DNA from: Desulfovibrio sp. UCD-KL4C
GTDB taxonomy: Bacteria; Desulfobacterota; Desulfovibrionia; Desulfovibrionales; Desulfovibrionaceae
Length of the DNA stretch: 64,000 bases
Reading direction: 5' to 3'
Assembly: GCF_006210265.1 (NCBI RefSeq)
Contig: NZ_VCNC01000001.1
Span: forward strand, 878,843-942,842
Below the pieces are notes generated by a model. That model was not told where the DNA came from, ran no database searches, and saw nothing but the letters and a program-made list of their open reading frames with translations. Numbering within the stretch: the first letter of the stretch is position 1; every line of letters starts with the position of its first letter. A program made the translations under genes and the position numbers. Shown here piece after piece: positions 1 to 64,000 of the stretch.

Positions 1-1148
1 TTATCTTTCGCGGAGAAGTTGAAGGGTTCAGAATTGAACGTAGACTCACATTTCATGCAGATAATTATCTGATTGATGAAGATGTCCGCATCCTTAATGT
101 TTCCAATCCAAGCGGTCAGGGCAGACTTGCCTTTACTACAGCGACTAAGAGCCTCAGTGCAGACGGTGATCGCTACAATCCGACGCGTATTTCATGGTAC
201 GGAGCTGACGGTCTTCAGACAGAGCATGATCGTGAAGACCTTCAAAAAACTGGAATTGAAGTCACTGGAGACTTGAACTGGGGAGCTATCGATTCAAACT
301 TTTTCATTCTTGCTCTTGTTCCTGAGTCAAAAGATGTTACTATCAAAGGTAAAGTGCAGGATGATATTTTCAGAGTAGCCGCTGAGCACACTGCTTCGTT
401 TGATAAAGGAATTGAACGTAAACTTACTTGTTCATATTTCTTCGGTCCAATGGACCCTACTTATATGAATAAGGTTCCTGGTAACCTTGCAGCAGCAATT
501 GATTTCGGTTGGTTTGATATTATTGCAAAACCGCTGACAATCGCGCTTGAATGGTTTAACCAATACGTACATAACTACGGTATTTCTATTATCCTGTTGA
601 CGATTGCTATTAAGCTCCTTTTCTGGCCGCTGTCACAAAAGAGTTATAAATCAATGGAACAGATGAAGCGTTTGCAGCCGATGGTAGCAAAACTTCGTGA
701 AAAATATGGTGACGATAAAGAAAGACTCAATAAAGAGTCTATGCAGCTCTACAAGACGTACAATGTCAATCCGGCAGGCGGGTGCCTACCGATGGTGCTG
801 CAGATTCCTGTATTCTTCGGTTTGTATAAAGCGCTGTTGGGGACAGTTGCACTTAGACATGCCGATTTTATTACTCATTTCCCTTTTACTGATATCATTT
901 GGCTTGCCGACCTTTCGGCTAAAGACCCACTTTACATCACTCCTATCGTGATGGGTGCTACCATGTTCCTTCAGCAGAAAATGACACCTTCAGCAGGTGA
1001 TCCTACTCAGCAGAAAATCATGATGCTTTTGCCCTTAGTGTTCACGTTTATGTTCCTCAACTTCCCAGCAGGGCTCGTTGTTTACTGGTTAGTGAATAAC
1101 GTACTTTCAATAGCTCAGCAGTGGATTATTACTCGTAAAGTAAAATAA
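1..1148 (+). CDS. yidC: Membrane protein insertase YidC, 5'-truncated by window edge
   Basis: YidC inserts and folds inner-membrane proteins, alone or with SecYEG. The frame is open from base 3, so the first transmembrane segment and part of the periplasmic domain lie outside the window; 381 residues are visible. The first ~155 visible residues are the periplasmic beta-rich domain. They are followed by the conserved 60KD_IMP core, with hydrophobic segments around YGISIILLTIAIKLLFWPL, the positively charged cytoplasmic hairpin (MEQMKRLQPMVAKLREKYGD), and later helices ending in VVYWLVNNVLSIAQQW. The C-terminus is short and basic (TRKVK). A TTG inside the gene (273) could be mistaken for a start, but homology continues upstream of it. 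jag follows 49 bases downstream, the usual order in this gene neighbourhood. The identification is secure. Confidence 0.95.
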   Translation, partial: IFRGEVEGFRIERRLTFHADNYLIDEDVRILNVSNPSGQGRLAFTTATKSLSADGDRYNPTRISWYGADGLQTEHDREDLQKTGIEVTGDLNWGAIDSNFFILALVPESKDVTIKGKVQDDIFRVAAEHTASFDKGIERKLTCSYFFGPMDPTYMNKVPGNLAAAIDFGWFDIIAKPLTIALEWFNQYVHNYGISIILLTIAIKLLFWPLSQKSYKSMEQMKRLQPMVAKLREKYGDDKERLNKESMQLYKTYNVNPAGGCLPMVLQIPVFFGLYKALLGTVALRHADFITHFPFTDIIWLADLSAKDPLYITPIVMGATMFLQQKMTPSAGDPTQQKIMMLLPLVFTFMFLNFPAGLVVYWLVNNVLSIAQQWIITRKVK

Positions 1149-1197
1149 AGGGCGTACGACTGAATTGTTAGAGTGATGAATACTATTAGGAGACAGA

Positions 1198-2631
1198 ATG
1201 AGCGAATTCAAAGAATTCCAAGGGAAGAATCTGGACGAGGCAATTAATACAGCCTGTGATTACTTCAATCTGAATCGCGATAAGCTTGAAATTGAAATAC
1301 TCAGTGGCGGATCTACCGGAGTTTTCGGTCTGGTAGGAAAAAAGAACGCCAAAGTTAAAGCCCGCCCAAGAGGCGGAGAAACAAGAGCATTACTTAATAA
1401 TGAGACTAGGTCAGAAACGGCTCCGTCTGCTAAATATGAAAAACCGGTTGAGCGTCCTGTAGAAAGAAAACCTGCACCGGAAGAAAAGAGAGTTCAGCAG
1501 AAAACTCCTGCTGTAAAAACAGATTCAGCAATCACTCCCCACGCAGAAGCTGAAGCTCCTGCAGTGAAAAGAGAGTCTGTTGTTGCTGTCAAAGAAAAAG
1601 CTGTTGTTCCAGCGGTTTCTGAGCCCAGAGTTAAAGCAGAAGGTAATGCTAATGACGAAGCTCTGGCTAATAACAGTGAAAACGAAAGCTTCAGAGAACG
1701 TCGCAGCATTATGGAAGCTGATCCTGAAGATATCGCAGCCGCTGTCCGAGAAGCTCTTGAAAAGATGATTGAACCTATTGTTCAGCAGCCTCCAAAGCTT
1801 GAAATTGAAGTTGGAGCCGATAGGGTTAACGTACTTGTTGACGATGAAGAAAACTCCGGTCTTATCATCGGTCGCGAAGGACAGACTCTTTCCTCATTGC
1901 AGTATCTTTGCAACAGGATGGTTTCTAAGAAGCTTCAGACCTCAGTTCGTGTTCAGATTGATACTGGTGACTATCGCGATCGTCAGGATGAAAAACTTCG
2001 TCAGCTCGCATGGCATCTTGCTGATAAAGCTATGCACACCGGAAGGGTGCAGAGTACTAAGCCTTTAAGTTCTTATCACCGCAGAGTTGTTCATATGGCT
2101 TTGCAGGAAGATAAGCATGTTAATACTCGCAGTAAGGGCGATGGTCCTATGAAACGTGTTCTTATCCTCCCGCGTCGCAGCCGGAATGCTGGTGGACGTG
2201 GCGGAGAGCGCACTGAAAATACTGGCCGTCCGGAACGTAGCGAAGGATATACTCCTCAGCCTAGTGACCGCTATAGCAACCGTGGTCCAGCTCGTAACAG
2301 TGAGCGTGGAACAGCTCGTAACGATTCACGTGGGCCAGCTCGCAATAACCCTCGCGCTGGTGGTCGTAATGAAGGTTACTCACCTCGTGGCCGTTCTGAA
2401 GGATATGCTGGAAGAGGACGTGATGAAAACTTTGGTAATCGTCCTCCTCAGGATGAAAACTTTGGTAATCGCGCTCCACGTGATGAAAACTTCGGTAACC
2501 GTGCACCGCAGGACGAAAACTTCGGTAACCGCGAACCAAGACCAAACAACACCCGTACTACTGGACGTTCCGGCGCAAACATTGCCAATACTCCCGGTGG
2601 TTACAACGACGATCGTTACAACCGCTACTAG
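1198..2631 (+). CDS. jag: Jag/KhpB-type RNA-binding protein (Jag_N, KH, R3H) with repeat-rich RGG-like tail
   Basis: Jag (KhpB/EloR) binds RNA and in Gram-positive bacteria helps control cell elongation; its role in proteobacteria is poorly known. The 477 residues show a Jag_N domain (about 1-50, with LSGGSTGVFGLVGKKNAKV), a charged low-complexity linker rich in E, K, P and A (about 60-190), a KH domain with the GREG loop (IIGREGQTLSSLQYL, about 220-235), and an R3H domain containing SSYHRRVVHMAL. It then has an unusual ~135-residue tail rich in Arg, Gly, Asn and Asp. This tail carries RG and RGG-like motifs and four tandem copies of a ten-residue unit built on DENFGNR. A strong AGGAGA site precedes the ATG. 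It is cotranscribed with yidC by position and ends before a clear terminator. The tail is seen directly; a nucleic-acid-binding role for it is inferred. Confidence 0.92.
   Translation: MSEFKEFQGKNLDEAINTACDYFNLNRDKLEIEILSGGSTGVFGLVGKKNAKVKARPRGGETRALLNNETRSETAPSAKYEKPVERPVERKPAPEEKRVQQKTPAVKTDSAITPHAEAEAPAVKRESVVAVKEKAVVPAVSEPRVKAEGNANDEALANNSENESFRERRSIMEADPEDIAAAVREALEKMIEPIVQQPPKLEIEVGADRVNVLVDDEENSGLIIGREGQTLSSLQYLCNRMVSKKLQTSVRVQIDTGDYRDRQDEKLRQLAWHLADKAMHTGRVQSTKPLSSYHRRVVHMALQEDKHVNTRSKGDGPMKRVLILPRRSRNAGGRGGERTENTGRPERSEGYTPQPSDRYSNRGPARNSERGTARNDSRGPARNNPRAGGRNEGYSPRGRSEGYAGRGRDENFGNRPPQDENFGNRAPRDENFGNRAPQDENFGNREPRPNNTRTTGRSGANIANTPGGYNDDRYNRY
2422..2541 (+). repeat. Four tandem 30-bp units encoding DENFGNRxPx in Jag tail
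   Basis: Four in-frame 30-base units encode DENFGNRPPQ, DENFGNRAPR, DENFGNRAPQ and DENFGNREPR. The copies differ at several synonymous positions (TTT/TTC, AAT/AAC, CGT/CGC), so they are not a very recent duplication, but the unit length is exact. Copy number may vary between strains. Confidence 0.9.
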
Positions 2632-2665
2632 ACAATAGTTCACGAGCGGTGAATACAGACTTTAC

Positions 2666-2704
2666 GATAACCCCGTGGACATTGTTCACGGGGTTATCTT
2701 TTTT
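2666..2704 (+). terminator. Rho-independent terminator after jag
   Basis: A perfect 12-bp stem (GATAACCCCGTG / CACGGGGTTATC) with a 9-base loop is followed by TTTTTT. It separates yidC-jag from mnmE. Confidence 0.9.
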
Positions 2705-2726
2705 AATCTGGTAATGGAGACTTAAT

Positions 2727-4112
2727 ATGTCAGTCAGTTCTTCCGGTACAATTGCTGCGATTGCTACTCCTCCCGGTGAAGGAGGAGTTGGAATTATCCG
2801 TGTAAGCGGAGAAAAAGCGTTACCGATTGCGAAAGCTCTTTTTAAATCCTCGAAAGGTTCTTTTTCAGGATTTAAGCCATACACAATGCACTATGGCTAT
2901 ATACTGGATGAAAATGGGGTAGAACTGGATGATGTTCTTGCTGTTTTTATGCCTGGTCCTAATTCATATACTGGTGACGATACCGTTGAATTTAACTGTC
3001 ACGGCGGCAGAGCCATTCTGGGAGCTGTGCTTGATGAAATTTTGTCACGAGGAGCTGTACTCGCCCGTCCGGGGGAATTTACTTTACGAGCTTTTTTAAA
3101 TGGTAAAATGGATCTAACGCAGGCTGAAGCCGTTGCGGAAATGATTCATGCTCCGTCCAAAGGAGCAGCTCAACTCGCACGTGTAAAACTCTCAGGAGTG
3201 CTTGGCAACCGTATTGAAGAACTTCGCGACAGATTGGAAGTACTCCGTACTCATTTATGCGTGGCTGTTGATTTCCCTGAAGATGAACTTGAGTGCTTGC
3301 CACTTGATGAGATGATGACGGAAGTCACTGATTCTGTTGAAAATATTTCTGAAATTCTTGCGGGAGTTGAAAGGACACGTGCATGGCGCGAGGGCGGATT
3401 AGCTGTCCTTTCCGGTAAAGTAAATGCCGGAAAATCGAGCCTTTTAAACGCATTGCTTGGTCGTAACCGTGCTATCGTTACCGATATTCCGGGTACAACC
3501 AGAGATTTTATTGAAGAAACTCTCAGTTTAGACGGGTTGCAAGTGCGTGTTGTTGATACCGCAGGACTACGTGAAACGACTGATAAAGTTGAACAGGCTG
3601 GCCTTGATATGGGTAAAGAACTTGCTCAGCAGGCTGATCTGGTCCTTTTAATTATTGACGGTTCCAAACCGTTTAATCTTTCTGATATTGATCCTGAATT
3701 CTCAGCGCAAAGCGGCAAATGTATAGCTGTAATCAATAAGATCGACCTCGTGCAATCAGCTCCTTCGCCATCTGAGACAATGAGTGATGCAGGGTATCAA
3801 GTTGTTGAAATATCGGCCAAAAAAGGTCAGGGTGTTGACGAGCTTGCTTCAACTATCCGTGAGCAAATTCTTGCCGGTTCCGGTGAACCTGATCCGGATG
3901 AACTTGTACCCAATTCAAGGCAGGCTGCAACACTGCGAAGAGCCTTATCTGAGCTTGATGGCCTTGTTAAAGATATTGAAATGATAATTCCTTATGACTT
4001 GCTTGGAGTACGCTTGGAATCAGCCTGTTCCGCCTTGTCTGAAATAACTGGTGAAATTACCCCTCAAGAAGTGCTTGACTCAATTTTTAGTAAATTCTGC
4101 GTTGGTAAATAA
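2727..4112 (+). CDS. mnmE: tRNA modification GTPase MnmE
   Basis: MnmE works with MnmG to put the (carboxymethyl)aminomethyl group on U34 of certain tRNAs, using a formyl-folate and a dimerising G domain. The 461 residues have the N-terminal folate-binding domain (about 1-120), a helical domain, and an inserted G domain with G1 GKVNAGKSS (230-238), G3 DTAG (277-280), G4 NKID (337-340) and SAKKG. They end in the hallmark C-terminal FCVGK, whose cysteine is needed for activity. The length matches the family. The start ATG has a GGAG site 9-10 bases upstream. It follows the jag terminator, so it probably has its own promoter between 2705 and 2720 or some read-through. Confidence 0.97.
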   Translation: MSVSSSGTIAAIATPPGEGGVGIIRVSGEKALPIAKALFKSSKGSFSGFKPYTMHYGYILDENGVELDDVLAVFMPGPNSYTGDDTVEFNCHGGRAILGAVLDEILSRGAVLARPGEFTLRAFLNGKMDLTQAEAVAEMIHAPSKGAAQLARVKLSGVLGNRIEELRDRLEVLRTHLCVAVDFPEDELECLPLDEMMTEVTDSVENISEILAGVERTRAWREGGLAVLSGKVNAGKSSLLNALLGRNRAIVTDIPGTTRDFIEETLSLDGLQVRVVDTAGLRETTDKVEQAGLDMGKELAQQADLVLLIIDGSKPFNLSDIDPEFSAQSGKCIAVINKIDLVQSAPSPSETMSDAGYQVVEISAKKGQGVDELASTIREQILAGSGEPDPDELVPNSRQAATLRRALSELDGLVKDIEMIIPYDLLGVRLESACSALSEITGEITPQEVLDSIFSKFCVGK

Positions 4113-4113
4113 A

Positions 4114-4368
4114 ATGAAAAATAAGATTGTTGATATGCGTGCCGTTACATGTGGACTCGTTCCTGCAATAGTTGCAGAACTGGATGCAACATCAGCACCT
4201 GTTGTTGATTTTCATATCAGAATGGGAATTCGTGAAGAAATAATGAGTGGTTTTGGTTCAGGCGGTAATTGGGATATAGTGATAATTCCAGATCTTGGTT
4301 ACGATCTTTTAAGATTTACCCGCAAGAACGACAGAGTTGTTTCCTGCCTTAATGTTGTCGAGTATTAA
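4114..4368 (+). CDS. Small conserved-looking protein of unknown function, 84 aa
   Basis: The gene starts one base after the mnmE stop, so it is almost certainly cotranscribed and translationally coupled with mnmE. The product is soluble, 84 residues, with the hydrophobic stretch WDIVIIPDLGYDLL and a glycine-rich SGFGSGGN segment. I do not recognise a family. A second in-frame ATG seven codons in (4135) is a possible alternative start; neither has a strong ribosome-binding site. Its last four bases overlap the convergent glycosyltransferase gene. It lacks the composition signs of a random frame, and its position in a tight operon supports it being real. Confidence 0.6.
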   Translation: MKNKIVDMRAVTCGLVPAIVAELDATSAPVVDFHIRMGIREEIMSGFGSGGNWDIVIIPDLGYDLLRFTRKNDRVVSCLNVVEY

Positions 4369-5027
4369 GTAGTTTTTAGGTAGTCTTGATATGTTTTAAG
4401 CGTATTCTGGCTGACCTTTTCGATGTCCTTATTTTGCAGTAAAGCCATTAGATCTTCAAGTGTATCAACATCTGCGTGTTCTGGTAAAATGTATGGCTTT
4501 AGTTTGAGTGATTCAAATTTCTGTACTGTTTCTTCAAAGACATGCGGAGTGCTCCAGCGTATGTTTGTAAGTGGAATATCGGTTAAAGTTTTAGCCTGAA
4601 ATCCTATAAGGTAGTACCCTCCGTCTTTTGCTGGACCAAGGCATGCCGGATATTTATCAAGGCTGGATAAACCTTTTTTTATTGTAGAAGTTGGAAGATC
4701 AGGTAAGTCGCTGCCTGTTAAAACGCATTTTTTGTAACCAAGTGTAAATGCATCTTTAAATGCATTTAGCATACGTTTTCCTAAATCTTTTCCCCGTTGC
4801 GGTATAAGCCTTCGATTTCCAATCCAGTTATTATAAGCTGAAGCAGGTTCTTCAGGGTCGTAAAAGATTAAAGTCTCAATTTCGCTCTTATCAACTCTTG
4901 CTAGTAAATCCTCAACAAACGCTGCATAAAAAAGTGCTGCCTGTTTACTGCCGATATCTTTTGCAAGCCTTGTTTTAACCATGCCAGCTATCGGTAGCTT
5001 TACGAATATTAGTAGTGCTATTTTCAA
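4365..5027 (-). CDS. DUF2064/TIGR04282-type glycosyltransferase-like protein
   Basis: Residues 1-30 (LLIFVKLPIAGMVKTRLAKD) and the later LTGSDLPDLP and KDGGYYLIGF motifs mark the DUF2064 family, a GT-A-fold nucleotidyltransferase/glycosyltransferase group. It is often annotated as rSAM/selenodomain-associated transferase 1 and is related to CofC-like folds. The ~220-residue length is normal for the family. It is translated from an ATGA overlap with the upstream TIGR04283 glycosyltransferase, the usual partner of this family. The donor and acceptor are unknown. The usual radical-SAM or selenium-related partners are absent nearby. Confidence 0.85.
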   Translation of the reverse strand: MKIALLIFVKLPIAGMVKTRLAKDIGSKQAALFYAAFVEDLLARVDKSEIETLIFYDPEEPASAYNNWIGNRRLIPQRGKDLGKRMLNAFKDAFTLGYKKCVLTGSDLPDLPTSTIKKGLSSLDKYPACLGPAKDGGYYLIGFQAKTLTDIPLTNIRWSTPHVFEETVQKFESLKLKPYILPEHADVDTLEDLMALLQNKDIEKVSQNTLKTYQDYLKTT

Positions 5028-5731
5028 TTTTTAGTCCCATTATTAGAGTACATTTTTTTTAGAGTAACCGTGTTCACTCCGCATAAATGAAGTATTCTAA
5101 GCAACCAGTTGCGTAAAAAGCATTTAACCATTCCTGTTTTTTGATAACGACGAGCAGAGGTAATTACTGATTCTTTAAGTATGACAATTTCGAGTCGTTT
5201 TTTCTTAATTTTTTTAAAAAGCTCAACGTCTTCCATAATGGGAATCAGCGGAAAGCATCCTAGTTTGAAGAATGTATCCTTTTTAATAAAAGGTGCTTGA
5301 TCTCCATAAGGAACGCGTTCTACTCGTGAACGAATGTTTCCTACATATGCTATTAGCCGCATGGTTCTGGAGTAGTCGTCAAAACTGAGGTTGAATGCTC
5401 CGGCTGAGGAGCTAGGAGCGTTTAATGCTTCGCGGATAAGAGTGTCTGAATTATGAGGAAGTATTGTATCTGCGTGTAGAAATATAAGTATTTCACCTGT
5501 AGCAATTGCAGCTCCTGCATTCATTTGAGATGCACGCCCTGACTTTGCTGAAATTTTAACCACAGTTTCATCATTAATGGATTTATTAGTTGATTGACTT
5601 GATGACCCGTCTACGGCAATAATTTCACATACGGTTCCAAAGTTTGCTCTAACGTTATTTATGCAAATATTTATAGTTGCTTGCTCATTGAATACGGGGA
5701 TAATAACGGATATTGGTGTATAGATAGACAT
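5024..5731 (-). CDS. TIGR04283-type family 2 glycosyltransferase
   Basis: This is a GT-A glycosyltransferase. The N-terminus has SVIIPVFNEQ, then IIAVDGSS, a signature (SGRASQMNAGAAIATG) and the DxD-type HADTIL. It is followed by PYGDQAPF and the MEDVELFKK motif, all typical of the TIGR04283 (arsenosugar-type or rSAM-associated transferase 2) family. At 235 residues it has the normal length and lacks a membrane anchor. It precedes the DUF2064 gene with a 4-base overlap, so the two form an operon. No clear Shine-Dalgarno is seen before the ATG. Confidence 0.85.
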   Translation of the reverse strand: MSIYTPISVIIPVFNEQATINICINNVRANFGTVCEIIAVDGSSSQSTNKSINDETVVKISAKSGRASQMNAGAAIATGEILIFLHADTILPHNSDTLIREALNAPSSSAGAFNLSFDDYSRTMRLIAYVGNIRSRVERVPYGDQAPFIKKDTFFKLGCFPLIPIMEDVELFKKIKKKRLEIVILKESVITSARRYQKTGMVKCFLRNWLLRILHLCGVNTVTLKKMYSNNGTKN

Positions 5732-5775
5732 AAAGTTTGTTTATACTCTTTAACTGACAGAATAAAGGGGGGGGC

Positions 5776-6246
5776 ATGCCTAAAGAGTTGAAGCCTAGAA
5801 AGGGGTTTTCCAGTGATGAAGGGGTAATCGAAGACGTCTTGCGGAAAGGGGAAGTTCTCCATCTGGCCTTAAAGGACAATAATGGTGTGTATTCTGTTCC
5901 TGTTAATTATGGTTTCAAACGCGGAGCAATATACATTCATTCTTCTAAAACCGGACGCAAAATATCTGCGCTTGCTTTAGGCGAGGAAGTCGGCTTCAGC
6001 GTGCTTGCTTCGCATGAGGTTATGCCGCATGAAAAGCCATGCAAATGGGGATGCTCATTTAGCTCTGTAGTCGGATGCGGTGTCCCGCGTCTTCTCGAAG
6101 AGCGTGAAAAAGTAGCTGCTCTTAATTTGATTATGGGGCAGTACAGTAATGAAAAATGGGAAATTGAACCATCCACGACATCTGCCTTAGAAGTTGTTGA
6201 AATAATGATTACAACTGCTACTGCGAGAGTAGTGGACAGGGAATAA
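5776..6246 (+). CDS. Pyridoxamine-5'-phosphate-oxidase-like flavin-binding protein (NimA-type)
   Basis: The 156-residue protein has the split-barrel flavin-binding fold pattern of the NimA-like/PNPOx family: VLRKGEVLHLALKDNNGVYSVPVNYG, then AIYIHSSKTGRKISAL, and a conserved ...VVGCGV strand. Proteins of this family bind FMN, F420 or heme; some reduce nitro compounds, but most have no known substrate. The start is fixed by the run of eight G at 5767-5774, which serves as the ribosome-binding site directly upstream of the ATG. It is divergent from the glycosyltransferase operon and faces the dksA-like gene. Confidence 0.8.
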   Translation: MPKELKPRKGFSSDEGVIEDVLRKGEVLHLALKDNNGVYSVPVNYGFKRGAIYIHSSKTGRKISALALGEEVGFSVLASHEVMPHEKPCKWGCSFSSVVGCGVPRLLEEREKVAALNLIMGQYSNEKWEIEPSTTSALEVVEIMITTATARVVDRE

Positions 6247-6294
6247 ACTCTGACTGAGAATATTCCCCTCCATAAACAATGGCAGTAGCTTTGT

Positions 6295-6648
6295 TCAACC
6301 TGCCCATGCAAACTGACTTTCTTCTTCCATGCGAGCCTGACAGGATATGCAGAGGCGCGCAGTTGGGTTAGCTTTTATTCTGGCGATTCCAACTTCTTGC
6401 CCGCAATCATCACATATACCGAAATCGTAATGGTCGACTTTGGCGAGAGTTTCTTCGATTTCCTTGATAAGCTTGCTTTCACGTAAATGAAGAGCAAGAT
6501 TAATTTTCTGCTCACTTAAACGTGAGGCATACTCATTGTCATCGGCACAAGTTTCAACAACAGTGTCACGAGTTTTTGATCTTTCGATAAGTTCTGCAAG
6601 ATTCTGTTCAAGGTGTTTTCTGATGAGAGCCCGGTGAGTCGAATTCAT
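6295..6648 (-). CDS. DksA/TraR-family C4 zinc-finger protein
   Basis: The C-terminal zinc finger (CDDCG ... CISCQ) and the preceding coiled-coil with an acidic patch (CADDNEYASRLSEQ) match the DksA/TraR family. These proteins enter the RNA polymerase secondary channel and adjust transcription, sometimes with ppGpp. At 117 residues it is shorter than E. coli DksA (151) and closer to small DksA-like or TraR-like members. The start at 6648 is chosen because a GGAG site lies 8 bases upstream; the in-frame ATG at 6660 contains that GGAG and has no site of its own. Whether it is the main DksA of the cell cannot be told. Confidence 0.85.
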   Translation of the reverse strand: MNSTHRALIRKHLEQNLAELIERSKTRDTVVETCADDNEYASRLSEQKINLALHLRESKLIKEIEETLAKVDHYDFGICDDCGQEVGIARIKANPTARLCISCQARMEEESQFAWAG

Positions 6649-6805
6649 GATTTTCTCCATTTAGTTTTGGAATCATTTATTGTTTTTTGGACTATGAGGC
6701 TTATACATTTGGTGTTCTTACTTTAAATCTCGAAACCGTGACGGTTTTGATACAAATTCGCGTCACTTTTTTAGTGCAGATTTTTTTAAATTAATGGAGA
6801 ATGTT

Positions 6806-7450
6806 ATGGCTTTTGAATCAAGGGATTACGCAAAATATTGGGAAGATAAAGGAGCGTTAAAAAACTTTTCTACACCTGTTAAATTTGATGAACTAAAGAA
6901 ATATGTTTCAAGAGATGCGGCTGTATTGGACGTTGGATGCGGATACGGGCGTGTAATGGAAATTCTTTTAGATGAAGGTTTTATAAATATAAAAGGTGTT
7001 GAGCCTTCTGTCGCCTTGCGTCAAAGACATGCTGATGCGGGTGGAAAGTTTGACATTAGGCCTTTAGAAAATGGAATAATTCCTTATAAAGATGGATCAG
7101 TTGACGCAGTCCTTCTCGTTGCTGTCCTCACCTGCATACCGGAAAATAAAGGTCAGGATCAGCTTGTTAGCGAAATTAACCGCGTGTTGAAACCGGGCGG
7201 AGTTCTGTATATTAATGATTTTTTACTCAATACAGATGAGCGTAATATTGAGAGGTATAACCTATTTCTAAAGCAGTACGGAACATACGGAGTCTTTGAA
7301 ATTGAGGGCAGAGGAGTCCTGCGTCATTTTGCAGACGAGCGTATTAAACAACTGCTAGGTTCATTTGAAGAACTTGAGCATGAAAAGGTTGTTTATACTA
7401 CAATGAACGGTAATCGTTCCAACGGATTTTATTACATAGGGCGTAAATAG
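6806..7450 (+). CDS. Class I SAM-dependent methyltransferase
   Basis: Motif I VLDVGCGYGRVMEIL, an acidic motif II region (IKGVEPS), and the post-I PYKDGSVDAVLLVAVLTCI with the later EINRVLKPGGVLYINDFL define a Rossmann-fold methyltransferase of 214 residues (Methyltransf_11/25 type). The substrate is not identifiable. The start at 6806 has GGAG 8 bases upstream, and the in-frame ATG at 6794 is part of that site. The gene stands alone and converges on malQ with a 29-base gap. Confidence 0.85.
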   Translation: MAFESRDYAKYWEDKGALKNFSTPVKFDELKKYVSRDAAVLDVGCGYGRVMEILLDEGFINIKGVEPSVALRQRHADAGGKFDIRPLENGIIPYKDGSVDAVLLVAVLTCIPENKGQDQLVSEINRVLKPGGVLYINDFLLNTDERNIERYNLFLKQYGTYGVFEIEGRGVLRHFADERIKQLLGSFEELEHEKVVYTTMNGNRSNGFYYIGRK

Positions 7451-7479
7451 CTCATTTACTTTTTAGATTAATCAGTAAT

Positions 7480-8991
7480 TTAATCAATTCTGCTGGTGCG
7501 TCCAAAAAGCTCTGTCATTTCTCCCAGACGCTCACGTATTAGTTGTGTGAGCTGTCCTGGAACAAGTTTCCAGCCCCAGTTGCCGTCTGCTTCACCAGGG
7601 ATGTTCATGCGTGCTTTTCCGTCAAGATTAAGTAAATCCTGAACCTGAAAAATACACAGGCAGGCTACACTGGACATCAAAAGCCTGATCAGCTCCCAAG
7701 AAATTTTAGATTCGTCTATCCAGTCATGTCCTAGATACGACAACATGTTTTTGCGGCTTACTCCATCCGCATCATTATTGAACCATCCACGGTTGGTGTT
7801 ATTGTCATGCGTACCGGTGTATACGACTGAATTTCGCGTATGATTGTGAAGAGCATCACCGCATATACCGATGTCTTCTCCGAAAGAAAATTGAAGAATA
7901 CTCATGCCAGGAAATTGAAAGCGGTCTCTAAGGTACGCAACATCCTGTGTAATATGACCTAAATCTTCAGCGATAATACGTAGGCAACCCGTTCCGCAGG
8001 TAACCATTTCAAAAAGTTTATGCCCTGGAGCCTGAACCCAGTATCCTTCAACAGCGGATTTTGCTTCGGCTGGAACTTCCCAGTATGCTGAAAACCCTCT
8101 AAAATGATCAAGTCTGGCCCAGTTATATAATCCTAAATTATGTTTAAGCCTGCTGGCCCACCAGCCGAATCCATCCTGCTGAAGAACTTCCCAGTTATAA
8201 ACCGGATTTCCCCATAGTTGGCCTGTTTCACTGAAGTAATCAGGCGGAACTCCTGCCACGCAATATGGATTGCCGTTTTCATCGAGTTTGAAAATTCTTC
8301 TATTAGCCCAGACATCAGAGCTGTCGTGAGTGACGTAGATGGGTATGTCGCCGATGAGTTCGACACCGATTTCATCAAGGTGATCGCGAAGTTGTCCCCA
8401 TTGCCGGAAAAAAATCCATTGGCTAAATTTAACAAATAATATTTCCTGTTCCAGCAATTCTCCCCAATAGCGCAGGCTTTCTTCTGTACGATCTCTTATG
8501 TCCTCAGGCCAGTTCGTCCATTTTTCTCCGTTTAAATGCAGTTTAAGAGCAGTAAACAGCGCAAAATCATTAATCCAGTGCATGTTGTCGAATAAAAACT
8601 GGGTAAAGACATGGTCATCAAGTAAATTATTGGCAACGCGCGAGAAGGCTAAACGGAGAAGGGTTTCTTTTGCACGGGTCGACGCATTAAAATCAACTTT
8701 ATCTGAATCTGGAATAGCAAAATTATTTATTTCTTCATTATCAAGCAATCCGTATTGGACCATAAGTTCTGGACTTATCAGCAGCGGATTGGCGGCAAAT
8801 GCTGAAAATCCTGAATAAGGTGAGTTGCAAAGTTCACTCGCTGTAGGAGTTATGGGCAGAACCTGCCAAAACCTCTGTCCTGCTTCAGCCAGAAAGTCTG
8901 CAAATTCATAAGCTTCCGGGCCGATATCTCCGACTCCGAATCTTGACGGTAATGATGTGAAATGTAGAAGTATTCCGCTGGAACGTTTCAT
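7480..8991 (-). CDS. malQ: 4-alpha-glucanotransferase (amylomaltase) MalQ
   Basis: MalQ transfers maltooligosyl units between alpha-1,4-glucans. This 503-residue GH77 protein starts with SGILLHFTSLPSRFGVGDIG and contains the intact catalytic regions: RLDHFRGF (nucleophile Asp), IAEDLG (acid/base Glu) and TGTHDNNT (transition-state Asp). It also has YSGFSAFAANPLLI and GDIPIYVTHDSSDVW. The length is normal. AAGGAG precedes the ATG by 7 bases. It lies 100 bases downstream of the TreZ-like gene on the same strand, suggesting one glycogen or maltodextrin unit. Confidence 0.97.
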   Translation of the reverse strand: MKRSSGILLHFTSLPSRFGVGDIGPEAYEFADFLAEAGQRFWQVLPITPTASELCNSPYSGFSAFAANPLLISPELMVQYGLLDNEEINNFAIPDSDKVDFNASTRAKETLLRLAFSRVANNLLDDHVFTQFLFDNMHWINDFALFTALKLHLNGEKWTNWPEDIRDRTEESLRYWGELLEQEILFVKFSQWIFFRQWGQLRDHLDEIGVELIGDIPIYVTHDSSDVWANRRIFKLDENGNPYCVAGVPPDYFSETGQLWGNPVYNWEVLQQDGFGWWASRLKHNLGLYNWARLDHFRGFSAYWEVPAEAKSAVEGYWVQAPGHKLFEMVTCGTGCLRIIAEDLGHITQDVAYLRDRFQFPGMSILQFSFGEDIGICGDALHNHTRNSVVYTGTHDNNTNRGWFNNDADGVSRKNMLSYLGHDWIDESKISWELIRLLMSSVACLCIFQVQDLLNLDGKARMNIPGEADGNWGWKLVPGQLTQLIRERLGEMTELFGRTSRID

Positions 8992-9091
8992 TATAAGCTC
9001 CTTCGTTGATCAAAGATGATATACTATTATATCACAGAGCATGGTCCATATGTCCAGCTACTTTATTTTCAGCAAAGGAATGAAAATCAGA

Positions 9092-10942
9092 TTATATGTT
9101 CACAGGGGTATGAAAATATAATGCAAAAGATTGCGCAGCAAGTTCAAGTGGTTTGGCTGGTGACAAAATTTTATCAAGAGGTACACCGTGACCTTCGAAG
9201 GATCGAGCTCCGCTATAGAGTTTAAGTGTCCATGGTCCCGCCGGCAGATATGATTCAAGTTTTTCCGAGATTGCTATTTTATTAAAATTAAAAATGACTA
9301 CCGCGTACCTTTCATCAGAAGTTGAAGGATTTCTGAGCATCAGGATAACTCCTTGCTTAATCTCCTGAACCTGGCATCTGTTGTGACATGGCTCTTTTAG
9401 TGCAGGGTGCTCTTTTCTTAGAAGTAACATTTTCTTATAGAACTTAAGCATGGCTGTTCCCTGCTCAGAATCTTTTTTATTCCAATCCAACTGACTGGCG
9501 GTGAAGGATGATGCTTCATTGTGATCAAACTGTTTTTTAAGGCTAAATTCAAGATTCTGGTAGTGTTTACTCAATGTTTTGTTCAAGCTGGGAGCTGTGG
9601 AATGGTCTGAAAAATAATTGAATGGTGCTGTTTCTCCATACTCTTCTCCCATGAAAAGTAATGGCGTGTAGGGAGAGAGAAGTACGACTCCGGCACTTAG
9701 TTTAGCCGCTTCAAATCCTTCTTTTCTGATTGTTCTGCATTCTTGTCCTGTGCAGATAGTTTGTTCATGATTTTGGGAGTAAATAATTAAATTGCTGCCT
9801 GAGAATTGTTGATTATTGCAGCCATGGATTCTTTTTCTGTAATCAGAAAACTCTCCCCGATATGCGAATCCGTATTGCATCGCTGATACCATTTTTTCAG
9901 GATATTTATAGTCTCGGAAAATCCCGTTAATATCTCCTGTTATCCTGTAGTGAAGGGCGTGATGGAAATCTTCATCCCATAGAGCATCAAAGCCGTATCC
10001 ACCTTTGTCAATAGGTTGTATTGAGCGTGTGGAGTTGTGTTGATCATTAATTATTAAAACACATTTTCTGTTATTTGCTTTTTCAAAATTTCTGATCCGT
10101 GTAGACACTTCTTCCAGAAAATGCATTGGGCTTTGATCGTAAATTGTTTCTGCGTTATTTATGCGCAATCCATCGATGTGAAAGTCGCGCAGCCATGATA
10201 GAGCGCACTGGATATAGAATTCGCGAACTCCGAAACTATATTGCTCATCAAAATTAATAGCTTTCCCTTGTGTTGTTGTATGTATGTCACAAAAAAAATA
10301 ATCGAAAGCTGAGCTTAAGTTTTTTACAATGTTATGCTGACAAAATTCTACTACAAGAATTACAGCTATTCCGCGCTCATGGCTTGCTCTAACCAAAGCT
10401 TTTAATTCATCGGGCGTTCCGTAATTATTGTGAACAGCATACGGAAAAATAGTTTTATTTCCCCATCCGCGATGCCCAGCAAACTGTGCAACGGGCAGAA
10501 GCTCCAATGTGTTTATTCCAAGCTCAACCAGATGATCAAGTTTGGACATAAGGCCGCGTATTGTTCCTTCTTTAGTAAAAGTTCCGACATGAGCTTCGTA
10601 AATTATCATTTCGCTTATTGGCAGACCGGAAAAATTGTCTCCTTCCCAGTCAAATTTATGATGATCAAATACAGTTGAGTAGGAATTTATCCCCTCAGGC
10701 TGCCATAGAGATGCCGGGTCAGGAATTTTTTTTGATTCATCAAGTAGAAATGAATATGAGGTATTCGGAGTGATATTTTTTAAGGTTAATTCGTGAAAAC
10801 CATAGTCGGCTTGATCCATCTTAAATTTATGATCAGGGTCATTATTAAAATTAATTTCAACCTTTGGGATATGAGGTGCAAATAGTCTGAACATGCAATC
10901 ACCATTTTCATCAAACCGTGCTCCGAAGTGTTTTTTTGTCAT
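9092..10942 (-). CDS. TreZ-like GH13 protein with all catalytic residues replaced (probable pseudoenzyme)
   Basis: The 616 residues follow the architecture of malto-oligosyltrehalose trehalohydrolase (TreZ): an N-terminal CBM48-like beta domain (about 1-95), the YEAHVGTFT entry to the (beta/alpha)8 barrel, ELLPVAQFAGHRGWGN, LLFMGEEYGETAPFNYFSDH and a C-terminal beta domain. The active-site motifs are degenerate. Region I reads VVEFCQHN instead of DVVYNH. Region II reads DGLRINNAE, so the nucleophile Asp is Asn. Region III reads LIINDQHN where the acid/base Glu is expected. Region IV reads QNHEQ instead of QNHDQ. The frame is intact over the full length, so this is not a decayed gene. It sits upstream of malQ. 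Binding or regulation of glucan is a plausible role but inferred; trehalohydrolase activity is unlikely. Confidence 0.85.
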   Translation of the reverse strand: MTKKHFGARFDENGDCMFRLFAPHIPKVEINFNNDPDHKFKMDQADYGFHELTLKNITPNTSYSFLLDESKKIPDPASLWQPEGINSYSTVFDHHKFDWEGDNFSGLPISEMIIYEAHVGTFTKEGTIRGLMSKLDHLVELGINTLELLPVAQFAGHRGWGNKTIFPYAVHNNYGTPDELKALVRASHERGIAVILVVEFCQHNIVKNLSSAFDYFFCDIHTTTQGKAINFDEQYSFGVREFYIQCALSWLRDFHIDGLRINNAETIYDQSPMHFLEEVSTRIRNFEKANNRKCVLIINDQHNSTRSIQPIDKGGYGFDALWDEDFHHALHYRITGDINGIFRDYKYPEKMVSAMQYGFAYRGEFSDYRKRIHGCNNQQFSGSNLIIYSQNHEQTICTGQECRTIRKEGFEAAKLSAGVVLLSPYTPLLFMGEEYGETAPFNYFSDHSTAPSLNKTLSKHYQNLEFSLKKQFDHNEASSFTASQLDWNKKDSEQGTAMLKFYKKMLLLRKEHPALKEPCHNRCQVQEIKQGVILMLRNPSTSDERYAVVIFNFNKIAISEKLESYLPAGPWTLKLYSGARSFEGHGVPLDKILSPAKPLELAAQSFALYFHTPVNI

Positions 10943-11070
10943 TCTTGCTCTCTTAAATGCGGTTTTTATTTTAAATCTGAGTTATAGTATAATTAAAGCA
11001 AGTTTCGTTCGGCCCGTCTTTTGCATGTGAATGAGTACTTACAGTACGTAACACAATGAGGAGGCAGACT

Positions 11071-11424
11071 ATGAACAACACTATTAAGTCAGGCGTATCG
11101 AAAGAACATGTACAGATAGCTGAGGTTATGGCTGGTGATAAATCAGTTTTACATGAGCTTGATTTTCAAGATATCGCCATTTCAACCGTTGCCGTAAATG
11201 CTCTTAAAAGAGCAGCTACGGCCGTAATGCAAAAATTTTTTCCGGGTAGCCAACCTGAAAAACTAACAGATTCTCAGGCGGTAGCCTTTTTTATAGACAG
11301 AGTCTTTTGGGACCAAAATTCTAAGGGATTGATCCTTTGTGCTGACGCTGCCAGTCGTAGTTTTTGTATTCCTATTCCAAGTAATCACTGGCATATGAAA
11401 ACAGATCTTGGAACCATTCAGTAA
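11071..11424 (+). CDS. Unknown 117-aa soluble protein
   Basis: A strong GAGGAGG site at 11058-11064 fixes the ATG at 11071. The 117-residue product has no signal peptide or membrane segment. It contains QAVAFFIDRVFWDQNSKGLI, then LCADAASRSFCIPIPSNHW near the C-terminus. I do not recognise a family. It is monocistronic, framed by its own promoter region and a clear terminator, so it is probably an expressed gene of the lineage. It is divergent from the TreZ-like gene. Confidence 0.75.
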   Translation: MNNTIKSGVSKEHVQIAEVMAGDKSVLHELDFQDIAISTVAVNALKRAATAVMQKFFPGSQPEKLTDSQAVAFFIDRVFWDQNSKGLILCADAASRSFCIPIPSNHWHMKTDLGTIQ

Positions 11425-11462
11425 ATATTTTTATAACTTATTGCAAGTAAAAATAGAATAAC

Positions 11463-11485
11463 AGGAGGCATAGCCTCCTTTTTTT
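11463..11485 (+). terminator. Terminator after the 117-aa gene
   Basis: A 7-bp stem AGGAGGC / GCCTCCT with an ATA loop is followed by a run of T. Confidence 0.85.
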
Positions 11486-11637
11486 GTATTTAAATATAGA
11501 TTTATACTTTTAAAAACAATAAAAGCTATAATGGTTGAGTGCAGATTGTAAGAGGGATGTAACTCTTAAGTAACACTTAAAACCGAATAATTGAGGTATT
11601 GTTTTACTACTAAAAACAAGTAGCAAGGGAGTACAAA

Positions 11638-13512
11638 GTGGTTAATGAGATCTGTTCCGATCTGTTTAAATTGAGGTCACCTTTTGAGGATCCATTCAGA
11701 GGGGCTCTTTTTTCTTTATTAGAAAAACCATTATCAAGTTTGCTCTGTCTTCCTAAGTTAAATTCAATGTATAAAAAGGCTTCTGATGAGCATTACTGGA
11801 AAGGTGAGCCTGATTTTATAGGTAAGGCTCTTGATTTACTGGGAGTCTCCTCTGAAATTTCGGAGAATGAATTAAAAAAAATACCCAGTTCTGGTGGATC
11901 TGTAGTTGTATCAAATCATCCATTTGGAGTTGTTGAGGGTCTGGTTCTCATCAGAGCTCTTAAAACAGTACGACCAGATGTTAAAATTATGGCTAATTTT
12001 ATGCTTGGCCTTATTCCTGAGATGCATGAACATCTGATTTCAGTTGATCCATTCGGAAGTAAAAAATCGCATAGTGATAATATTTCCGGCTTGAAGGAAG
12101 CTGTTAAGTGGGTAAAGTCTGGTGGTATGCTCGTTGTTTTTCCGGCAGGAGAAGTTTCAAACTTAAAACTCAATGGAGGAAAAGTTGAAGATTCTGCTTG
12201 GAGTCCAACCATTGGCGGAATAATTAAAAGGACAGGAGCAAATGTAGTACCTGTTTTCTTTAATGGTCGTAACAGTTTTGTATTTCAACTTATGGGAATT
12301 ATCCATCCACACCTGCGGACTATGCTGATTCCCCGCGAAAATCTTAATAAACAGTCTGATACTGTAAAATTTGCGGTTGGAAGTACTGTTACAGGAGAGC
12401 GGTTATCATCGTTTGAGACAAATCAAGACTTGATTGAGTATCTAAGGTTCAGAACATACTCACTCAAATCACGCTTTAAAATTAAGAAAAAATCTAATCT
12501 TCCGGTATTTAAAAAGAAACTTAAACCTTTGTGTGAGAAAGTTTCACCGAATAGAATTATTGCAGAAATTAATTCACTTTCAATTGAAAGTAAGCTTGCT
12601 GAAAATAATGAGTTTACAGTCTATGAAGTTCATTCGGCAAAATGCCCGTTTATATTGCGTGAGCTTGGAAGATTGCGTGAGAAGACATTTCGCACAGTTG
12701 GTGAAGGAACTGGAAAGCCTGTTGATGTTGATAGGTTTGATAATACTTTCATTCATCTAGTGCTTTGGAATCATAAAAATAATGAAATTGCAGGGGCATA
12801 TCGCATCGCCCGTACAGATGAGCAGGTTGAGCATTATGGAATGAAGGGTGTCTACAGCGATTCATTTTTTAGATTTACGGATGATTTTTTTAAAAGTGTA
12901 ACTCCGGCTCTTGAGCTTGGTCGTTCGTTTATACGGCCTGCGTATCAGAAAAATTATGCGTCTCTTTTGATGCTTTGGAAAGGAATTGCCGGATATTTAT
13001 CCAAGAATCCCAAATATCGTTACTTATTCGGATGCGTCAGCATTACAAATGATTACAAAAAAATATCACGAGAATACATGGCGGATTCACTTATGCGTCA
13101 TCATGGCAGAGCTGATCTTGCAACAATGATCTCACCTGCCAAGCCTTTAAAGTTTAAAAAACTTAAGTACTGGCAGAAATGTCTGCCGCAGTCGGCTTTT
13201 TCCGAACCGGATGATCTGGAAAAAGTTGTGCAGGATATTGAAGGGGGGCAAGGTATTCCTGTCCTGATTCGCCATTATTTGAAGATAGGTGGAAGGATTG
13301 TAGGATTCAATGTTGATCCTGATTTCAGTAACTCGCTTGACGGGCTTATTGTTGTCGATCTGCTTGAAACCTCCGAGAGAAGCCTAGCTAAGTTTATGGG
13401 CAAAGAAAAATCCAGCTGTTATCTGGAGTACCACAAAGATTTAGAATCAGCGCGGGGTAAGGTTAATGATGAAGAGTTGAGTTCCAAAGATATTGATCGA
13501 ATCGCAGTCTGA
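11638..13512 (+). CDS. Two-domain acyltransferase, OlsF-like (PlsC-type plus GNAT/hemolysin-type)
   Basis: Residues about 60-290 form a lysophospholipid-acyltransferase-like domain with VVVSNHPFGVVEGLVL (a variant of the NHxxxxD box, with Glu) and FPAGEVSN. Residues about 310-500 match the ornithine-lipid N-acyltransferase/hemolysin-like GNAT domain (REKTFRTVGEGTGKP, ALELGRSFIRPAYQKN, LFGCVSIT). This order is that of OlsF, a bifunctional enzyme that builds ornithine lipids. In it the C-terminal half attaches a 3-hydroxyacyl chain to ornithine and the N-terminal half adds the second acyl chain. The 624-residue length fits. The start is GTG with AAGGGAG about 7 bases upstream. The substrate (ornithine, glycine or another amine) cannot be read from sequence. 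Confidence 0.8.
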   Translation: MVNEICSDLFKLRSPFEDPFRGALFSLLEKPLSSLLCLPKLNSMYKKASDEHYWKGEPDFIGKALDLLGVSSEISENELKKIPSSGGSVVVSNHPFGVVEGLVLIRALKTVRPDVKIMANFMLGLIPEMHEHLISVDPFGSKKSHSDNISGLKEAVKWVKSGGMLVVFPAGEVSNLKLNGGKVEDSAWSPTIGGIIKRTGANVVPVFFNGRNSFVFQLMGIIHPHLRTMLIPRENLNKQSDTVKFAVGSTVTGERLSSFETNQDLIEYLRFRTYSLKSRFKIKKKSNLPVFKKKLKPLCEKVSPNRIIAEINSLSIESKLAENNEFTVYEVHSAKCPFILRELGRLREKTFRTVGEGTGKPVDVDRFDNTFIHLVLWNHKNNEIAGAYRIARTDEQVEHYGMKGVYSDSFFRFTDDFFKSVTPALELGRSFIRPAYQKNYASLLMLWKGIAGYLSKNPKYRYLFGCVSITNDYKKISREYMADSLMRHHGRADLATMISPAKPLKFKKLKYWQKCLPQSAFSEPDDLEKVVQDIEGGQGIPVLIRHYLKIGGRIVGFNVDPDFSNSLDGLIVVDLLETSERSLAKFMGKEKSSCYLEYHKDLESARGKVNDEELSSKDIDRIAV

Positions 13513-13544
13513 TTGACTGTAATATAGTTTAATAGGATGAAAAC

Positions 13545-13580
13545 GCCTCTCACTTTTTCAAGTGAGAGGCTTATTTTTTT
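13545..13580 (+). terminator. Bidirectional terminator between the acyltransferase and threonine aldolase genes
   Basis: The 11-bp stem GCCTCTCACTT / AAGTGAGAGGC is followed by TTATTTTTTTT on the plus strand. A-rich sequence at 13538-13544 gives a weak U-tract on the minus strand, so it may serve both convergent genes. Confidence 0.85.
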
Positions 13581-13613
13581 TATTAGTATCCTTGCAAACT
13601 AGGTCTTGCATGA

Positions 13614-14633
13614 TTAAATAAGATCTTTCAAGGAGCTGACGAAGTTCTCGACATCTTCTTCTGTTGTTGCCCATGACGTCATCCAGCGAACTTCTGATGC
13701 TGATTCATCCCATACATAGAAAGGGAATTTTTCTTGCAACTGAGGGATGACATGAGGAGGAACTGTTACAAACACAGCATTGGTTTCCACAGGATGTGTA
13801 ATTTTAACTTCACTGATTTCTTGAACTTTGTGAGCTAGAATAGTAGCGAGTTCGTTTGCTTTGGTAGCGTTCTTTTTCCATAGCTCATCAGTCAGCAGAG
13901 CTTTAAACTGTGCTCCAACATAACGCATTTTAGAGATAAGCTGCATGCCTTGTTTACGGACAAATTCGAAGTTTTTACCGATTTCAGGATTGATAAAGAT
14001 AGCAGCTTCGGCGCACATGCATCCGTTCTTAGTGCCGCCGAAGGAAAGAACATCAACACCGCAGTCAACAGTCATTTCTTTGAAACTGGCTCCAAGACGG
14101 ATTGCTGCGTTGGCTAGTCTTGCTCCGTCCATATGGACCAGCAGACCTTGTTCATGAGCGTAGTCGCAAATAGCTTTTGTTTCAGCAAGCGTATAAACAG
14201 TTCCTAGCTCCGTGTTTTGGGCTATTGATATAACGGCTGGCTGACTTTGGTGTACATCTTTTCGTCCTGCCAGCAGCGGGGCGATTGATTCGACATTGAG
14301 CTTGCCGTGAACAGCTTCAGCATGGATAATCTTTATCCCTGCAATAGCTTCAACTGCGCCGCATTCGTCGACATTTATATGTGCTGTGTCTGCGCATATG
14401 ACGCTGTTCCAACTATTTGTTATGTGTTTGAGGATCAGCGTATTAGTGGCAGTTCCGGTTGCCATAAAAAATATTTTAGCATCACTTCCGAAATGTTTTG
14501 AAAAAAGTTCTAAAGCTGCTTCTGAAACAGGATCGTTGCCATAGGAACTCATGTCGTCACTATTGACGTTGATAATTTCCTGCATGATTAACGGGTGTAC
14601 TCCAGAATAGTTATCACTGGCGAATGCTCGCAT
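13614..14633 (-). CDS. ltaE: Low-specificity L-threonine aldolase
   Basis: This PLP enzyme cleaves L-threonine or allo-threonine to glycine and acetaldehyde. The 339 residues show the family opening FASDNYSGVHP, MSSYGNDP, the FFMATGTATN loop, HMDGARLANA with the PLP-pairing Asp, and SFGGTKNGCM carrying the Schiff-base lysine. The length is typical. CTGGAG stands before the ATG. The gene is monocistronic by position. Confidence 0.92.
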   Translation of the reverse strand: MRAFASDNYSGVHPLIMQEIINVNSDDMSSYGNDPVSEAALELFSKHFGSDAKIFFMATGTATNTLILKHITNSWNSVICADTAHINVDECGAVEAIAGIKIIHAEAVHGKLNVESIAPLLAGRKDVHQSQPAVISIAQNTELGTVYTLAETKAICDYAHEQGLLVHMDGARLANAAIRLGASFKEMTVDCGVDVLSFGGTKNGCMCAEAAIFINPEIGKNFEFVRKQGMQLISKMRYVGAQFKALLTDELWKKNATKANELATILAHKVQEISEVKITHPVETNAVFVTVPPHVIPQLQEKFPFYVWDESASEVRWMTSWATTEEDVENFVSSLKDLI

Positions 14634-14860
14634 TTTATTATCTCCAGATAGTTGATTAAGTTTCGATAGCAGAAAATATGTATAGAATACTGATTAGTCA
14701 ACCAAGGCTAAGAATGTAAGTGGCATCTATCACAGAAATAAGTCATGTCTTTGGCTAGTATTGTAAAAAATGAGATTTTGACATTATAGTGAGTGAATAT
14801 GTTTAAATTTAGGTTTAATTGCTTACTCTTTATCGAGTTAGCCGGAGGTTTTGCACTGTA

Positions 14861-15685
14861 ATGAGCTCCGAAAAAGTTATAAGTTTTTCAAATGTAAGTT
14901 TCAGATATGGCCCCCATGACGTTATTGATGACGTCAGTTTTGATATTTTAAAGGGGGATTATCTTGCTATTCTCGGCCCTAACGGAGGCGGTAAAACAAC
15001 TCTGCTTAAACTTTTGCTGGGCCTGTTAAGTCCTCGAAAAGGTTGTGTTGAGGTTCTTGGTACGACTCCGGGGAAGCATGGCGGGCAGATAGGATATATG
15101 CCGCAATATACATCTGTTTCGGAAAGTTTTCCGATAACAGTGCGCGATGCTGTGCTCATGGGAAAAGTCTCCCCCGGACTCAAAGGAGTCTTCGGGATAA
15201 AATTTGGAAAAAGTGCTTCGTCCACAGTAGAAAAAGCTCTTGAGCGGGTGGGGATGCTTTCGCATATCAACCGGAGAGTTTCAGATCTTTCAGGTGGACA
15301 GAAGCAGCGAGTCTTTATCGCACGCGCCATTGTTGATGAACCAAAGATTATCTTGCTCGATGAACCTACTGCAAGCATTGATCAGGCTGGAAAAAACAGC
15401 CTTTACTGCCTGCTTAGGGAGCTTAATGAGGATATGACAGTTGTTATGGTTAGCCATGACATCTCTGTTCTTGGTCAGGGGGTTAAGTCTGTGGCATGTG
15501 TTAATAGAAAGGTTCATATACATGATCAGCCTAAAATAACCCGCGAATTATTAAGCGAAGCGTACGGTGAGAATGAACGTGGATCGTGTCCTATTGAACT
15601 TATCACTCATGGAGAGTTTCCGCATAGAGTGCTTGAATTTCATGATAAGTCTGACCGCAAACCTGAAGGAGACTGGCATGATTGA
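14861..15685 (+). CDS. ABC transporter ATPase, ZnuC/MntB-type
   Basis: This ATPase of a divalent-metal importer has 274 residues, with Walker A GPNGGGKTTLLKL, the Q-loop YMPQYTSV, the signature LSGGQKQR, Walker B IILLDEPTA and a following switch His in MVSHD. The C-terminus carries a His-containing tail (ITHGEFPHR), common in ZnuC-type proteins. The start at 14861 gives the natural N-terminus MSSEKVISFSNVSF; the GGAGG at 14844-14848 is somewhat far (13 bases). An upstream in-frame TTG at 14819 is less likely. The 3' end overlaps the permease gene by 8 bases. No substrate-binding protein gene lies beside it, so the metal (Zn or Mn) is inferred from family only. Confidence 0.88.
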   Translation: MSSEKVISFSNVSFRYGPHDVIDDVSFDILKGDYLAILGPNGGGKTTLLKLLLGLLSPRKGCVEVLGTTPGKHGGQIGYMPQYTSVSESFPITVRDAVLMGKVSPGLKGVFGIKFGKSASSTVEKALERVGMLSHINRRVSDLSGGQKQRVFIARAIVDEPKIILLDEPTASIDQAGKNSLYCLLRELNEDMTVVMVSHDISVLGQGVKSVACVNRKVHIHDQPKITRELLSEAYGENERGSCPIELITHGEFPHRVLEFHDKSDRKPEGDWHD

Positions 15686-16493
15686 GGCTCTTGGCTACGA
15701 ATTTATGCGTAATGCTTTGATCGCGGGGCTGCTGGCTTCTATTATCTGCGGTATTATCGGCTCACTTGTAGTGGTTAACCGTGTTGTACTTCTTGCCGGA
15801 GGAATAGCTCATGCTTCGTATGGTGGTGTAGGGTTGGCATTTTTTCTAGGCCTTCCCATGCTTCCGGTTACTGCGGCTTTTGCTGTGTGCGCTGCTCTGC
15901 TTATGGCTCTCGTTACTATGCGGGTGAAAGAGCGAGCGGATACCTTCGTTGGTGTTATGTGGGCTGGAGGTATGGCGCTTGGTATTATTCTGCTGGATAT
16001 TACTCCTGGATATAATGTTGACCTTATGAGTTATCTTTTCGGAGGAATTCTGGCCACTCCAAAGTCCGATCTACTCTTGATGACTGCGTTGGCAGTTATC
16101 GTTCTATCAGTCGTTTTTGCGTGCTATAAAGGGTTATGGGCTATGTCATTTGACGAGGATTTTGCCAGAGCCAGAGGTGTTCCTGTTACACTGCTTTATT
16201 TTATAATGCTCGCACTGATAGCTCTTAGCGTAGTGATGGTAATCCGTGTTGTCGGGCTTATTCTGGTTATTGCACTTTTGACGATTCCTCCGCAGATTGC
16301 AGAAAGCAGAACCTCATCACTGCATACAATGATGATACTATCTAGTTTGCTTAGCATAATTTTTTGCGTGACGGGATTGCTTTTATCTTACGAACTGAAT
16401 GTTTCGTCAGGGGCAACTATCATCGGAGTCAGTGTAGTAGGATTCGCGATTTCTCTTTTAATAAATAAAGTTAGAGGCTGCCAAACAATTTAA
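15678..16493 (+). CDS. ABC transporter permease, ZnuB-type
   Basis: This is an integral membrane subunit of the ABC-3 family: 271 residues with about eight hydrophobic helices. Family landmarks are LVVVNRVVLLAGGIAHASYGGVGLAFFLG, GVMWAGGMALGII, DEDFARARGVP (the coupling-helix region) and VVGLILVIALLTIPPQIAE. The ATG lies inside the last codons of the ATPase gene (8-base overlap), showing translational coupling. Together they import a divalent metal, probably Zn2+ or Mn2+. The binding protein must be encoded elsewhere. Confidence 0.9.
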   Translation: MIEALGYEFMRNALIAGLLASIICGIIGSLVVVNRVVLLAGGIAHASYGGVGLAFFLGLPMLPVTAAFAVCAALLMALVTMRVKERADTFVGVMWAGGMALGIILLDITPGYNVDLMSYLFGGILATPKSDLLLMTALAVIVLSVVFACYKGLWAMSFDEDFARARGVPVTLLYFIMLALIALSVVMVIRVVGLILVIALLTIPPQIAESRTSSLHTMMILSSLLSIIFCVTGLLLSYELNVSSGATIIGVSVVGFAISLLINKVRGCQTI

Positions 16494-16513
16494 AAATATC
16501 ATCTTTTAAATCG

Positions 16514-16556
16514 AAAAGCCGCATCTCTGTATAGAAATAGATGCGGCTTTTTTATT
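16514..16556 (+). terminator. Bidirectional terminator between znuB-like and kinase genes
   Basis: The 11-bp stem AAGCCGCATCT / AGATGCGGCTT with a 12-base loop is followed by TTTTTA on the plus strand. On the minus strand the U-tract is interrupted (TTTTCGATTT). Confidence 0.85.
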
Positions 16557-16574
16557 GTTAAGCTTGTTCAAGTT

Positions 16575-18650
16575 TTAATTGGTATTTAAATTTTCATATT
16601 CATCATCTGTTTGTAGTGGAAGAGAAACTGTAAAGATTGCACCTGATTCTGGATTGTTTTCAACTTCAATTTTCCCGCCGTGTCTGTTTACAATAATATC
16701 ATAGCAAATATTAAGTCCTTGCCCTGTACCCTGACCGACAGGTTTTGTAGTGAAGAATGGATCAAATATAAGATCCCTAATTTCTTCTGGAACACCGTCA
16801 CCTGTATCCGCTACAGAGGTTATAATAAATCCGTCTTTTACTATTGTAGAAATTTCAATTTTCCCCCAATTCTCTTCGTATTTTTTAGAAGATTCAATAG
16901 ATTGAATAGCATTAATAACTATATTTAAGAAAACTTGTTGTATTTCACTTACGTAGCATAATATCTGAGGAATATTCTGGGCAAGGTGTGTTTCTACAGT
17001 AGCCACTTCTTTGCATGAATTGTGTGTAATTGTAATGACTGCATCCAAAATTTTATTAATGTCTTCTAATGATTTTTCTTTATTGCCTGGATGAGAAAAA
17101 GACTTCATTGATTGGACTATTTTTGTAATGTATTCCATTCCATCTTGAGATTGGCTGATCGCAGAAGGAAGCTCCTCAAGTATGTATTTGATGTCCTCGT
17201 TAGTGAATGCTTCATGAAAGGCTGCTGTGGACTGTTCATCGGGAGAAGCTTCGGCTAAATTTTGGGCAGCATCAAGCACGTAACGAATGGAAGTTATTGA
17301 TGCTTCGATAAAACTTAAATTGTCACCAATATATTGAGTCGGTGTGTTGATTTCATGCGCCATACCAGCAGCCAGATGTCCTATAGAAGATAGGCGGCCT
17401 GCCTGTATTGTTTCCTGCTGACTTTTTAAAAGATCCGCCTGAATTTTTCTTAATTGCGTGATATCAATAACAGATCCAACGGCCCACCATGTATTATTCT
17501 TCTTTAATCTCCCTACGTGGACAAGTGTAGCAAGTTCCTTTCCATCTTTATGGAGCGCGGTCATTTCTTGCATATTTTCTATGACAAGGCCTTTCCCTGT
17601 TTTGTTAAATTCAGCTAAGCCTTTGTATGCTTTCTGCAGATGCTGCTCAGGTACAAGCAATGTATGTAGTTCTTTCCCAAGTAATTCTTCTTGTGTATAT
17701 CCAAATAGTGTCTGTGCTGCCGGATTAACAAATTGTATAGTGCCTTTGTCATCCATAAGGAATACTGCACTTTGCACTGAATCAGTGATAGCTCTTTGCA
17801 GGGCTTCACTTTGGAGTAAAGATTGCTGTGCCAGTACAAGCTGCCGTCTGTTTTCCATAAAAAGTTCAACGGAACGAGCCATGTCAGCTATTTCATCTTT
17901 CCCATATATCGGAACTGTTGTCGAAACAGGTAAGTTTACGGGATTACGTAGATGTTCACTTACTGTTTTTAAGCGTTGGATAATATATTTTCCAAAGAAG
18001 AAGTGTGACAGCAGCCATGCTAGGAATAAACAAGATATTAGTTGAACAAATACCCACTTGCTGTTGTTTTGTGTGACTCGAACAAGCTTTTTTATGTTGG
18101 AACGATAATCTCGCGCAGATGATTCAGAAATACTGTTAGCAATGGTCGATATGGTGTCAACCTGCTTAGGCATACTGCTTTGAAATTTCTTCAGTTTCTC
18201 TTTGTGTGAATTAGGTTGTTGTTTTTGTAATGCCCGTGCGCGTAGAGATGCGACTATATACGCTGAATTCCTTAAGAGTTGGCATGTCTGATGTAATTTC
18301 AAAATATCTGTATTATGATCAAGTCTGCCTAGCCTGGAAGTGAGCCTATCTAATTTAACAATATGGGGTATTAAGCGTTTATAAGAGTCTTCAACTTCAT
18401 GAACAGAATTCTTTAAAAGAATATTAGATTCAAGAGCAATCAGTGAGACTTGCTGAACCAATTGTTGGGAATCATGTAGCTGCTCCAATTGTTTTTCAGC
18501 AAGGATATGAGCCATAGAAGCCGATTCAAGCAAAGATAATATCGATGTCACTCCGCCAACTAGAATTAACAGAGACAGGCTTATGATTCCGACAAAGAAT
18601 TGTCGTTGCAGTGTTTTAGGAAAAAACAATCGTATATTTCCGAATTGCAT
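16575..18650 (-). CDS. Membrane sensor histidine kinase (HAMP, PAS, HATPase) paired with a sugar-type binding protein
   Basis: The 691 residues contain TM1 (about 18-40), a helical periplasmic domain, TM2 (about 205-225), HAMP, a PAS domain (AVFLMDDKGTIQFVNPA, then LGKELH), an H box (SIGHLAAGMAHEINTPTQY), an N box (NIVINAIQS) and G boxes (DTGDGVPEEI, GQGTGQGLNICYDI). There is no receiver domain. The start at 18650 lies 4 bases after the stop of the upstream binding-protein gene and is preceded by GGAAAAGG; longer in-frame starts would run into that gene. The tandem arrangement suggests that the binding protein presents a ligand to this kinase. No response regulator is adjacent, so the output is unknown. 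Confidence 0.88.
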   Translation of the reverse strand: MQFGNIRLFFPKTLQRQFFVGIISLSLLILVGGVTSILSLLESASMAHILAEKQLEQLHDSQQLVQQVSLIALESNILLKNSVHEVEDSYKRLIPHIVKLDRLTSRLGRLDHNTDILKLHQTCQLLRNSAYIVASLRARALQKQQPNSHKEKLKKFQSSMPKQVDTISTIANSISESSARDYRSNIKKLVRVTQNNSKWVFVQLISCLFLAWLLSHFFFGKYIIQRLKTVSEHLRNPVNLPVSTTVPIYGKDEIADMARSVELFMENRRQLVLAQQSLLQSEALQRAITDSVQSAVFLMDDKGTIQFVNPAAQTLFGYTQEELLGKELHTLLVPEQHLQKAYKGLAEFNKTGKGLVIENMQEMTALHKDGKELATLVHVGRLKKNNTWWAVGSVIDITQLRKIQADLLKSQQETIQAGRLSSIGHLAAGMAHEINTPTQYIGDNLSFIEASITSIRYVLDAAQNLAEASPDEQSTAAFHEAFTNEDIKYILEELPSAISQSQDGMEYITKIVQSMKSFSHPGNKEKSLEDINKILDAVITITHNSCKEVATVETHLAQNIPQILCYVSEIQQVFLNIVINAIQSIESSKKYEENWGKIEISTIVKDGFIITSVADTGDGVPEEIRDLIFDPFFTTKPVGQGTGQGLNICYDIIVNRHGGKIEVENNPESGAIFTVSLPLQTDDEYENLNTN

Positions 18651-18654
18651 TCTT

Positions 18655-19818
18655 TTACCTTTTCCAAATCTTTTTATAAGTATCCTTATAACCATTGTCT
18701 GGATCGAAAAGGAACTGTGCTCCTCCATCTGAAAGTGCATTCTCAGTAGTAACCAAATGTGGCGGGGCGATATATCCGGTCACATCCTCACCGCTCATAA
18801 GCCTGTTTAATTCGTCGACCATTTGCCAGCCTTGCATCTTTAAAGGTTCAGCAACCGTGTGGGTTTGGAAAGTTCCAGTTTGAATCCGCAAAAAAGCAGC
18901 ATTACTACCATCGCCAGCAGAGAGAAAATGTAAAGCGTCAGATTTTGAATCTTCCAGAATAAGTGCCGGTACAGCATAATCAAAGTAAATGTCGTTGATT
19001 GCGAGCCCGCATGTCCACTTGTCACCATATTTGGTCAGTAGAGTCTGCACAACTTCTGGAACAGTTTCTGCGCTGTTGGAAATTGCTACGTCTTTTACCT
19101 CTAGCAGTTCGCAATCAGAACAAGATCGTATAATGTCAGCCATAATATTTGCTTTTTCCATGGCAATAGCAAAGTTAGAATCAGTAAAAATAACGACACC
19201 GGATTTGTTCTTTGATGATGTGATTGCGGCCATTGCCGTAATTTTGGCGACTTCTTTCGGATCTGTAGAAATATTCATAACGATAGGGCCTTCATGTAGA
19301 TATCCTGCGACTGGCCCTACATGCCAGCCTACGACTGGTATTTTCTGAGTATACGCTTGTTGCAACTCAGTACTTACTGTGTTTGCATCTGCTCCAATCA
19401 GAGCAATTCCATTAGGATCACTTGCTAGGGCTTTTTTGAAAGCCGTTTTGCGCCCCTTCGGAGTTCCTTCTGCGTCATAAACTTTCACTTTCCATTTCAT
19501 AACAGAAGCAGCTTCCTGAACTCCCTGTGCTACATGGATGATGCCTCCATTTTTCAGGTCTTCGCAAATAATGGCTATACATTGATCATGTTTTCCAGCG
19601 GGTCCAGATAAAGGGCCATCCCACTTAGGTGAGGGGGAGCTAGCAGCTTTGACAATACTGAGCATCTCTTCATAATTCATATTTTTATTGTCATCTTGAG
19701 GGCTGATTGTTGGTTGTGCTGCCATTACCATTGTTACGCTGCTCATTAAAGTAAACAGGGTAACAAATACTACAAAAATACTCAGTGGATACGAACTCTT
19801 ACAATTGTTGTTAGCCAT
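18655..19818 (-). CDS. Periplasmic sugar-type (Peripla_BP_4-like) binding protein, probably a sensor subunit
   Basis: The 387 residues begin with an N-terminal signal sequence (SYPLSIFVVFVTLFTLMSS ... VMAAQ) and then a ribose/xylose-binding-protein-type fold: CIAIICEDLKNGG, a repeated ALIGADANTVSTELQQAY, IPVVGWHVGP and LAINDIYFDYAVPALILED. Such proteins bind sugars, autoinducer-2 or similar small ligands. The start at 19818 has GGAGAG 9 bases upstream. There are no ABC transporter genes around it; the next gene is a histidine kinase, so a sensing role is inferred (as for LuxP/LuxQ-like pairs). The ligand cannot be read from sequence. Confidence 0.82.
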   Translation of the reverse strand: MANNNCKSSYPLSIFVVFVTLFTLMSSVTMVMAAQPTISPQDDNKNMNYEEMLSIVKAASSPSPKWDGPLSGPAGKHDQCIAIICEDLKNGGIIHVAQGVQEAASVMKWKVKVYDAEGTPKGRKTAFKKALASDPNGIALIGADANTVSTELQQAYTQKIPVVGWHVGPVAGYLHEGPIVMNISTDPKEVAKITAMAAITSSKNKSGVVIFTDSNFAIAMEKANIMADIIRSCSDCELLEVKDVAISNSAETVPEVVQTLLTKYGDKWTCGLAINDIYFDYAVPALILEDSKSDALHFLSAGDGSNAAFLRIQTGTFQTHTVAEPLKMQGWQMVDELNRLMSGEDVTGYIAPPHLVTTENALSDGGAQFLFDPDNGYKDTYKKIWKR

Positions 19819-19921
19819 TTGTATCTCTCCATTTTGTAACAATAAGCAGCATGCTGATGTTGTAGGTCATATTATCTGTTAGACGTCGTTTCCCTTTATT
19901 TTGTCATAAGAACGCTTTAAT

Positions 19922-22411
19922 TTATTTTTTATGGTGAGTGAATTTGTTGAAAATAGGCTCATTTGCTATTTTGATGAACCCTTGATTGTGTTCAGCCTTA
20001 TTATCCATTATTCTGTAAGCTGACAGCTTAAAGATATCCTGCACAACCATCCAGACTAAGTTATATATCCAAACCCATAAAATGTGCATCCACGGTATTG
20101 CCGGAACTAGCCAACCCATGCCGCATATAACTGCTGCGAAAAGCTGAGTCCCGGTAATAGCCCAAAATAGTTTCGGTGCAGGATATGGGGATTTCCAAAA
20201 TGCTTTTTTAGTGCGGGTAACGAAAAGCATCAGATGGCCACCTGCAACAAGTTGCAGAAACAGCATAGTCTGGAGCTGTGCAACTGGATAATGGAATATG
20301 TCGCGTCCGAGCCAGAGCATTCCAAACGTTTCAATAACAGCCAGAAAACCTAGTAGGCTTGATATCCCTAAAACTCTGCCCATTTCCCAGCGTACCGGTT
20401 GCGGGTCAAGCCATGTGTTGTCGTAAGCAATGGTCATAATCGGAATGTCATCTAAGAGAGCAAGCATGATGATCATAACGGCTGTGAGCGGGTAGAAGTC
20501 AAAGACCAGCATAGCCAAAACCACGAAAGCCATAATGTCGATAGTCATGGCGATGCGGTAAATGGTGTAGCTCATCATTCTTTCAAAGATTCTGCGAGCT
20601 TCCTCAACAGCTTTAATGATAACGGATAGTCCTGGCTCGGTGAGAATCAAGTCCGCTGCAGCTCTGGCTGCGTCCGTTGCTCCTGAAACTGCAATCCCTG
20701 CATCAGCCTGTTTAAGAGCTGGTGCATCATTAACGCCGTCTCCAGTCATGGCGACGATGTGCCCACGTTCCTGCAAAGCTTTTACAATGGCATATTTATG
20801 CTCTGGGAAAACTCGTGCAAACCCGTCTGCTTTTTCAATTATTTCGGATTGAGTTGAAGTAAGGTGTGAAGGGTCGGCATTTTCACCAATCAATTCAGAA
20901 ACGGGGTGCATGTTGACTCCCATTCCAAGTTGAGCTGCGGTTTCTCTACCGATTGCAGTATCATCACCAGTGACCATTTTAACTTTGATTCCGTGTTTTC
21001 CCGCCTGCGCAATTGTTTCCTTTGAATCATCACGAGGAGGATCAAACAGAGACAGTATTCCCAAAAATTCCCATTTGCTGCCGTCAATTGATTTAGCAAC
21101 GCCAAGTGAGCGGAATCCTTTTCCCGCAAATTCGTTAATTGCTGTATCAGCTTTTTCGCGGTCTGGTCCTGTTACGTTTGCAAGATCTAAAATTACTTGC
21201 GGAGCCCCTTTGGTTACTTTGAACTGCGCATCGTCAGTTGAGACTGATCCTTCTGTTCTTTTACGTATGGGGTCAAACGGTGAAAAAGATGTTTGTTTAT
21301 ATCCATTGAAAATAGATTTGTCCGTGATTCCTTTTAAAACCGCAAGGTCGATGGCGTCTCCATTTTCTTCTTTTGATGCAAGGGCTGCCATGAATATTAA
21401 ATTTTCTTTGTCGGGCGCAGAAAAAACAATCGGCTCGCCAAGATCCAGCTCATTTTTGGTCAATGTTCCGGTTTTATCAGAGCAAAGGATATCGATGCCG
21501 GCCATTTCTTCAATGGCTTGTAATTTTGAGACAATAGCTTTTTTCTTGGAAAGTGAAAGTGCGCCGAGGGCCATTGTTACAGATAGTACTGCAGGCATTG
21601 CTACTGGAATTGAGGCTACCACCAGAATAAGTACGAATTGAATAAGTTTAATGAGTGGTTCGCCGCGCAAAAGTTCAGTTACAACTAAGATCATCGCTAA
21701 ACCTATGGCAACGAATATCAAAAAATCTCCGACCTTCATAACTGCTTTCTGGAAATGAGAAGCTGTTCCCGCATTTTCTACGAGCTTTGCAGTGCGTCCG
21801 AAAAAGGTTTCTGCGCCCGTTGCAGTTACCACTGCTTCCATTTCACCCTGCTTAGCAACAGATCCTGAGAACGCTTCATTTCCAGATTTTTTATTAACTG
21901 GAAGTGACTCACCGGTGAGTGCGGACTGATCAACACTTAGATATTCACCTTTTATCAGCACAACATCAGCGGGAATAACATCTCCTAATCTTATGCGGAC
22001 AATGTCACCCGGGACAAGGTTTTGCGCGTCAATCTCATTCCATGAACTGTCACGCAAAACTCGCGCTTTTAAAGCCATTTGATTCTTTAGTGCATCAAGA
22101 GCATTAGCGGCTTTGGCTTCTTCCCAAAATCCGATTGCGGCATTGAAAATTAGCAGGACCATTATGATTGAAAAATCTACCCAGTCCTGCACAATAAGAG
22201 ATAACAACGCGGCAGATTCAATCATCCACGGGATTGGCCCCCAGAAATAGCTGAAAAGTTGTTTCAACGGGCTGACGTTTTCAGATTTTAATGCGTTTTG
22301 ACCGTATTTATTGAGCCTGAGCTGTGCTTCTGTGGAATCTAATCCTTCATCATTACAATTTAGATCTTTATAAATTTGATCGATATCCTTTTTTTCTTCG
22401 TGCTTCCCCAT
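19922..22411 (-). CDS. P-type proton ATPase (P3A, plasma-membrane H+-ATPase type)
   Basis: The 829 residues contain the cation-ATPase N-terminal domain, the actuator TGES in DQSALTGESLPVN, ten or so membrane helices with the PVAMPAVL segment of P3A pumps, the phosphorylation site CSDKTGTLTKNE, KGAPQVIL, and the hinge MTGDGVNDAPALKQAD. The ALLDDIPIMTIAYDN stretch in M6 is typical of H+-ATPases of plants, fungi and some archaea and bacteria. It would export protons using ATP, perhaps for acid or salt stress. A GGAGAAAATC site precedes the ATG. The gene is monocistronic. Confidence 0.9.
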   Translation of the reverse strand: MGKHEEKKDIDQIYKDLNCNDEGLDSTEAQLRLNKYGQNALKSENVSPLKQLFSYFWGPIPWMIESAALLSLIVQDWVDFSIIMVLLIFNAAIGFWEEAKAANALDALKNQMALKARVLRDSSWNEIDAQNLVPGDIVRIRLGDVIPADVVLIKGEYLSVDQSALTGESLPVNKKSGNEAFSGSVAKQGEMEAVVTATGAETFFGRTAKLVENAGTASHFQKAVMKVGDFLIFVAIGLAMILVVTELLRGEPLIKLIQFVLILVVASIPVAMPAVLSVTMALGALSLSKKKAIVSKLQAIEEMAGIDILCSDKTGTLTKNELDLGEPIVFSAPDKENLIFMAALASKEENGDAIDLAVLKGITDKSIFNGYKQTSFSPFDPIRKRTEGSVSTDDAQFKVTKGAPQVILDLANVTGPDREKADTAINEFAGKGFRSLGVAKSIDGSKWEFLGILSLFDPPRDDSKETIAQAGKHGIKVKMVTGDDTAIGRETAAQLGMGVNMHPVSELIGENADPSHLTSTQSEIIEKADGFARVFPEHKYAIVKALQERGHIVAMTGDGVNDAPALKQADAGIAVSGATDAARAAADLILTEPGLSVIIKAVEEARRIFERMMSYTIYRIAMTIDIMAFVVLAMLVFDFYPLTAVMIIMLALLDDIPIMTIAYDNTWLDPQPVRWEMGRVLGISSLLGFLAVIETFGMLWLGRDIFHYPVAQLQTMLFLQLVAGGHLMLFVTRTKKAFWKSPYPAPKLFWAITGTQLFAAVICGMGWLVPAIPWMHILWVWIYNLVWMVVQDIFKLSAYRIMDNKAEHNQGFIKIANEPIFNKFTHHKK

Positions 22412-22506
22412 GATTTTCTCCCATATTTACAGTGTATCATAGAACAAACGTGGATACTTTTACTTATTCATAGCATGGTGAGAAGGGTGAGACAATCTAT
22501 AGATAT

Positions 22507-22546
22507 AAAAGCATCCGGTCTTAATATTAAGGCCGGATGCTTTTTA
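22507..22546 (-). terminator. Terminator downstream of chemoreceptor gene
   Basis: An 11-bp stem AAAGCATCCGG / CCGGATGCTTT with a 14-base loop. On the minus strand it is followed by TTTTATATC and lies 23 bases beyond the 22569 stop codon. Confidence 0.8.
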
Positions 22547-22568
22547 GTGTCATAGGCAGTAGTGCGTT

Positions 22569-24833
22569 CTAATTAATGTCTCTTAGTTGATCTATAAGGC
22601 GCTTAAGATCTGATGCAAGTCTCGCCAGTTCTGCAATAGCTTGATTGGCCTGTAACATTCCTTCTGCTGTTTCCGATGAAACAACTTTGATATCATCAAT
22701 TGCTCTATTGATGTCCTCACTTGCATTGGATTGTTCTTCAGAGGCCGTTGCAATGGAACGAACCTGATCAGACGTAGACTGAACCAGTTCAAGGATTTGT
22801 GAGAGAGAGTGCTTTGATTCGTTAGCGAATCCTGTTGCTTTATCTACAGCAGCGGCAGCCTCTTCAACACTTTCTGTGTTTTTAGATGCACCAGCTTGAA
22901 TACTGCTTATAGCTTCACCAACCTGTTTTGTTGCATCCATTGTTTTTTCTGCAAGTTTACGAACTTCATCGGCAACAACGGCAAATCCTCGTCCCGCTTC
23001 TCCGGCGCGGGCAGCTTCAATCGCTGCATTAAGTGCCAGCAGGTTGGTTTGGTCAGCAATGTCGGTAATAACGTTCATTACAGTTCCGATAGCTTCTGCC
23101 TGCGTACCTAGTTCATGCATATTCTTTTTAAGTGTTTCCGAATGAGCGTTAACAGCAAGGATAGAATCCACTGAATTATCAACTATGGCGGAGCCTGATT
23201 CTGCATTATGCCGTGTCTGTTCAGCACTGTCAGCGGCTTCTGCTGCGTTGCGGGCAACTTCCAGAACAGTAGCGTTCATCTCTTCCATTGCTACAGCAGT
23301 TTCAGAAATACGCTGTTGCTGGGTATCTGTTCCACGTGAGACTTCATCAACTTGAACCGATAATTCTTCTGATGCCGATGACAAATCATTCACCAGTTCT
23401 TCAAGCATATCTGCAGCTTCGAGTAATCCTTCGGCTTTTGCGTGTTCTGCCGCAGCTTTTGCTTTTTCCGCTTCAGCCTCTGCTTCTTGGGCCTTCAATG
23501 TTTCTTCTTTGCTTTGCTCACTGAGTAGATTTGCTTCATTTATTTTTTCTTTAAGGCTGACTATCATTTTTTCCAGAGATTCTTTAAGAACAGCCATTTC
23601 GCCTGAGAATTTGCCTGTTAAAAGTGAGTCTAAATCGCCAGCAACAATTTTATTGGAAAAATCAACAAGGGCATTCAACGGATTATTGAGTCCTTTGCGG
23701 ATAAGATAAATACAAATAGCAGTGGCAAGGATTATAAATAATAGAGCATAGGAAGCTGAATGAAGCACTATTGAATGAATTGTTGTATCAAAGTGTTCTT
23801 TTTGTTTTAGTACTGAAGTGTCGATATTATCGACATAAACACCCATCCCGATAATCCAGTCCCATGGTCCAAACTTCTTGACATATGAAAGTTTTGGAGC
23901 ATCTTTTCCTGTGCCGGGTTTGCTCCACCAGTAGGAGACAAAACCTGCTCCGTTATTTTTCTGAACAGTTTTAACCATTTCAACAAACAGTTTTTTCCCA
24001 TTGGCATCCGCAACACCTGAAATGTCTTTGCCGTTTAAAGCCGGTTTTAAGGGATGCATAATCATTTTAGGACCGGAGTCGTTTATCCAGAAATATTTTT
24101 CAGTTCCAAGTTTCATTTTTGCAATTTGGGCAAGAGCTTCTTTTTTCATTTGAGCTGTAATGTCTTCAACCCATGCACCCGTTCCTATAATCCAACCCAA
24201 TTTGGGAATAAGTTTAAAATAAGCAATTTTGAGTTTAGTATCTTTTTCACCAGGGCGGGCCCAGTTATAAGCGAGGGTTCCTGCTCCTTTTGTTTTGGCA
24301 ATTTTGGTCATATCCCTTGTAATGTAGACCCCATTAGAATCTTTCACTCCTGCCATATTCTTTCCGTGAAGAGCCTTATTGGGGTGGATGATCATAATAT
24401 TATTTAGATCATTGGCATATATATAGTTGTCCTTATCGTATTTCACTGAACCGATAAGATTTTTGATACGATCTTCAATTTCTTCTTTGGGTAAAATTCC
24501 ATCGAACTTATTATATAATGCATCAGCTTGTGCCGCAACGGTATCGATAATTTTTTTAAGAGATTCTGTTTCCTGAACTTTTAATGCTTCAATATCTTGT
24601 GATCGTTTATAGTATGAATCTATTACGCTGTATGCCAATTCAACGTAATCTTTGAGTTTTTCTTTTTCTGTATTTTCAATTTCAATTCGGTATTCATTCG
24701 AGCGTTTAGTAATAAAAAGTTCTAAATCATAGTTAAAGAATGAAGAAATAAATGCCCCTTCAATTAGTAATGCTACCACAATGAGAATTGTAAATTTTAC
24801 AGCTACAGATTGCAGAGGTGAGATCTTTTTCAT
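22569..24833 (-). CDS. Methyl-accepting chemotaxis protein with two single-Cache domains
   Basis: The 754 residues show TM1 (about 12-33), a large periplasmic region containing two related Cache_2 units (each with IYAND/FWIND ... MIMHP ... LNGKDISGV ... [13 protein letters not shown] or [14 protein letters not shown]), TM2 (about 352-372), HAMP, a coiled coil rich in E, A and K, and the MCP signalling domain with the conserved hairpin tip ([19 protein letters not shown]). Cache_2 domains often sense organic acids. An AGGAG site precedes the ATG. Kinase CheA and the other Che proteins are not in the window. Confidence 0.93.
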
Positions 24834-25030
24834 TATTTCTCCTGATTAATATAGAACATCAATATTGGATCATTGGCGATTTTATCATGCTAAATTTAAT
24901 TGCTTGCTAAATTTAAAATACAAATATTTGGTATTAATCATATTATATTAAAAAAAATATGTCACTATTAAATTTTTTTTTGGCATGTGACGGTATTATA
25001 ATTTGTCCATCAATTTTTTGCGAGTTATAA

Positions 25031-25068
25031 AAAAATGGGCGAACTTCATTAGAAGTTCGCCCATTTAC
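25031..25068 (-). terminator. Terminator downstream of second chemoreceptor gene
   Basis: A perfect 15-bp stem (AAATGGGCGAACTTC / GAAGTTCGCCCATTT) with a 4-base loop lies just after the 25088 stop codon on the minus strand and is followed there by TTTTATAAC. Confidence 0.85.
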
Positions 25069-25087
25069 TGTTAGATGGAGTAATAAA

Positions 25088-27496
25088 CTATGACTGCATA
25101 TTTCTAATAAGTTCTTTAATCTGTGAGGCCAGTTCGGCGACCTCTGCAATAGCTCCTGCTGATTGTTCGGTAGCCTGAGCAGACTCAGCTGATATCTGAT
25201 TGATCTCGTCAGTTGCTCTGTTGATTTCTTCACTTGTTGCGGATTGTTGTTCCGCGGCAGTTGCTATGCCGTGAATCTGGTCAGCGGACGTTTCAACCAT
25301 ATTTACTATTTCATCTAAAGCTTTGCCTGATCTGGCAACAAGATCGGTTGATTCAACTATAGATTCAACAGAAGTATCTGTTGCAGCGATATTTTTACGA
25401 GTACTGTCTTGGATGGATGAAATTGCCTCTCCGACCTGTTTTGTGGCGTCCATGGTTTTTTCCGCAAGCTTACGGACTTCATCCGCAACAACTGCAAATC
25501 CACGTCCTGCTTCACCTGCTCTGGCAGCTTCAATTGCAGCGTTAAGTGCCAGTAAGTTAGTCTGGTCTGCAATGTCGGTAATAACATTTATTACAGAGCC
25601 GATAGATTCGGTCTGAAGTCCAAGCTGTTCCATACTGGCTCTCAGTTCTTCAGAATTTGTCTCAAGAGCTTTTATAGAGCTAACTACTTGGCCGACTAGT
25701 TTTTGTCCTTCAAGTGCCTTTTCTTTTGTTTCTCTTGCATTTTCAGAAGCTTCACCTGCATTGCGTGCAACTTCAAGAACTGTTGAGTTCATTTCTTCCA
25801 TAGCGGTTGCCGTTTCGCTTGCTCTTTCCTGCTGAGTTTCTGCTCCTCGGCGTGATTGTTCAACCTGTGCGGACAGTTCGTCTGCTGCAGATGAAAGTTG
25901 ATCTGAAATGTCATCAGCTTCGGATGCAGTTTCCGCAATTTTTTCACTCTGAGCTGTAATGGCCTGTTCGTTTTCTTTGATGGTAGTCACATCATTCATA
26001 ATCATGAATGCACCAATAAGTTTATTATCAAGGTCATGTAGCGGCGCAATGTCTATTACTGCAAAGAATGTCTTACCGTTTTTATTTTCCGCGGATATTT
26101 CGATATTTGTCAGGTTTTGGTTAGTTCGAATGCACTCAGTTATGTTTTCAGTAATAGTAGAATGATTGAGCAATTGACGAATGGATGTTCCTATATAATC
26201 GTCTTGTGTTCCTGAACAGCCGAATTTATCAAGCAAGTGCTTGTTAGTGAAAGTGATATTTTCTTCAAGGTCTACGACAACACACGGAAGAGTTAAGCCG
26301 TTTAACAGGCCACTTGAAAAACCTAGTTTATGTTTGAGTTCTAAAACCATGTTTTTAACCGAAACAATCGTTTCGCCTACGACATCGTTAACTTCATATT
26401 CTAGATCTGAGTCGTAATTTCCTTGTGATACTTTTGCAGTAAATTTTGAAAGGCTGTGCAGAGGTTGTGTCGTATATTTAATAAGAAGCATTAGAATAAT
26501 AACTGAGACGATAAGAGCGATGACTGCAATGATGATATTGGTAATGAAAATATCTTTATCTACCCCGTGAGTCATATCTTCTTTATTCATTATGAATGCA
26601 AAAGACCATTTCCACGGTTTAAAGAAAGTTATGAATGCAACTCTTTCTTTTCCGCCTTCATTATAACTGACAAATCCATCAGTGGTTTGTTCAAATTTAT
26701 TCCAGTAAGGCTTTTCAGATAAGTTCTTATCCTTCATTGTTGGATGGAGAAGGATCTTACCTTTTTTATTGAAAATGGTTGCGTATCCTTTGCCGCCTAC
26801 ATTGGCAGTGCTTACTGAACTTTCGAATGCAGGAGTTATAATTTTGCGTCCTACAAAGATTACGCTGACAACTTTTCCTCTAAGACTTTGTAAAGGTTTA
26901 TAAGCTGTTATGTACCATCCGTTAACTACGTATGCCATTCCATAATATGTTTTACCTGCCATTACTGATTTATAAACAGGACTGCTGGAAGGTATATATG
27001 TTCCTGTTGCCCTATTTCCATCAGTTTTTAAAACATTAGTGGAAACTCTTAAAAGTTTATTAGGTAGGACTTGAAAAACTGTAGCCGTTCCACCTACTGT
27101 TTTTTGCAAGTCATCAACTATATCAAATGACCCGTTCATAACTATTCCACCAAACTCCAAAGATGGGATAGTTACGTTTTCACTTTGCTTTGTTACTTGG
27201 TTCGTAATGGTGACAGTAAGAGGTGCACGTTTATTCAGCTTTGGAAACCCTAAAGAAAATATCCTTTTATCCATAATGTCGATGTCGGCTTTGACTTTAT
27301 CAAGAATGATATCATTTTGCATTTCCATGAGAGAGTGTACTCCCTCTGCAATAGATGTCATGGATGTTTTGCCTAACATATTCAAAGATGTTTGCACTTT
27401 GTACAGATTGATCACTGTCATGGATATGATGGTTGCCATAACTATTGCAACAGCTCCAAGCATCAGTTTTGCTTGAAAAGATAACTTCTTAAACAT
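25088..27496 (-). CDS. Methyl-accepting chemotaxis protein (Cache_3/Cache_2-type sensor, HAMP, PAS, MCP signal)
   Basis: The 802 residues show TM1 (about 11-32), a periplasmic Cache region of the Cache_3-Cache_2 kind ([66 protein letters not shown]), TM2 (about 308-328), HAMP, a PAS domain ([24 protein letters not shown]) and the MCP signalling domain with the same tip as its neighbour. The extra PAS suggests a second, cytoplasmic input such as redox or a flavin or heme cofactor; this is inferred. CAGGAG precedes the ATG. It is transcribed separately from the downstream receptor, given the terminator between them. Confidence 0.92.
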
Positions 27497-27631
27497 GCAT
27501 TACTCCTGAACCAAAGTTAAAAGAAATATGAGTTGTCTTAATTGTAAATAATATTTTAAAATATCAATGAGATTATGAATTTAATTCATATTTTTACAAG
27601 AAAAGAATGCAAAGTAAACGTTTTGGTTCAT

Positions 27632-28060
27632 TTAGTGTGATGCTCTGGATATTTTTGATAAAATTTTGACCACAGTACTTTCCTTTTCATTTTTTATTCG
27701 TGAAATTCTTGGAGCTGCTTTGGCGTAATATACAATGATGTTGTCTCCTGACGAAAGTTTCTTCCATTCCATCTCAGATACGCTGGCAGTTCGTTCGTGA
27801 GGCTGTCCTAGTGGATCAATGAATTTGTAGCGAATAAGCTGTTCAATCTGTTGCTCATCCAAATGGTTATTCGCATGAGGCTTATGGTATATTTTTTCAA
27901 GAACTGTTCCTACAGCCTCATTTTCGCCAAAGGCTCTAATCCGTTCAATTCTTATTTCTTGATACGGAATAATGTACAGCGCGCAGAGAAAAAGAAATGC
28001 TCCAACAAGCAGCAAGTTTCTTTTAATAGGAGAATAGTTTGAAATATAAAATATACTCAT
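27632..28060 (-). CDS. Membrane-anchored DUF3592-like protein, 142 aa
   Basis: One N-terminal transmembrane segment (LLLVGAFLFLCALYIIPY, about 15-33) precedes a beta-rich domain with the pattern AVGTVLEKIYH ... IRYKFIDPLGQPHERTASVSE ... LSSGDNIIVYYAKAAPRIS. This is the pattern of DUF3592-type domains, whose function is unknown. No good ribosome-binding site is seen. It is a single gene between the chemoreceptor and LysE genes. Confidence 0.65.
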   Translation of the reverse strand: MSIFYISNYSPIKRNLLLVGAFLFLCALYIIPYQEIRIERIRAFGENEAVGTVLEKIYHKPHANNHLDEQQIEQLIRYKFIDPLGQPHERTASVSEMEWKKLSSGDNIIVYYAKAAPRISRIKNEKESTVVKILSKISRASH

Positions 28061-28239
28061 TGTTTAAAAGGTATCACTCGCGGCAGGTGTAGGCAAGTGA
28101 GATATCTAAACTTATCAGTAATATAATTTGTAGAAGCTTACAAAGTCTTAGGAAGGGCAAGAAATGAAGAAGTGATCGTATAAAGTGATTATTTTTGAAG
28201 TTATGACGATCAATAAAAATAAATTAGGATAAATTTATT

Positions 28240-28276
28240 AAAGCCAAAAGATACAATAAATGTCTCTTTTGGCTAC
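28240..28276 (-). terminator. Terminator after lysE-family gene
   Basis: The 10-bp stem AGCCAAAAGA / TCTTTTGGCT is followed on the minus strand by TTAATAAATTT, just downstream of the 28281 stop. Confidence 0.75.
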
Positions 28277-28280
28277 TAGT

Positions 28281-28907
28281 CTAATTTTTAGATAGGGCTA
28301 TTTTAAGTCCAAGTGCTATAAATACCACACCGGAGAGAGCTTCGAGTCTTTTTTTAAACTTACTACCGGAAATAAGCGGGCGCATTTTTCCAAGAGTTAG
28401 AGATAAAGACCCAAGCCATAGAACTCCCATACAGATATGAATGCTCATAAGTAAAAAAGATTTTTCAATAATATCATCGGCAGGGGATATAAATTGTGGC
28501 AGAAGTGCAAGATAGAATACAGCCACTTTGGGGTTTAGAACATTAGTCAGAAATCCTTCGCGGACAGATGATGAAAAATTTCGCTTAAAGCCGTTGTTTA
28601 TGACTTGTAATTCTTCTGAGTCCGTTCTGCTGCGCCGCAGGGATTGTATTCCAAGGTAAATAATATAGAGGGCTCCGGCCATTTTAACGAATTCAAATGC
28701 CGTCGCAGAGTTCATGAGAATCATGGACAGACCGAATGCAGATGCCATTGCATGGACAAGCAGCCCTGCGTTAACTCCCACCACTGTACATAGCCCGTCT
28801 GATGTTGAGCGGGTTAGCGTATTGTTAACAACCAGCATAGTATCAGAACCGGGAGTGATGGTTAAGATTGCAACAATCGGAATAAAAGCCAGAGTCAGTC
28901 CATCCAT
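28281..28907 (-). CDS. LysE/RhtB-family amino-acid exporter
   Basis: The 208-residue integral membrane protein has the family opening AFIPIVAILTITPGSDTMLVVNNTL and TSDGLCTVVGVNAGLLVHA, a KMAGALYIIYLGIQSLR segment, the variable loop, and FLTNVLNPKVAVFYLALLPQF. About six helices are predicted. The family exports amino acids such as threonine, homoserine or lysine, or related metabolites; the exact substrate is not readable. GAGGAA precedes the ATG. It is 38 bases downstream of gmhA and may be cotranscribed. Confidence 0.9.
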   Translation of the reverse strand: MDGLTLAFIPIVAILTITPGSDTMLVVNNTLTRSTSDGLCTVVGVNAGLLVHAMASAFGLSMILMNSATAFEFVKMAGALYIIYLGIQSLRRSRTDSEELQVINNGFKRNFSSSVREGFLTNVLNPKVAVFYLALLPQFISPADDIIEKSFLLMSIHICMGVLWLGSLSLTLGKMRPLISGSKFKKRLEALSGVVFIALGLKIALSKN

Positions 28908-28945
28908 TTTATATTCCTCAACAAATATTGTTATTCAAAAAAATA

Positions 28946-29560
28946 TTATGAAGTAAGGTATGGCTCCAGTTCAGATACTGCTTCAAAAAGGAAATGGTCG
29001 ATAAGCTCACAGAACAAATGTCCGACAGCAATATGGACTTCCTGCACAATGGCTGTATCTTTACTTGGAATGCTTACGATATGATCACAAATAGGAAGCA
29101 TTTCACCTGAACTTAGGCCGGTCATGCCTATTGTCACCATCTGTTTCCGTTTAGCTTCTTTGAGTGCTTTTATTACATTCGGACTGGTGCCGGAAGTACT
29201 GATTCCAACTAGTACGTCTCCCGGTGCTCCTAAGGCTGCAACTTGCTTTTCAAATATCATATCAAAGGAATAGTCGTTTCCAATTGACGTGAGTATTGAT
29301 GAGTCGGTAGTAAGGGCAAGTCCTGGCAATGGTGGGCGTTCAAGTTTAAACCTGTTCACCAGTTCCGCGGCAAGGTGTTGACAGTCTGCTGCACTGCCAC
29401 CATTACCGCAGAATAAAATTTTTGAACCCTGAGCAAGGCGGACAGCCATAGCTCTGGAAATTTCAACAACTGATTGGGCGTCCTGTTCAAAAAAGGCTTC
29501 TCTTACTTCAAGTCCGGAGCGGGCGTGATCAAGTACTTTTTGCAGAGCTGTTTGGGACAT
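28946..29560 (-). CDS. gmhA: Phosphoheptose isomerase GmhA
   Basis: GmhA converts sedoheptulose 7-phosphate to D-glycero-D-manno-heptose 7-phosphate, the first step of the ADP-heptose pathway for lipopolysaccharide inner core. The 204 residues contain the SIS fold with CGNGGSAADCQHLAAELVNRF, the active-site stretch TTDSSILTSIGNDY, VGISTSGTSPNV and the C-terminal helix EVHIAVGHLFCELID. The ATG has AAGGAAAA upstream. This supports a Gram-negative cell with heptose in its LPS. Confidence 0.95.
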   Translation of the reverse strand: MSQTALQKVLDHARSGLEVREAFFEQDAQSVVEISRAMAVRLAQGSKILFCGNGGSAADCQHLAAELVNRFKLERPPLPGLALTTDSSILTSIGNDYSFDMIFEKQVAALGAPGDVLVGISTSGTSPNVIKALKEAKRKQMVTIGMTGLSSGEMLPICDHIVSIPSKDTAIVQEVHIAVGHLFCELIDHFLFEAVSELEPYLTS

Positions 29561-29730
29561 ATATTTTCCTTATTGGGAGTTTATTCTAATGCGTATTTTG
29601 AATTTCATTTATAGGAAATAAATCCATGTGGCAATATGTGTGATTTGTCTTTTGTAAAATATTGATCACAGATAAGGTAGTTATTTATATTAGTTAATAT
29701 ATCAAAACAATTTTTGTGGAGTATTTTCTA

Positions 29731-30852
29731 GTGAATAGATTTTTTATTTTTTTATTTTTTTCACTTATTATTGGTTTAGCTGGGTGTAGTTCTAAAAATA
29801 TTTCCACTCCTGCTTCTGATTTGGATTCCATGATAGGTCAGATGATCATGGTCGGATTCAGAGGAATGGAAGCCGGAACGGACAGTTTGATTGTGAAGGA
29901 TATTCGTGATGCACAGATCGGCGGGGTTATTCTCTTTAGTAAAGACTGCGCTCTGAACAGCACTGAGCGAAACATTGCTGACTACAAACAGGTGAAAGGT
30001 TTGACAGCTTCACTTCAGGCACAGTCCAGTATTCCGCTTTTTATTGGTGCGGATCAGGAGGGCGGTTTAATTTGTAGATTTGCCGCTGACAGAGGGTTTC
30101 CAGTAACTTATTCTGCTGCAGAATTAGGTAACAGCGGTGATTTGAAAGCCGCCGTTAAAGCAGGTAGAATCACAGCTAAAACATTAAGTGAAGTTGGTGT
30201 TAATGTCGATTTTGCTCCTGTTGTTGATGTAAATCGTAATGCTGTAAATCCGGTGATAGCAGCATTGCATCGGAGTTTTTCAGATGATCCGGCAGTTGTT
30301 GCCAATTTTGCTGGAGGTTTTATTGCTGGTTTACACTCTGAAAAAGTGATCTCTTGCTTAAAACATTTTCCGGGTCATGGCAGTTCAACTGCAGACAGTC
30401 ATAAAGGTTTTACCGATGTTACTGATTCGTGGTCACAAGACGAGCTTATCCCATTTTTCAGGCTGATTAACAGTCATAAGGTTGATATGGTCATGACTGC
30501 ACATATCTATAATAAGAATCTTGATAAAAAATATCCTGCAACTCTTTCTCACGCTGTTATTACTGGAATTCTACGCAAGAAACTAGGATTTAAGGGAGTT
30601 ATTATTACTGACGATATGCAGATGCAGGCTGTAAGCAGTGAATATGGTTTTAAAGAAAGCGTTGATAAAGCGGTAAATGCCGGAGCTGATATATTATTAT
30701 TTGGAAATAATCTTATATATGAACCTAGATTAGGACTTAAAGCATTTAAAGTGCTTAAAGAACTTGTCCGCGAAGGCAGAATTTCTGAAGAAAGAATAAA
30801 GCAATCGTATGAGAGGATAATGGACCTGAAGAGTCGTTATCATCTAATTTAA
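29731..30852 (+). CDS. Beta-N-acetylhexosaminidase, NagZ-type GH3, lipoprotein
   Basis: The GH3 hydrolase removes N-acetylglucosamine from anhydro-muropeptides or other glycans. The 373 residues begin with a lipoprotein signal (FFSLIIGLAGCSS, lipobox LAGC). They then contain GADQEGG, NVDFAPVVDVN, the KHFPGHG(S)STADSHKG active-site motif with the catalytic His/Asp pair, and TDDMQMQA with the nucleophile Asp. The lipobox implies an outer- or inner-membrane-attached periplasmic enzyme, whereas classic NagZ is cytoplasmic. The start GTG at 29731 has GTGGAG 9 bases upstream; the in-frame GTG at 29716 is part of that site. Confidence 0.9.
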   Translation: MNRFFIFLFFSLIIGLAGCSSKNISTPASDLDSMIGQMIMVGFRGMEAGTDSLIVKDIRDAQIGGVILFSKDCALNSTERNIADYKQVKGLTASLQAQSSIPLFIGADQEGGLICRFAADRGFPVTYSAAELGNSGDLKAAVKAGRITAKTLSEVGVNVDFAPVVDVNRNAVNPVIAALHRSFSDDPAVVANFAGGFIAGLHSEKVISCLKHFPGHGSSTADSHKGFTDVTDSWSQDELIPFFRLINSHKVDMVMTAHIYNKNLDKKYPATLSHAVITGILRKKLGFKGVIITDDMQMQAVSSEYGFKESVDKAVNAGADILLFGNNLIYEPRLGLKAFKVLKELVREGRISEERIKQSYERIMDLKSRYHLI

Positions 30853-30855
30853 TTA

Positions 30856-33399
30856 TTAGTCCTGCATAGTAGGCAGTATGATTGTAAATGTAGTTCCTTT
30901 TCCTTTAGAGGAATTTACATTCAGAGTTCCTTTATGGTTTTGTGTAATTATAAAATAGGAAACAGAAAGCCCCAGTCCGGTACCGCTTCCGGGATTCTTT
31001 GTAGTATAGAATGGTTCAAAAACTCTTTTTTTGGTATCGTGGTCCATTCCTGGTCCATTGTCAGAGATCGAGCATCTTACCATATCACCTAAGCTTGAAG
31101 TTTTAATGCTGATCTCAGGTGTTGCCGTCATGTCAGGCCAGTCAAACATTGCTTGCGCGGAATTTCTAAGTAAGTTGAGAATGACTTGTTCAATTTCAGT
31201 TTTGGAACAAGAAATCAGATTTAATGATTCAGAATATTCCTTAGTTATTTTTATTTTTTTAAAATCATGCTTTTTATTAGGGTCATAGTCTTGCAGCGCT
31301 AATGACAGTGAATTATCGATTAGAGTCCTAATGTCGCAGGTGGTTTTGCTAAAATTGCTTTTGCGGCTGAATTCTAGCATGCGCGATACTATTTCAGCAG
31401 CACGAATTCCAGCTTCGGTTATTCCTTCAATAGTGGTGATGATTTTACGATCTTCTACATAAGCTATTATCGAGTCTATATTGCATCCTGCTTTCTTAGC
31501 GGCTAGTATATTAGGTGCCAGTTCCGGGGAAAATCTTCGGATAATATTTTGAATACCTTGTAGAATTCCGCCAAGGGGATTATTAATCTCGTGGGCCATT
31601 CCTGCCGCAAGACCTCCAATGGACATCATCTTTTCTGTCTGGACCATTATTTCTTCGATTTTAGCCCGTTCCGTTGCATCATCAATTCGTACAACTGCGC
31701 CCTTAATGTCTCCGCTTAGCGGGTAGATCATGATATCCTGAAACTTTTGTCCATCATGACCATATGGTGCTCGAATTTCTGCTTCAGGTATTGATGTCTT
31801 GATGGCTTTTTCAATATGTGATGAGTATTTTGCAAGATCTGGAAAAGCCGTACCTATTTGATTTCCGAGAAGCTGGTTTGCCGCTATTATTGATTTCTTT
31901 TCTGCATTAGAATTATAGTGAATGATTTCTCCTTCACTATTTACCCCGATTATTATCGACGGCATCGAATCGATGATGTCTTTAATATAATTTTTTGTTT
32001 GCTGCAGTTCTTGTTCAACACGTTTGCGTTCCGTTATATCAGTACCGACTGAAAGGATTTCAATAATGTTTCCTTCGTCGTCATGAACAGGGCTGTTTGA
32101 CCAGTAAAGCCATGACTTATTTCCGTCTTTGCAGATGTTTTGATTTATGTTGGTAGGAAAGTTCTCTGGATGTTCAAGCATATTAAATATAAAATTTTCA
32201 ATGTTTGAGTTTCCGCTTTCAGTCTTATGAATAATAGTTCCTACAATGTTTTTGCCAAGTATTTCTTCTTGAGAAAACCCGAAAAATGATTGCGCATATT
32301 CATTAAAAAAAGTGCAATTCCCTTTCATGTCCATTCTGATAATTATGCTGTGGGCTCGTTGAACTAAATCTCTATATTCTTGTCTTGATTTAGAAAGTTC
32401 TTTTGAGTGAATTGTAACTTCATCCAGTAGCTGCAGTATGTTACCAGCAAAAAACGCTGTGGTTAATATATATTCGCGATTTTCAATAAAGGTCATTTTT
32501 TCGACTTCAGCATTCCAGTCAACTTTTCGTATATTCTCAGCAGCATATTCTATTGCATGAAGATGGTTTAGCTTTCTAACCGGCGGCATTGATACATCTG
32601 CGAGCAACTCTTTGATGCTGGAAAAATCTTTTTCTGTGTCTGCAAGATCCCATGTTAGGAACGTAGATTTTTTAAGAATTATTATAACGGCAGTGATAGC
32701 AAGAAGTATAAACATAAAAATGCAATAAAATTCTTTGGAAATGTCTTTGGCAACAACAATTGTAATTGGTCCGGCTTTCTCAATTCGTATTTTGGCTGAT
32801 GCAAATATATGTAATGAAGACATCATTATTCTGTGCATTCTTTCAGGATGAAGAGTGTAAAGATTGCCAGTATGTAACATACAGATATTGTTTTTATTAA
32901 ATATAAAAAGTTCTGCTTCTTGGGGGGATACCGGGACCAAGTCTTTTAAATTAAGTTCCGCAATTATAAAAGAATTATCCAGTCGTTTAGCTAAGTAGAG
33001 TTTTGTTTTGTTTTGTTCTTTTACTGATAATAAAGAAAACTGTCCGGGGGTAAAGCTCTTAATTTTATTAAATAAAGAAGAATTTGAAATGTTACTGTTT
33101 TCTACAGGATCAGGTCTGCTGCTGAGGATCTCTCCTTGTGCTGAAACCCTAAGTATAGAGGTTACGCCATAATCAAGAGAGTTTTTTGATTGCATTATAT
33201 TTTCAATGAAATTTATTCTATTGGTGATGTATGTTCCCCATGTATCAGCTTTTTCGATTATTTCGTTATTAATCATCCATGAAAAAAGTAAAAGTGAAAG
33301 TGATAAGCACATAATGGAAATTACAAGTAAAAAGGAAAGATAGTTGCGTATGCGCTTGCTGAGTGTGTGTATGCTTATGATTTTCATATGCTGTAACAT
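30856..33399 (-). CDS. Membrane sensor histidine kinase with two PAS domains
   Basis: The 847 residues show TM1 (about 20-43), an extracytoplasmic sensor region, TM2 (about 222-242, FMFILLAITAVIIILKK), then PAS 1 (AHSIIIRMDMKGNCTFFNEY ... FFGFSQEEILGKNI), PAS 2 (MPSIIIGVNSEGEIIHYNS), an H box (SIGGLAAGMAHEINNPLGGI), an N box (NLLRNSAQAMFD) and G boxes (DNGPGMDHD, GSGTGLGLSVSYF). It belongs to the NtrB-like group in its kinase core. No receiver domain and no adjacent regulator are present. A second ATG at 33387 is also possible; neither start has a clear ribosome-binding site. The stop is 3 bases from the convergent nagZ-like gene. Confidence 0.88.
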   Translation of the reverse strand: MLQHMKIISIHTLSKRIRNYLSFLLVISIMCLSLSLLLFSWMINNEIIEKADTWGTYITNRINFIENIMQSKNSLDYGVTSILRVSAQGEILSSRPDPVENSNISNSSLFNKIKSFTPGQFSLLSVKEQNKTKLYLAKRLDNSFIIAELNLKDLVPVSPQEAELFIFNKNNICMLHTGNLYTLHPERMHRIMMSSLHIFASAKIRIEKAGPITIVVAKDISKEFYCIFMFILLAITAVIIILKKSTFLTWDLADTEKDFSSIKELLADVSMPPVRKLNHLHAIEYAAENIRKVDWNAEVEKMTFIENREYILTTAFFAGNILQLLDEVTIHSKELSKSRQEYRDLVQRAHSIIIRMDMKGNCTFFNEYAQSFFGFSQEEILGKNIVGTIIHKTESGNSNIENFIFNMLEHPENFPTNINQNICKDGNKSWLYWSNSPVHDDEGNIIEILSVGTDITERKRVEQELQQTKNYIKDIIDSMPSIIIGVNSEGEIIHYNSNAEKKSIIAANQLLGNQIGTAFPDLAKYSSHIEKAIKTSIPEAEIRAPYGHDGQKFQDIMIYPLSGDIKGAVVRIDDATERAKIEEIMVQTEKMMSIGGLAAGMAHEINNPLGGILQGIQNIIRRFSPELAPNILAAKKAGCNIDSIIAYVEDRKIITTIEGITEAGIRAAEIVSRMLEFSRKSNFSKTTCDIRTLIDNSLSLALQDYDPNKKHDFKKIKITKEYSESLNLISCSKTEIEQVILNLLRNSAQAMFDWPDMTATPEISIKTSSLGDMVRCSISDNGPGMDHDTKKRVFEPFYTTKNPGSGTGLGLSVSYFIITQNHKGTLNVNSSKGKGTTFTIILPTMQD

Positions 33400-33770
33400 T
33401 TCATTTTTTAGGTACTAGAGGACGTGTCTGCTAAAAGATCCTGTTAACGAAAACGATTTAGTTTTTTAGTTAATTCTATCGGTAGATCATTAAACTATAC
33501 TTTGTAAAGATTTTACTTAGATATATTAACGTAATATATTTGATTAATTGTTCTTTTAATAAATTTATCCAGCCTTTTCGTTTTTAATCCAGCCACAATA
33601 TTCATCCGTTCAAGTGAGGAAGCTTTTTCCGATTCAAACGGGCAGAAGTTTCCACATCGGTGAATTACTTTCTAAATCTTAAGTAATATTTATTTTTATA
33701 CGTTCTTAAAAGTGCAATCTTAACAAAACGTTAAGACTGTATAAATATAACACTGTTAAATTAATCTTTC
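33400..33770 (+). other. AT-rich intergenic stretch before the flagellin leader
   Basis: There is no open frame of note in this stretch. It is very AT-rich and includes a 7-bp inverted repeat TCTTAAC / GTTAAGA with a 5-base loop at 33718-33736. It presumably holds the promoters for the divergent kinase gene and the flagellin transcript, but no convincing sigma-28 or sigma-54 consensus could be picked by eye. Confidence 0.5.
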
Positions 33771-34150
33771 TTTAGGCATGCCCATTGCAGAGTCTTTTGC
33801 AGATAAAAGTTTCGACCAACTAACGGAGGCAAAAGTTTGGGGAAAATTACGGCGTTAAAGTGGGCATGATTGAGCGATAAGTTGGATGAAGATTCTCGGA
33901 GGTTGGTAATGTGCGGACACGTTCGCATCGAGATATTTCCCATATGGGACATGTGAGAATCGACACCGTTAACGACTATGCCTGCGAAGAGTCGCGGATT
34001 CATAAAGGATTCCCGCGCATTTGTGGAAAGATCAGGCGGACACCTGCGTGAGTCCGATTGCAGGTAGTGCGAAGTTATGTCCTCTGAGCGACGTTGATTT
34101 TTGCCGGACTTGGTAGCCGCTGGCTACGACAGTCTAACTGTTCCGGAGGG
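33771..34150 (+). ncRNA. GC-richer, hairpin-rich leader upstream of flagellin: candidate structured RNA
   Basis: This ~380-base block is clearly richer in G and C than the AT-rich sequence on both sides and carries a chain of inverted repeats. They are CATGCCCA 33777-33784 with TGGGCATG 33861-33868; TGCG/CGCA 33912-33927; TCCCATATGGGA 33938-33949; CGCGG/CCGCG 33993-34017; CGGAC/GTCCG 34037-34056; and GTAGCC/GGCTAC 34113-34127 nested inside CCGGA/TCCGG 34104-34146. It ends about 110 bases before the flagellin ATG on the same strand. It does not match c-di-GMP riboswitch, tmRNA, 6S or RNase P landmarks I know. Short coding frames exist in it (26 codons from 33778, then GGAGG followed by 15 codons from 33909) and are an alternative reading. 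Strand is assumed from the flagellin gene. Confidence 0.4.
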
Positions 34151-34209
34151 TATTGTATGAAGTAAAGTTCAGATAATTTATTGAAGTTTGTCAACTAGTT
34201 AAATGCTCG

Positions 34210-34257
34210 AAGTGGATGGAACCACTTACGCGTACTTTCTGAAATAATTCAAGGAGG
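34210..34257 (+). promoter_or_regulatory. Putative CsrA-binding hairpin and Shine-Dalgarno of flagellin mRNA
   Basis: A 6-bp stem AAGTGG / CCACTT (34210-34227) exposes ATGGAA in its loop, with the GGA core typical of CsrA sites. A second GGA lies in the AAGGAGG ribosome-binding site (34251-34257), about 35 bases downstream. Paired GGA sites, one in a hairpin and one in the Shine-Dalgarno, are how CsrA represses flagellin translation in Bacillus (with FliW). Binding here is inferred. Confidence 0.5.
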
Positions 34258-34264
34258 AATTATT

Positions 34265-35149
34265 ATGTCGCTCGTAATTAATCACAACATGATGGCCATG
34301 AATGCTAACCGTAACCTTGGTGCTGCTTATGATAGTCTTGGGGTCTCAACCCGCAGATTGTCATCCGGACTTCGTGTCGGAACAGCCGCAGATGACGCAG
34401 CGGGTCTCGCAATTCGCGAACTTATGCGTGCTGATGTTAAGACTTTGAACCAGGGTATTCGTAACGCTAACGATGCTATCTCCATGATCCAGACCGCTGA
34501 TGGCGCTCTTGGTGTCATTGATGAAAAGTTGATCCGCATGAAGGAACTTGCAACTCAGGCAGCTACCGGTACTTATAACTCTGACCAGCGCCTTATTATC
34601 GACTCTGAATATCAGGCAATGGCTTCAGAAATTACTCGTATCGCTAATGCAACTGACTTCAACGGGATTCATCTTCTTAATGGTAACTTATCAGGTGCAA
34701 ACTCTGCTCATAATGGTAACGGAATTACTTCTACAGGTCCTGTTAAGGTCCATTTCGGTTCAGGTAATGATAGTGCGGAAGATTATTACTACGTATCTAT
34801 CAATACTTCTACCGCTTCTGCCCTTGGTGTCGGACTTGCAGCTAATAACTCCATCTCCACACAGGCTCTGGCTCAGCAGTCCCTTGATAAGTTGAATAAT
34901 GCGATCATATCCAAGGATAAGATCCGTGCAAATCTAGGTGCTCTCCAGAACAGACTGGAAAATACTATTACCAACCTCTCGGTTCAGGCTGAAAACGTTC
35001 AGGCTTCAGAGTCACGCATCTCTGATGTCGACGTTGCGACTGAAATGACTGAGTTCACTAAAAACCAGATCTTAACTCAGGCAGCAGTAGCAATGCTTGG
35101 ACAGGCTAACGGTATGCCTAGACTAGCAATGCAGCTCATTGGTGGTTAA
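34265..35149 (+). CDS. fliC: Flagellin
   Basis: This is the major filament protein, exported by the flagellar type III system. The 294 residues are a short flagellin with the conserved D0/D1 N-terminus (SLVINHNMMAMNANRNLG ... STRRLSSGLRVGTAADDAAG) and C-terminus (ESRISDVDVATEMTEF ... QAAVAMLGQANGMPRLAMQL). The central region of only ~90 residues means most of the D2/D3 surface domains are missing, as in many Desulfovibrio and Bacillus flagellins. It has an excellent AAGGAGG site and its own terminator, so it is a highly expressed single-gene unit, with the unusual long leader described upstream. Confidence 0.97.
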   Translation: MSLVINHNMMAMNANRNLGAAYDSLGVSTRRLSSGLRVGTAADDAAGLAIRELMRADVKTLNQGIRNANDAISMIQTADGALGVIDEKLIRMKELATQAATGTYNSDQRLIIDSEYQAMASEITRIANATDFNGIHLLNGNLSGANSAHNGNGITSTGPVKVHFGSGNDSAEDYYYVSINTSTASALGVGLAANNSISTQALAQQSLDKLNNAIISKDKIRANLGALQNRLENTITNLSVQAENVQASESRISDVDVATEMTEFTKNQILTQAAVAMLGQANGMPRLAMQLIGG

Positions 35150-35170
35150 TATCAATGAGTGATTAACTCA

Positions 35171-35207
35171 GAAGGGGAGGTCCGCTCTAGCGGGCTTCCC
35201 TTTTCTG
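35171..35207 (+). terminator. Terminator after flagellin gene
   Basis: The long stem GAAGGGgagGtCCGCT / AGCGGgCttCCCTTTTC (imperfect) sits about 20 bases after the flagellin stop and runs into T-rich sequence. Confidence 0.75.
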
Positions 35208-35628
35208 ATTTATCTTGTTCATTTTTTAACAATCCGCTGGTTGTATAGTCTTGTAAGCTTTTAGTCGTTTACTTTTTTGCAATTTTGACCTAATAACGAC
35301 ATCTAAATTCGACCTTGTCGGGTTAAAGATGTTCGTTTGCTGCAACTAATCATATTCAGAAGAGTGTTTATTTTACACTTCTATGCGTACAAAAAAGACG
35401 GCATCATGCGTAGACGGCGTATTTGGTGTAACTTTTTTGAAACTGACTTGATTTTCTTGTCGGGAATTTCCGCTAAATATTATTTGTCAAGCAGCCCTTC
35501 ATTTTGTTGCCCACGCATCTCAACTCTGACGTAATTCGCAGTGTCTCATCTACTATATCTCTGCGTATTGCGCCGTATCACATCCACTTGTATGGCTTGG
35601 AATTTTCCACCTACCAAAGGAGATAGTT
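35206..35628 (+). other. Intergenic region before icd, with a long hairpin
   Basis: This stretch has no supported gene. It holds a strong two-part hairpin at 35295-35337: AACGACATCT pairs with AGATGTTCGTT (one bulge), and inside it TTCGAC pairs with GTCGGG. No U-tract follows, so it is not a classical terminator. It could be part of the icd 5' leader. The rest is AT-rich and featureless to the eye. Confidence 0.5.
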
Positions 35629-36774
35629 TTGTCTAAAAGAACCGTATATTACATTGAAGGTGATGGCATTGGCCCTGAAGTTTGGGCCCCAACACGCCCT
35701 ATTATTAACGCTGCGTTAGAAAAAGCATATGCTGGTGCTAACACTTTAGACTGGAAAGAACTTCTTGCTGGCGAAAAAGCTTTCAAAGAAACTGGCGAAT
35801 ACTTGCCTCAGGCTACTCTTAATACTCTTAAAACAGCTGATTTAGCTATGAAAGGGCCTCTTCAGACTCCCGTCGGAAAAGGTTTCCGGTCATTAAATGT
35901 TACTATTCGTCAAACTTTCGATCTTTATGCCTGTATCCGTCCAATTCACTATTTCAAGGGCATTGAATCTCCTGTAAAAAGACCTGATCTTGTAGATATT
36001 GTTGTTTTTCGTGAAAATACTGAAGATGTTTATGCTGGGATTGAGTGGAGTTCTAACTCTCCAGAAGCAAAAAAAGTAATTGACTTTTTAGTCGGTGAAA
36101 TGGGTGCTAAAATTGACAGTTCCGCGGGGATAGGCATTAAACCTATAACTCCGTCAGGTTCAAAACGTCTTGTTCGCAGGGCGCTTGATTTTGCTCTTGA
36201 CCATAATCGTGAATCAGTAACCTTGGTTCATAAAGGTAATATCATGAAGTACACTGAAGGTGGATTCCGTCAGTGGGGGTATGATCTTGCTGCTGAAGAT
36301 TATGCAGGTAAAGTAGTAAAAGAAGGCGAAGACGCTACGGGTAAAGTTGTGCTTAATGATCGCATTGCCGATGCTATGTTTCAGGAACTTCTTATGCGCC
36401 CTGAAAAATACAGTGTTCTGGCTACAACGAACCTTAATGGTGACTATCTTTCCGATGCTCTTGCAGCTCAGGTCGGTGGTCTCGGCCTTGCTCCGGGTGT
36501 TAATATGGGAGATACTCTCGCATTTTACGAGGCTACCCACGGAACAGCACCGACTATCGCAGGCAAAGATATGGCTAACCCAGGTAGCTTAATCCTTTCC
36601 GGTGCTATGATGCTTGAGCACCTAGGCTGGCATGAAGCCGCTGATTTGATTAAAAACTCAGTGGAAAAAGCTTTGGCTGCTAAAAAGGTGACTGTCGACC
36701 TTTCAAGCCAGATCAGCGGAGCTACAACTGTCGGTTGTAAAGAATTTGGTGAGATTATTCTTGCTAACCTGTAG
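35629..36774 (+). CDS. icd: Isocitrate dehydrogenase, probably NAD-preferring
   Basis: The enzyme oxidatively decarboxylates isocitrate to 2-oxoglutarate; in this metabolism it serves mostly glutamate synthesis. The 381 residues carry YYIEGDGIGPEV, GKGFRSLNVTIRQ with the substrate-binding Ser/Asn/Arg set, the ENTEDVYAGIE motif, and KGNIMKYTEGGF. Its cofactor-site positions differ from NADP-type E. coli IDH: the KY pair is TI (GTAPTIAGK), the following Val is Ala (KDMANPGS), and the C-terminal Tyr/Arg pair is Val/Ser (TVDLSSQI). These changes point to NAD+, as in known NAD-dependent bacterial IDHs. It starts at TTG with AAAGGAG 6 bases upstream and is shorter than the E. coli enzyme (416). Confidence 0.93.
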   Translation: MSKRTVYYIEGDGIGPEVWAPTRPIINAALEKAYAGANTLDWKELLAGEKAFKETGEYLPQATLNTLKTADLAMKGPLQTPVGKGFRSLNVTIRQTFDLYACIRPIHYFKGIESPVKRPDLVDIVVFRENTEDVYAGIEWSSNSPEAKKVIDFLVGEMGAKIDSSAGIGIKPITPSGSKRLVRRALDFALDHNRESVTLVHKGNIMKYTEGGFRQWGYDLAAEDYAGKVVKEGEDATGKVVLNDRIADAMFQELLMRPEKYSVLATTNLNGDYLSDALAAQVGGLGLAPGVNMGDTLAFYEATHGTAPTIAGKDMANPGSLILSGAMMLEHLGWHEAADLIKNSVEKALAAKKVTVDLSSQISGATTVGCKEFGEIILANL

Positions 36775-36803
36775 CTTTGTAGAATTTAGTTATAATAAGA
36801 ACG

Positions 36804-36838
36804 AAGCCCTCCTGAGATATATCAGGAGGGCTTTTTTA
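36804..36838 (+). terminator. Terminator after icd
   Basis: The 12-bp stem AAGCCCTCCTGA / TCAGGAGGGCTT with a 6-base loop is followed by TTTTTA. It may also end the convergent 36866 gene. Confidence 0.9.
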
Positions 36839-36865
36839 TAGGTATGGTTGATGATGGTAAAAAAA

Positions 36866-37198
36866 TTAGTCTACGCTGACTTCCAGTCCTTCCTTTGAAT
36901 GCTTGAGTTCAATATAACAATTCGGCGAATCGAGCGTTGTAGTTGTTATTTTTGAAGTTGTGTCCAGTCCATTATCAGCAATGGTCCGTAGAATAAGTTT
37001 GGTGTCTGAAATACCTTTGCCAAGGTGAACTTTCTGACCAGAGATCAATCTGAATTGTGCGAACAATACTTTGGTATCTTTGTAGCGAAGAGAGCCTGCG
37101 ACGGGAAAAGCACAGGTGTTTCTTATAGTGATGGCCGCTGCTGGACCAGCTGTCAAAATTGATATGAGAGCAAAAGCTGTAATTAATATGTTTTTCAT
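36866..37198 (-). CDS. Exported small protein of unknown function
   Basis: The 110 residues start with a clear signal peptide (ILITAFALISILTAGPAAA, cleavage after about residue 22). The mature domain of ~88 residues is beta-rich, with exactly two cysteines (NTCAF and PNCYI) that could form a disulfide. No family is recognised. GGAAAAAA precedes the ATG. It is a single gene between icd and the aminotransferase gene. Confidence 0.75.
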   Translation of the reverse strand: MKNILITAFALISILTAGPAAAITIRNTCAFPVAGSLRYKDTKVLFAQFRLISGQKVHLGKGISDTKLILRTIADNGLDTTSKITTTTLDSPNCYIELKHSKEGLEVSVD

Positions 37199-37344
37199 TT
37201 TTTTCCTAATATAACAAATTTGGTGTCTGGCTTAGCTATTAACGCAATTGCGTAAAGTCAAGTTTTCCAGATTATAAATGAGGTTATAATAGTATTAAAT
37301 GAGTCAGCAGCAAAAACATATTTTCTTTCCTTTATATATTTAAC

Positions 37345-38505
37345 TTACTTAAATTCTTTTACATACTTTTCAAAACGGCTCATTCCTTCAGCTAAATTTT
37401 CAATTGAGTTGGCATACGAAAATCTTATGTAACCTTCTGCTCCCTGACCGAAATCAATTCCTGGCGTCACTCCTATGTGGGCTTTTTCGAGAATATCGAA
37501 GGCTAATTGGTAAGAACTACCTTCAAATTTTTCAGCAAATGGCTTCATATTGACCAATATATAAAAAGCGGCGGTAGGTTCAACTTTAATATCAAATCCA
37601 ATTTCACGAAGCCTTTTGATCATAAATTTGCGACGTTCATCGTAAATGCCTTTAATACGGTTAACATCATCCCAAGATTTGGTGAGGGCAGTTACTCCTG
37701 CCCATTGTGCCATAGAGTTGGCAGATATAAAAAAGTTTTGACAAAGTTTTTGCATGGTCCGGACATACTTTTCAGGAGCGATTATGTAGCCGAGTCTCCA
37801 TCCTGTCATGGCAAATAATTTTGAAAAACCGTTTAAAACAAAGGCGTGATCGGTGTATTCAAGGATTGAATGCTCTTGCTCGCCGTAAACAAGACCATGA
37901 TATATTTCGTCTGAAATGATCCAAGGTCCGAGATTTGCAATCTTCTTCATGCGTTCAGGGGAAAGAACTGTTCCGGTCGGGTTGGACGGGGAGTTGATCA
38001 GAATAGCTTTTGTTTTATTGTTTATAGCCTTGGCAATTGCTTCCGGCCGGAATTGAAAACCGTCTTCTTCGCTGATGTTTACTTTTATAGAGTCTGCTCC
38101 TGCAAACTTTATAAAGTTGTCATAGCAGGCGTAACATGGGTCGGATGTAATGACGTTGTCGCCTTGATCAAGAATAAATGTGAAGAGTAAAAGCATGGCA
38201 GGGGAGGTACCCTGAGTTACAATTATGCGGCCCGGGTCAATGTCAACGTTATATCTGTCTTTGTGGTATTTGCTGATTGCCTGACGCAGTTCAGGAATTC
38301 CAAGGCTATGAGTATAGTGAGTTTCTCCTTTATCCAAAGCTTCACAGCAGGCTTTTTTGATACATTCAGGCGTATCAAAATCAGGCTCACCAATTTCCAT
38401 ATGAATTATATTTTTGCCGTCGCGTTCCATTTGCTGCGCTGCTTCCAGAACATCCATGACTAAAAATGGTGTTATCTCACAAGCGCGTTTGGAAATGCAT
38501 TCCAT
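37345..38505 (-). CDS. Class I/II PLP aminotransferase (aspartate aminotransferase-like)
   Basis: The 386 residues of fold type I contain IHMEIGEPDFDTPE, YTHSLGIPELRQAI, SPSNPTGTVLS, ISDEIYHGLVYGEQ, and the PLP-lysine motif NGFSKLFAMTGWRLGY, with the C-terminal substrate-binding Arg in GYIRFSYANS. The N-terminus (ACEITPFLVMDVLEAAQQMERDG) resembles the subgroup near AspC/AlaT or aromatic transaminases of Deltaproteobacteria. The amino donor cannot be fixed. AAGGAG precedes the ATG. It is monocistronic. Confidence 0.9.
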   Translation of the reverse strand: MECISKRACEITPFLVMDVLEAAQQMERDGKNIIHMEIGEPDFDTPECIKKACCEALDKGETHYTHSLGIPELRQAISKYHKDRYNVDIDPGRIIVTQGTSPAMLLLFTFILDQGDNVITSDPCYACYDNFIKFAGADSIKVNISEEDGFQFRPEAIAKAINNKTKAILINSPSNPTGTVLSPERMKKIANLGPWIISDEIYHGLVYGEQEHSILEYTDHAFVLNGFSKLFAMTGWRLGYIIAPEKYVRTMQKLCQNFFISANSMAQWAGVTALTKSWDDVNRIKGIYDERRKFMIKRLREIGFDIKVEPTAAFYILVNMKPFAEKFEGSSYQLAFDILEKAHIGVTPGIDFGQGAEGYIRFSYANSIENLAEGMSRFEKYVKEFK

Positions 38506-38634
38506 GGTGGACTCCTTATTAAACAGCGTTCAGCCGCATATGTAGTGTGATAATTATTTTAGTATAATTTTATATTTGTAACGCTTTATACAGTCTCATA
38601 AGACGAAGTGCAATACGGCATCCATCAATCTAAT

Positions 38635-38670
38635 AAAAAAGCCCTTTCACGTTGTGTGAAAGGGCTTTTA
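38635..38670 (-). terminator. Terminator after trpS
   Basis: The stem GCCCTTTCAC / GTGAAAGGGC is flanked by A and T runs on both sides, downstream of trpS on the minus strand (U-tract TTTTTTATT). Confidence 0.85.
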
Positions 38671-38715
38671 ATTATTCGTATTCAGAGAATTTATTGAAAA
38701 ATAAATTTAAATTAA

Positions 38716-39711
38716 TTAAAAATTAAATCCAATTTGCTCACGGATAATTTCCATATTTTCTTGTGCTCTTGAGCGAGCTTTTGCTGTGCCTTCAGCAAGG
38801 ATCTGCCAGACTATGTCCGGGTTTTCGTCAAGCTTGGCGCGTCTTTCATGCATAGGCTCAAGGAATTTGGTCATGTTCTCAGCTAAAAGCTTCTTACAGT
38901 CAACACATCCCCAAGATGCATCACGGCAACCTGCCTCTATTTCTGCACACTTGTCAGCTCCGGTGAGCAGTTTGTGATAAGGGTACAGGTTACATACTTC
39001 AGGATCGCCTGGGTCAGCTTTACGCAGCCTGTTGGAATCTGTGAGCATGGTCATAACTTTGGGGCGCATTTCGTCGGCTGATTCGCCAAGGAAAATTCCG
39101 TTGTTATAGCTTTTGCTCATTTTGCGACCGTCAAGGCCGGGAAGTTTTGCATCAGCTGTCAGCATTGCTTCAGGTTCGGGGAAAAATTCTCCGTTAAGAT
39201 GGTTAAATCTACGGGCAATTTCTCTGGCTAGTTCAAGATGAGGTAACTGGTCCTGCCCTACAGGCACTCTTGTCGGCTTATACATAAGAATATCAGAAGC
39301 CATGAGCACTGGGTAACCTAGGAAACCGTAAGTTGCCAAATCCTTCTGAGTCAGTTGTTGACGCATTTCTTTGTAGGTAGGATTTCTTTCAAGCCAGCCT
39401 ACAGGTGTCAGCATGGAAAGAATTAAATGCAGTTCAGCATGTTCTTTAATTTGAGACTGATGGAAAATTGTGCACTTTTCAGGATCAAGTCCAGCTGCAA
39501 TCCAGTCTTTAACAAGTTCAGGAACAAATCCTTTAATTTTTCTAGGGTCAGTGTATTCGCTGGTCATAGCATGCCAGTCGGCAACAAAGAAGAAGCATTC
39601 GTTCTCTTCCTGAATTTTTATCCAGTTTACGAGCACTCCGAAATAATGTCCTAAATGAAGGCGGCCTGTGGGTCTCATTCCCGAAACGATGCGATTGTTT
39701 GTATTACTCAT
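38716..39711 (-). CDS. trpS: Tryptophanyl-tRNA synthetase
   Basis: TrpS charges tRNA-Trp. The 331 residues contain the class I signatures HLGHY (HIGH, in GMRPTGRLHLGHYFG) and KMSKS (LDGRKMSKSYNN), with DWHAMTSEY and the GQDQLPHLELAREIARRF block. The length is typical of bacterial TrpS. It is 22 bases downstream of the M50 protease gene, and the gene for its own tRNA lies just upstream in the same direction, so the three may share a transcript. Confidence 0.97.
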   Translation of the reverse strand: MSNTNNRIVSGMRPTGRLHLGHYFGVLVNWIKIQEENECFFFVADWHAMTSEYTDPRKIKGFVPELVKDWIAAGLDPEKCTIFHQSQIKEHAELHLILSMLTPVGWLERNPTYKEMRQQLTQKDLATYGFLGYPVLMASDILMYKPTRVPVGQDQLPHLELAREIARRFNHLNGEFFPEPEAMLTADAKLPGLDGRKMSKSYNNGIFLGESADEMRPKVMTMLTDSNRLRKADPGDPEVCNLYPYHKLLTGADKCAEIEAGCRDASWGCVDCKKLLAENMTKFLEPMHERRAKLDENPDIVWQILAEGTAKARSRAQENMEIIREQIGFNF

Positions 39712-39733
39712 GGTCCATAGTGAGGTTAATGAT

Positions 39734-40372
39734 TTAACTGAGCAGCAGATTATAAAAAAAGATTATAATCGGGCTGATGAATTTACTTAAGAGCCCTAAG
39801 GCTGCCAGAAGAATGACAATAATAAAACCATATCTAAAGGAAAGATATTTGTAAGCCGCTTGCCGCGGCAAAAATCCGGCAACAATTTTACTACCGTCCA
39901 AAGGTGGTAGCGGAAGCAGGTTAAAAAAGCAAAGAGCTAGATTAATGATAACACCTGTTTTTGCAATTAGTGCTGTCGGCTGTAGAACTTTCAGCATGAC
40001 TGGCGAAAGGTCTCGCAGATCCATGGCGAAAATTCCTTTAAGTACCATTGCAAACATAATTGCTAAAATCATATTTGCAGCAGGTCCTGCCAGAGATACA
40101 AGCATCATGCCACGCTGAGGATTCTTAAAGTATGAAGGATTTACCGGAACAGGTTTTGCCCAGCCTATCATGCGGGTTAGAACAAGTGCTAATGTCCCGA
40201 GTGGGTCAAGATGGCGTAAAGGATTAAGTGTAAGCCTTCCTGCATTTTTTGCAGTAGGATCTCCAAGGAGCCATGCTACGTATCCGTGAGCAGCCTCATG
40301 ACATGTTATTGCTAGAAGAAAAGGTAGAGCCAGAATGCTTAGATCTTTGATTGTACTTGCGATGTCGAACAT
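39734..40372 (-). CDS. Site-2-protease-like M50 metallopeptidase
   Basis: This integral membrane metalloprotease-family protein has 212 residues with about six helices. The zinc motif HEAAH lies in TM segment 1-2 (LAITCHEAAHGYVAWLLGD), and the third ligand region is NLLPLPPLDGSKI. It belongs to the short rhomboid-sized M50 group without PDZ domains, which is common in bacteria and mostly of unknown substrate. The start at 40372 (AAAGGAC upstream) avoids reading through the tRNA gene. It is cotranscribed with trpS by spacing. Confidence 0.9.
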   Translation of the reverse strand: MFDIASTIKDLSILALPFLLAITCHEAAHGYVAWLLGDPTAKNAGRLTLNPLRHLDPLGTLALVLTRMIGWAKPVPVNPSYFKNPQRGMMLVSLAGPAANMILAIMFAMVLKGIFAMDLRDLSPVMLKVLQPTALIAKTGVIINLALCFFNLLPLPPLDGSKIVAGFLPRQAAYKYLSFRYGFIIVILLAALGLLSKFISPIIIFFYNLLLS

Positions 40373-40408
40373 TGGTGTCCTTTGTTCGCTATTTGAAGAA
40401 GGATAAAA

Positions 40409-40485
40409 TGGCAGGCCAAGAGGGATTCGAACCCCCAACATCCGGTTTTGGAGACCGGCGTTCTAGCCGTTGGAACTACTGGCCT
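40409..40485 (-). tRNA. tRNA-Trp (CCA)
   Basis: The complete cloverleaf has an AGGCCAG acceptor paired with TTGGCCT, the anticodon loop CTCCAAA with anticodon CCA between CCGGT/ACCGG arms, the TTCGAAT T-loop, discriminator G and encoded CCA. It lies 36 bases upstream of the M50 gene and so in the same direction as trpS. Confidence 0.97.
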
Positions 40486-40554
40486 GCACTTTATGAATTA
40501 CTTCCCTGACGAAGAATCCATGTGGGTGCTATCATGAACTTTCTGCATGGGCAA

Positions 40555-40594
40555 GAAAAAAAAGGAGTCTGTTTTTAGCAGACTCCTTAAAAAG
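40555..40594 (-). terminator. Terminator after the receiver gene, upstream of tRNA-Trp
   Basis: A 10-bp stem AAGGAGTCTG / CAGACTCCTT, followed on the minus strand by TTTTTTTTC, separates the receiver gene from tRNA-Trp. Confidence 0.88.
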
Positions 40595-40635
40595 ATTAGT
40601 AAAAAAGTTGATTTTGCTCTTAATTAAGAGTCTTT

Positions 40636-40998
40636 TTAGTTGCCGAGGGCCTGAATTACCTTCGTTTTTAATTCACTTAAATCGACTGACTTTACAACAT
40701 AATGGTCAGCTGCAATTGATTTTAAATCATGCTTAAAGCTGTCATATGCAGTGCTTAGAATTACCGGTAGTTTTTGGTCCTGTCTCCTGATTTCCTGAAG
40801 CAGGTCCAGTCCTGAACGATTAATACCAAGCTTGATGTCAAGAATTACGAGATCTGGAGACTCTCTTTTTATGACATCAAGAATGTCCTCGGAGCCGTCA
40901 GAAGTTGCAACAAGATACCCTTCGGCTACAAGTTCTTCTTGGTAAAGCATACGAATGTGCTTTTCATCGTCAACGACTAAAATAGTAGGCTGAGCCAT
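40636..40998 (-). CDS. Single-domain response regulator (CheY-like receiver)
   Basis: The 120 residues form one receiver domain: TILVVDDEKH with the acidic pair, LVILDIKLG with the phospho-acceptor Asp, an ILSTAYD Thr/Ala region and VVKSVD with the conserved Lys. No output domain. The start at 40998 is set by AAGGAG 7 bases upstream. It lies 32 bases downstream of a 43-residue membrane-protein gene on the same strand and may be cotranscribed. The partner kinase is unknown. Confidence 0.9.
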   Translation of the reverse strand: MAQPTILVVDDEKHIRMLYQEELVAEGYLVATSDGSEDILDVIKRESPDLVILDIKLGINRSGLDLLQEIRRQDQKLPVILSTAYDSFKHDLKSIAADHYVVKSVDLSELKTKVIQALGN

Positions 40999-41030
40999 AT
41001 TGAACTCCTTCGATGTCATGTTTCACTGAA

Positions 41031-41162
41031 CTACTTTAGTTCAACATTCGAGTTCGGGTCAACATTAATAAATATTTTTTCGAATGAATTTTTGTAAAAG
41101 TGAATAAAAAAATATGTGGCCGCTACAAAATTCAATAAGGCGAAAGCGTTAAGTGTAATCAT
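41031..41162 (-). CDS. Small single-pass membrane protein, 43 aa
   Basis: The 43 codons from ATG (41162) to TAG (41031) have an AGGAGA ribosome-binding site 11 bases upstream. The product begins MITLNAFALLNFVAATYFF and has one hydrophobic segment (about residues 3-21), then a basic patch (HFYKNSFEK) and an acidic tail. It is 32 bases upstream of the receiver gene on the same strand. I know of no family; the case rests on the strong Shine-Dalgarno, protein-like composition and operon position. Confidence 0.6.
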   Translation of the reverse strand: MITLNAFALLNFVAATYFFIHFYKNSFEKIFINVDPNSNVELK

Positions 41163-41453
41163 GTTTATTTATTCTCCTGCTGAAGGCAAATGGTATTAAT
41201 ATAAACCAAAAAAATCTTGTTATTGCCTTTTTTTAAAAATGATTTTCCCACCTATTAGCTACACTATAACATAAAAGAAAAGTTTTGCCTGTTAAATCTT
41301 ATGACAAAGTTAATTTTTATAGTATTTCATTAAAAAAAAATAACTGATTTTGAATTTAAATAGTGAAAAGCTTGATGAAATCAGGGTTAAGAGATAACTC
41401 TTTAGTCCTTTGGTTGTAATAAAATTTGAATGAATTAATCAAGGAGGCTACTG
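41163..41453 (+). other. AT-rich intergenic region
   Basis: No gene or clear hairpin is seen. It is very AT-rich, with long A and T runs, and probably carries divergent promoters for the small membrane protein and the sulfur-carrier operon. Confidence 0.6.
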
Positions 41454-41651
41454 ATGGTTAAGGTAATACTTCAGCCTGAAGAAGAAATAGTCACTTTTAC
41501 GAAGATCAATACGGCGATGCAATTACTTAATAAGTATAATCTTCATTACACTGATGCGCTGGTGATAAGAGACGGTGAGCTCTTAACTCAGGATCGTAAA
41601 ATTAATAAAGATGATGAAATTATTTTGAGAAAAGTTGTTTCAGTCGGGTAA
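41454..41651 (+). CDS. ThiS/MoaD/TtuB-like sulfur carrier, atypical C-terminus
   Basis: The 65-residue protein has the beta-grasp pattern of ubiquitin-like sulfur carriers: VKVILQPEEEIVTF, TAMQLLNKYN, DALVIRDGELLTQDRKINKDDEIILRKVVSVG. Sulfur carriers normally end in Gly-Gly, which is activated by adenylation and thiocarboxylation. This one ends in Val-Gly, with the stop directly after. It lies 5 bases upstream of the TtuA-like tRNA thiolase, as TtuB-type carriers can do. AAGGAGG precedes the ATG. The link is inferred from position and fold. Confidence 0.8.
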   Translation: MVKVILQPEEEIVTFTKINTAMQLLNKYNLHYTDALVIRDGELLTQDRKINKDDEIILRKVVSVG

Positions 41652-41656
41652 ATTAT

Positions 41657-42580
41657 ATGAAATGTAAAGTTTGCAAAGCAGAAGCTGTTGTCGCATTGCC
41701 CAGTCATAATACGGCTTTTTGTCCAGATTGCTATGATCGCTTTTTTATGAAGCAGGTATCGGAAGGAATCAGAAAACGTAAACTGCTTGAAGCTGATGAT
41801 AAAGTTTTAGTGGCTCTTTCGGGCGGTAAAGATTCACTTGGACTTATGTATGCCTTGGCCGAACTGGGGTATAATGTCACCGGCCTTCACATCGATCTGG
41901 GCATTTTCGATTCTTCTAAAAAGGCAAGATCGGTTGTTGAAGATTTTTGCGCTGATAAAGGATACCCGTTAAAGGTTGTTGCGCTCGAGCAAGAAGGGAC
42001 GCCTATGCCTTTGATAAAAAAACATATAAATCGTCCTATCTGCTCAGTGTGTGGAAAATTTAAACGGCATTATTTTAATAAAGTAGCATTAGAAGACGGT
42101 TACACCGCTCTTGCTACAGGGCATAATCTTGATGACGAAGTAGCAAGGCTTTTTGCTAACACTTTGCGCTGGGATCAAGCATACCTGTCTGATCAGGGGC
42201 CGCTCCTTCCTGCCGAGAATGGATTTGCAAAGAAGGTTAAGCCTCTTTTTAGAGTTTCAGAATTTGAAACAGCTAACTTTTCATTTCTCAAAGGGATTCC
42301 TTACCATCATCTGCCATGTCCTTACAGTACTGGCGCAAGTTTTACCGGACATAAGATGATCTGGCGAAATCAGGAAATCCGCAGTCCTGGGTCTAAACGT
42401 GCTTTTTATGGTGGTTTTCTTGAGCGTGGTCAGCCTGCTTTTGCTGCTATTCATAATAAAAAGAAAGAGTATGAGGTCGTGCCTTGTACGAAGTGCGGAT
42501 GTCCTACTTCGGTCGGAATATGCGGTGTATGCAGGATTCGCGAACAGCTTGATGAAGCTTTAGCTGCGGAACCCAAATGA
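41657..42580 (+). CDS. TtuA/Ncs6-like tRNA 2-thiolation enzyme
   Basis: This adenylating PP-loop enzyme of the TtcA/TtuA group has 307 residues. N-terminal CKVC/CPDC and C-terminal CTKCGC/CGVC zinc sites flank a PP-loop (LVALSGGKDSLGL) and the catalytic cysteines CSVC and PCPYS, which in this family hold a [4Fe-4S] cluster that passes sulfur to uridine or cytidine. The two terminal zinc fingers put it with TtuA rather than TtcA. The upstream ThiS-like gene would be the sulfur donor. The 3' end overlaps the glycosyltransferase start by four bases (ATGA), giving one operon. Confidence 0.88.
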   Translation: MKCKVCKAEAVVALPSHNTAFCPDCYDRFFMKQVSEGIRKRKLLEADDKVLVALSGGKDSLGLMYALAELGYNVTGLHIDLGIFDSSKKARSVVEDFCADKGYPLKVVALEQEGTPMPLIKKHINRPICSVCGKFKRHYFNKVALEDGYTALATGHNLDDEVARLFANTLRWDQAYLSDQGPLLPAENGFAKKVKPLFRVSEFETANFSFLKGIPYHHLPCPYSTGASFTGHKMIWRNQEIRSPGSKRAFYGGFLERGQPAFAAIHNKKKEYEVVPCTKCGCPTSVGICGVCRIREQLDEALAAEPK

Positions 42581-43596
42581 TCACTCCGAAAGTCTCAGTG
42601 ACAATGCCCTGTTACAACTGCGAAGCAACTGTAGGGCATGCCATTGAGAGTATTCTCGGTCAGACTTTTAAAAATTTTGAATTAGTAGCGGTCGATGACG
42701 GTTCAAGTGATCAGACCGCTACAATTCTTAAAAAGTATTCTGCACTTGATTCTCGCGTTAAAGCTCTCTTTTTAGACCATCAAGGTGTTGTCGGGGCTGC
42801 AAATGCAGCGATTGACGTATCAAAAGGTGAATTCCTCGCACGTATGGATGCTGATGATCTGGCTTTGCCTTCACGTATTGAAAAACAAGCGGATCTTTTA
42901 GCACATCATTCTGATATCGGGCTAACAGGAAGTCGCGTTGTTTTCGGTGGTGATCGTGAAAAGTGTGGTGGATATGCTCATTATGTAGATTGGATTAATA
43001 CTCTGGTTGAATCTTCTGAAATTTCACTGAACCGTTTTGTTGAATTTCCTTTTGCTAATCCATCTATAATGATGCGAAGTTCGTTGGTTGATGAGCATGG
43101 CTCTTTTCGTGACGGGGATTTTCCTGAAGATTACGAATTGGTGCTTCGTTGGCTTGAGGCAGGCGTGCTGATGCAGAAGGTTGATGAAGAGCTTTTAGTC
43201 TGGAATGATCCGCCTGATCGTATCTCCAGAAATCATTCCAAGTATACTGTGGATGCTTTTTATCGCATTAAAAGCGAGTATCTTTACCGCTGGCTGAAAA
43301 AGAATAATCATAATCATCCGAAGGTCGGTGTTATCGGTTCAACCAGAATTTCACGTAAGCGGTATGGTATGCTTGAAAGGTTGGGAGTTGAAACATCTTT
43401 TTTTGTAGATGTTGATCCCCGTAAGGTTGGGCATAATATTCATGGTATAGCGGTGATTCATCGTGATGATTTGCCTGCTCCTGGTGAAGTCTTTTTGCTT
43501 TCATATGTGGCAAGTCGCGGTGCAAGAAACGAGGTTGAGCGGTTTCTCGAAGCACGCGGGTACGTAATGGGGAAGGATTATTTGCTGGTTGCCTGA
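42577..43596 (+). CDS. Family 2 glycosyltransferase with C-terminal Rossmann-like extension
   Basis: The GT-A domain (about 1-230) contains VSVTMPCYNCEATVGHA, LVAVDDGSSD, ARMDADDLAL (DxD) and a PEDYELVLRWLEAG acceptor-side motif. After about 235, a second domain of ~100 residues opens with KVGVIGSTRISRKR, then VDVDPRKVGHNIHG and EVFLLSYVASRGARNEV. This looks like a nucleotide-binding Rossmann unit of unknown function. It overlaps the TtuA-like gene by 4 bases, an unexpected partner for a glycosyltransferase. The substrate is unknown. Confidence 0.85.
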   Translation: MITPKVSVTMPCYNCEATVGHAIESILGQTFKNFELVAVDDGSSDQTATILKKYSALDSRVKALFLDHQGVVGAANAAIDVSKGEFLARMDADDLALPSRIEKQADLLAHHSDIGLTGSRVVFGGDREKCGGYAHYVDWINTLVESSEISLNRFVEFPFANPSIMMRSSLVDEHGSFRDGDFPEDYELVLRWLEAGVLMQKVDEELLVWNDPPDRISRNHSKYTVDAFYRIKSEYLYRWLKKNNHNHPKVGVIGSTRISRKRYGMLERLGVETSFFVDVDPRKVGHNIHGIAVIHRDDLPAPGEVFLLSYVASRGARNEVERFLEARGYVMGKDYLLVA

Positions 43597-43615
43597 CTGG
43601 ATTCTTGAAATAATA

Positions 43616-44158
43616 TTAAAATTTGTTTCTGATAAAATCCGTGATTGATTTGATAGCGGATTTCTTTTGAGGAATATCAGTTTCCTCAGACGCTGAATCC
43701 CACCATTCTAGATCACTGAATTCAACTGGTAAGCGCAGTGTAAGAAATGGAATAAAAAAATTTATAACATTTACTTTAGAAACGGCTTTTGCAGAATCGA
43801 AGTGGAAAAAAACTTCTCCGATAAACCACGCCTTATCTTTTGGGGTAGTCGGTTCTGACGGGCGGATATACATAAAATGAGGGTCCATTTCAGAATTAAC
43901 ACTATTATCCTGAAATGAAGCGAATAGTGCGCTTACCTGTTTTCTAATTAATTTATCGCCGTAAACATCCACAATGAAAGTGAATTTAAGAAAGCCTGTT
44001 TCAGGCGTATGATTGTGGCGGGATATTTTAAGAACACCGTCTTTTCTTCTACTTTCATCGTCCTCAAGAAAAAGATCGAAAGCGCAGAATCCAATAAAAT
44101 TTTCCGTGCCGCGGAGTTCATCTAATTGCTTTTCTATTGCTGCTGTACTGTCGTCCAT
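43616..44158 (-). CDS. Unknown protein, 180 aa
   Basis: This is a soluble protein with a mixed alpha/beta pattern (LKFTFIVDVYGDKL, AWFIGEVFFHFDSAKAVSKV, FFIPFLTLRLPVEF). There is no signal peptide and no family I recognise. The start at 44158 is preferred: CAGGATACTTA lies before it, while the longer frame starts only with TTG and no site. It converges on the glycosyltransferase gene with a 19-base gap. Confidence 0.65.
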   Translation of the reverse strand: MDDSTAAIEKQLDELRGTENFIGFCAFDLFLEDDESRRKDGVLKISRHNHTPETGFLKFTFIVDVYGDKLIRKQVSALFASFQDNSVNSEMDPHFMYIRPSEPTTPKDKAWFIGEVFFHFDSAKAVSKVNVINFFIPFLTLRLPVEFSDLEWWDSASEETDIPQKKSAIKSITDFIRNKF

Positions 44159-44254
44159 TAAGTATCCTGAAAGGTGAAGGTTTTTATTTTTCAACCAGCG
44201 ATAACATTTTACTTAGTCAGCAACAAGAGGGTATAATTTGGCAGATAGATATGT

Positions 44255-44295
44255 TTGAAAAATCCCTCTTGATATTATATCAAGAGGGATTTCAT
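44255..44295 (-). terminator. Terminator of the arsR-permease operon
   Basis: The palindrome AATCCCTCTTGATA / TATCAAGAGGGATT, with a TTTTTC run on the minus strand, lies 26 bases after the stop of the 51-residue protein. Confidence 0.88.
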
Positions 44296-44317
44296 TTTTT
44301 GATTTGTTATGTATTTG

Positions 44318-44473
44318 CTATTCGTTATCCATGCGGTCATCATTTTTAACAGGTTCGGCTTGTTGGGAAGTTGTTTCCTCAAAAATATTACGAGAGCTTT
44401 TTCTGACCATGTGAAATATTGCAAAAACAATGACCAACATTATAATGGCACCTTCAACAATTTCACCTGTCAT
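44318..44473 (-). CDS. Small single-pass membrane protein, 51 aa, in the arsR-permease operon
   Basis: The 51 codons from ATG (44473) to TAG (44318) have AAAGGAG 6 bases upstream. The N-terminal helix MTGEIVEGAIIMLVIVFAIF is followed by a positive patch (HMVRKSSRN) and an acidic tail (VKNDDRMDNE), giving an N-out/C-in single-pass protein. It lies 45 bases after the permease gene and before the operon terminator. It may be a partner subunit of the permease. No family is recognised. Confidence 0.72.
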   Translation of the reverse strand: MTGEIVEGAIIMLVIVFAIFHMVRKSSRNIFEETTSQQAEPVKNDDRMDNE

Positions 44474-44518
44474 GGGATCTCCTTTGTCTCGTTAATTTTG
44501 AGCTGGAATTCAGTTATC

Positions 44519-45667
44519 TTAGTGTGAATGAGCTGAACCAGAATTCCCTTTTATAATTGAGATTGTTTTTGGAACAGCGATTAATCCAACTAAAAGAATC
44601 GCGCTGATTGTGTAGAATAATCCATGAACATCTTCAGCTCCGCTTTGAACCCAGTCGGTTATGCTGAGTCCAAGTGAATAGTACACCCAGTTTGTCAGCA
44701 TGCCAAGGGCAAGTGAACAAACTATTATTGTTCCAAGATAGATAAAAGCAGAGCGTTTGCCCAGAAGTTTGGCCACAACTGTAAAGGATGCTGCGTTTGT
44801 AGCCGGTCCTGCAAGCAGGAATACCAACGCTGCTCCGGGTGAAAGGCCTTTTAGAGCCAGTGCTGCTGCAATCGGAGTAGATGCTGTTGCGCATACATAG
44901 AGTGGAACAGCCGCTGCAAGCATGATTAATAATGGCAGAAAGCCGTCTCCTAGATTTCTTTCAATAAATCCGTCAGGAATAAGTGCGCCGAACATACCTG
45001 CCAGAATAACTCCGAAGATAAACCATGTTCCGATATCCTGTAGTAAGTTACCGAATGAGTATTTCATCCCATTTGAAATTTTCCCCATGAACGTTGAAGG
45101 CGCTTCTGATTCTTCACAGCCGCAACCTGAGCAGCAACTTGAGTCTGAACAGCTTTGTTCTTTGTCGTGGGAATGGTCATGAGTGTGTCCGTGATTATGG
45201 TCATGTTGAAAAAGAATCGCATCAGGTATTAGTGGAGAGGTGTGTCCGTTCTTTTTCTCACCTCTATCAACCATTATCCCAGCAATTACGGCAGTAAAAA
45301 ATGCTGCAACAGGTCTTAATATTGTCATAATCGGATCGAGCAGTGCGTATGTTACAGCTATTGAGTCAACGCCTGTTTCCGGGGTAGAAATCAGAAATGA
45401 GGTTGTGGCCCCTTTGCTTGCTCCCTGTTGTCTTAATTGTGCTGCGGCTGGGATTACACCACAACTGCAAAGCGGAATGGGAACACCTAGAAGCGATGCT
45501 TTGAATATGTCAGATGTTTTGCCGGATCCTAAATTTTTAGAAATAAATTCCGGTCCCACAAATGCTTTGAGAAGTCCTGCAATAAAAAATCCGAAAAGTA
45601 TGAAAGGTGCGGATTGAAGCAGCACTTCCCATGACTCAAATACAATTCTAGTTAAAATATCGATCAT
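44519..45667 (-). CDS. UPF0718/ArsP-type permease with His/Cys-rich cytoplasmic loop
   Basis: This integral membrane protein has 382 residues and about eight to ten helices. It contains the family landmarks LGVPIPLCSCGVIPAAAQLR, FLISTPETGVDSIAVTY, VPLYVCATASTPIAAAL and LLAGPATNAASF. ArsP of this family exports trivalent organoarsenicals; other members are tied to other thiol-binding metals. The central loop (about residues 150-200) is rich in His (HDHNHGHTHDHSHD) and Cys (CSDSSCCSGCGCEE), suggesting direct metal binding. It starts at 45667 by an ATGA overlap with arsR (CAGGAG upstream) and is thus under ArsR control. Confidence 0.88.
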   Translation of the reverse strand: MIDILTRIVFESWEVLLQSAPFILFGFFIAGLLKAFVGPEFISKNLGSGKTSDIFKASLLGVPIPLCSCGVIPAAAQLRQQGASKGATTSFLISTPETGVDSIAVTYALLDPIMTILRPVAAFFTAVIAGIMVDRGEKKNGHTSPLIPDAILFQHDHNHGHTHDHSHDKEQSCSDSSCCSGCGCEESEAPSTFMGKISNGMKYSFGNLLQDIGTWFIFGVILAGMFGALIPDGFIERNLGDGFLPLLIMLAAAVPLYVCATASTPIAAALALKGLSPGAALVFLLAGPATNAASFTVVAKLLGKRSAFIYLGTIIVCSLALGMLTNWVYYSLGLSITDWVQSGAEDVHGLFYTISAILLVGLIAVPKTISIIKGNSGSAHSH

Positions 45668-46050
45668 TTTTCTCTCCTGTCTGGTACGCATCCTTCGTTT
45701 GTAAGATGTGCCAGCGCAGTTTGAATTATTGTTTCGACGTGGCTGTCATCGAGCCTGTATAAAGCTTTTCGCCCTTGCTTTTCAAAACGAACCATTCGGG
45801 CAGAGCGGAGAATTCTAAGTTGATGGGAAACAGCTGAATGGCTCATCTCTAAAATCTCCGCAAGGTCGCATACGCATAGCTCCCGTATTGAGAGTGCGTG
45901 TAAAATTGTGATTCTTACCGGTTCACCAAGAATTTTAAAAGTTTCAGCAATATCTTCCATTGTTTGTTTGGAGCACATCTTACCTTTGGCAATATCTACT
46001 GCATCAAGATTTGGATTATGTCCGCAACATGAGTCGGTATGGTCATTCAT
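45664..46050 (-). CDS. ArsR/SmtB-family metal-sensing repressor
   Basis: The 128-residue winged-helix repressor has the classic metal site ELCVCDLAEIL in helix alpha-3 (two Cys), the DNA-recognition helix SHSAVSHQLRILRSARMVR and an N-terminal CCGHN cysteine pair that could add ligands. It dissociates from DNA when As(III), Sb(III) or a soft metal binds. The start at 46050 has AGAGG upstream; a longer in-frame ATG at 46074 lies inside the operator. It is the first gene of an operon with the permease and a small membrane protein. Confidence 0.92.
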   Translation of the reverse strand: MNDHTDSCCGHNPNLDAVDIAKGKMCSKQTMEDIAETFKILGEPVRITILHALSIRELCVCDLAEILEMSHSAVSHQLRILRSARMVRFEKQGRKALYRLDDSHVETIIQTALAHLTNEGCVPDRREK

Positions 46051-46067
46051 ATTAAAACCTCTAAATG

Positions 46068-46097
46068 TTAACATGTGATCATTTGTTCATATGTTAA
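46068..46097 (-). promoter_or_regulatory. Putative ArsR/SmtB operator
   Basis: This 30-base imperfect inverted repeat (TTAACAT...ATGTTAA, with TGAACA/TGATCA half-sites inside) lies just upstream of the repressor start. It resembles SmtB/ArsR operators (TGAACA-n-TGTTCA type) and would give autoregulation. Confidence 0.65.
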
Positions 46098-46263
46098 TCC
46101 TTAAGGGGAATAGGTCAAGTGAAAAGTCGGCCAATACGTTACATGCAAAGCTATTATAAATTAACATAATGATTTGCCGAATTTTTTTAAATCATATAAT
46201 CTGATATGTAATTTAAAATTTTAGGTCTTCTATAAAGAAACTTTTGTTTATTTGGGGATTGTA

Positions 46264-47568
46264 ATGAATAAGGCAAATGTGATTGGTACAGGTATTGTTT
46301 ATTTTATAGTAATTATGGTCACTTTTTTACTCGTGCCGACTGTTTATGCCGCGCAGACAGAAGAGCAGGTTAAGACAACTGATATTGCAGATGAGATCAT
46401 TACAATGTCTTGGCTTGATCGTCTTAAGTGGGAAAATGAAGATAAGAGCGTTCAAATTAAAATCGGTGGGTTTTATAGTTTCGACTGGGCGCAAATTAGT
46501 GAAGATAGTAGAGTCGGGTCTGTTTATGACCCTGTGCAGAACCATAAAGAAGAAGTCCGTTGGGCTGAGCCTAATATCGGCTTAAAACTTTATGATCGTT
46601 TTGAATTTCGCTTTCAATATGAAATTGCCGGAAAGCGTGGTCAAATTCTTGATTTGTGGGGACAGGTGAAAGATGTTCCTTACCTTGGAAAAATTAAAGT
46701 TGGTAATTTCAAAGAACCTTTCTCAATGACAGTTTTGGGAGGCCGGACAGGTTCTACCATGATGGAGTATCCTCCGTCTGCGGTTTTTGCTCAGGCTCGT
46801 AACCTTGGTATCCAATTTGAGAATACATATTTTGATAACAGGATTAACGCTGCGGCTGGTATCTTTAATAAATGTAATTATCTCGACAATGCCTTTACGG
46901 ATAATAATGACGGGGTGGATTTAACAGGGCGTATCGGCTGGCGTCCATATCTTGAAGATGATGGTAAAAAGCTGATTCATGTCGGCCTTGGATATTCACA
47001 CCAGTTTCTTGATGCTGACGCACAGAAAACGAGTTTTTCTCCTACTACAGGATCCAATCTTTCGTTAATAAAACTTTCTGGAACAGGTTCTATAGCAGCG
47101 TATAGTCAGGATTTAGTAAACCTTGAGCTTGCAGGAATTTGGGATCAATTCTGGCTCCAAAGTGAGTACACTTCGGCTTATCTCAATACAAAAGATCGTA
47201 ATAATGCATATTTTTCAGGTTATCATGTTGATGTTGGTTATATCCTCACTGGAGAAAGTAAGCCGTTTAAATCTGCCAATGCTGTTTTCGGAGCTATCAC
47301 CCCGAAAGAACCTTTTAATCCCTTGAATGGAACATGGGGAGCTTTAGAAATTGCTGCTCAGTACTCACATGCTGATTTGAATGATTATCACGCTGATGTT
47401 CGAGGCGGAGTTCAGGATAACATCGGAGTTGCTCTTAATTGGTATTTGAATGCGCACACCCGTGTTGCCGGTAACTATATTCATGCCGATGTCAGCGGAA
47501 GAGATAATTCATCCCTTAGTAATGGCGAGATGGATATTTATCAGTGTAGAATAATGTTTTATTTTTAA
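46264..47568 (+). CDS. Outer-membrane porin, OprP/OprO-like
   Basis: The 434 residues have a signal peptide (VYFIVIMVTFLLVPTVYA) then a beta-barrel pattern: alternating strands ending in aromatic residues and a final strand MDIYQCRIMFYF with terminal Phe. The early VQIKIGGFYSFDW and IKVGNFKEPFSM segments match the phosphate-selective porin OprP/OprO family. The phosphate selectivity is not assured. The start at 46264 has GGGGAT upstream. It precedes the HPt gene by 32 bases. Confidence 0.82.
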   Translation: MNKANVIGTGIVYFIVIMVTFLLVPTVYAAQTEEQVKTTDIADEIITMSWLDRLKWENEDKSVQIKIGGFYSFDWAQISEDSRVGSVYDPVQNHKEEVRWAEPNIGLKLYDRFEFRFQYEIAGKRGQILDLWGQVKDVPYLGKIKVGNFKEPFSMTVLGGRTGSTMMEYPPSAVFAQARNLGIQFENTYFDNRINAAAGIFNKCNYLDNAFTDNNDGVDLTGRIGWRPYLEDDGKKLIHVGLGYSHQFLDADAQKTSFSPTTGSNLSLIKLSGTGSIAAYSQDLVNLELAGIWDQFWLQSEYTSAYLNTKDRNNAYFSGYHVDVGYILTGESKPFKSANAVFGAITPKEPFNPLNGTWGALEIAAQYSHADLNDYHADVRGGVQDNIGVALNWYLNAHTRVAGNYIHADVSGRDNSSLSNGEMDIYQCRIMFYF

Positions 47569-47600
47569 AGATATAAATTAACGTAATAAGCGAGAGCTTT

Positions 47601-47933
47601 GTGAACGATTCAAAGAAAAATGAAAACATTGTTTTTATTGAATCGGCATTAATAGATTTAGTGCCGATTTTACTTGATACTCTTGTTAAAGAATTAGCAG
47701 AGATGGAAAAAACTTTTGAAGACGGCGACTTTGTAAAATTACAGGAACAGGCTCATTCTTCACGCGGGGCTGCTTTGACATATGGATTTGATGCATATGC
47801 CGAGGTGTTGCTTGATCTGCAACATGCTGCCAAGAGTGAAGCCTCAGAAATTACGAAGTACCTTTTCGGATTATTGCACGGTTTGCTTGAATCGGTGGAG
47901 TTTAAAGTAAATTCTTCAAACGGCAAAGCTTAG
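47601..47933 (+). CDS. HPt (histidine phosphotransfer) domain protein
   Basis: The 110-residue four-helix protein carries the phosphorylatable His motif QAHSSRGAALTYG, matching the HPt pattern AHxLKGxAxxxG. The start is GTG and no strong ribosome-binding site is seen. It may be cotranscribed with the porin gene. A plausible partner is the hybrid kinase at 48580-51078, whose terminal receiver needs an HPt to relay onward. Its 3' end overlaps the convergent SLOG-protein gene by 18 bases. Confidence 0.85.
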   Translation: MNDSKKNENIVFIESALIDLVPILLDTLVKELAEMEKTFEDGDFVKLQEQAHSSRGAALTYGFDAYAEVLLDLQHAAKSEASEITKYLFGLLHGLLESVEFKVNSSNGKA

Positions 47934-48566
47934 TGCTTTGATGAGAAAGTTCTTTGTAGCTAAACATATTCCTGGACATCCGCTTTCTCTTGGGCCTGCA
48001 ATATTGAGTGCCTTTATGTGCATAGAGCTTACCCAAGCCCTGAAAGTTTCAAGAGCAAGTGGTGAGCTCAGCGGGATGACTGCTGTCGGTTTGCCGTATC
48101 GTTTTGCTAGTTTTATGGTTAAAGACGTTCCTTTGGATTCACATTCTCCGGGAAAAATTAATGTCCCGTCTGAATCAACAACGTTCTGTTCTGTCCTTTT
48201 CCAGTAAGAGCCGGTATCCATTTCTTTCAGATTATATTTATCTGGGATTACGCCGTCTTCGGCTTTCCTACCTTTCGGACACCAGCCTGTGTGCGGGATT
48301 CCGAGATAAATAGCTGCGTCCAGAGCTCCGCGATCAACCCCCGTCTGCCCGCCTGATATAATTCTGAATCCGTTTGGTAATTCTAAAGTGTCAGTCTGGA
48401 ATGTGTTGTTTTCTGTTTCCAGAAATGCACCACAATTAGGGCAGCGGACTTGATCAAGTCTTTCTATCAGAGCCGGAATCAAGTCAAAGGCTTCAATCGG
48501 TCCGGTCCATAAACAGGCGGCACATGATCTGTATCCTTTACTTCCGTATGGTGCTGGTCTTTCCAT
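47916..48566 (-). CDS. SLOG-superfamily protein (cpYpsA/putative molybdenum carrier) with N-terminal zinc ribbon
   Basis: The C-terminal ~150 residues contain the nucleotide-binding motif ISGGQTGVDRGALDAAI and HTGWCPKGRKAEDGVIPDKY, the mark of the cpYpsA (PF12694) branch of the SLOG fold, often named molybdenum cofactor carrier. The first ~55 residues carry SCAACLWTG and RCPNCGAFLE, a likely C4 zinc ribbon. The start at 48566 lies 13 bases after the hybrid-kinase stop; longer frames would run into that gene. It shares the kinase operon. SLOG domains bind nucleotides or their derivatives; a link to signalling is inferred from position. Confidence 0.82.
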   Translation of the reverse strand: MERPAPYGSKGYRSCAACLWTGPIEAFDLIPALIERLDQVRCPNCGAFLETENNTFQTDTLELPNGFRIISGGQTGVDRGALDAAIYLGIPHTGWCPKGRKAEDGVIPDKYNLKEMDTGSYWKRTEQNVVDSDGTLIFPGECESKGTSLTIKLAKRYGKPTAVIPLSSPLALETFRAWVSSMHIKALNIAGPRESGCPGICLATKNFLIKALSFAV

Positions 48567-48579
48567 AGATGGACGGATA

Positions 48580-51078
48580 TCAGTTGTCCGGTATAATAAC
48601 AAGCTGTACTTGCGGGATGCTTGAAAGCTTGTCCAGATCCAGTGTTGTGCTGATTTCAGCAGGCACAAATAGTATCCCTTTAAATCCTTGTTCTATTCTG
48701 TTCCAAAGTTCTGATGGGGTGCAGTAATTGATTTTGCCAGGGCATATAACCAGCAGATTTTTAACAGGTGCTGTTTCGGACTTCCCAAGGACCATACAGG
48801 GATCTGTCATAATCAAATCTTCATGTAACATTCCGTGTATGGTATCAATCAAACGCTTGTCGTCAATCGGTTTGATGAGAGCCACATCACCTCCTGCCTT
48901 CTGCCCTTCTGCAAGAGCACTGATTACAATTACCGGTATATGGCAGGTTGAAGGGTCCATACGTAATTGTCTAATTGCTTCAGCTCCGTCCATTCTCGGC
49001 ATTTTTAGGTCCATGGTGATAAGCTGCGGAAGCTGCTTTCGCGCTATTTCTAAAGCTTCAATTCCATTTGTTGCCGATACTATTCTATACCCTTCATCTT
49101 CAATGATTTGTGATAAAAATTCGTTAAGAGCTGGATCGTCATCAGCTATAAGGATCAGCGGGCTGTCGTTAGTGTTAGAACGTCTACCTGCAGAATTAAT
49201 TTTGTTTAGTGCTGAAGTTTGATTAACTTCTATTTCAGGTGTTCCTTTTGCTAACGTGAAATGAAAAGAGCTTCCCTCACCTAACTTGCTGTCTACCCAG
49301 ATACGTCCGCTATGATGTTCAACTATTTGTTTACAGATTGGCAAGCCAAGTCCTGTTCCTTTTGGTTTACCTGTCAAAGTGTCACCAACTTGTTTAAAGC
49401 GTTCAAAAATTTTCTTTTGATCAGCTTCAGAAATACCGCTTCCTGTATCACTCACACTTATTAATATTTCATCTCCATGGTCACGGGCGGAGCAGGTGAT
49501 AGAACCTGAATTTGTAAATTTTAAGGCATTAGAGATTAGGTTCACCATGACTTGCATAATCCTGTCGTGGTCACCAAAGATTACGGGTAGATTCTCGTCT
49601 ACATCAATTTGCATGAGAATGTTCTTGTTTTCCCAGAGCGGTTTAGTTGTCTGGCTTGAAATTGTGAGAACTTCTTTTATATCTATAGAAATATTTTTCC
49701 AGTCAACTTTACCGGACTCCATTTTCGCAATATCCAGTACATCGTTAATAAGCTCGGTTAAGCGTTCTCCTTCAGAAACTATAATGCCGATGTTTTCCTG
49801 AATTTGATTCATAGCTCTTTGAGCTTTTATATCTGTTGTCTGACAATGCGGAAAAACAGTTTTTTCTAGTTTCTTATTAATGATTTTAGCGAATCCTAAG
49901 ATTGAAGTCATAGGGGTTCTCAGTTCATGTGAGACCGTGGAAATAAAGTCTGTTTTTAGATTGTCGATTTCTTTTTCGTATGTGATATCTCTAACCAGAA
50001 TAACAGCGCCAAGGCATAAAGTTGTATCATCTTCAGAGTCTAGCTTATTAATCGGGGTGGCTACAGCTTTGGCAATCGTGCGGTTAGGTAGAATTATTTC
50101 GGAACTGTAAATTTCTTGTTTACAACCTTTTACTAAATTAAAAAGGTGTTTCATTTCTTCCGTGAAAAAATATTTTACATCTTTTCCGATAACATCCTGT
50201 CCTTCAAGACCGAATAATTCTGCAAGAGCATGGTTTGTTAGAGAAATTTTCCCAGATATATCAATAACCAACAATCCGTCAGCAAGATTGTCTATAATAA
50301 CTTCCAAATAAGTAAGAGTGTCTTGTAATTCACTCGTAGCATTCGTCACAGCCCGTTCAAGTCCGGCAATAAGTGTGGTTAGTTCACTGGCCATGTTTTG
50401 CATTGTTCCTGCAAGAAGGCCTATTTCGTCTTTGGAAGTTATTTCAATTGAAGCAGAAAAATCATGGTCTGATAGCTTACGGGCATATTCGGTCAACTTG
50501 TTCAGAGGCTCTGAGATACGTTTAACATTCATATACAACAGCCATACGCTGCCCCAGAAAATGAAAAACATTACAACTTGTAATTTTGCAATTGCTATCC
50601 ATACGTATTTGGTGATCAGTTCCTTATCCATTCCGACATGTACATAGCCAGCCATCCCGGCAAGAATGGGCTTGGTAATATCAATCACTTTTCCAAATTT
50701 AGGAAGATCAATTTCTCTAATTGAAAATTCTTTGGGATGTGAATGGCTATGCATTAAAATTTCCGGGACGCGTGGTACAAATGTATGGGAAATGATATCG
50801 CCGTTTTCATCCTGAACATACACATATGCAGCTCCATCAATGGCCTTGAACTGATCTATCATTGACTGGATTGTCGAAGAATCACGGTTAAGCAGAATTT
50901 CCACACTTGAACTGGCAATGCTGCTGGCGATAGCCTGTCCTTTGCTTACGTATTCATCGGTCATGTGATTGTATAGCGTCAGTGCTGAGACCAGTGACAT
51001 TGATATTGATATTACACCGAACAGAACGAAGTTGAGAAGCAGAGTAGTTTTAAAAATTTTAGACATTCTCATCTTCAT
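48580..51078 (-). CDS. Hybrid sensor histidine kinase with receiver and C-terminal extension
   Basis: The 832 residues show TM1 (about 10-30), a periplasmic region with HSHSHP, TM2 (about 167-190), HAMP, a coiled coil, PAS (LADGLLVIDISGKISLTNHAL), HisKA (STVSHELRTPMTSILGF), HATPase (SNALKFTNSG, DTGSGISEAD, GTGLGLPICKQI) and receiver (LILIADDDPALNE, TMDLKMPRMDG). A further ~85 residues (ending VQLVIIPDN) match nothing I know and may be another receiver-like remnant. The start at 51078 overlaps the binding-protein stop by four bases (ATGA), with AGGTGGA upstream, so the two proteins are made together. Ligand-bound binding protein probably feeds this kinase, which then phosphorylates an HPt and a regulator. 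Confidence 0.88.
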   Translation of the reverse strand: MKMRMSKIFKTTLLLNFVLFGVISISMSLVSALTLYNHMTDEYVSKGQAIASSIASSSVEILLNRDSSTIQSMIDQFKAIDGAAYVYVQDENGDIISHTFVPRVPEILMHSHSHPKEFSIREIDLPKFGKVIDITKPILAGMAGYVHVGMDKELITKYVWIAIAKLQVVMFFIFWGSVWLLYMNVKRISEPLNKLTEYARKLSDHDFSASIEITSKDEIGLLAGTMQNMASELTTLIAGLERAVTNATSELQDTLTYLEVIIDNLADGLLVIDISGKISLTNHALAELFGLEGQDVIGKDVKYFFTEEMKHLFNLVKGCKQEIYSSEIILPNRTIAKAVATPINKLDSEDDTTLCLGAVILVRDITYEKEIDNLKTDFISTVSHELRTPMTSILGFAKIINKKLEKTVFPHCQTTDIKAQRAMNQIQENIGIIVSEGERLTELINDVLDIAKMESGKVDWKNISIDIKEVLTISSQTTKPLWENKNILMQIDVDENLPVIFGDHDRIMQVMVNLISNALKFTNSGSITCSARDHGDEILISVSDTGSGISEADQKKIFERFKQVGDTLTGKPKGTGLGLPICKQIVEHHSGRIWVDSKLGEGSSFHFTLAKGTPEIEVNQTSALNKINSAGRRSNTNDSPLILIADDDPALNEFLSQIIEDEGYRIVSATNGIEALEIARKQLPQLITMDLKMPRMDGAEAIRQLRMDPSTCHIPVIVISALAEGQKAGGDVALIKPIDDKRLIDTIHGMLHEDLIMTDPCMVLGKSETAPVKNLLVICPGKINYCTPSELWNRIEQGFKGILFVPAEISTTLDLDKLSSIPQVQLVIIPDN

Positions 51079-52334
51079 TTGTTCCACCTATTCCAATTTG
51101 TAAGAGGTACGAATTGTCCTTCTGAAACGGTTGTATAGTATACTTTATCAAAACCTTGATGCTTGCCTCGGCTAAAGCTGATTGGGGCATCGAGTCCGAT
51201 ATCAAGGTCTTTTATTGATAATGTTGCAGAGTAAAGGCTTGTTTTCTTAGGACTTTCCGTCATGCGCTCAAGGATTATCGACATTACTTTTGCATTTAGG
51301 TAGCCCTCAAAGCTGATGAAGCTGAATTTCAAAGGATTATAGTCTTTAGCAAACTCTTCAGGTGGAGCTGGAGGATTTTCAGACATTACTTTTCTGTAGT
51401 CGCGTACGGCTGCAAGGGAAGTGTCTTCATAAGTTGGAACGGCTTGAGTATTGATAAGGTTTTCGGTGTATTTTTTACCGGTTGATTTTTCGAGACCGTT
51501 TAAAAGATGCAACATGTTTTCGCTGCCTACAAAAGATAAATTGCATATTGGAATATTCAATCCCGCATCTCTGGCATCTCTTATAAAAGCTGCACATGCT
51601 TCATACGTTCCGATTGAGATGATTGCATCTGGTTGTGTTGCTGCGAGTATTTTAACCTGCTCTTCCATGGAACTTTTAAAGTCAGTTCCTCTTCTGTAGG
51701 TTGCTTCTGCAACAATACGCAGGTTTTTTTCAGTAAGAGCTTTTCTAATTCCTTCCCATCCGCTTCTACCATATGCGTCTGCCTGATATAGCACTGCAAT
51801 TCTTCTGCGGCCTATCATAAAAAGATTATGTACCAGTCCCCATGTTTCCTGTCTGTATGATGCTCTCAGGTTGAAAACATATTTTTTATATGGGTATTCG
51901 CGTTGCGGCTGCGCGCCTGTGAAGGGGAAGAACAGATAGAGCGGTTTATCGGTGTTGAAGTGCTTAATGACAGGAAGAACTCGTGTCACAGTGGGAGTTC
52001 CCACATAGTTGAACATGCAGAGGACGTTATCCCTTTCAATCAGGTTGATAGTGTTGCGAATAGCTGGAAGAGGGTTGTATCCATCATCGTAATATCTGAT
52101 AACAACTTTGTGACCGTTAATCCCTCCGTTTGCATTTACCTGATTGAAATAGGCTTGTGATCCTCTGAAAAGTTCTATCCCAAGCCCTTTGCTGTGCCCT
52201 GTAAAGGCGGCAGACATTCCAAGGAGTATGGGTTTATTGGGGAGAGCACTTTTTTGGGCATATACTGTTGTGGTTAGGTAAAAAATAATAAGTATAGCTG
52301 GGAATAATATATGCTTGACGTGAATTTTCTTCAT
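51075..52334 (-). CDS. Periplasmic binding protein, branched-chain amino-acid type (Peripla_BP_6), sensor partner
   Basis: The 419 residues have a signal peptide (ILFPAILIIFYLTTTVYAQ) then the LivJ-like fold: PILLGMSAAFTGHSKGLGIELFRGS, YFNQVNANGGINGHKV, MFNYVGTPTVTRVLPVI, RGTDFKSSMEEQVKIL, and GYLNAKVMSIILERM near the C-terminus. No permease or ATPase genes are near. The gene is coupled by an ATGA overlap to a hybrid kinase, so it is likely a periplasmic ligand sensor. It resembles the 55879 protein (shared SAAFTGH.../GYVGTP.../GYLNAK... elements), suggesting a common origin. The ligand is unknown. Confidence 0.85.
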   Translation of the reverse strand: MKKIHVKHILFPAILIIFYLTTTVYAQKSALPNKPILLGMSAAFTGHSKGLGIELFRGSQAYFNQVNANGGINGHKVVIRYYDDGYNPLPAIRNTINLIERDNVLCMFNYVGTPTVTRVLPVIKHFNTDKPLYLFFPFTGAQPQREYPYKKYVFNLRASYRQETWGLVHNLFMIGRRRIAVLYQADAYGRSGWEGIRKALTEKNLRIVAEATYRRGTDFKSSMEEQVKILAATQPDAIISIGTYEACAAFIRDARDAGLNIPICNLSFVGSENMLHLLNGLEKSTGKKYTENLINTQAVPTYEDTSLAAVRDYRKVMSENPPAPPEEFAKDYNPLKFSFISFEGYLNAKVMSIILERMTESPKKTSLYSATLSIKDLDIGLDAPISFSRGKHQGFDKVYYTTVSEGQFVPLTNWNRWNK

Positions 52335-52426
52335 AACGGAATCCTATGAGTTGTAGTCGCTTTCTGACGATAGTTACTGCCTTTTTGCGAACTGTTCTCT
52401 ATATACAGGCATTTCGTTCTGTCAGA

Positions 52427-54205
52427 TCAGTTTAAATTGTTTCTGTGAATTTTACAGAATCTTGGTGATATAGGACGGTCAAGATTAATCGATTTAGAAC
52501 CTTCTAAAATTTCTAGAATGTTATCGATAAAAAAATTGACCAGATGCTTGTCCAGTTTTCCTTCTGCAGCTTCTTGTTTTAGAATCTGTAGAGCTCGGGT
52601 TTGAGGCTTTGCAGGTTTATAATGGCGTTCTTGAGTTATCGCATCATAAATATCTACGATTGCTAATATTTGGCTTTGAATGAGTATTTCATTACCTTTA
52701 ATTCCGGCTGGATACCCAGAACCGTCAAGTCGTTCATGGTGTTGACAAATAATAGTCAAGAGTTGCGCCAAATCTTCGTGAAATGGAATATGTTCTAGAA
52801 TTCTCTTACTTTCAGCAGGGTGACGTTCAATTTCACGTCTTTCTTCTGGAGTAAGGTTGCCTTTTTGAATAAGTAGACTTTTTTGTTCCTCAGGTTGCAG
52901 TAATTGAATATTTGCGCCATTAATGTTGAATTTAATTTCGCTGATATTATGGATAAAATCCAGATCATCCTGCTCAGGGCTGAGGGATATATTTATCTGT
53001 TTAACTCTGTTGTAGTCATCTTCCCATTCTTTGTGATGGTGTATACCGAAGAGTTTCATGCGCATGCCAATTATATCAAGTATCGAGTTGGGAAGGCGGT
53101 TTTTTTTAGTAAGCACATATTCTTTAATGCCTATTTTCCCGATGTCATGAAGAATTCCAGAATAAAAAATTTCGCGTAGTTGTTCATCTGTGAATTTCGT
53201 TTCATTAAAAAGGTTACCCTCTTGCGAAATAAGGCGTGCAAAAGAAATTGCTAGGTGAGCGACTCTTTCCGAATGACCTGCTGTGAACGGGTCTCGCGCA
53301 TCAATTGCTTCTGCCAGAGCTTTAAGGAGTGCATCCATAAGGACTCTGATAGATTCGAAATTATATGCGTTGCTTATAGAAATTCCTGCGACAGACGCCA
53401 GAGTGTAAACGTGTTTCAGATGGGCAGCGTTGAAAGCATTAGCATGCTTAGATGTCAGGACAAGCATACCTTCGCAAAGGTTAGGAGAAGGGATGGGCAT
53501 GATAAGTATAGATCTTATGTTGCCGCAAAGTTTATTTTCACAGCGATGGTCTTGTTCAGCATCGTTTAGTATTTCACCGTGCAGGCTTGTGATGATATCC
53601 GTAAAAAGTGAGCATCCTATCAATTCTTCGAAAATTTCTGCACTATCAGCACCGAAGCTGTCAAAAACAGTGAAGCCATCCTCTTCTGGTAGATATACTA
53701 CGCCCATTTCAGCAGGGATCTTAGAACTTTTACATTCCTTAATCAGAGCTTTAATAACATCTTTAAGCTTTGGGGAGTTGTTAAGTTCAACTATAGATCT
53801 GTGTAATATGGATAGTTCTCGATACTTAGAAAGGGTCTCCTCTCCAATAAGGCGTCTTGCCTTTTCCGATTCAATGTGAGCTGATATGGAATATGAGGTA
53901 AATTCAAGAACTGCTTTGATCTGATTAATTTCTTTTTCAGATAATTCAGAGAAATTTTGAAGTGAAACACCTATGCGTAGATTTTCATTTGCATCGTTAA
54001 CGACTGTAGTGAAGATTGTTTTTTCAAAAGGGTAAATCGATGGGTCCGCACAAAAAACCGGAGTGTCGTCAATATAAGCGCATAATAGTGAATTTTTAGG
54101 GAGTAGTGCTGCCGCTTTTTCAAAAAAAACTTTCAGCTTTTTTGGCCTGATAAATCGCTTTAATCGTATTTTCGGTTTGATGCTGGTATTCATGGCGTTG
54201 ATCAT
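52427..54205 (-). CDS. GAF-HD-GYP c-di-GMP phosphodiesterase with a long insert
   Basis: The 592 residues include a GAF-like region (about 110-270, LYTLASVAGISISN) and an HD-GYP domain: AGHSERVAHLAISFARL, FYSGILHDIGKIGI (HD), HPAESKRIL, ICQHHERLDGSGYPAG (HH and GYP) and AIVDIYDAITQ. HD-GYP enzymes hydrolyse cyclic di-GMP. Between HDIGKIGI and the next His there are about 75 extra residues (with HHHKEW), not seen in the common forms. The start overlaps the receiver gene stop by four bases (ATGA). It shares that operon, and is probably controlled by it. Confidence 0.88.
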   Translation of the reverse strand: MINAMNTSIKPKIRLKRFIRPKKLKVFFEKAAALLPKNSLLCAYIDDTPVFCADPSIYPFEKTIFTTVVNDANENLRIGVSLQNFSELSEKEINQIKAVLEFTSYSISAHIESEKARRLIGEETLSKYRELSILHRSIVELNNSPKLKDVIKALIKECKSSKIPAEMGVVYLPEEDGFTVFDSFGADSAEIFEELIGCSLFTDIITSLHGEILNDAEQDHRCENKLCGNIRSILIMPIPSPNLCEGMLVLTSKHANAFNAAHLKHVYTLASVAGISISNAYNFESIRVLMDALLKALAEAIDARDPFTAGHSERVAHLAISFARLISQEGNLFNETKFTDEQLREIFYSGILHDIGKIGIKEYVLTKKNRLPNSILDIIGMRMKLFGIHHHKEWEDDYNRVKQINISLSPEQDDLDFIHNISEIKFNINGANIQLLQPEEQKSLLIQKGNLTPEERREIERHPAESKRILEHIPFHEDLAQLLTIICQHHERLDGSGYPAGIKGNEILIQSQILAIVDIYDAITQERHYKPAKPQTRALQILKQEAAEGKLDKHLVNFFIDNILEILEGSKSINLDRPISPRFCKIHRNNLN

Positions 54206-54588
54206 TGATCAAGTTTTAGTATTTCTTTTGCAACTGCTATGATCTCATCTGGATCGAATGGTTTGGTCATGTATCTTTCTGCTCCGAGATTCAAGCCATG
54301 CTTTCTGTCGACTTCTTGCCCTTTTGCCGTTAAAAGTATTATCTTAACTGAGGATAAGTCAGGGTCTTTGCAAACTTCTTGACATACTTCATAGCCGTTG
54401 ATGTATGGCATCATTATGTCCAGTAATACTAAATCCGGACGCTCGGAGCGAATTAGGTCGAGTCCTTCTTCACCGTTTTCAGCTGTTAGAAGTTCAATGT
54501 CGTAATCATCTTCCAGTTCTTCTAGCGTTTGTTCTAAAAGCATTCTGATGTGAACTTCATCATCCACAACTAGAATTTTTCCAGCCAT
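54202..54588 (-). CDS. Single-domain response regulator (PleD/DivK-like receiver)
   Basis: The 128-residue receiver has KILVVDDEVH, LVLLDIMMPYINGYEV, ILLTAKGQEVD and MTKPFDPDE with the conserved Lys. No output domain. The start at 54588 is set by AAGGAG; the longer frame adds a non-matching N-terminus. It overlaps the HD-GYP gene by four bases, a design in which the receiver may gate the phosphodiesterase in trans. It could accept phosphate from the downstream hybrid kinase through the HPt protein; this is inferred. Confidence 0.9.
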   Translation of the reverse strand: MAGKILVVDDEVHIRMLLEQTLEELEDDYDIELLTAENGEEGLDLIRSERPDLVLLDIMMPYINGYEVCQEVCKDPDLSSVKIILLTAKGQEVDRKHGLNLGAERYMTKPFDPDEIIAVAKEILKLDQ

Positions 54589-54805
54589 AAGTTCTCCTTT
54601 TGTTGTCTTATTAATCTTATGTTTACATATTGTAATCCTCATCGGCAAGAGGTAGTTCTGCTAAAGTTTAAATTATTGTTTTTTTGCTGCAATATAAGTA
54701 ATTACAATGCATTAGTTAAAAAATGGTATGGTTTAGCTAACATGCCGTATTGTTGATAAATTGAAAATATAACAACGTTTTTAATAATTAAGCTGAGAAT
54801 GTAGT

Positions 54806-55879
54806 ATGATGCAAAGTAAAGTTGATTCCAGATTTCTTGAATCTGTTAAAACCTCATTTTTTATTTTTCCAGATATTCCTGAGCCTGTAAAAATATTTTT
54901 GTGGCTAATCGCTTTAGGGACTTCAATTGCTATATTCGTTGTGCTTTGGCGGAAGTATAAACCGCTGTCCTCTATTAAAGAGTTTTATAAATCTTTACCT
55001 CCGCTTCACATGCAGTCTGTTAAATTAATGAAAGGTGGAAAAGTTGTCAGTGCCGAAGGCAAAAGTCCAAGTGTTAAAGGTAATGGAAAAATTTCTAATG
55101 ATAAAAATGTTTTGGACTGGCTTGTAAAAACCACACAGACGCTTGATGTGTCTATAGATAGATCCGGTCAGAGAACACTTGCAGCAGTTGTAAACGTTAT
55201 TGATATTCAAGGACTGGATATTACCGTAAAAATTAAAGATATTGTGACTGATTCTTTGTTGACTTCCGGAGTAACTGTAAAGTGTATTTTTGCAGAGTTG
55301 AAAAAGGACAAGAAGAAAATTAATGCATTTGTCGCTATTGTTAAAGATATATCAGTAGTCGGTGAAGCTGTTCTTACCCGTACATCTGCATTCGGGTTTA
55401 TACGTCGCAGGGCTTTTTCCAGAAGAAAAGTTGCAGATCAGCGTTATATAAAAATTAAAATCTGGCGTCTTGAGGATGATGATTTTGATGCAGAATTTCT
55501 TTTGGATAATATGGAACCTGAAATTATTATTGATAATCGGATGAAAGTTGAGGTCTCGTCAAAGATTCCGCAGGTTTTAGATATATCGAAAGGCGGAATT
55601 GCTTTTTTAGGTTCAGTGCGTGATGGCGGGGATATGTTATCACGCAATGATAAGGTCTTATTATGCATGCTTATTTATCAACCTTCTAGAAAGACTTTTG
55701 ATCCTCATCTTATCTATTGTGAAGTTCGCGCTGCAAAAGCAGCCGGACAGGGAATGCTTCGTCTTAGTTTTCAATTTTTGCGCAGTGTTAAGATTCCTCC
55801 ACGTAAACGTAGTACTTTGTTTAAGGGGCAGGCTGTTATGGCTATGAATCTCGCTCAAACAAAGAAAGGAAAGCAGTAA
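54806..55879 (+). CDS. Membrane-anchored PilZ-like c-di-GMP receptor
   Basis: The 357 residues show one transmembrane segment (about 28-47), a middle beta-rich domain (YcgR-N-like, about 75-200), then a PilZ domain. The PilZ domain has the arginine motif RRRAFSRRKV (binds c-di-GMP) and DISKGGIAF (DxSxxG). The N-terminus faces the cytoplasm or periplasm depending on topology. It opens the operon that continues with a binding protein and kinase (1-base overlap of TAATG), and lies across a ~217-base divergent promoter region from the HD-GYP operon. Together they suggest c-di-GMP control of motility or adhesion. Confidence 0.82.
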   Translation: MMQSKVDSRFLESVKTSFFIFPDIPEPVKIFLWLIALGTSIAIFVVLWRKYKPLSSIKEFYKSLPPLHMQSVKLMKGGKVVSAEGKSPSVKGNGKISNDKNVLDWLVKTTQTLDVSIDRSGQRTLAAVVNVIDIQGLDITVKIKDIVTDSLLTSGVTVKCIFAELKKDKKKINAFVAIVKDISVVGEAVLTRTSAFGFIRRRAFSRRKVADQRYIKIKIWRLEDDDFDAEFLLDNMEPEIIIDNRMKVEVSSKIPQVLDISKGGIAFLGSVRDGGDMLSRNDKVLLCMLIYQPSRKTFDPHLIYCEVRAAKAAGQGMLRLSFQFLRSVKIPPRKRSTLFKGQAVMAMNLAQTKKGKQ

Positions 55880-57081
55880 TGAAGCGTATTTTCTTATTAG
55901 TATTGTTACTGCTCTTTGCTTGCGACAGAAGTGTTTATGTAAAAGTGCATGAAGACAAAAATCCTGGTGTTTTCCCTGATAAAGTTATCTTAGGTTCATC
56001 ACTGGCGCTTGAAGGACATGCCAGTTATCTTGGCACACAAACTTTGCATGGGGCGCTTGCCTATATTAATAGCGTTAATTCAGAAGGTGGAGTCTACGGC
56101 AGGAAGCTTCAGCTTATTTCGTACGATGATTCGTATGATCCTCCTAAGTGTCTTATAAATACTCAGCAGTTAATTATTAAGGATAAGGTTTTTGCTTTGT
56201 TCGGGTATGTAGGGACTCCTACAACTGTTAAAGTTTTACCATTGATAGCCAGTGCCCATATCCCGTTGCTTGGGATGTTTACTGGTGCAAATGCTTTACG
56301 AAAACCATTTAACCGATATGTTATTAATATCCGCCCTTCATATTATCAGGAAACAAAAGAAGCGGTTAGTCATATGGTTCGTGACTTGGGGCTGACTAAA
56401 ATAGCTGTTTTTTATCAATATGATGAATTCGGTTTTGACGGTCTTACAGGGACAGAGCTTGCATTGAAAGATTTGGGGCTTGAACCTGTAGCACGAGGGT
56501 CGTACACTCGAGGCTCTCTTGATGTAAGCGATGGTGTTGCTCGCATTAAGAATTCCGGGGCAGAGGCTGTTTTTCTTATCGGTACAACTGATCCATGCAT
56601 AAAATTTATTACTGAACTGAGGAAGAGCGGACTCCATCCTGTATATTATACAGTTTCTTTTATGGGGGCCAGAGAGTTTGCACGCAATCTTGGAAATGAT
56701 AACAAAGTTACTCTGCTTATGTCACAGGTGGTTCCACCGTTTACTTCTGTAGCTGATCCTATGCAGTCTGATGCTGCTGACTATGTTGCGGCATTTGAAA
56801 AATCGTATCCTGATGAGATTCCGACTCTAGTCGGACTTGAGGGCTTTTTTAATGCAAGAGTCCTTGTTGAAGGTTTACGACGCGCAGGGCCTGACCTGAC
56901 TCGGGAAAAATTTATTAAGGCCATTGAATCAATGAACGAATTTGAGATTGATCCCGGGGTTACGATTTCATTTGGCAGTAGTGATCATCAGGGAATGGAT
57001 AAGATTTATTTTACCCGTTTTCATAATGGGCAGTTTATAGCCATGGATAATTGGGCTGAACTTCGTCGGAGTCTTGACTGA
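55879..57081 (+). CDS. Lipoprotein-type periplasmic binding protein (Peripla_BP_6), kinase partner
   Basis: The 400 residues begin with a lipoprotein-type signal (LLVLLLLFACDRS, Cys near residue 15). The LivJ-like fold follows: VILGSSLALEGHASYLG, YINSVNSEGGVYGRKL, LFGYVGTPTTVKVLP, FYQYDEFGFDGLTG, and GFFNARVLVEGL. Start and stop overlap the PilZ gene and the next kinase gene by one base each, so the three are tightly coupled. No transporter genes are near. It resembles the binding protein at 51075 and probably reads a similar class of ligand. Confidence 0.87.
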   Translation: MKRIFLLVLLLLFACDRSVYVKVHEDKNPGVFPDKVILGSSLALEGHASYLGTQTLHGALAYINSVNSEGGVYGRKLQLISYDDSYDPPKCLINTQQLIIKDKVFALFGYVGTPTTVKVLPLIASAHIPLLGMFTGANALRKPFNRYVINIRPSYYQETKEAVSHMVRDLGLTKIAVFYQYDEFGFDGLTGTELALKDLGLEPVARGSYTRGSLDVSDGVARIKNSGAEAVFLIGTTDPCIKFITELRKSGLHPVYYTVSFMGAREFARNLGNDNKVTLLMSQVVPPFTSVADPMQSDAADYVAAFEKSYPDEIPTLVGLEGFFNARVLVEGLRRAGPDLTREKFIKAIESMNEFEIDPGVTISFGSSDHQGMDKIYFTRFHNGQFIAMDNWAELRRSLD

Positions 57082-59084
57082 TGGAAAGCTTTTCCAACTT
57101 AAGTCTGAAAAATAAATTTTTCTTTTCCACTTTGGGCGTGATTTTAATGCTCAGCGCCGTGATTGCTCTTCTGGCAAGAGGTATTCTTGTGTCGTCGCTG
57201 ACTACAGAACTTGAAATGCGCGGTGTTGCTATTGCCCATTCAATTGCTGAGCGTGGAGCCGGATTTATTCTTGATAAAAAATATCCGCAGTTACTTAGTT
57301 TAGTCTTTGACGAAGCTACTCTCGGGGAACGTAAGGAGTTGATAACTTATATTTTTGTGCTCGGTAAAGATGGAAACGTCCTATGCCATACCTTAACAAC
57401 TCCTTTTCCTGCAAAATTAGCCGAGGCAAACATTGTCACGGAGCATGAATCAAAGTCTGTCCGTTTAATAGATTTCGGCAAAAGTTCGGCTTATGATATA
57501 GCTGTTCCGATCAAAGAAGGTTTGTATCGTGTCGGGACTGTGCATGTCGGGCTTAGTAAAGTTCATATTGATGAACTTGTTTCGACTTTACGTATAACTT
57601 TTTTAGGTTTTATTTCCGGTGTTGTTATCATCATTTTCATAATCAGTCATATGCTTGCTAAGTATATTGCCAGCCCTGTTGCAAAGCTTACACGTGTTTC
57701 AGATGAGCTCTCACGCGGAAATTTTGATATCGGCCTTGATATGCTCTCAAGCGGCAACGGCTGGGATGCTTCTCAGTGTCCTGTATATCAGAATACGGAT
57801 TTTCCTTGCTGGCATTTTGATCAGGCTTTGTTTGTAAACTCTAATGATCCTGATAATAAACATAATTTGCAACACTGTAAAAATTGTCATTTTTACATAA
57901 AGCGCCAAGGTGATGAAGTCGTTCAGCTTGCGGATAGTTTTAAGAATATGGTCTGGTCGATTAAATTGTATCGGCGACGTCTGCGGGAATCGGAAGAGAA
58001 ATATAAATCCATGTTTGACAGCGGGCCTGACCCGATCCTAGTTGTTTCCTGCTCTGATTTTACAATCTTGGATACAAACCCAAGAGTCAGTGAACTGTAT
58101 GGTTATTTGAAAGAAGAACTTATTGGCGAAGAATTTTTACGTCTCGGTCCTGAATCAAACCTTGAATGCATTAAAGCTTTTGAAGAGTATGGCGGACCTG
58201 CCGGATGTATTTATTATCCCAAAATACTTCATTTAAAAAAGAACGGTAATCCTGTTTATGTGAATATGCATGCATGTCCTATTTCGTATAAAAGCAGTCC
58301 CTCCATGATTGTTGCAATTACGGATATTACCGAGATTATCGAAAAGGATGCACAGCTGGTACAGGCTGCTAAGATGAAATCATTAGGTGAGATGTCGGCC
58401 GGGATGGCTCATGAAGTCAACCAGCCGCTTAATGCTATTAAAATGGGTAGTGAATTTCTGGCACTTATGGCTGAACTGGGGCGCGACATTCCAGCTACTC
58501 AGCTTAGTGAGGTTGCGAGAGAAGTCAGTACACAGGTTGATAGAGCTGCGGAAATTATAAATGCACTTAGAGCTTTCGGGCGTAAGGCGGATTTTAAAAC
58601 AGATAAATTGGATATAAATAATCCGTTGCGTAGTGTTCTTACTCTGGTGACTAGACAGTTTGAATTGCAAAATATTATTTTTAAAGTTGATTTAGCAAGT
58701 AATTTACCTTTGATTATTGCTCAGGATAATAGATTGCAGCAGGTTTTTTTTAACCTTATCAATAATGGTCGCGACGCTATTTCTGAGAAACGTGACAGCC
58801 TTGATACAAAATGTGAAGAATATATTAAAATTAAAACTTATAAAAAAAATTCAGAAGTTTGTCTTAGAATTTCAGATACAGGAGTCGGTATAACCGAAGA
58901 GGTAAAGAATAAAATTTTTGAACCTTTTTTTAGTACCAAAGAAGTAGGATATGGAATGGGTTTGGGGCTGGCCATTACATATGGCATAGTGCGTGATTAT
59001 AAGGGCAGAATTGATATTGAAAGTGAGGCTGATAAAGGGGCAACTTTTATAATTTCTTTTCCTGTTGCCGGTGATGAAGATTAA
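57081..59084 (+). CDS. Membrane sensor histidine kinase with CW/CxxC cysteine motif in the HAMP region
   Basis: The 667 residues show TM1 (about 13-37), a periplasmic domain, TM2 (about 173-193), a HAMP start (IASPVAKLTRVSDELSRGNFD), then an insert with four cysteines (C233, C243-Trp, C266, C269). PAS (SGPDPILVVSCSDFTILDTNP), an H box (SLGEMSAGMAHEVNQPLNAIK), an N box (NLINNGRDAI) and G boxes (DTGVGITEEV, GMGLGLAITYGI) follow. The cysteine pattern CPxY...CW...CxxC...Y is known from Deltaproteobacterial sensors and is thought to bind a metal or redox center. It overlaps the upstream binding-protein gene by one base. The receiver-STAS gene follows after 34 bases. Confidence 0.88.
   Translation: MESFSNLSLKNKFFFSTLGVILMLSAVIALLARGILVSSLTTELEMRGVAIAHSIAERGAGFILDKKYPQLLSLVFDEATLGERKELITYIFVLGKDGNVLCHTLTTPFPAKLAEANIVTEHESKSVRLIDFGKSSAYDIAVPIKEGLYRVGTVHVGLSKVHIDELVSTLRITFLGFISGVVIIIFIISHMLAKYIASPVAKLTRVSDELSRGNFDIGLDMLSSGNGWDASQCPVYQNTDFPCWHFDQALFVNSNDPDNKHNLQHCKNCHFYIKRQGDEVVQLADSFKNMVWSIKLYRRRLRESEEKYKSMFDSGPDPILVVSCSDFTILDTNPRVSELYGYLKEELIGEEFLRLGPESNLECIKAFEEYGGPAGCIYYPKILHLKKNGNPVYVNMHACPISYKSSPSMIVAITDITEIIEKDAQLVQAAKMKSLGEMSAGMAHEVNQPLNAIKMGSEFLALMAELGRDIPATQLSEVAREVSTQVDRAAEIINALRAFGRKADFKTDKLDINNPLRSVLTLVTRQFELQNIIFKVDLASNLPLIIAQDNRLQQVFFNLINNGRDAISEKRDSLDTKCEEYIKIKTYKKNSEVCLRISDTGVGITEEVKNKIFEPFFSTKEVGYGMGLGLAITYGIVRDYKGRIDIESEADKGATFIISFPVAGDED
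57777..57896 (+). other. Cysteine motif within kinase (CPxY, CW, CxxC)
   Basis: The stretch codes for CPVYQNTDFPCWH and, after ~20 residues, HCKNCHFY. Four cysteines in C-x9-CW-x21-C-x2-C spacing sit at the HAMP-PAS boundary, on the cytoplasmic side, a place suited to redox or metal control of the kinase. Confidence 0.75.
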
Positions 59085-59118
59085 GACACAGTGAACTCGG
59101 TTTTTAGCAGGAGGTAGT

Positions 59119-59832
59119 GTGAGTAAGATTTTGGTGATTGATGACGAAAAAGCAACTTTAAGTATGTTTAAGATGTTGCTTTCAGTCTATGGTCATGAGG
59201 TTTTGATTGCTGAAAACGGTGAAGTAGGAATAGAGTTGTTTGCTGCTGAAAACCCTGACTTAGTAATGACTGACATCAAAATGTCCGGCATGGATGGTTT
59301 GCAGGTTCTGGGTAAAATTAAAGCTATGTCTCCTGAAGCTGAGGTGATTGTTATAACTGGTCACGGAGACATGGAGCTCGCAATTAAGGCGTTGAACCTC
59401 GATGCAACTGATTTTTTAAACAAGCCTGTGAAGCGTGAAGACCTTGAAAAGGCTCTGAAGCTTTCGGAAGAAAGGCGGGCTTTTGTTCTTAGTAAAAGAG
59501 ATGAAGTTAAACTCACGTTTGAAGGTGATGTTACTGTTATAAGTGTAATGGGGAGTCTTACTTCAAAGTCAGATGGACTTATAAATGATATCTTTGCAGA
59601 AGCCATAAATAGTGATTGTAAAGAAATTCTAATGATATTTCAGGAAAAGTCTTCAATTAACGGAGGCGGCATGGATTCTTTAATTAAAGGAATTGAGAAA
59701 GCTTACTCTCATAATTGCAAACTTTATATTGCCGGGCTGTCGGATAATTTTCAATCTGTCTTTCACTCAATGGGTATAAGCACCATGGCCTCTATGTATG
59801 AGACAGAGGCTGATGCGCGGGCTGATATTTGA
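59119..59832 (+). CDS. Response regulator with receiver and C-terminal STAS-like domain
   Basis: The 237 residues have a receiver (KILVIDDEKATLS, LVMTDIKMSGMDG, VIVITGHGDMELAIKAL, ATDFLNKPV) of the NtrC/DctD-like kind in its GHGD region. A ~100-residue STAS-like domain (VTVISVMGSLTSKSDGLIND, CKEILMIF, SSINGGGMDSLIKG) follows. The usual phosphorylatable Ser of anti-sigma antagonists may be one of the SS in the EKSSINGGG loop. GGAGG precedes the GTG start. It follows the cysteine-motif kinase by 34 bases and is its likely partner. The output would be by protein binding, not DNA binding. Confidence 0.85.
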   Translation: MSKILVIDDEKATLSMFKMLLSVYGHEVLIAENGEVGIELFAAENPDLVMTDIKMSGMDGLQVLGKIKAMSPEAEVIVITGHGDMELAIKALNLDATDFLNKPVKREDLEKALKLSEERRAFVLSKRDEVKLTFEGDVTVISVMGSLTSKSDGLINDIFAEAINSDCKEILMIFQEKSSINGGGMDSLIKGIEKAYSHNCKLYIAGLSDNFQSVFHSMGISTMASMYETEADARADI

Positions 59833-59853
59833 TACACAAGTTTCATAAGAGAT

Positions 59854-59892
59854 AAAAATCCCGTACGGTAGAACCGTGCGGGATTTTTTTTG
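59854..59892 (+). terminator. Bidirectional terminator between receiver-STAS and mltG genes
   Basis: The stem AAAATCCCGTACGG / CCGTGCGGGATTTT (one mismatch) with a TAGAA loop is followed by TTTT on the plus strand and by TTTTATC on the minus strand. Confidence 0.9.
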
Positions 59893-59906
59893 TAATCATT
59901 TTAAAC

Positions 59907-61034
59907 TTATTTAGTATTATACGATCTGTAAGTTTTTCTGTTTCGGTGAAGCTGAAACTTTCTGACAGCCTTGTTATGCTCATTTAAATTTTTACTGAAA
60001 TAGTGAGATCCGTCACCTTTTGCTACAAAATATAGAAAATTATTTTTCTCCGGATTTATAGCTGCTTTCAGTGATTCAAGCCCAGGTGAGCATATAGGAC
60101 CAGGTGGGAGTCCCCGGTGTTGGTATGTGTTGTAAGGGTTGTTCTTGTCGGTAATATGTTTTTTCCGGATATTACCGTCAAATGTTTCGCCTAGCCCGTA
60201 AATTATAGTAGGGTCAGTTTGCAATAGATAGCCGCGTTTAAGCCTATTGGCGAAGACTCCTGCAATTCGTCTGCGTTCAGAAGCAACGCCGGTTTCTTTT
60301 TCTACCAGCGAGGCTAGTATGACAGTTCTATGAATCTGTTCAGGTGATGGGAGTGTTCCGTTCCAAGCTTTTGTTGCCGCAGTACGGAATTCTTTAAGCA
60401 TTGTTTCAACAAGTGTTACGCCGGAATCTTTTTTCGGATTGGTCATTAGGTACGTTTCAGGGAATAGATATCCTTCTGCGTTATCAGCCGGGATAGAATA
60501 TTTAGCTAATAGCTCATGGTTGAAAACTGCATCTTTGAATTCAGCATATGTGGTCAGTTTGGATTTATCGGCTGATTCGGCAGTATTCCACCATGAAAGT
60601 CCTTCAGGAACTGAAAATTTATGTAAAATACCGGATGTGGTAGTCAGAGTTTTTAAAACCTGCGGCGCAGTCATGTTGGTACAAAGATTAAATTCTCCGG
60701 CTCTAAGCTTATTTTCCTGACCTTCCGCCTGCGCCAGTTTACGAAATCTTTTGGAGTCTAAAACAAGTCCTTTTTCAGCCAGACTAGCTGAAATTGTCCA
60801 GAGTGTTTGCCCTGGAGTGACTGTAAACAAAATTTCTCTTCCTTCACTTTCAGGAGGAATATTGAGAAATTCCCATGAATTGTAAATGAACCACGAACCT
60901 GCAATCATCAACCCCATGCAGGCTATAGCCAGCGAAGGAAGTATAAATCGCAGAACTAAGCCCTTGCCCGCCACGTTTCCAGAATTATTTTTGCGGCCTG
61001 GCTGTCCAGATTTTTCTTTCCTTTTCTGTTCCAA
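59907..61034 (-). CDS. mltG: Endolytic murein transglycosylase MltG
   Basis: MltG cuts nascent glycan strands and ends their extension. The 375 residues have a short basic cytoplasmic N-terminus, one TM segment (about 28-51, SLAIACMGLMIAGSWFIY), a LysM-like subdomain (VTPGQTLWTISASL) and the YceG catalytic region: LASLVEKETG with the catalytic Glu, FANRLKRGYLLQTDPTIIYGLG, and YNTYQHRGLPPGPICSPG. The start is TTG at 61034, supported by AGGAGG 7-8 bases upstream; it overlaps the ruvX gene by 79 bases. There is no in-frame ATG before the membrane segment, so the TTG is the best choice. Confidence 0.93.
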   Translation of the reverse strand: MEQKRKEKSGQPGRKNNSGNVAGKGLVLRFILPSLAIACMGLMIAGSWFIYNSWEFLNIPPESEGREILFTVTPGQTLWTISASLAEKGLVLDSKRFRKLAQAEGQENKLRAGEFNLCTNMTAPQVLKTLTTTSGILHKFSVPEGLSWWNTAESADKSKLTTYAEFKDAVFNHELLAKYSIPADNAEGYLFPETYLMTNPKKDSGVTLVETMLKEFRTAATKAWNGTLPSPEQIHRTVILASLVEKETGVASERRRIAGVFANRLKRGYLLQTDPTIIYGLGETFDGNIRKKHITDKNNPYNTYQHRGLPPGPICSPGLESLKAAINPEKNNFLYFVAKGDGSHYFSKNLNEHNKAVRKFQLHRNRKTYRSYNTK

Positions 61035-61363
61035 AGTCCTGCCTCCTTGAGTTCATCCTCAGCAGCTATTGAGCTTAATCTTTCATCGACGAGATGTATG
61101 GGGAGAGTTGTACGCCTTTCCAACGAGGCCGCAAAGTTGCGGACCTGACGGGTTGTTAAGGTGTCCTCTCCTTCAAGTGAAAGAGGAAGGCCGATGACAA
61201 TCTCATCGACCTTTTCTGTTGCAAATATTTCAAGAAGTTCGGAAAACATTGCGTCGCGGGTAGTTTTGTTAAGTACTTTGAACGGGTAAGCTAAAATACC
61301 TTCCGCGTCAGTCAAAGCAAGCCCTATGCGTTTGGTTCCGAAATCTATGCCTATAGTTTTCAT
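60956..61363 (-). CDS. ruvX: Holliday-junction resolvase-like protein RuvX/YqgF
   Basis: YqgF/RuvX is an RNase H-fold nuclease needed for 16S rRNA 5' maturation in some bacteria, with Holliday-junction cleavage in others. The 135 residues show IGIDFGTKRIGLALTDAEG (first catalytic Asp), VIGLPLSLEGED and VDERLSSIAAEDELKEAG (Asp/Glu). The length is typical. Its ATG overlaps the stop of the FAD/Fe-S oxidase gene by four bases, and its 3' end contains the mltG start. Confidence 0.95.
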   Translation of the reverse strand: MKTIGIDFGTKRIGLALTDAEGILAYPFKVLNKTTRDAMFSELLEIFATEKVDEIVIGLPLSLEGEDTLTTRQVRNFAASLERRTTLPIHLVDERLSSIAAEDELKEAGLWNRKGKKNLDSQAAKIILETWRARA

Positions 61364-64000
61364 GGTTTTAAATAGACGATTCCGTCTGATCTTTGGGCTT
61401 TTTCAAACATTTTTTTAAATTCCTTGCGCCACTTAGGTCCTCCGCTAAGTTCTGCAATGTATTCAATGGTATGTAGAACTCTGTTGTGCTTTTTAAGTGT
61501 TGCCATGTTCCTCTTGATTCCGACTTTACAAGAAGGACACCCTACAAGAACCGGAGTTTTTTTGCTCTGACCGTGAAGATCATGCTCGAGCTGGTCTTTT
61601 TTACGGTCGCGCAGTTTGTTGTAGATTGCAGGACTTGAAATTGCTCCGAGTCCAGATTCTCCACAGCACCCTGGTGAGAGAGTTATCTTGCTGCCGAGGA
61701 TTGATTCAAGTGCCTGTTTGTAAATAGCAGGAGCTTTTGATTTCGGAATGTCTGTCCACTCAGTGTGACATGATGCATGGTAAACAACTTCTTCATTGGC
61801 CGGTAAACCATGGAAATCAAGGTTACCTGGACTGGTCAGAAGATATTGCACAGCGTCAAAGTGTTTTAATTTTTTGCCAACGCCTTGAGTAAAGTCATAA
61901 GACTCAATGGATTCGCGACATGTTCCACATGCAGTAATGATGGTAGAAATGTCCATCCCAGCTATGTGTGCTTTAGCTATTTTATACTGAATGTCACTTA
62001 TGTTGCGATGGCGGTTGGTATTGTAAGCTTCTACACATCCACTGGAAAGTAGCGGATATCCGCAGCATAGGTGCTTAGATGGCATAACAACGTTGACGCC
62101 TGATTTAAGCAGTAAGTAAAGTGTAGCCATTCCAATATTTCTGGAGAACAGGCTGGCTCCGCATCCTGGGAAGTAGAAAACACTGTCTGGATTGGAAGAA
62201 TTGTTCATGAACATTGACGCAATATCAAGTGACAAGTCTTCGCTAAGATTTTTGAAATCCATAGCGGGTGTTTTGCTCTGCAGTATGGGAGATTCCATGC
62301 GTCTACGCCAGTGTCCGGGGACAAGCCCTAAAGCTTTACTTTGTAGTGAAGCTGAAAGGGATAAAAATTTAGCAACTTTGGGCAGTCTGCTATTTGGGTC
62401 TTTAGAAACAAAACCAAGGGCAATGTTCTTAAGTGGATGACCGCCTGTTCCTTTATATTCGAGGAAACTCCTGATTTGCAGTGCAGCTCCGGCTGAATCA
62501 ATTTTAACAGGGCATACTGAAGTGCACTTCCCGCAAGCGGTACAGTGTTCCATAATTTTTCTGAGCCTTGTCATAAGCTCAGGAGAAGGCTCACCACGCT
62601 GAACCTGAGAATAGTAAATAGCTTCGATCAGTGCGCCAAGAGCAATGTTCTTATTTCTCGGGTGATACATAAGCCCCTGTTCAGGGTAGTACATTGCGCA
62701 GACCTGCTTACATTTTCCGCAACGGGTACAAGTCTGAATATTACGCAGGAGTTCAATCAGATGTTCTTTATCTTTGATCGCAGTTTTATCAAGATCGTTG
62801 ATAAGTCTGTTGAAAGAGAAGGTATAGGAGTCAGATGGAAGTTCTCTGCGAGTAAGCTTTCCTGGGTTAAGAATATTCAGCGGATCTACTTTTTCTTTGT
62901 ATTTCCGGATCGCAGCAATTTTTTCGTCAGTTAAGTATTCAATTTTAGTAATGCCGATTCCGTGTTCACCGGAAACTTCACCGTTCAGTTCAAGAACTTT
63001 TTTGAAAACATCATCAACAGCTTCGTGAGCACTGTGCAGCATTTCCGGGTCGTTTGAGTTTACCGGAATATTTACATGACAGTTCCCGTCACCGGCATGC
63101 ATGTGGTTTGCAATGACGATCCGCTGATCTTTAAGTTTCTGGAAAATCTTGCTGATTTTAGAATCCAGTTTAGGGAATTCTTCGCGAAGTTCTTGAAAAA
63201 GATAGTGAACTTGACTTTCGAGTTCCTGATCGCCAAGGTCCGCACCGTTTATTTTTCCTTTGAGAATGCCAGTAGTTCTTTCCAGAGCTAGTTCAACTTT
63301 AGGCTCTTCAATTGGGAATCCGGATAGTTCTTTTACAGCCAGCAAGGAGCGGCGATAAATTTTAGCTAGATAAATTAAATTTAGATTTTCCAGAAAATCC
63401 GAAAAGTCTGGAATAACTTCAAGCGGGATAACGATATCTTCATTGACCTTAAAGCCGGATGTACGTTTTGCAATCGCGGACAATTTGTGTCTGTCTTCCC
63501 AGAATAATTCTGCTTCCTTGTCGTCACGAGCTGCAAAAATGTCTACAGAATCGAATGGTTGTGCAATAGCGAGGATATTATCCACAGCTGTTTGTAGAGC
63601 ATCCGCATCATCAGAATCAAGCTGAAGCAGGAGGACAGAAATAGGGTCGCCCTCATATTTTTCAGATTTCTTGATGTATTTGATAGCTTGAACATATTTC
63701 GGTCCGAATTCTTCAAGGGCGGAAATCTTTACGAGATCTCCTTCCTCACGAATTGTGTCGCGCAGTGCTACTACGTCTTTAATGACCATCATTGCATTAC
63801 GCATAGATTGTCCGAAAAATTCAAGGCAAAGTGTGCGGGAACTTTTAGGCTGTGGATAAAGGGTGAAACATGCTTCAGTTATGATGCCGTCCACACCTTC
63901 TTTCTGCACACCGGGTAAACCTCCGAGGAATTTGTTGGAAACATCTTTTCCAAGTCCCGGGCTGCGGATTTCATCAGCAGAAAGAACCAGTGTGTCTAGA
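61360..64000 (-). CDS. FAD/4Fe-4S oxidoreductase with CCG domains (D-lactate-dehydrogenase-like), truncated at right edge
   Basis: The frame is open to the end of the window, so the N-terminal FAD-binding domain (PCMH) is mostly missing; about 880 residues are visible. They include the FAD-oxidase C-terminal domain (IANHMHAGDGNCHVNIPV, GEVSGEHGIGITK), two 4Fe-4S motifs (CTRCGKCKQVC and CTACGKCTSVCPVK) and two CCG cysteine-rich domains (CCGYPLLSSG, CCGESGLGAIS). This layout is shared by fused D-2-hydroxyacid/lactate dehydrogenases of Desulfovibrio, where electrons go to the quinone pool or a membrane complex. The substrate is not proven. The stop overlaps ruvX by four bases. A GTG at 63909 inside the frame is not a start. 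Confidence 0.88.
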   Translation of the reverse strand, partial: LDTLVLSADEIRSPGLGKDVSNKFLGGLPGVQKEGVDGIITEACFTLYPQPKSSRTLCLEFFGQSMRNAMMVIKDVVALRDTIREEGDLVKISALEEFGPKYVQAIKYIKKSEKYEGDPISVLLLQLDSDDADALQTAVDNILAIAQPFDSVDIFAARDDKEAELFWEDRHKLSAIAKRTSGFKVNEDIVIPLEVIPDFSDFLENLNLIYLAKIYRRSLLAVKELSGFPIEEPKVELALERTTGILKGKINGADLGDQELESQVHYLFQELREEFPKLDSKISKIFQKLKDQRIVIANHMHAGDGNCHVNIPVNSNDPEMLHSAHEAVDDVFKKVLELNGEVSGEHGIGITKIEYLTDEKIAAIRKYKEKVDPLNILNPGKLTRRELPSDSYTFSFNRLINDLDKTAIKDKEHLIELLRNIQTCTRCGKCKQVCAMYYPEQGLMYHPRNKNIALGALIEAIYYSQVQRGEPSPELMTRLRKIMEHCTACGKCTSVCPVKIDSAGAALQIRSFLEYKGTGGHPLKNIALGFVSKDPNSRLPKVAKFLSLSASLQSKALGLVPGHWRRRMESPILQSKTPAMDFKNLSEDLSLDIASMFMNNSSNPDSVFYFPGCGASLFSRNIGMATLYLLLKSGVNVVMPSKHLCCGYPLLSSGCVEAYNTNRHRNISDIQYKIAKAHIAGMDISTIITACGTCRESIESYDFTQGVGKKLKHFDAVQYLLTSPGNLDFHGLPANEEVVYHASCHTEWTDIPKSKAPAIYKQALESILGSKITLSPGCCGESGLGAISSPAIYNKLRDRKKDQLEHDLHGQSKKTPVLVGCPSCKVGIKRNMATLKKHNRVLHTIEYIAELSGGPKWRKEFKKMFEKAQRSDGIVYLKP

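Follow-up and report, generated by a model that had tools for sequence, protein, structure and literature searches.

The pTreZ locus and its neighbours

The stretch of DNA analysed here, referred to as the window, comprises 64,000 nucleotides of the genome of Desulfovibrio sp. UCD-KL4C and carries on its minus strand, at 9092..10942, a gene for a 616-residue TreZ-derived protein of the GH13 family that lacks the catalytic triad, a description that is based on the reading frame, profile matches, PDB sequence matches, alignment with TreZ and a predicted structure. The gene, designated pTreZ, is followed on the same strand by malQ (7480..8991, minus strand), which encodes a GH77 4-alpha-glucanotransferase with intact catalytic motifs (PF02446, 1.1e-165; TIGR00217, 350.7 bits vs 205.65). 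In all 17 genomes of the genus malQ lies directly downstream of pTreZ on the same strand, each genome has one GH77 match, and the MalQ motifs RLDHFRG, IAEDLG and GTHDN, which we take to hold the catalytic residues of this enzyme, are present in 17 of 17.

The two genes are separated in the window by a spacer of 100 bp (8992..9091, minus strand), part of which is conserved in 16 genomes; the gap measured between match ends in 16 relatives is about 100–184 bp. The alignment of the 16 genomes reveals a conserved block that consists of CTGGACA followed, in many of them, by CTTGC-CTGCAATATGG; several members carry, ahead of the ribosome site of malQ, a right-hand copy resembling GCAGAGCAA. No intrinsic terminator was found in the spacer, and RNAalifold predicts no pairs there. 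The conserved block may be a promoter, malQ's own, or an operator; since malQ possibly has a promoter in the spacer, pTreZ and malQ are not necessarily co-expressed.

On the other side of pTreZ, and divergent from it, lies a gene for a 122-residue protein (11056..11424, plus strand) that has no Pfam or NCBIfam match. It is found beside pTreZ in the window and at 15 of 16 genus loci, the contig of the sixteenth ending at this point. The divergent gene was also seen at one intact-triad TreZ locus outside the genus (L029; genome G039).

A TreZ-like protein without its catalytic residues

The minus-strand frame from 9092 to 10942 is open and encodes 616 amino acids followed by a stop, in agreement with the original prediction, which had been made from the letters of the sequence. 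The profile of TreZ, maltooligosyltrehalose trehalohydrolase (TIGR02402), which we take to represent subfamily GH13_10, matches residues 17–555 of the product with an E-value of 3.5e-150 and a score of 500.9 bits, below the cut-off of 538.8, and the best PDB sequence matches are to Sulfolobus TreZ (1.6e-98). Four further genus copies score between 426.6 and 502.8 bits, placing all five members scored below the cut-off, which is passed by L029 (583.6) and L021 (699.8), both from outside the genus.

The altered residues were located by alignment with TreZ, and their coordinates, all on the minus strand, follow from the frame. Region I (residues 197–202; 10337..10354) reads VVEFCQ in place of DVVYNH, asparagines N262 (10157..10159) and N299 (10046..10048) stand where TreZ has the nucleophile Asp and the acid/base Glu, respectively, and E393 (9764..9766) occupies the place of the third catalytic Asp, so that a carboxylate is still present at this position. 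The conserved arginine of region II (R260) and the histidine of region IV (H392) are also still there. An error of reading or alignment can be ruled out as the source of the triad loss because the codons belong to an uninterrupted frame and the orthologues are consistent. The changes in regions I–IV and the TreZ-like GH13 nature of the protein, both asserted in the original prediction, are thus confirmed, the former by the alignment and the latter by the TIGR02402 match, the PDB sequence matches and the structural matches described below. A further assertion, that the rest of the fold motifs is kept, holds for 45 of the 82 positions that are invariant in TreZ, each of these 45 being conserved in 90% or more of the genus, and fails for the other 37, and the former active-site loops are of low confidence in the model.

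The AlphaFold2 model of pTreZ, computed with a 46-row alignment, adopts the TreZ fold with a pLDDT of 83.2 and a pTM of 0.89. The top nine Foldseek hits of this model comprise eight TreZ structures and one putative amylase (3m07), with target TM values of 0.88–0.92. Segments with a pLDDT below 50 are confined to residues 151–165, 203–210, 395–398 and 447–450, and the first three of these overlap or flank the former active-site motifs. The alignment behind the model contained TreZ from outside the genus and none of the genus copies, and this may partly account for the low confidence of the loops. With the TreZ family proper (TIGR02402; PDB 1eh9, 3vgb and 2bhu), pTreZ shares full-length homology and the same fold, and TreZ of two other genera of the family occupies the same position before malQ; pTreZ differs from TreZ in having no triad, in the replacement and variability of subsites −1 to −3, in its score below the TIGR02402 cut-off and in that no TreY was found in its genome.

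The available text of a mutagenesis and modelling study of Sulfolobus TreZ lists Y155, D156, H195, W218, R447 and E450 among the substrate contacts at subsites −1 to −3 and, from the substitutions R447A and E450A, describes milder effects for E450 (PMC3716775). In our alignment the first four of these contacts correspond to N162, K163, Q202 and Q225 of pTreZ. Across the genus the tyrosine is retained in 10 of 16 copies, the aspartate in six, the histidine in one and the tryptophan in four, compared with 101 of 101 TreZ sequences from outside the genus for each of the four residues. The loop that contains R447 and E450 is altered in pTreZ, with H460 at a position that is Glu in 98 of the 101 outside sequences, and is deleted in 11 of the 16 genus copies. 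In the window protein the residues of subsites −1 to −3 have been exchanged, and in the genus they vary; judging from the sequences, it is therefore unlikely that pTreZ binds maltodextrins in the ancestral way. The glucan binding that had been suggested for the protein is accordingly disfavoured as far as the old cleft is concerned, and could instead take place on a surface elsewhere.

Distribution and triad composition

Orthologues of pTreZ are encoded in all 17 genomes of the genus, with 38–88% identity to the window protein over the matched stretch and a mean pairwise identity of 56%, and 16 of the 17 copies are free of internal stops. In the copy of G008 (L047/L011) codon 19 is an in-frame TGA, the only stop in an otherwise open frame, and this could be a sequencing error, a recent nonsense change or a sign of a later start. 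Read separately from the aligned rows, this copy is also found to lack the nucleophile and the Glu.

The 119 loci collected yielded 119 proteins, of which two short ones (L011, the G008 copy, and L088) were dropped, leaving 16 genus rows and 101 others, made up of 79 named records and 22 sequences from the family and order. Named TreZ records were gathered using peptide patterns that lie outside the triad motifs, and triads of the outside matches were read for the best loci rather than for every match. At the nucleophile position the 16 aligned genus copies have Asn (6), Lys (6), Thr (2), Ser (1) or Ala (1), and none has Asp. The acid/base position is occupied by Gly (8), Asp (4), Asn (2), Ser (1) and, in the most divergent copy (L018, from G002), by the original Glu, whereas the third catalytic position has Asp in seven copies, Glu in six, Thr in two and Arg in one. 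In the outside TreZ-like rows Asp, Glu and Asp are present at the respective positions in 101 of 101 cases. No orthologue with a normal triad was found in the genus, among the 16 aligned copies and that of G008, and none of the positions 262, 263, 299 and 393 belongs to the acidic positions that 15 or more of the 16 copies conserve. Migration of the catalytic acids was rejected on these grounds, and the original prediction thereby stands against the two results that were looked for within the genus as evidence to the contrary.

In a scan of the family 39 of 288 genomes had a match at 1e-50, 22 of the 39 lying outside the genus. A profile of the clade, run against 348 genomes of the order, scored the 17 genus members at 852–1095 bits and the highest-ranking sequence outside them at 550 bits, and on account of this gap no further member of the clade is seen in these 348 genomes. 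Among 80 named TreZ loci none is close to the genus clade, the best having 38% identity. A search for GH13 proteins returned pTreZ and one other place per genus genome, with a third in G004. A second, intact TreZ was not found in the window's genome, where the other GH13 place is GlgB (978 bits vs 741).

Phylogeny and probable origin

Phylogenetic analysis was performed on 77 rows (16 from the genus, 22 from the family and order and 39 of the 79 named records) with a quick search and a midpoint root. All genus copies fall into a single clade (SH-aLRT 100), whose stem is long (0.94) and which is placed beside L027 and L029, loci that belong to two further genera of the family; the support for this placement is weak (83) and both neighbours are long-branched. 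In L027 and L029 the triads are intact and the genes immediately precede malQ on the same strand, and from these two loci it follows that the treZ-malQ order was probably inherited. The two genomes of the family in which an intact-triad TreZ adjoins malQ without TreY above the cut-off are G029 and G039 (L064, L065).

TreY (TIGR02401) scored above the cut-off in eight of 28 genomes examined, and in none of the 17 genus genomes nor in those of L027 and L029. The OtsA family is represented in both the L027 and L029 genomes and in 0 of 17 from the genus. GDE_C had no match in any of 19 genomes examined, all 17 of the genus included, while GH57 was detected in 19 of 19. As the 17 genus genomes have neither TreY above the cut-off nor an OtsA-family or GDE_C match, the genus seems to be devoid of the TreY and OtsA routes to trehalose and of a GDE-type debranching enzyme.

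Since the two genera placed nearest to the clade possess an intact-triad TreZ and no TreY above the cut-off, TreZ was probably orphaned by the loss of TreY and became non-catalytic afterwards, yet kept a role. The steps can be ordered tentatively from the sequences of living forms: a treZ-malQ pair with an intact triad would have existed in the absence of TreY, the nucleophile would have been lost on the genus stem, and the Glu, still found in the deepest branch of the genus (L018), would have disappeared from the other 15. The formation of a pseudoenzyme without gene duplication may have left its stages in living relatives, from TreZ accompanied by TreY elsewhere in the order and family, through intact TreZ without TreY in two genera, to the dead form in 17 of 17 genomes of the genus.

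Selection and conservation

Rates of nonsynonymous and synonymous substitution were estimated by the Nei-Gojobori method with our own script. Three pairs have a dS of less than 1 and are used here; at greater distances the pairs approach saturation, and for pTreZ three pairs yield no ratio, their dS being infinite. For pTreZ the dN/dS values of the three pairs are 0.091, 0.152 and 0.084, compared with 0.070, 0.043 and 0.036 for malQ, which is slower than pTreZ in all three, and 0.069, 0.034 and 0.047 for mnmE; the gene for the 122-residue protein has values of 0.192 and 0.126 in two of the pairs. By this measure pTreZ is under purifying selection and retained.

The distribution of constraint along the protein was compared with that of TreZ from outside the genus. 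Identity in four motif windows divided by identity elsewhere in the protein comes to 1.10 for the genus, as against 1.57 in 21 cyanobacterial and 1.73 in 15 family and order TreZ sequences; a hand-picked 'cleft' set gave 0.86, and because it included positions picked as lost, the motif-only value of 1.10 was relied upon. At 39 positions, spread along the chain with several in the C-terminal domain, at least 15 of the 16 genus copies share a residue that other TreZ seldom have. Corresponding counts in control sets are 0 for all 43 cyanobacteria, 0–3 (mean 0.22) for random cyanobacterial subsets of 16 rows, 1 for Nitrospirota (10 rows), 10 for a clade of the family (10 rows), 0 for a mixed set (15 rows) and 3 for Bacteroidota (6 rows), but reach 90 and 77 in two small sets of close sequences (4 and 3 rows, respectively). 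As the count depends on stem length and row number, the 39 positions indicate constraint and not, by themselves, a new function, and may partly reflect the long stem branch; L018 has only 21 of them. The motif ratio together with the fixed positions points to an active site that has lost most of its special constraint in a protein whose remainder is still held. The confidence with which the conclusions below are worded is based on the retention of the gene, the dN/dS values and the state of the triad rather than on the 39 positions.

Possible functions of pTreZ

Similarity alone would suggest that pTreZ is a trehalohydrolase and hence that a trehalose pathway exists, for which TreY was not found. 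To judge by its sequence, pTreZ is, with high confidence, a selected protein that is unable to work as an ordinary TreZ, and it is presumably without catalytic activity. The idea of a retained pseudoenzyme, advanced in the original prediction, is well supported by the genus-wide occurrence of the protein, its single clade, the signature of purifying selection and the loss of the nucleophile in 16 of 16 aligned copies; conservation among orthologues and dN/dS, which had been proposed as checks, showed triad positions altered genus-wide and ratios of 0.08–0.15. Pseudoenzymes and inactive GH13 proteins are already known, and no report of a dead TreZ was found among the matches listed for the open-licence PMC literature, going by their titles and the opening lines of their abstracts.

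The likeliest role, put forward as a leading possibility to which we attach slightly less than even weight, is that pTreZ now acts as a non-catalytic helper or regulator of MalQ. This proposal draws on the constant neighbourhood of MalQ, on the persistence of the protein after the loss of its substrate and of its catalytic residues, and on the precedent of plant ISA2. In its favour are the retention of pTreZ and its adjacency to malQ, each in 17 of 17 genomes, the single GH77 gene, the loss of the triad, the low dN/dS, the reduced extra conservation of the motif windows and the fact that neither TreY above the cut-off nor OtsA was found. Against it, gene order alone is weak evidence and may be inherited; moreover, malQ possibly has its own promoter, pTreZ evolves faster than malQ in three pairs, the G008 copy contains a TGA and L018 keeps the Glu. 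Partnership with MalQ had been suggested from the outset, and the suggestion gains from the adjacency, from the intact motifs of MalQ and from its being the sole GH77 enzyme found, but loses some of its force through the intact-triad TreZ loci that share the same order.

According to the available text of PMC12510319, ISA2 is non-catalytic, evolves at an elevated rate, is retained and is bound to ISA1. As far as that text goes, ISA2 and pTreZ have in common the GH13 barrel, clade-wide loss of catalytic residues, an elevated rate, selected retention and a place beside an active alpha-glucan enzyme, whereas ISA2, unlike pTreZ, is described there as a paralogue of its partner with an extra N-terminal domain (PMC12510319). 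On the side of pTreZ, it is the only TreZ found in its genome, its presumed partner comes from GH77, and the complex with MalQ would be predicted from adjacency in 17 of 17 genomes. By analogy with the inactive ISA2 as a partner of ISA1, pTreZ would associate with MalQ alone or with MalQ and glycogen jointly, and could tune the stability of MalQ, its choice of chain length or its access to glucan. If pTreZ does regulate MalQ, it would constitute a control point in bacterial glycogen metabolism. Non-catalytic GH13-like barrels also serve as partner subunits in rBAT and 4F2hc, the heavy chains of amino-acid transporters, in the way proposed here for pTreZ, from which they differ in being animal membrane proteins. 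A more specific version of the MalQ-helper proposal, advanced with rather less assurance, is that TreZ, once deprived of its supply from TreY, became an obligate non-catalytic subunit or an allosteric regulator of the sole MalQ found, an ISA2-like outcome that would involve a pathway neighbour from a different family and no duplication.

The best-surviving alternative, of modest probability, is that pTreZ binds an alpha-glucan or metabolite on its own, independently of MalQ, as a glycogen scaffold or sensor that uses surfaces or a remodelled pocket. The fold is kept in the model and the 39 genus-fixed positions run along the chain, several of them in the C-terminal domain; in addition, the window's genome encodes GlgB, and 15 of the 17 genomes have two nearly full-length glycogen phosphorylase genes. 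However, subsites −1 to −3 have lost their residues and vary in the genus, Pfam recognises no starch-binding domain in the window protein, and at every genus locus pTreZ was found next to malQ.

It is improbable, though still worth considering, that pTreZ is a moonlighting protein whose partner is neither MalQ nor a glucan, the 122-residue protein or a regulator being examples. The divergent placement of the 122-residue gene in the window, at 15 of 16 genus loci and at the intact-triad locus of G039 is compatible with such an association, but the lack of a Pfam or NCBIfam match for this protein weakens it.

Somewhat less probable again is an enzyme repurposed to work through different residues. 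The alpha-amylase BmaN1 is a caution that activity may persist with an unusual triad: in the available text of PMC5347038 this enzyme is reported to be active with an aberrant triad, in which Lys-Asp (K202-D203) appears in region II and the acid/base Glu is kept, and a small BmaN1-like group is mentioned in which all three catalytic positions are substituted. The irregular substitutions of the genus copies resemble those described for BmaN1 (PMC5347038), with Lys at the nucleophile position in 6 of 16 genus copies and Asp at the next position in 9 of 16. In contrast to BmaN1 as portrayed in that text (PMC5347038), which keeps the Glu and the following Asp, the window protein has N299 and N263; across the 16 copies the residue after the nucleophile position is Asn six times and Cys once, 15 copies no longer have the Glu, and a conserved substitute is lacking, positions 262, 263, 299 and 393 not being among the acidic positions shared by 15 or more of the copies.

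Least probable of all is a slowly decaying, functionless relic of treZ, which would be in keeping with the usual TreZ substrate not being made without TreY, with the faster evolution of pTreZ relative to malQ and with the one in-frame TGA, but which, like an already decayed pseudogene, is disfavoured by 16 of 17 stop-free copies across a genus with 56% mean pairwise identity and by dN/dS of 0.08–0.15 at unsaturated distances, well below 1.

Glycogen phosphorylase genes in the surroundings

Two nearly full-length, stop-free glycogen phosphorylase genes are present in 15 of the 17 genus genomes; in G009 both genes have a stop or a missing end, and G002 has one gene. One full-length glycogen phosphorylase gene (G000:C1:872470-874611) is situated about 13 kb from pTreZ in the window's genome, and in several other genus genomes the distance is 13–18 kb, on the strength of which the region may represent a loose cluster of genes for glycogen use.
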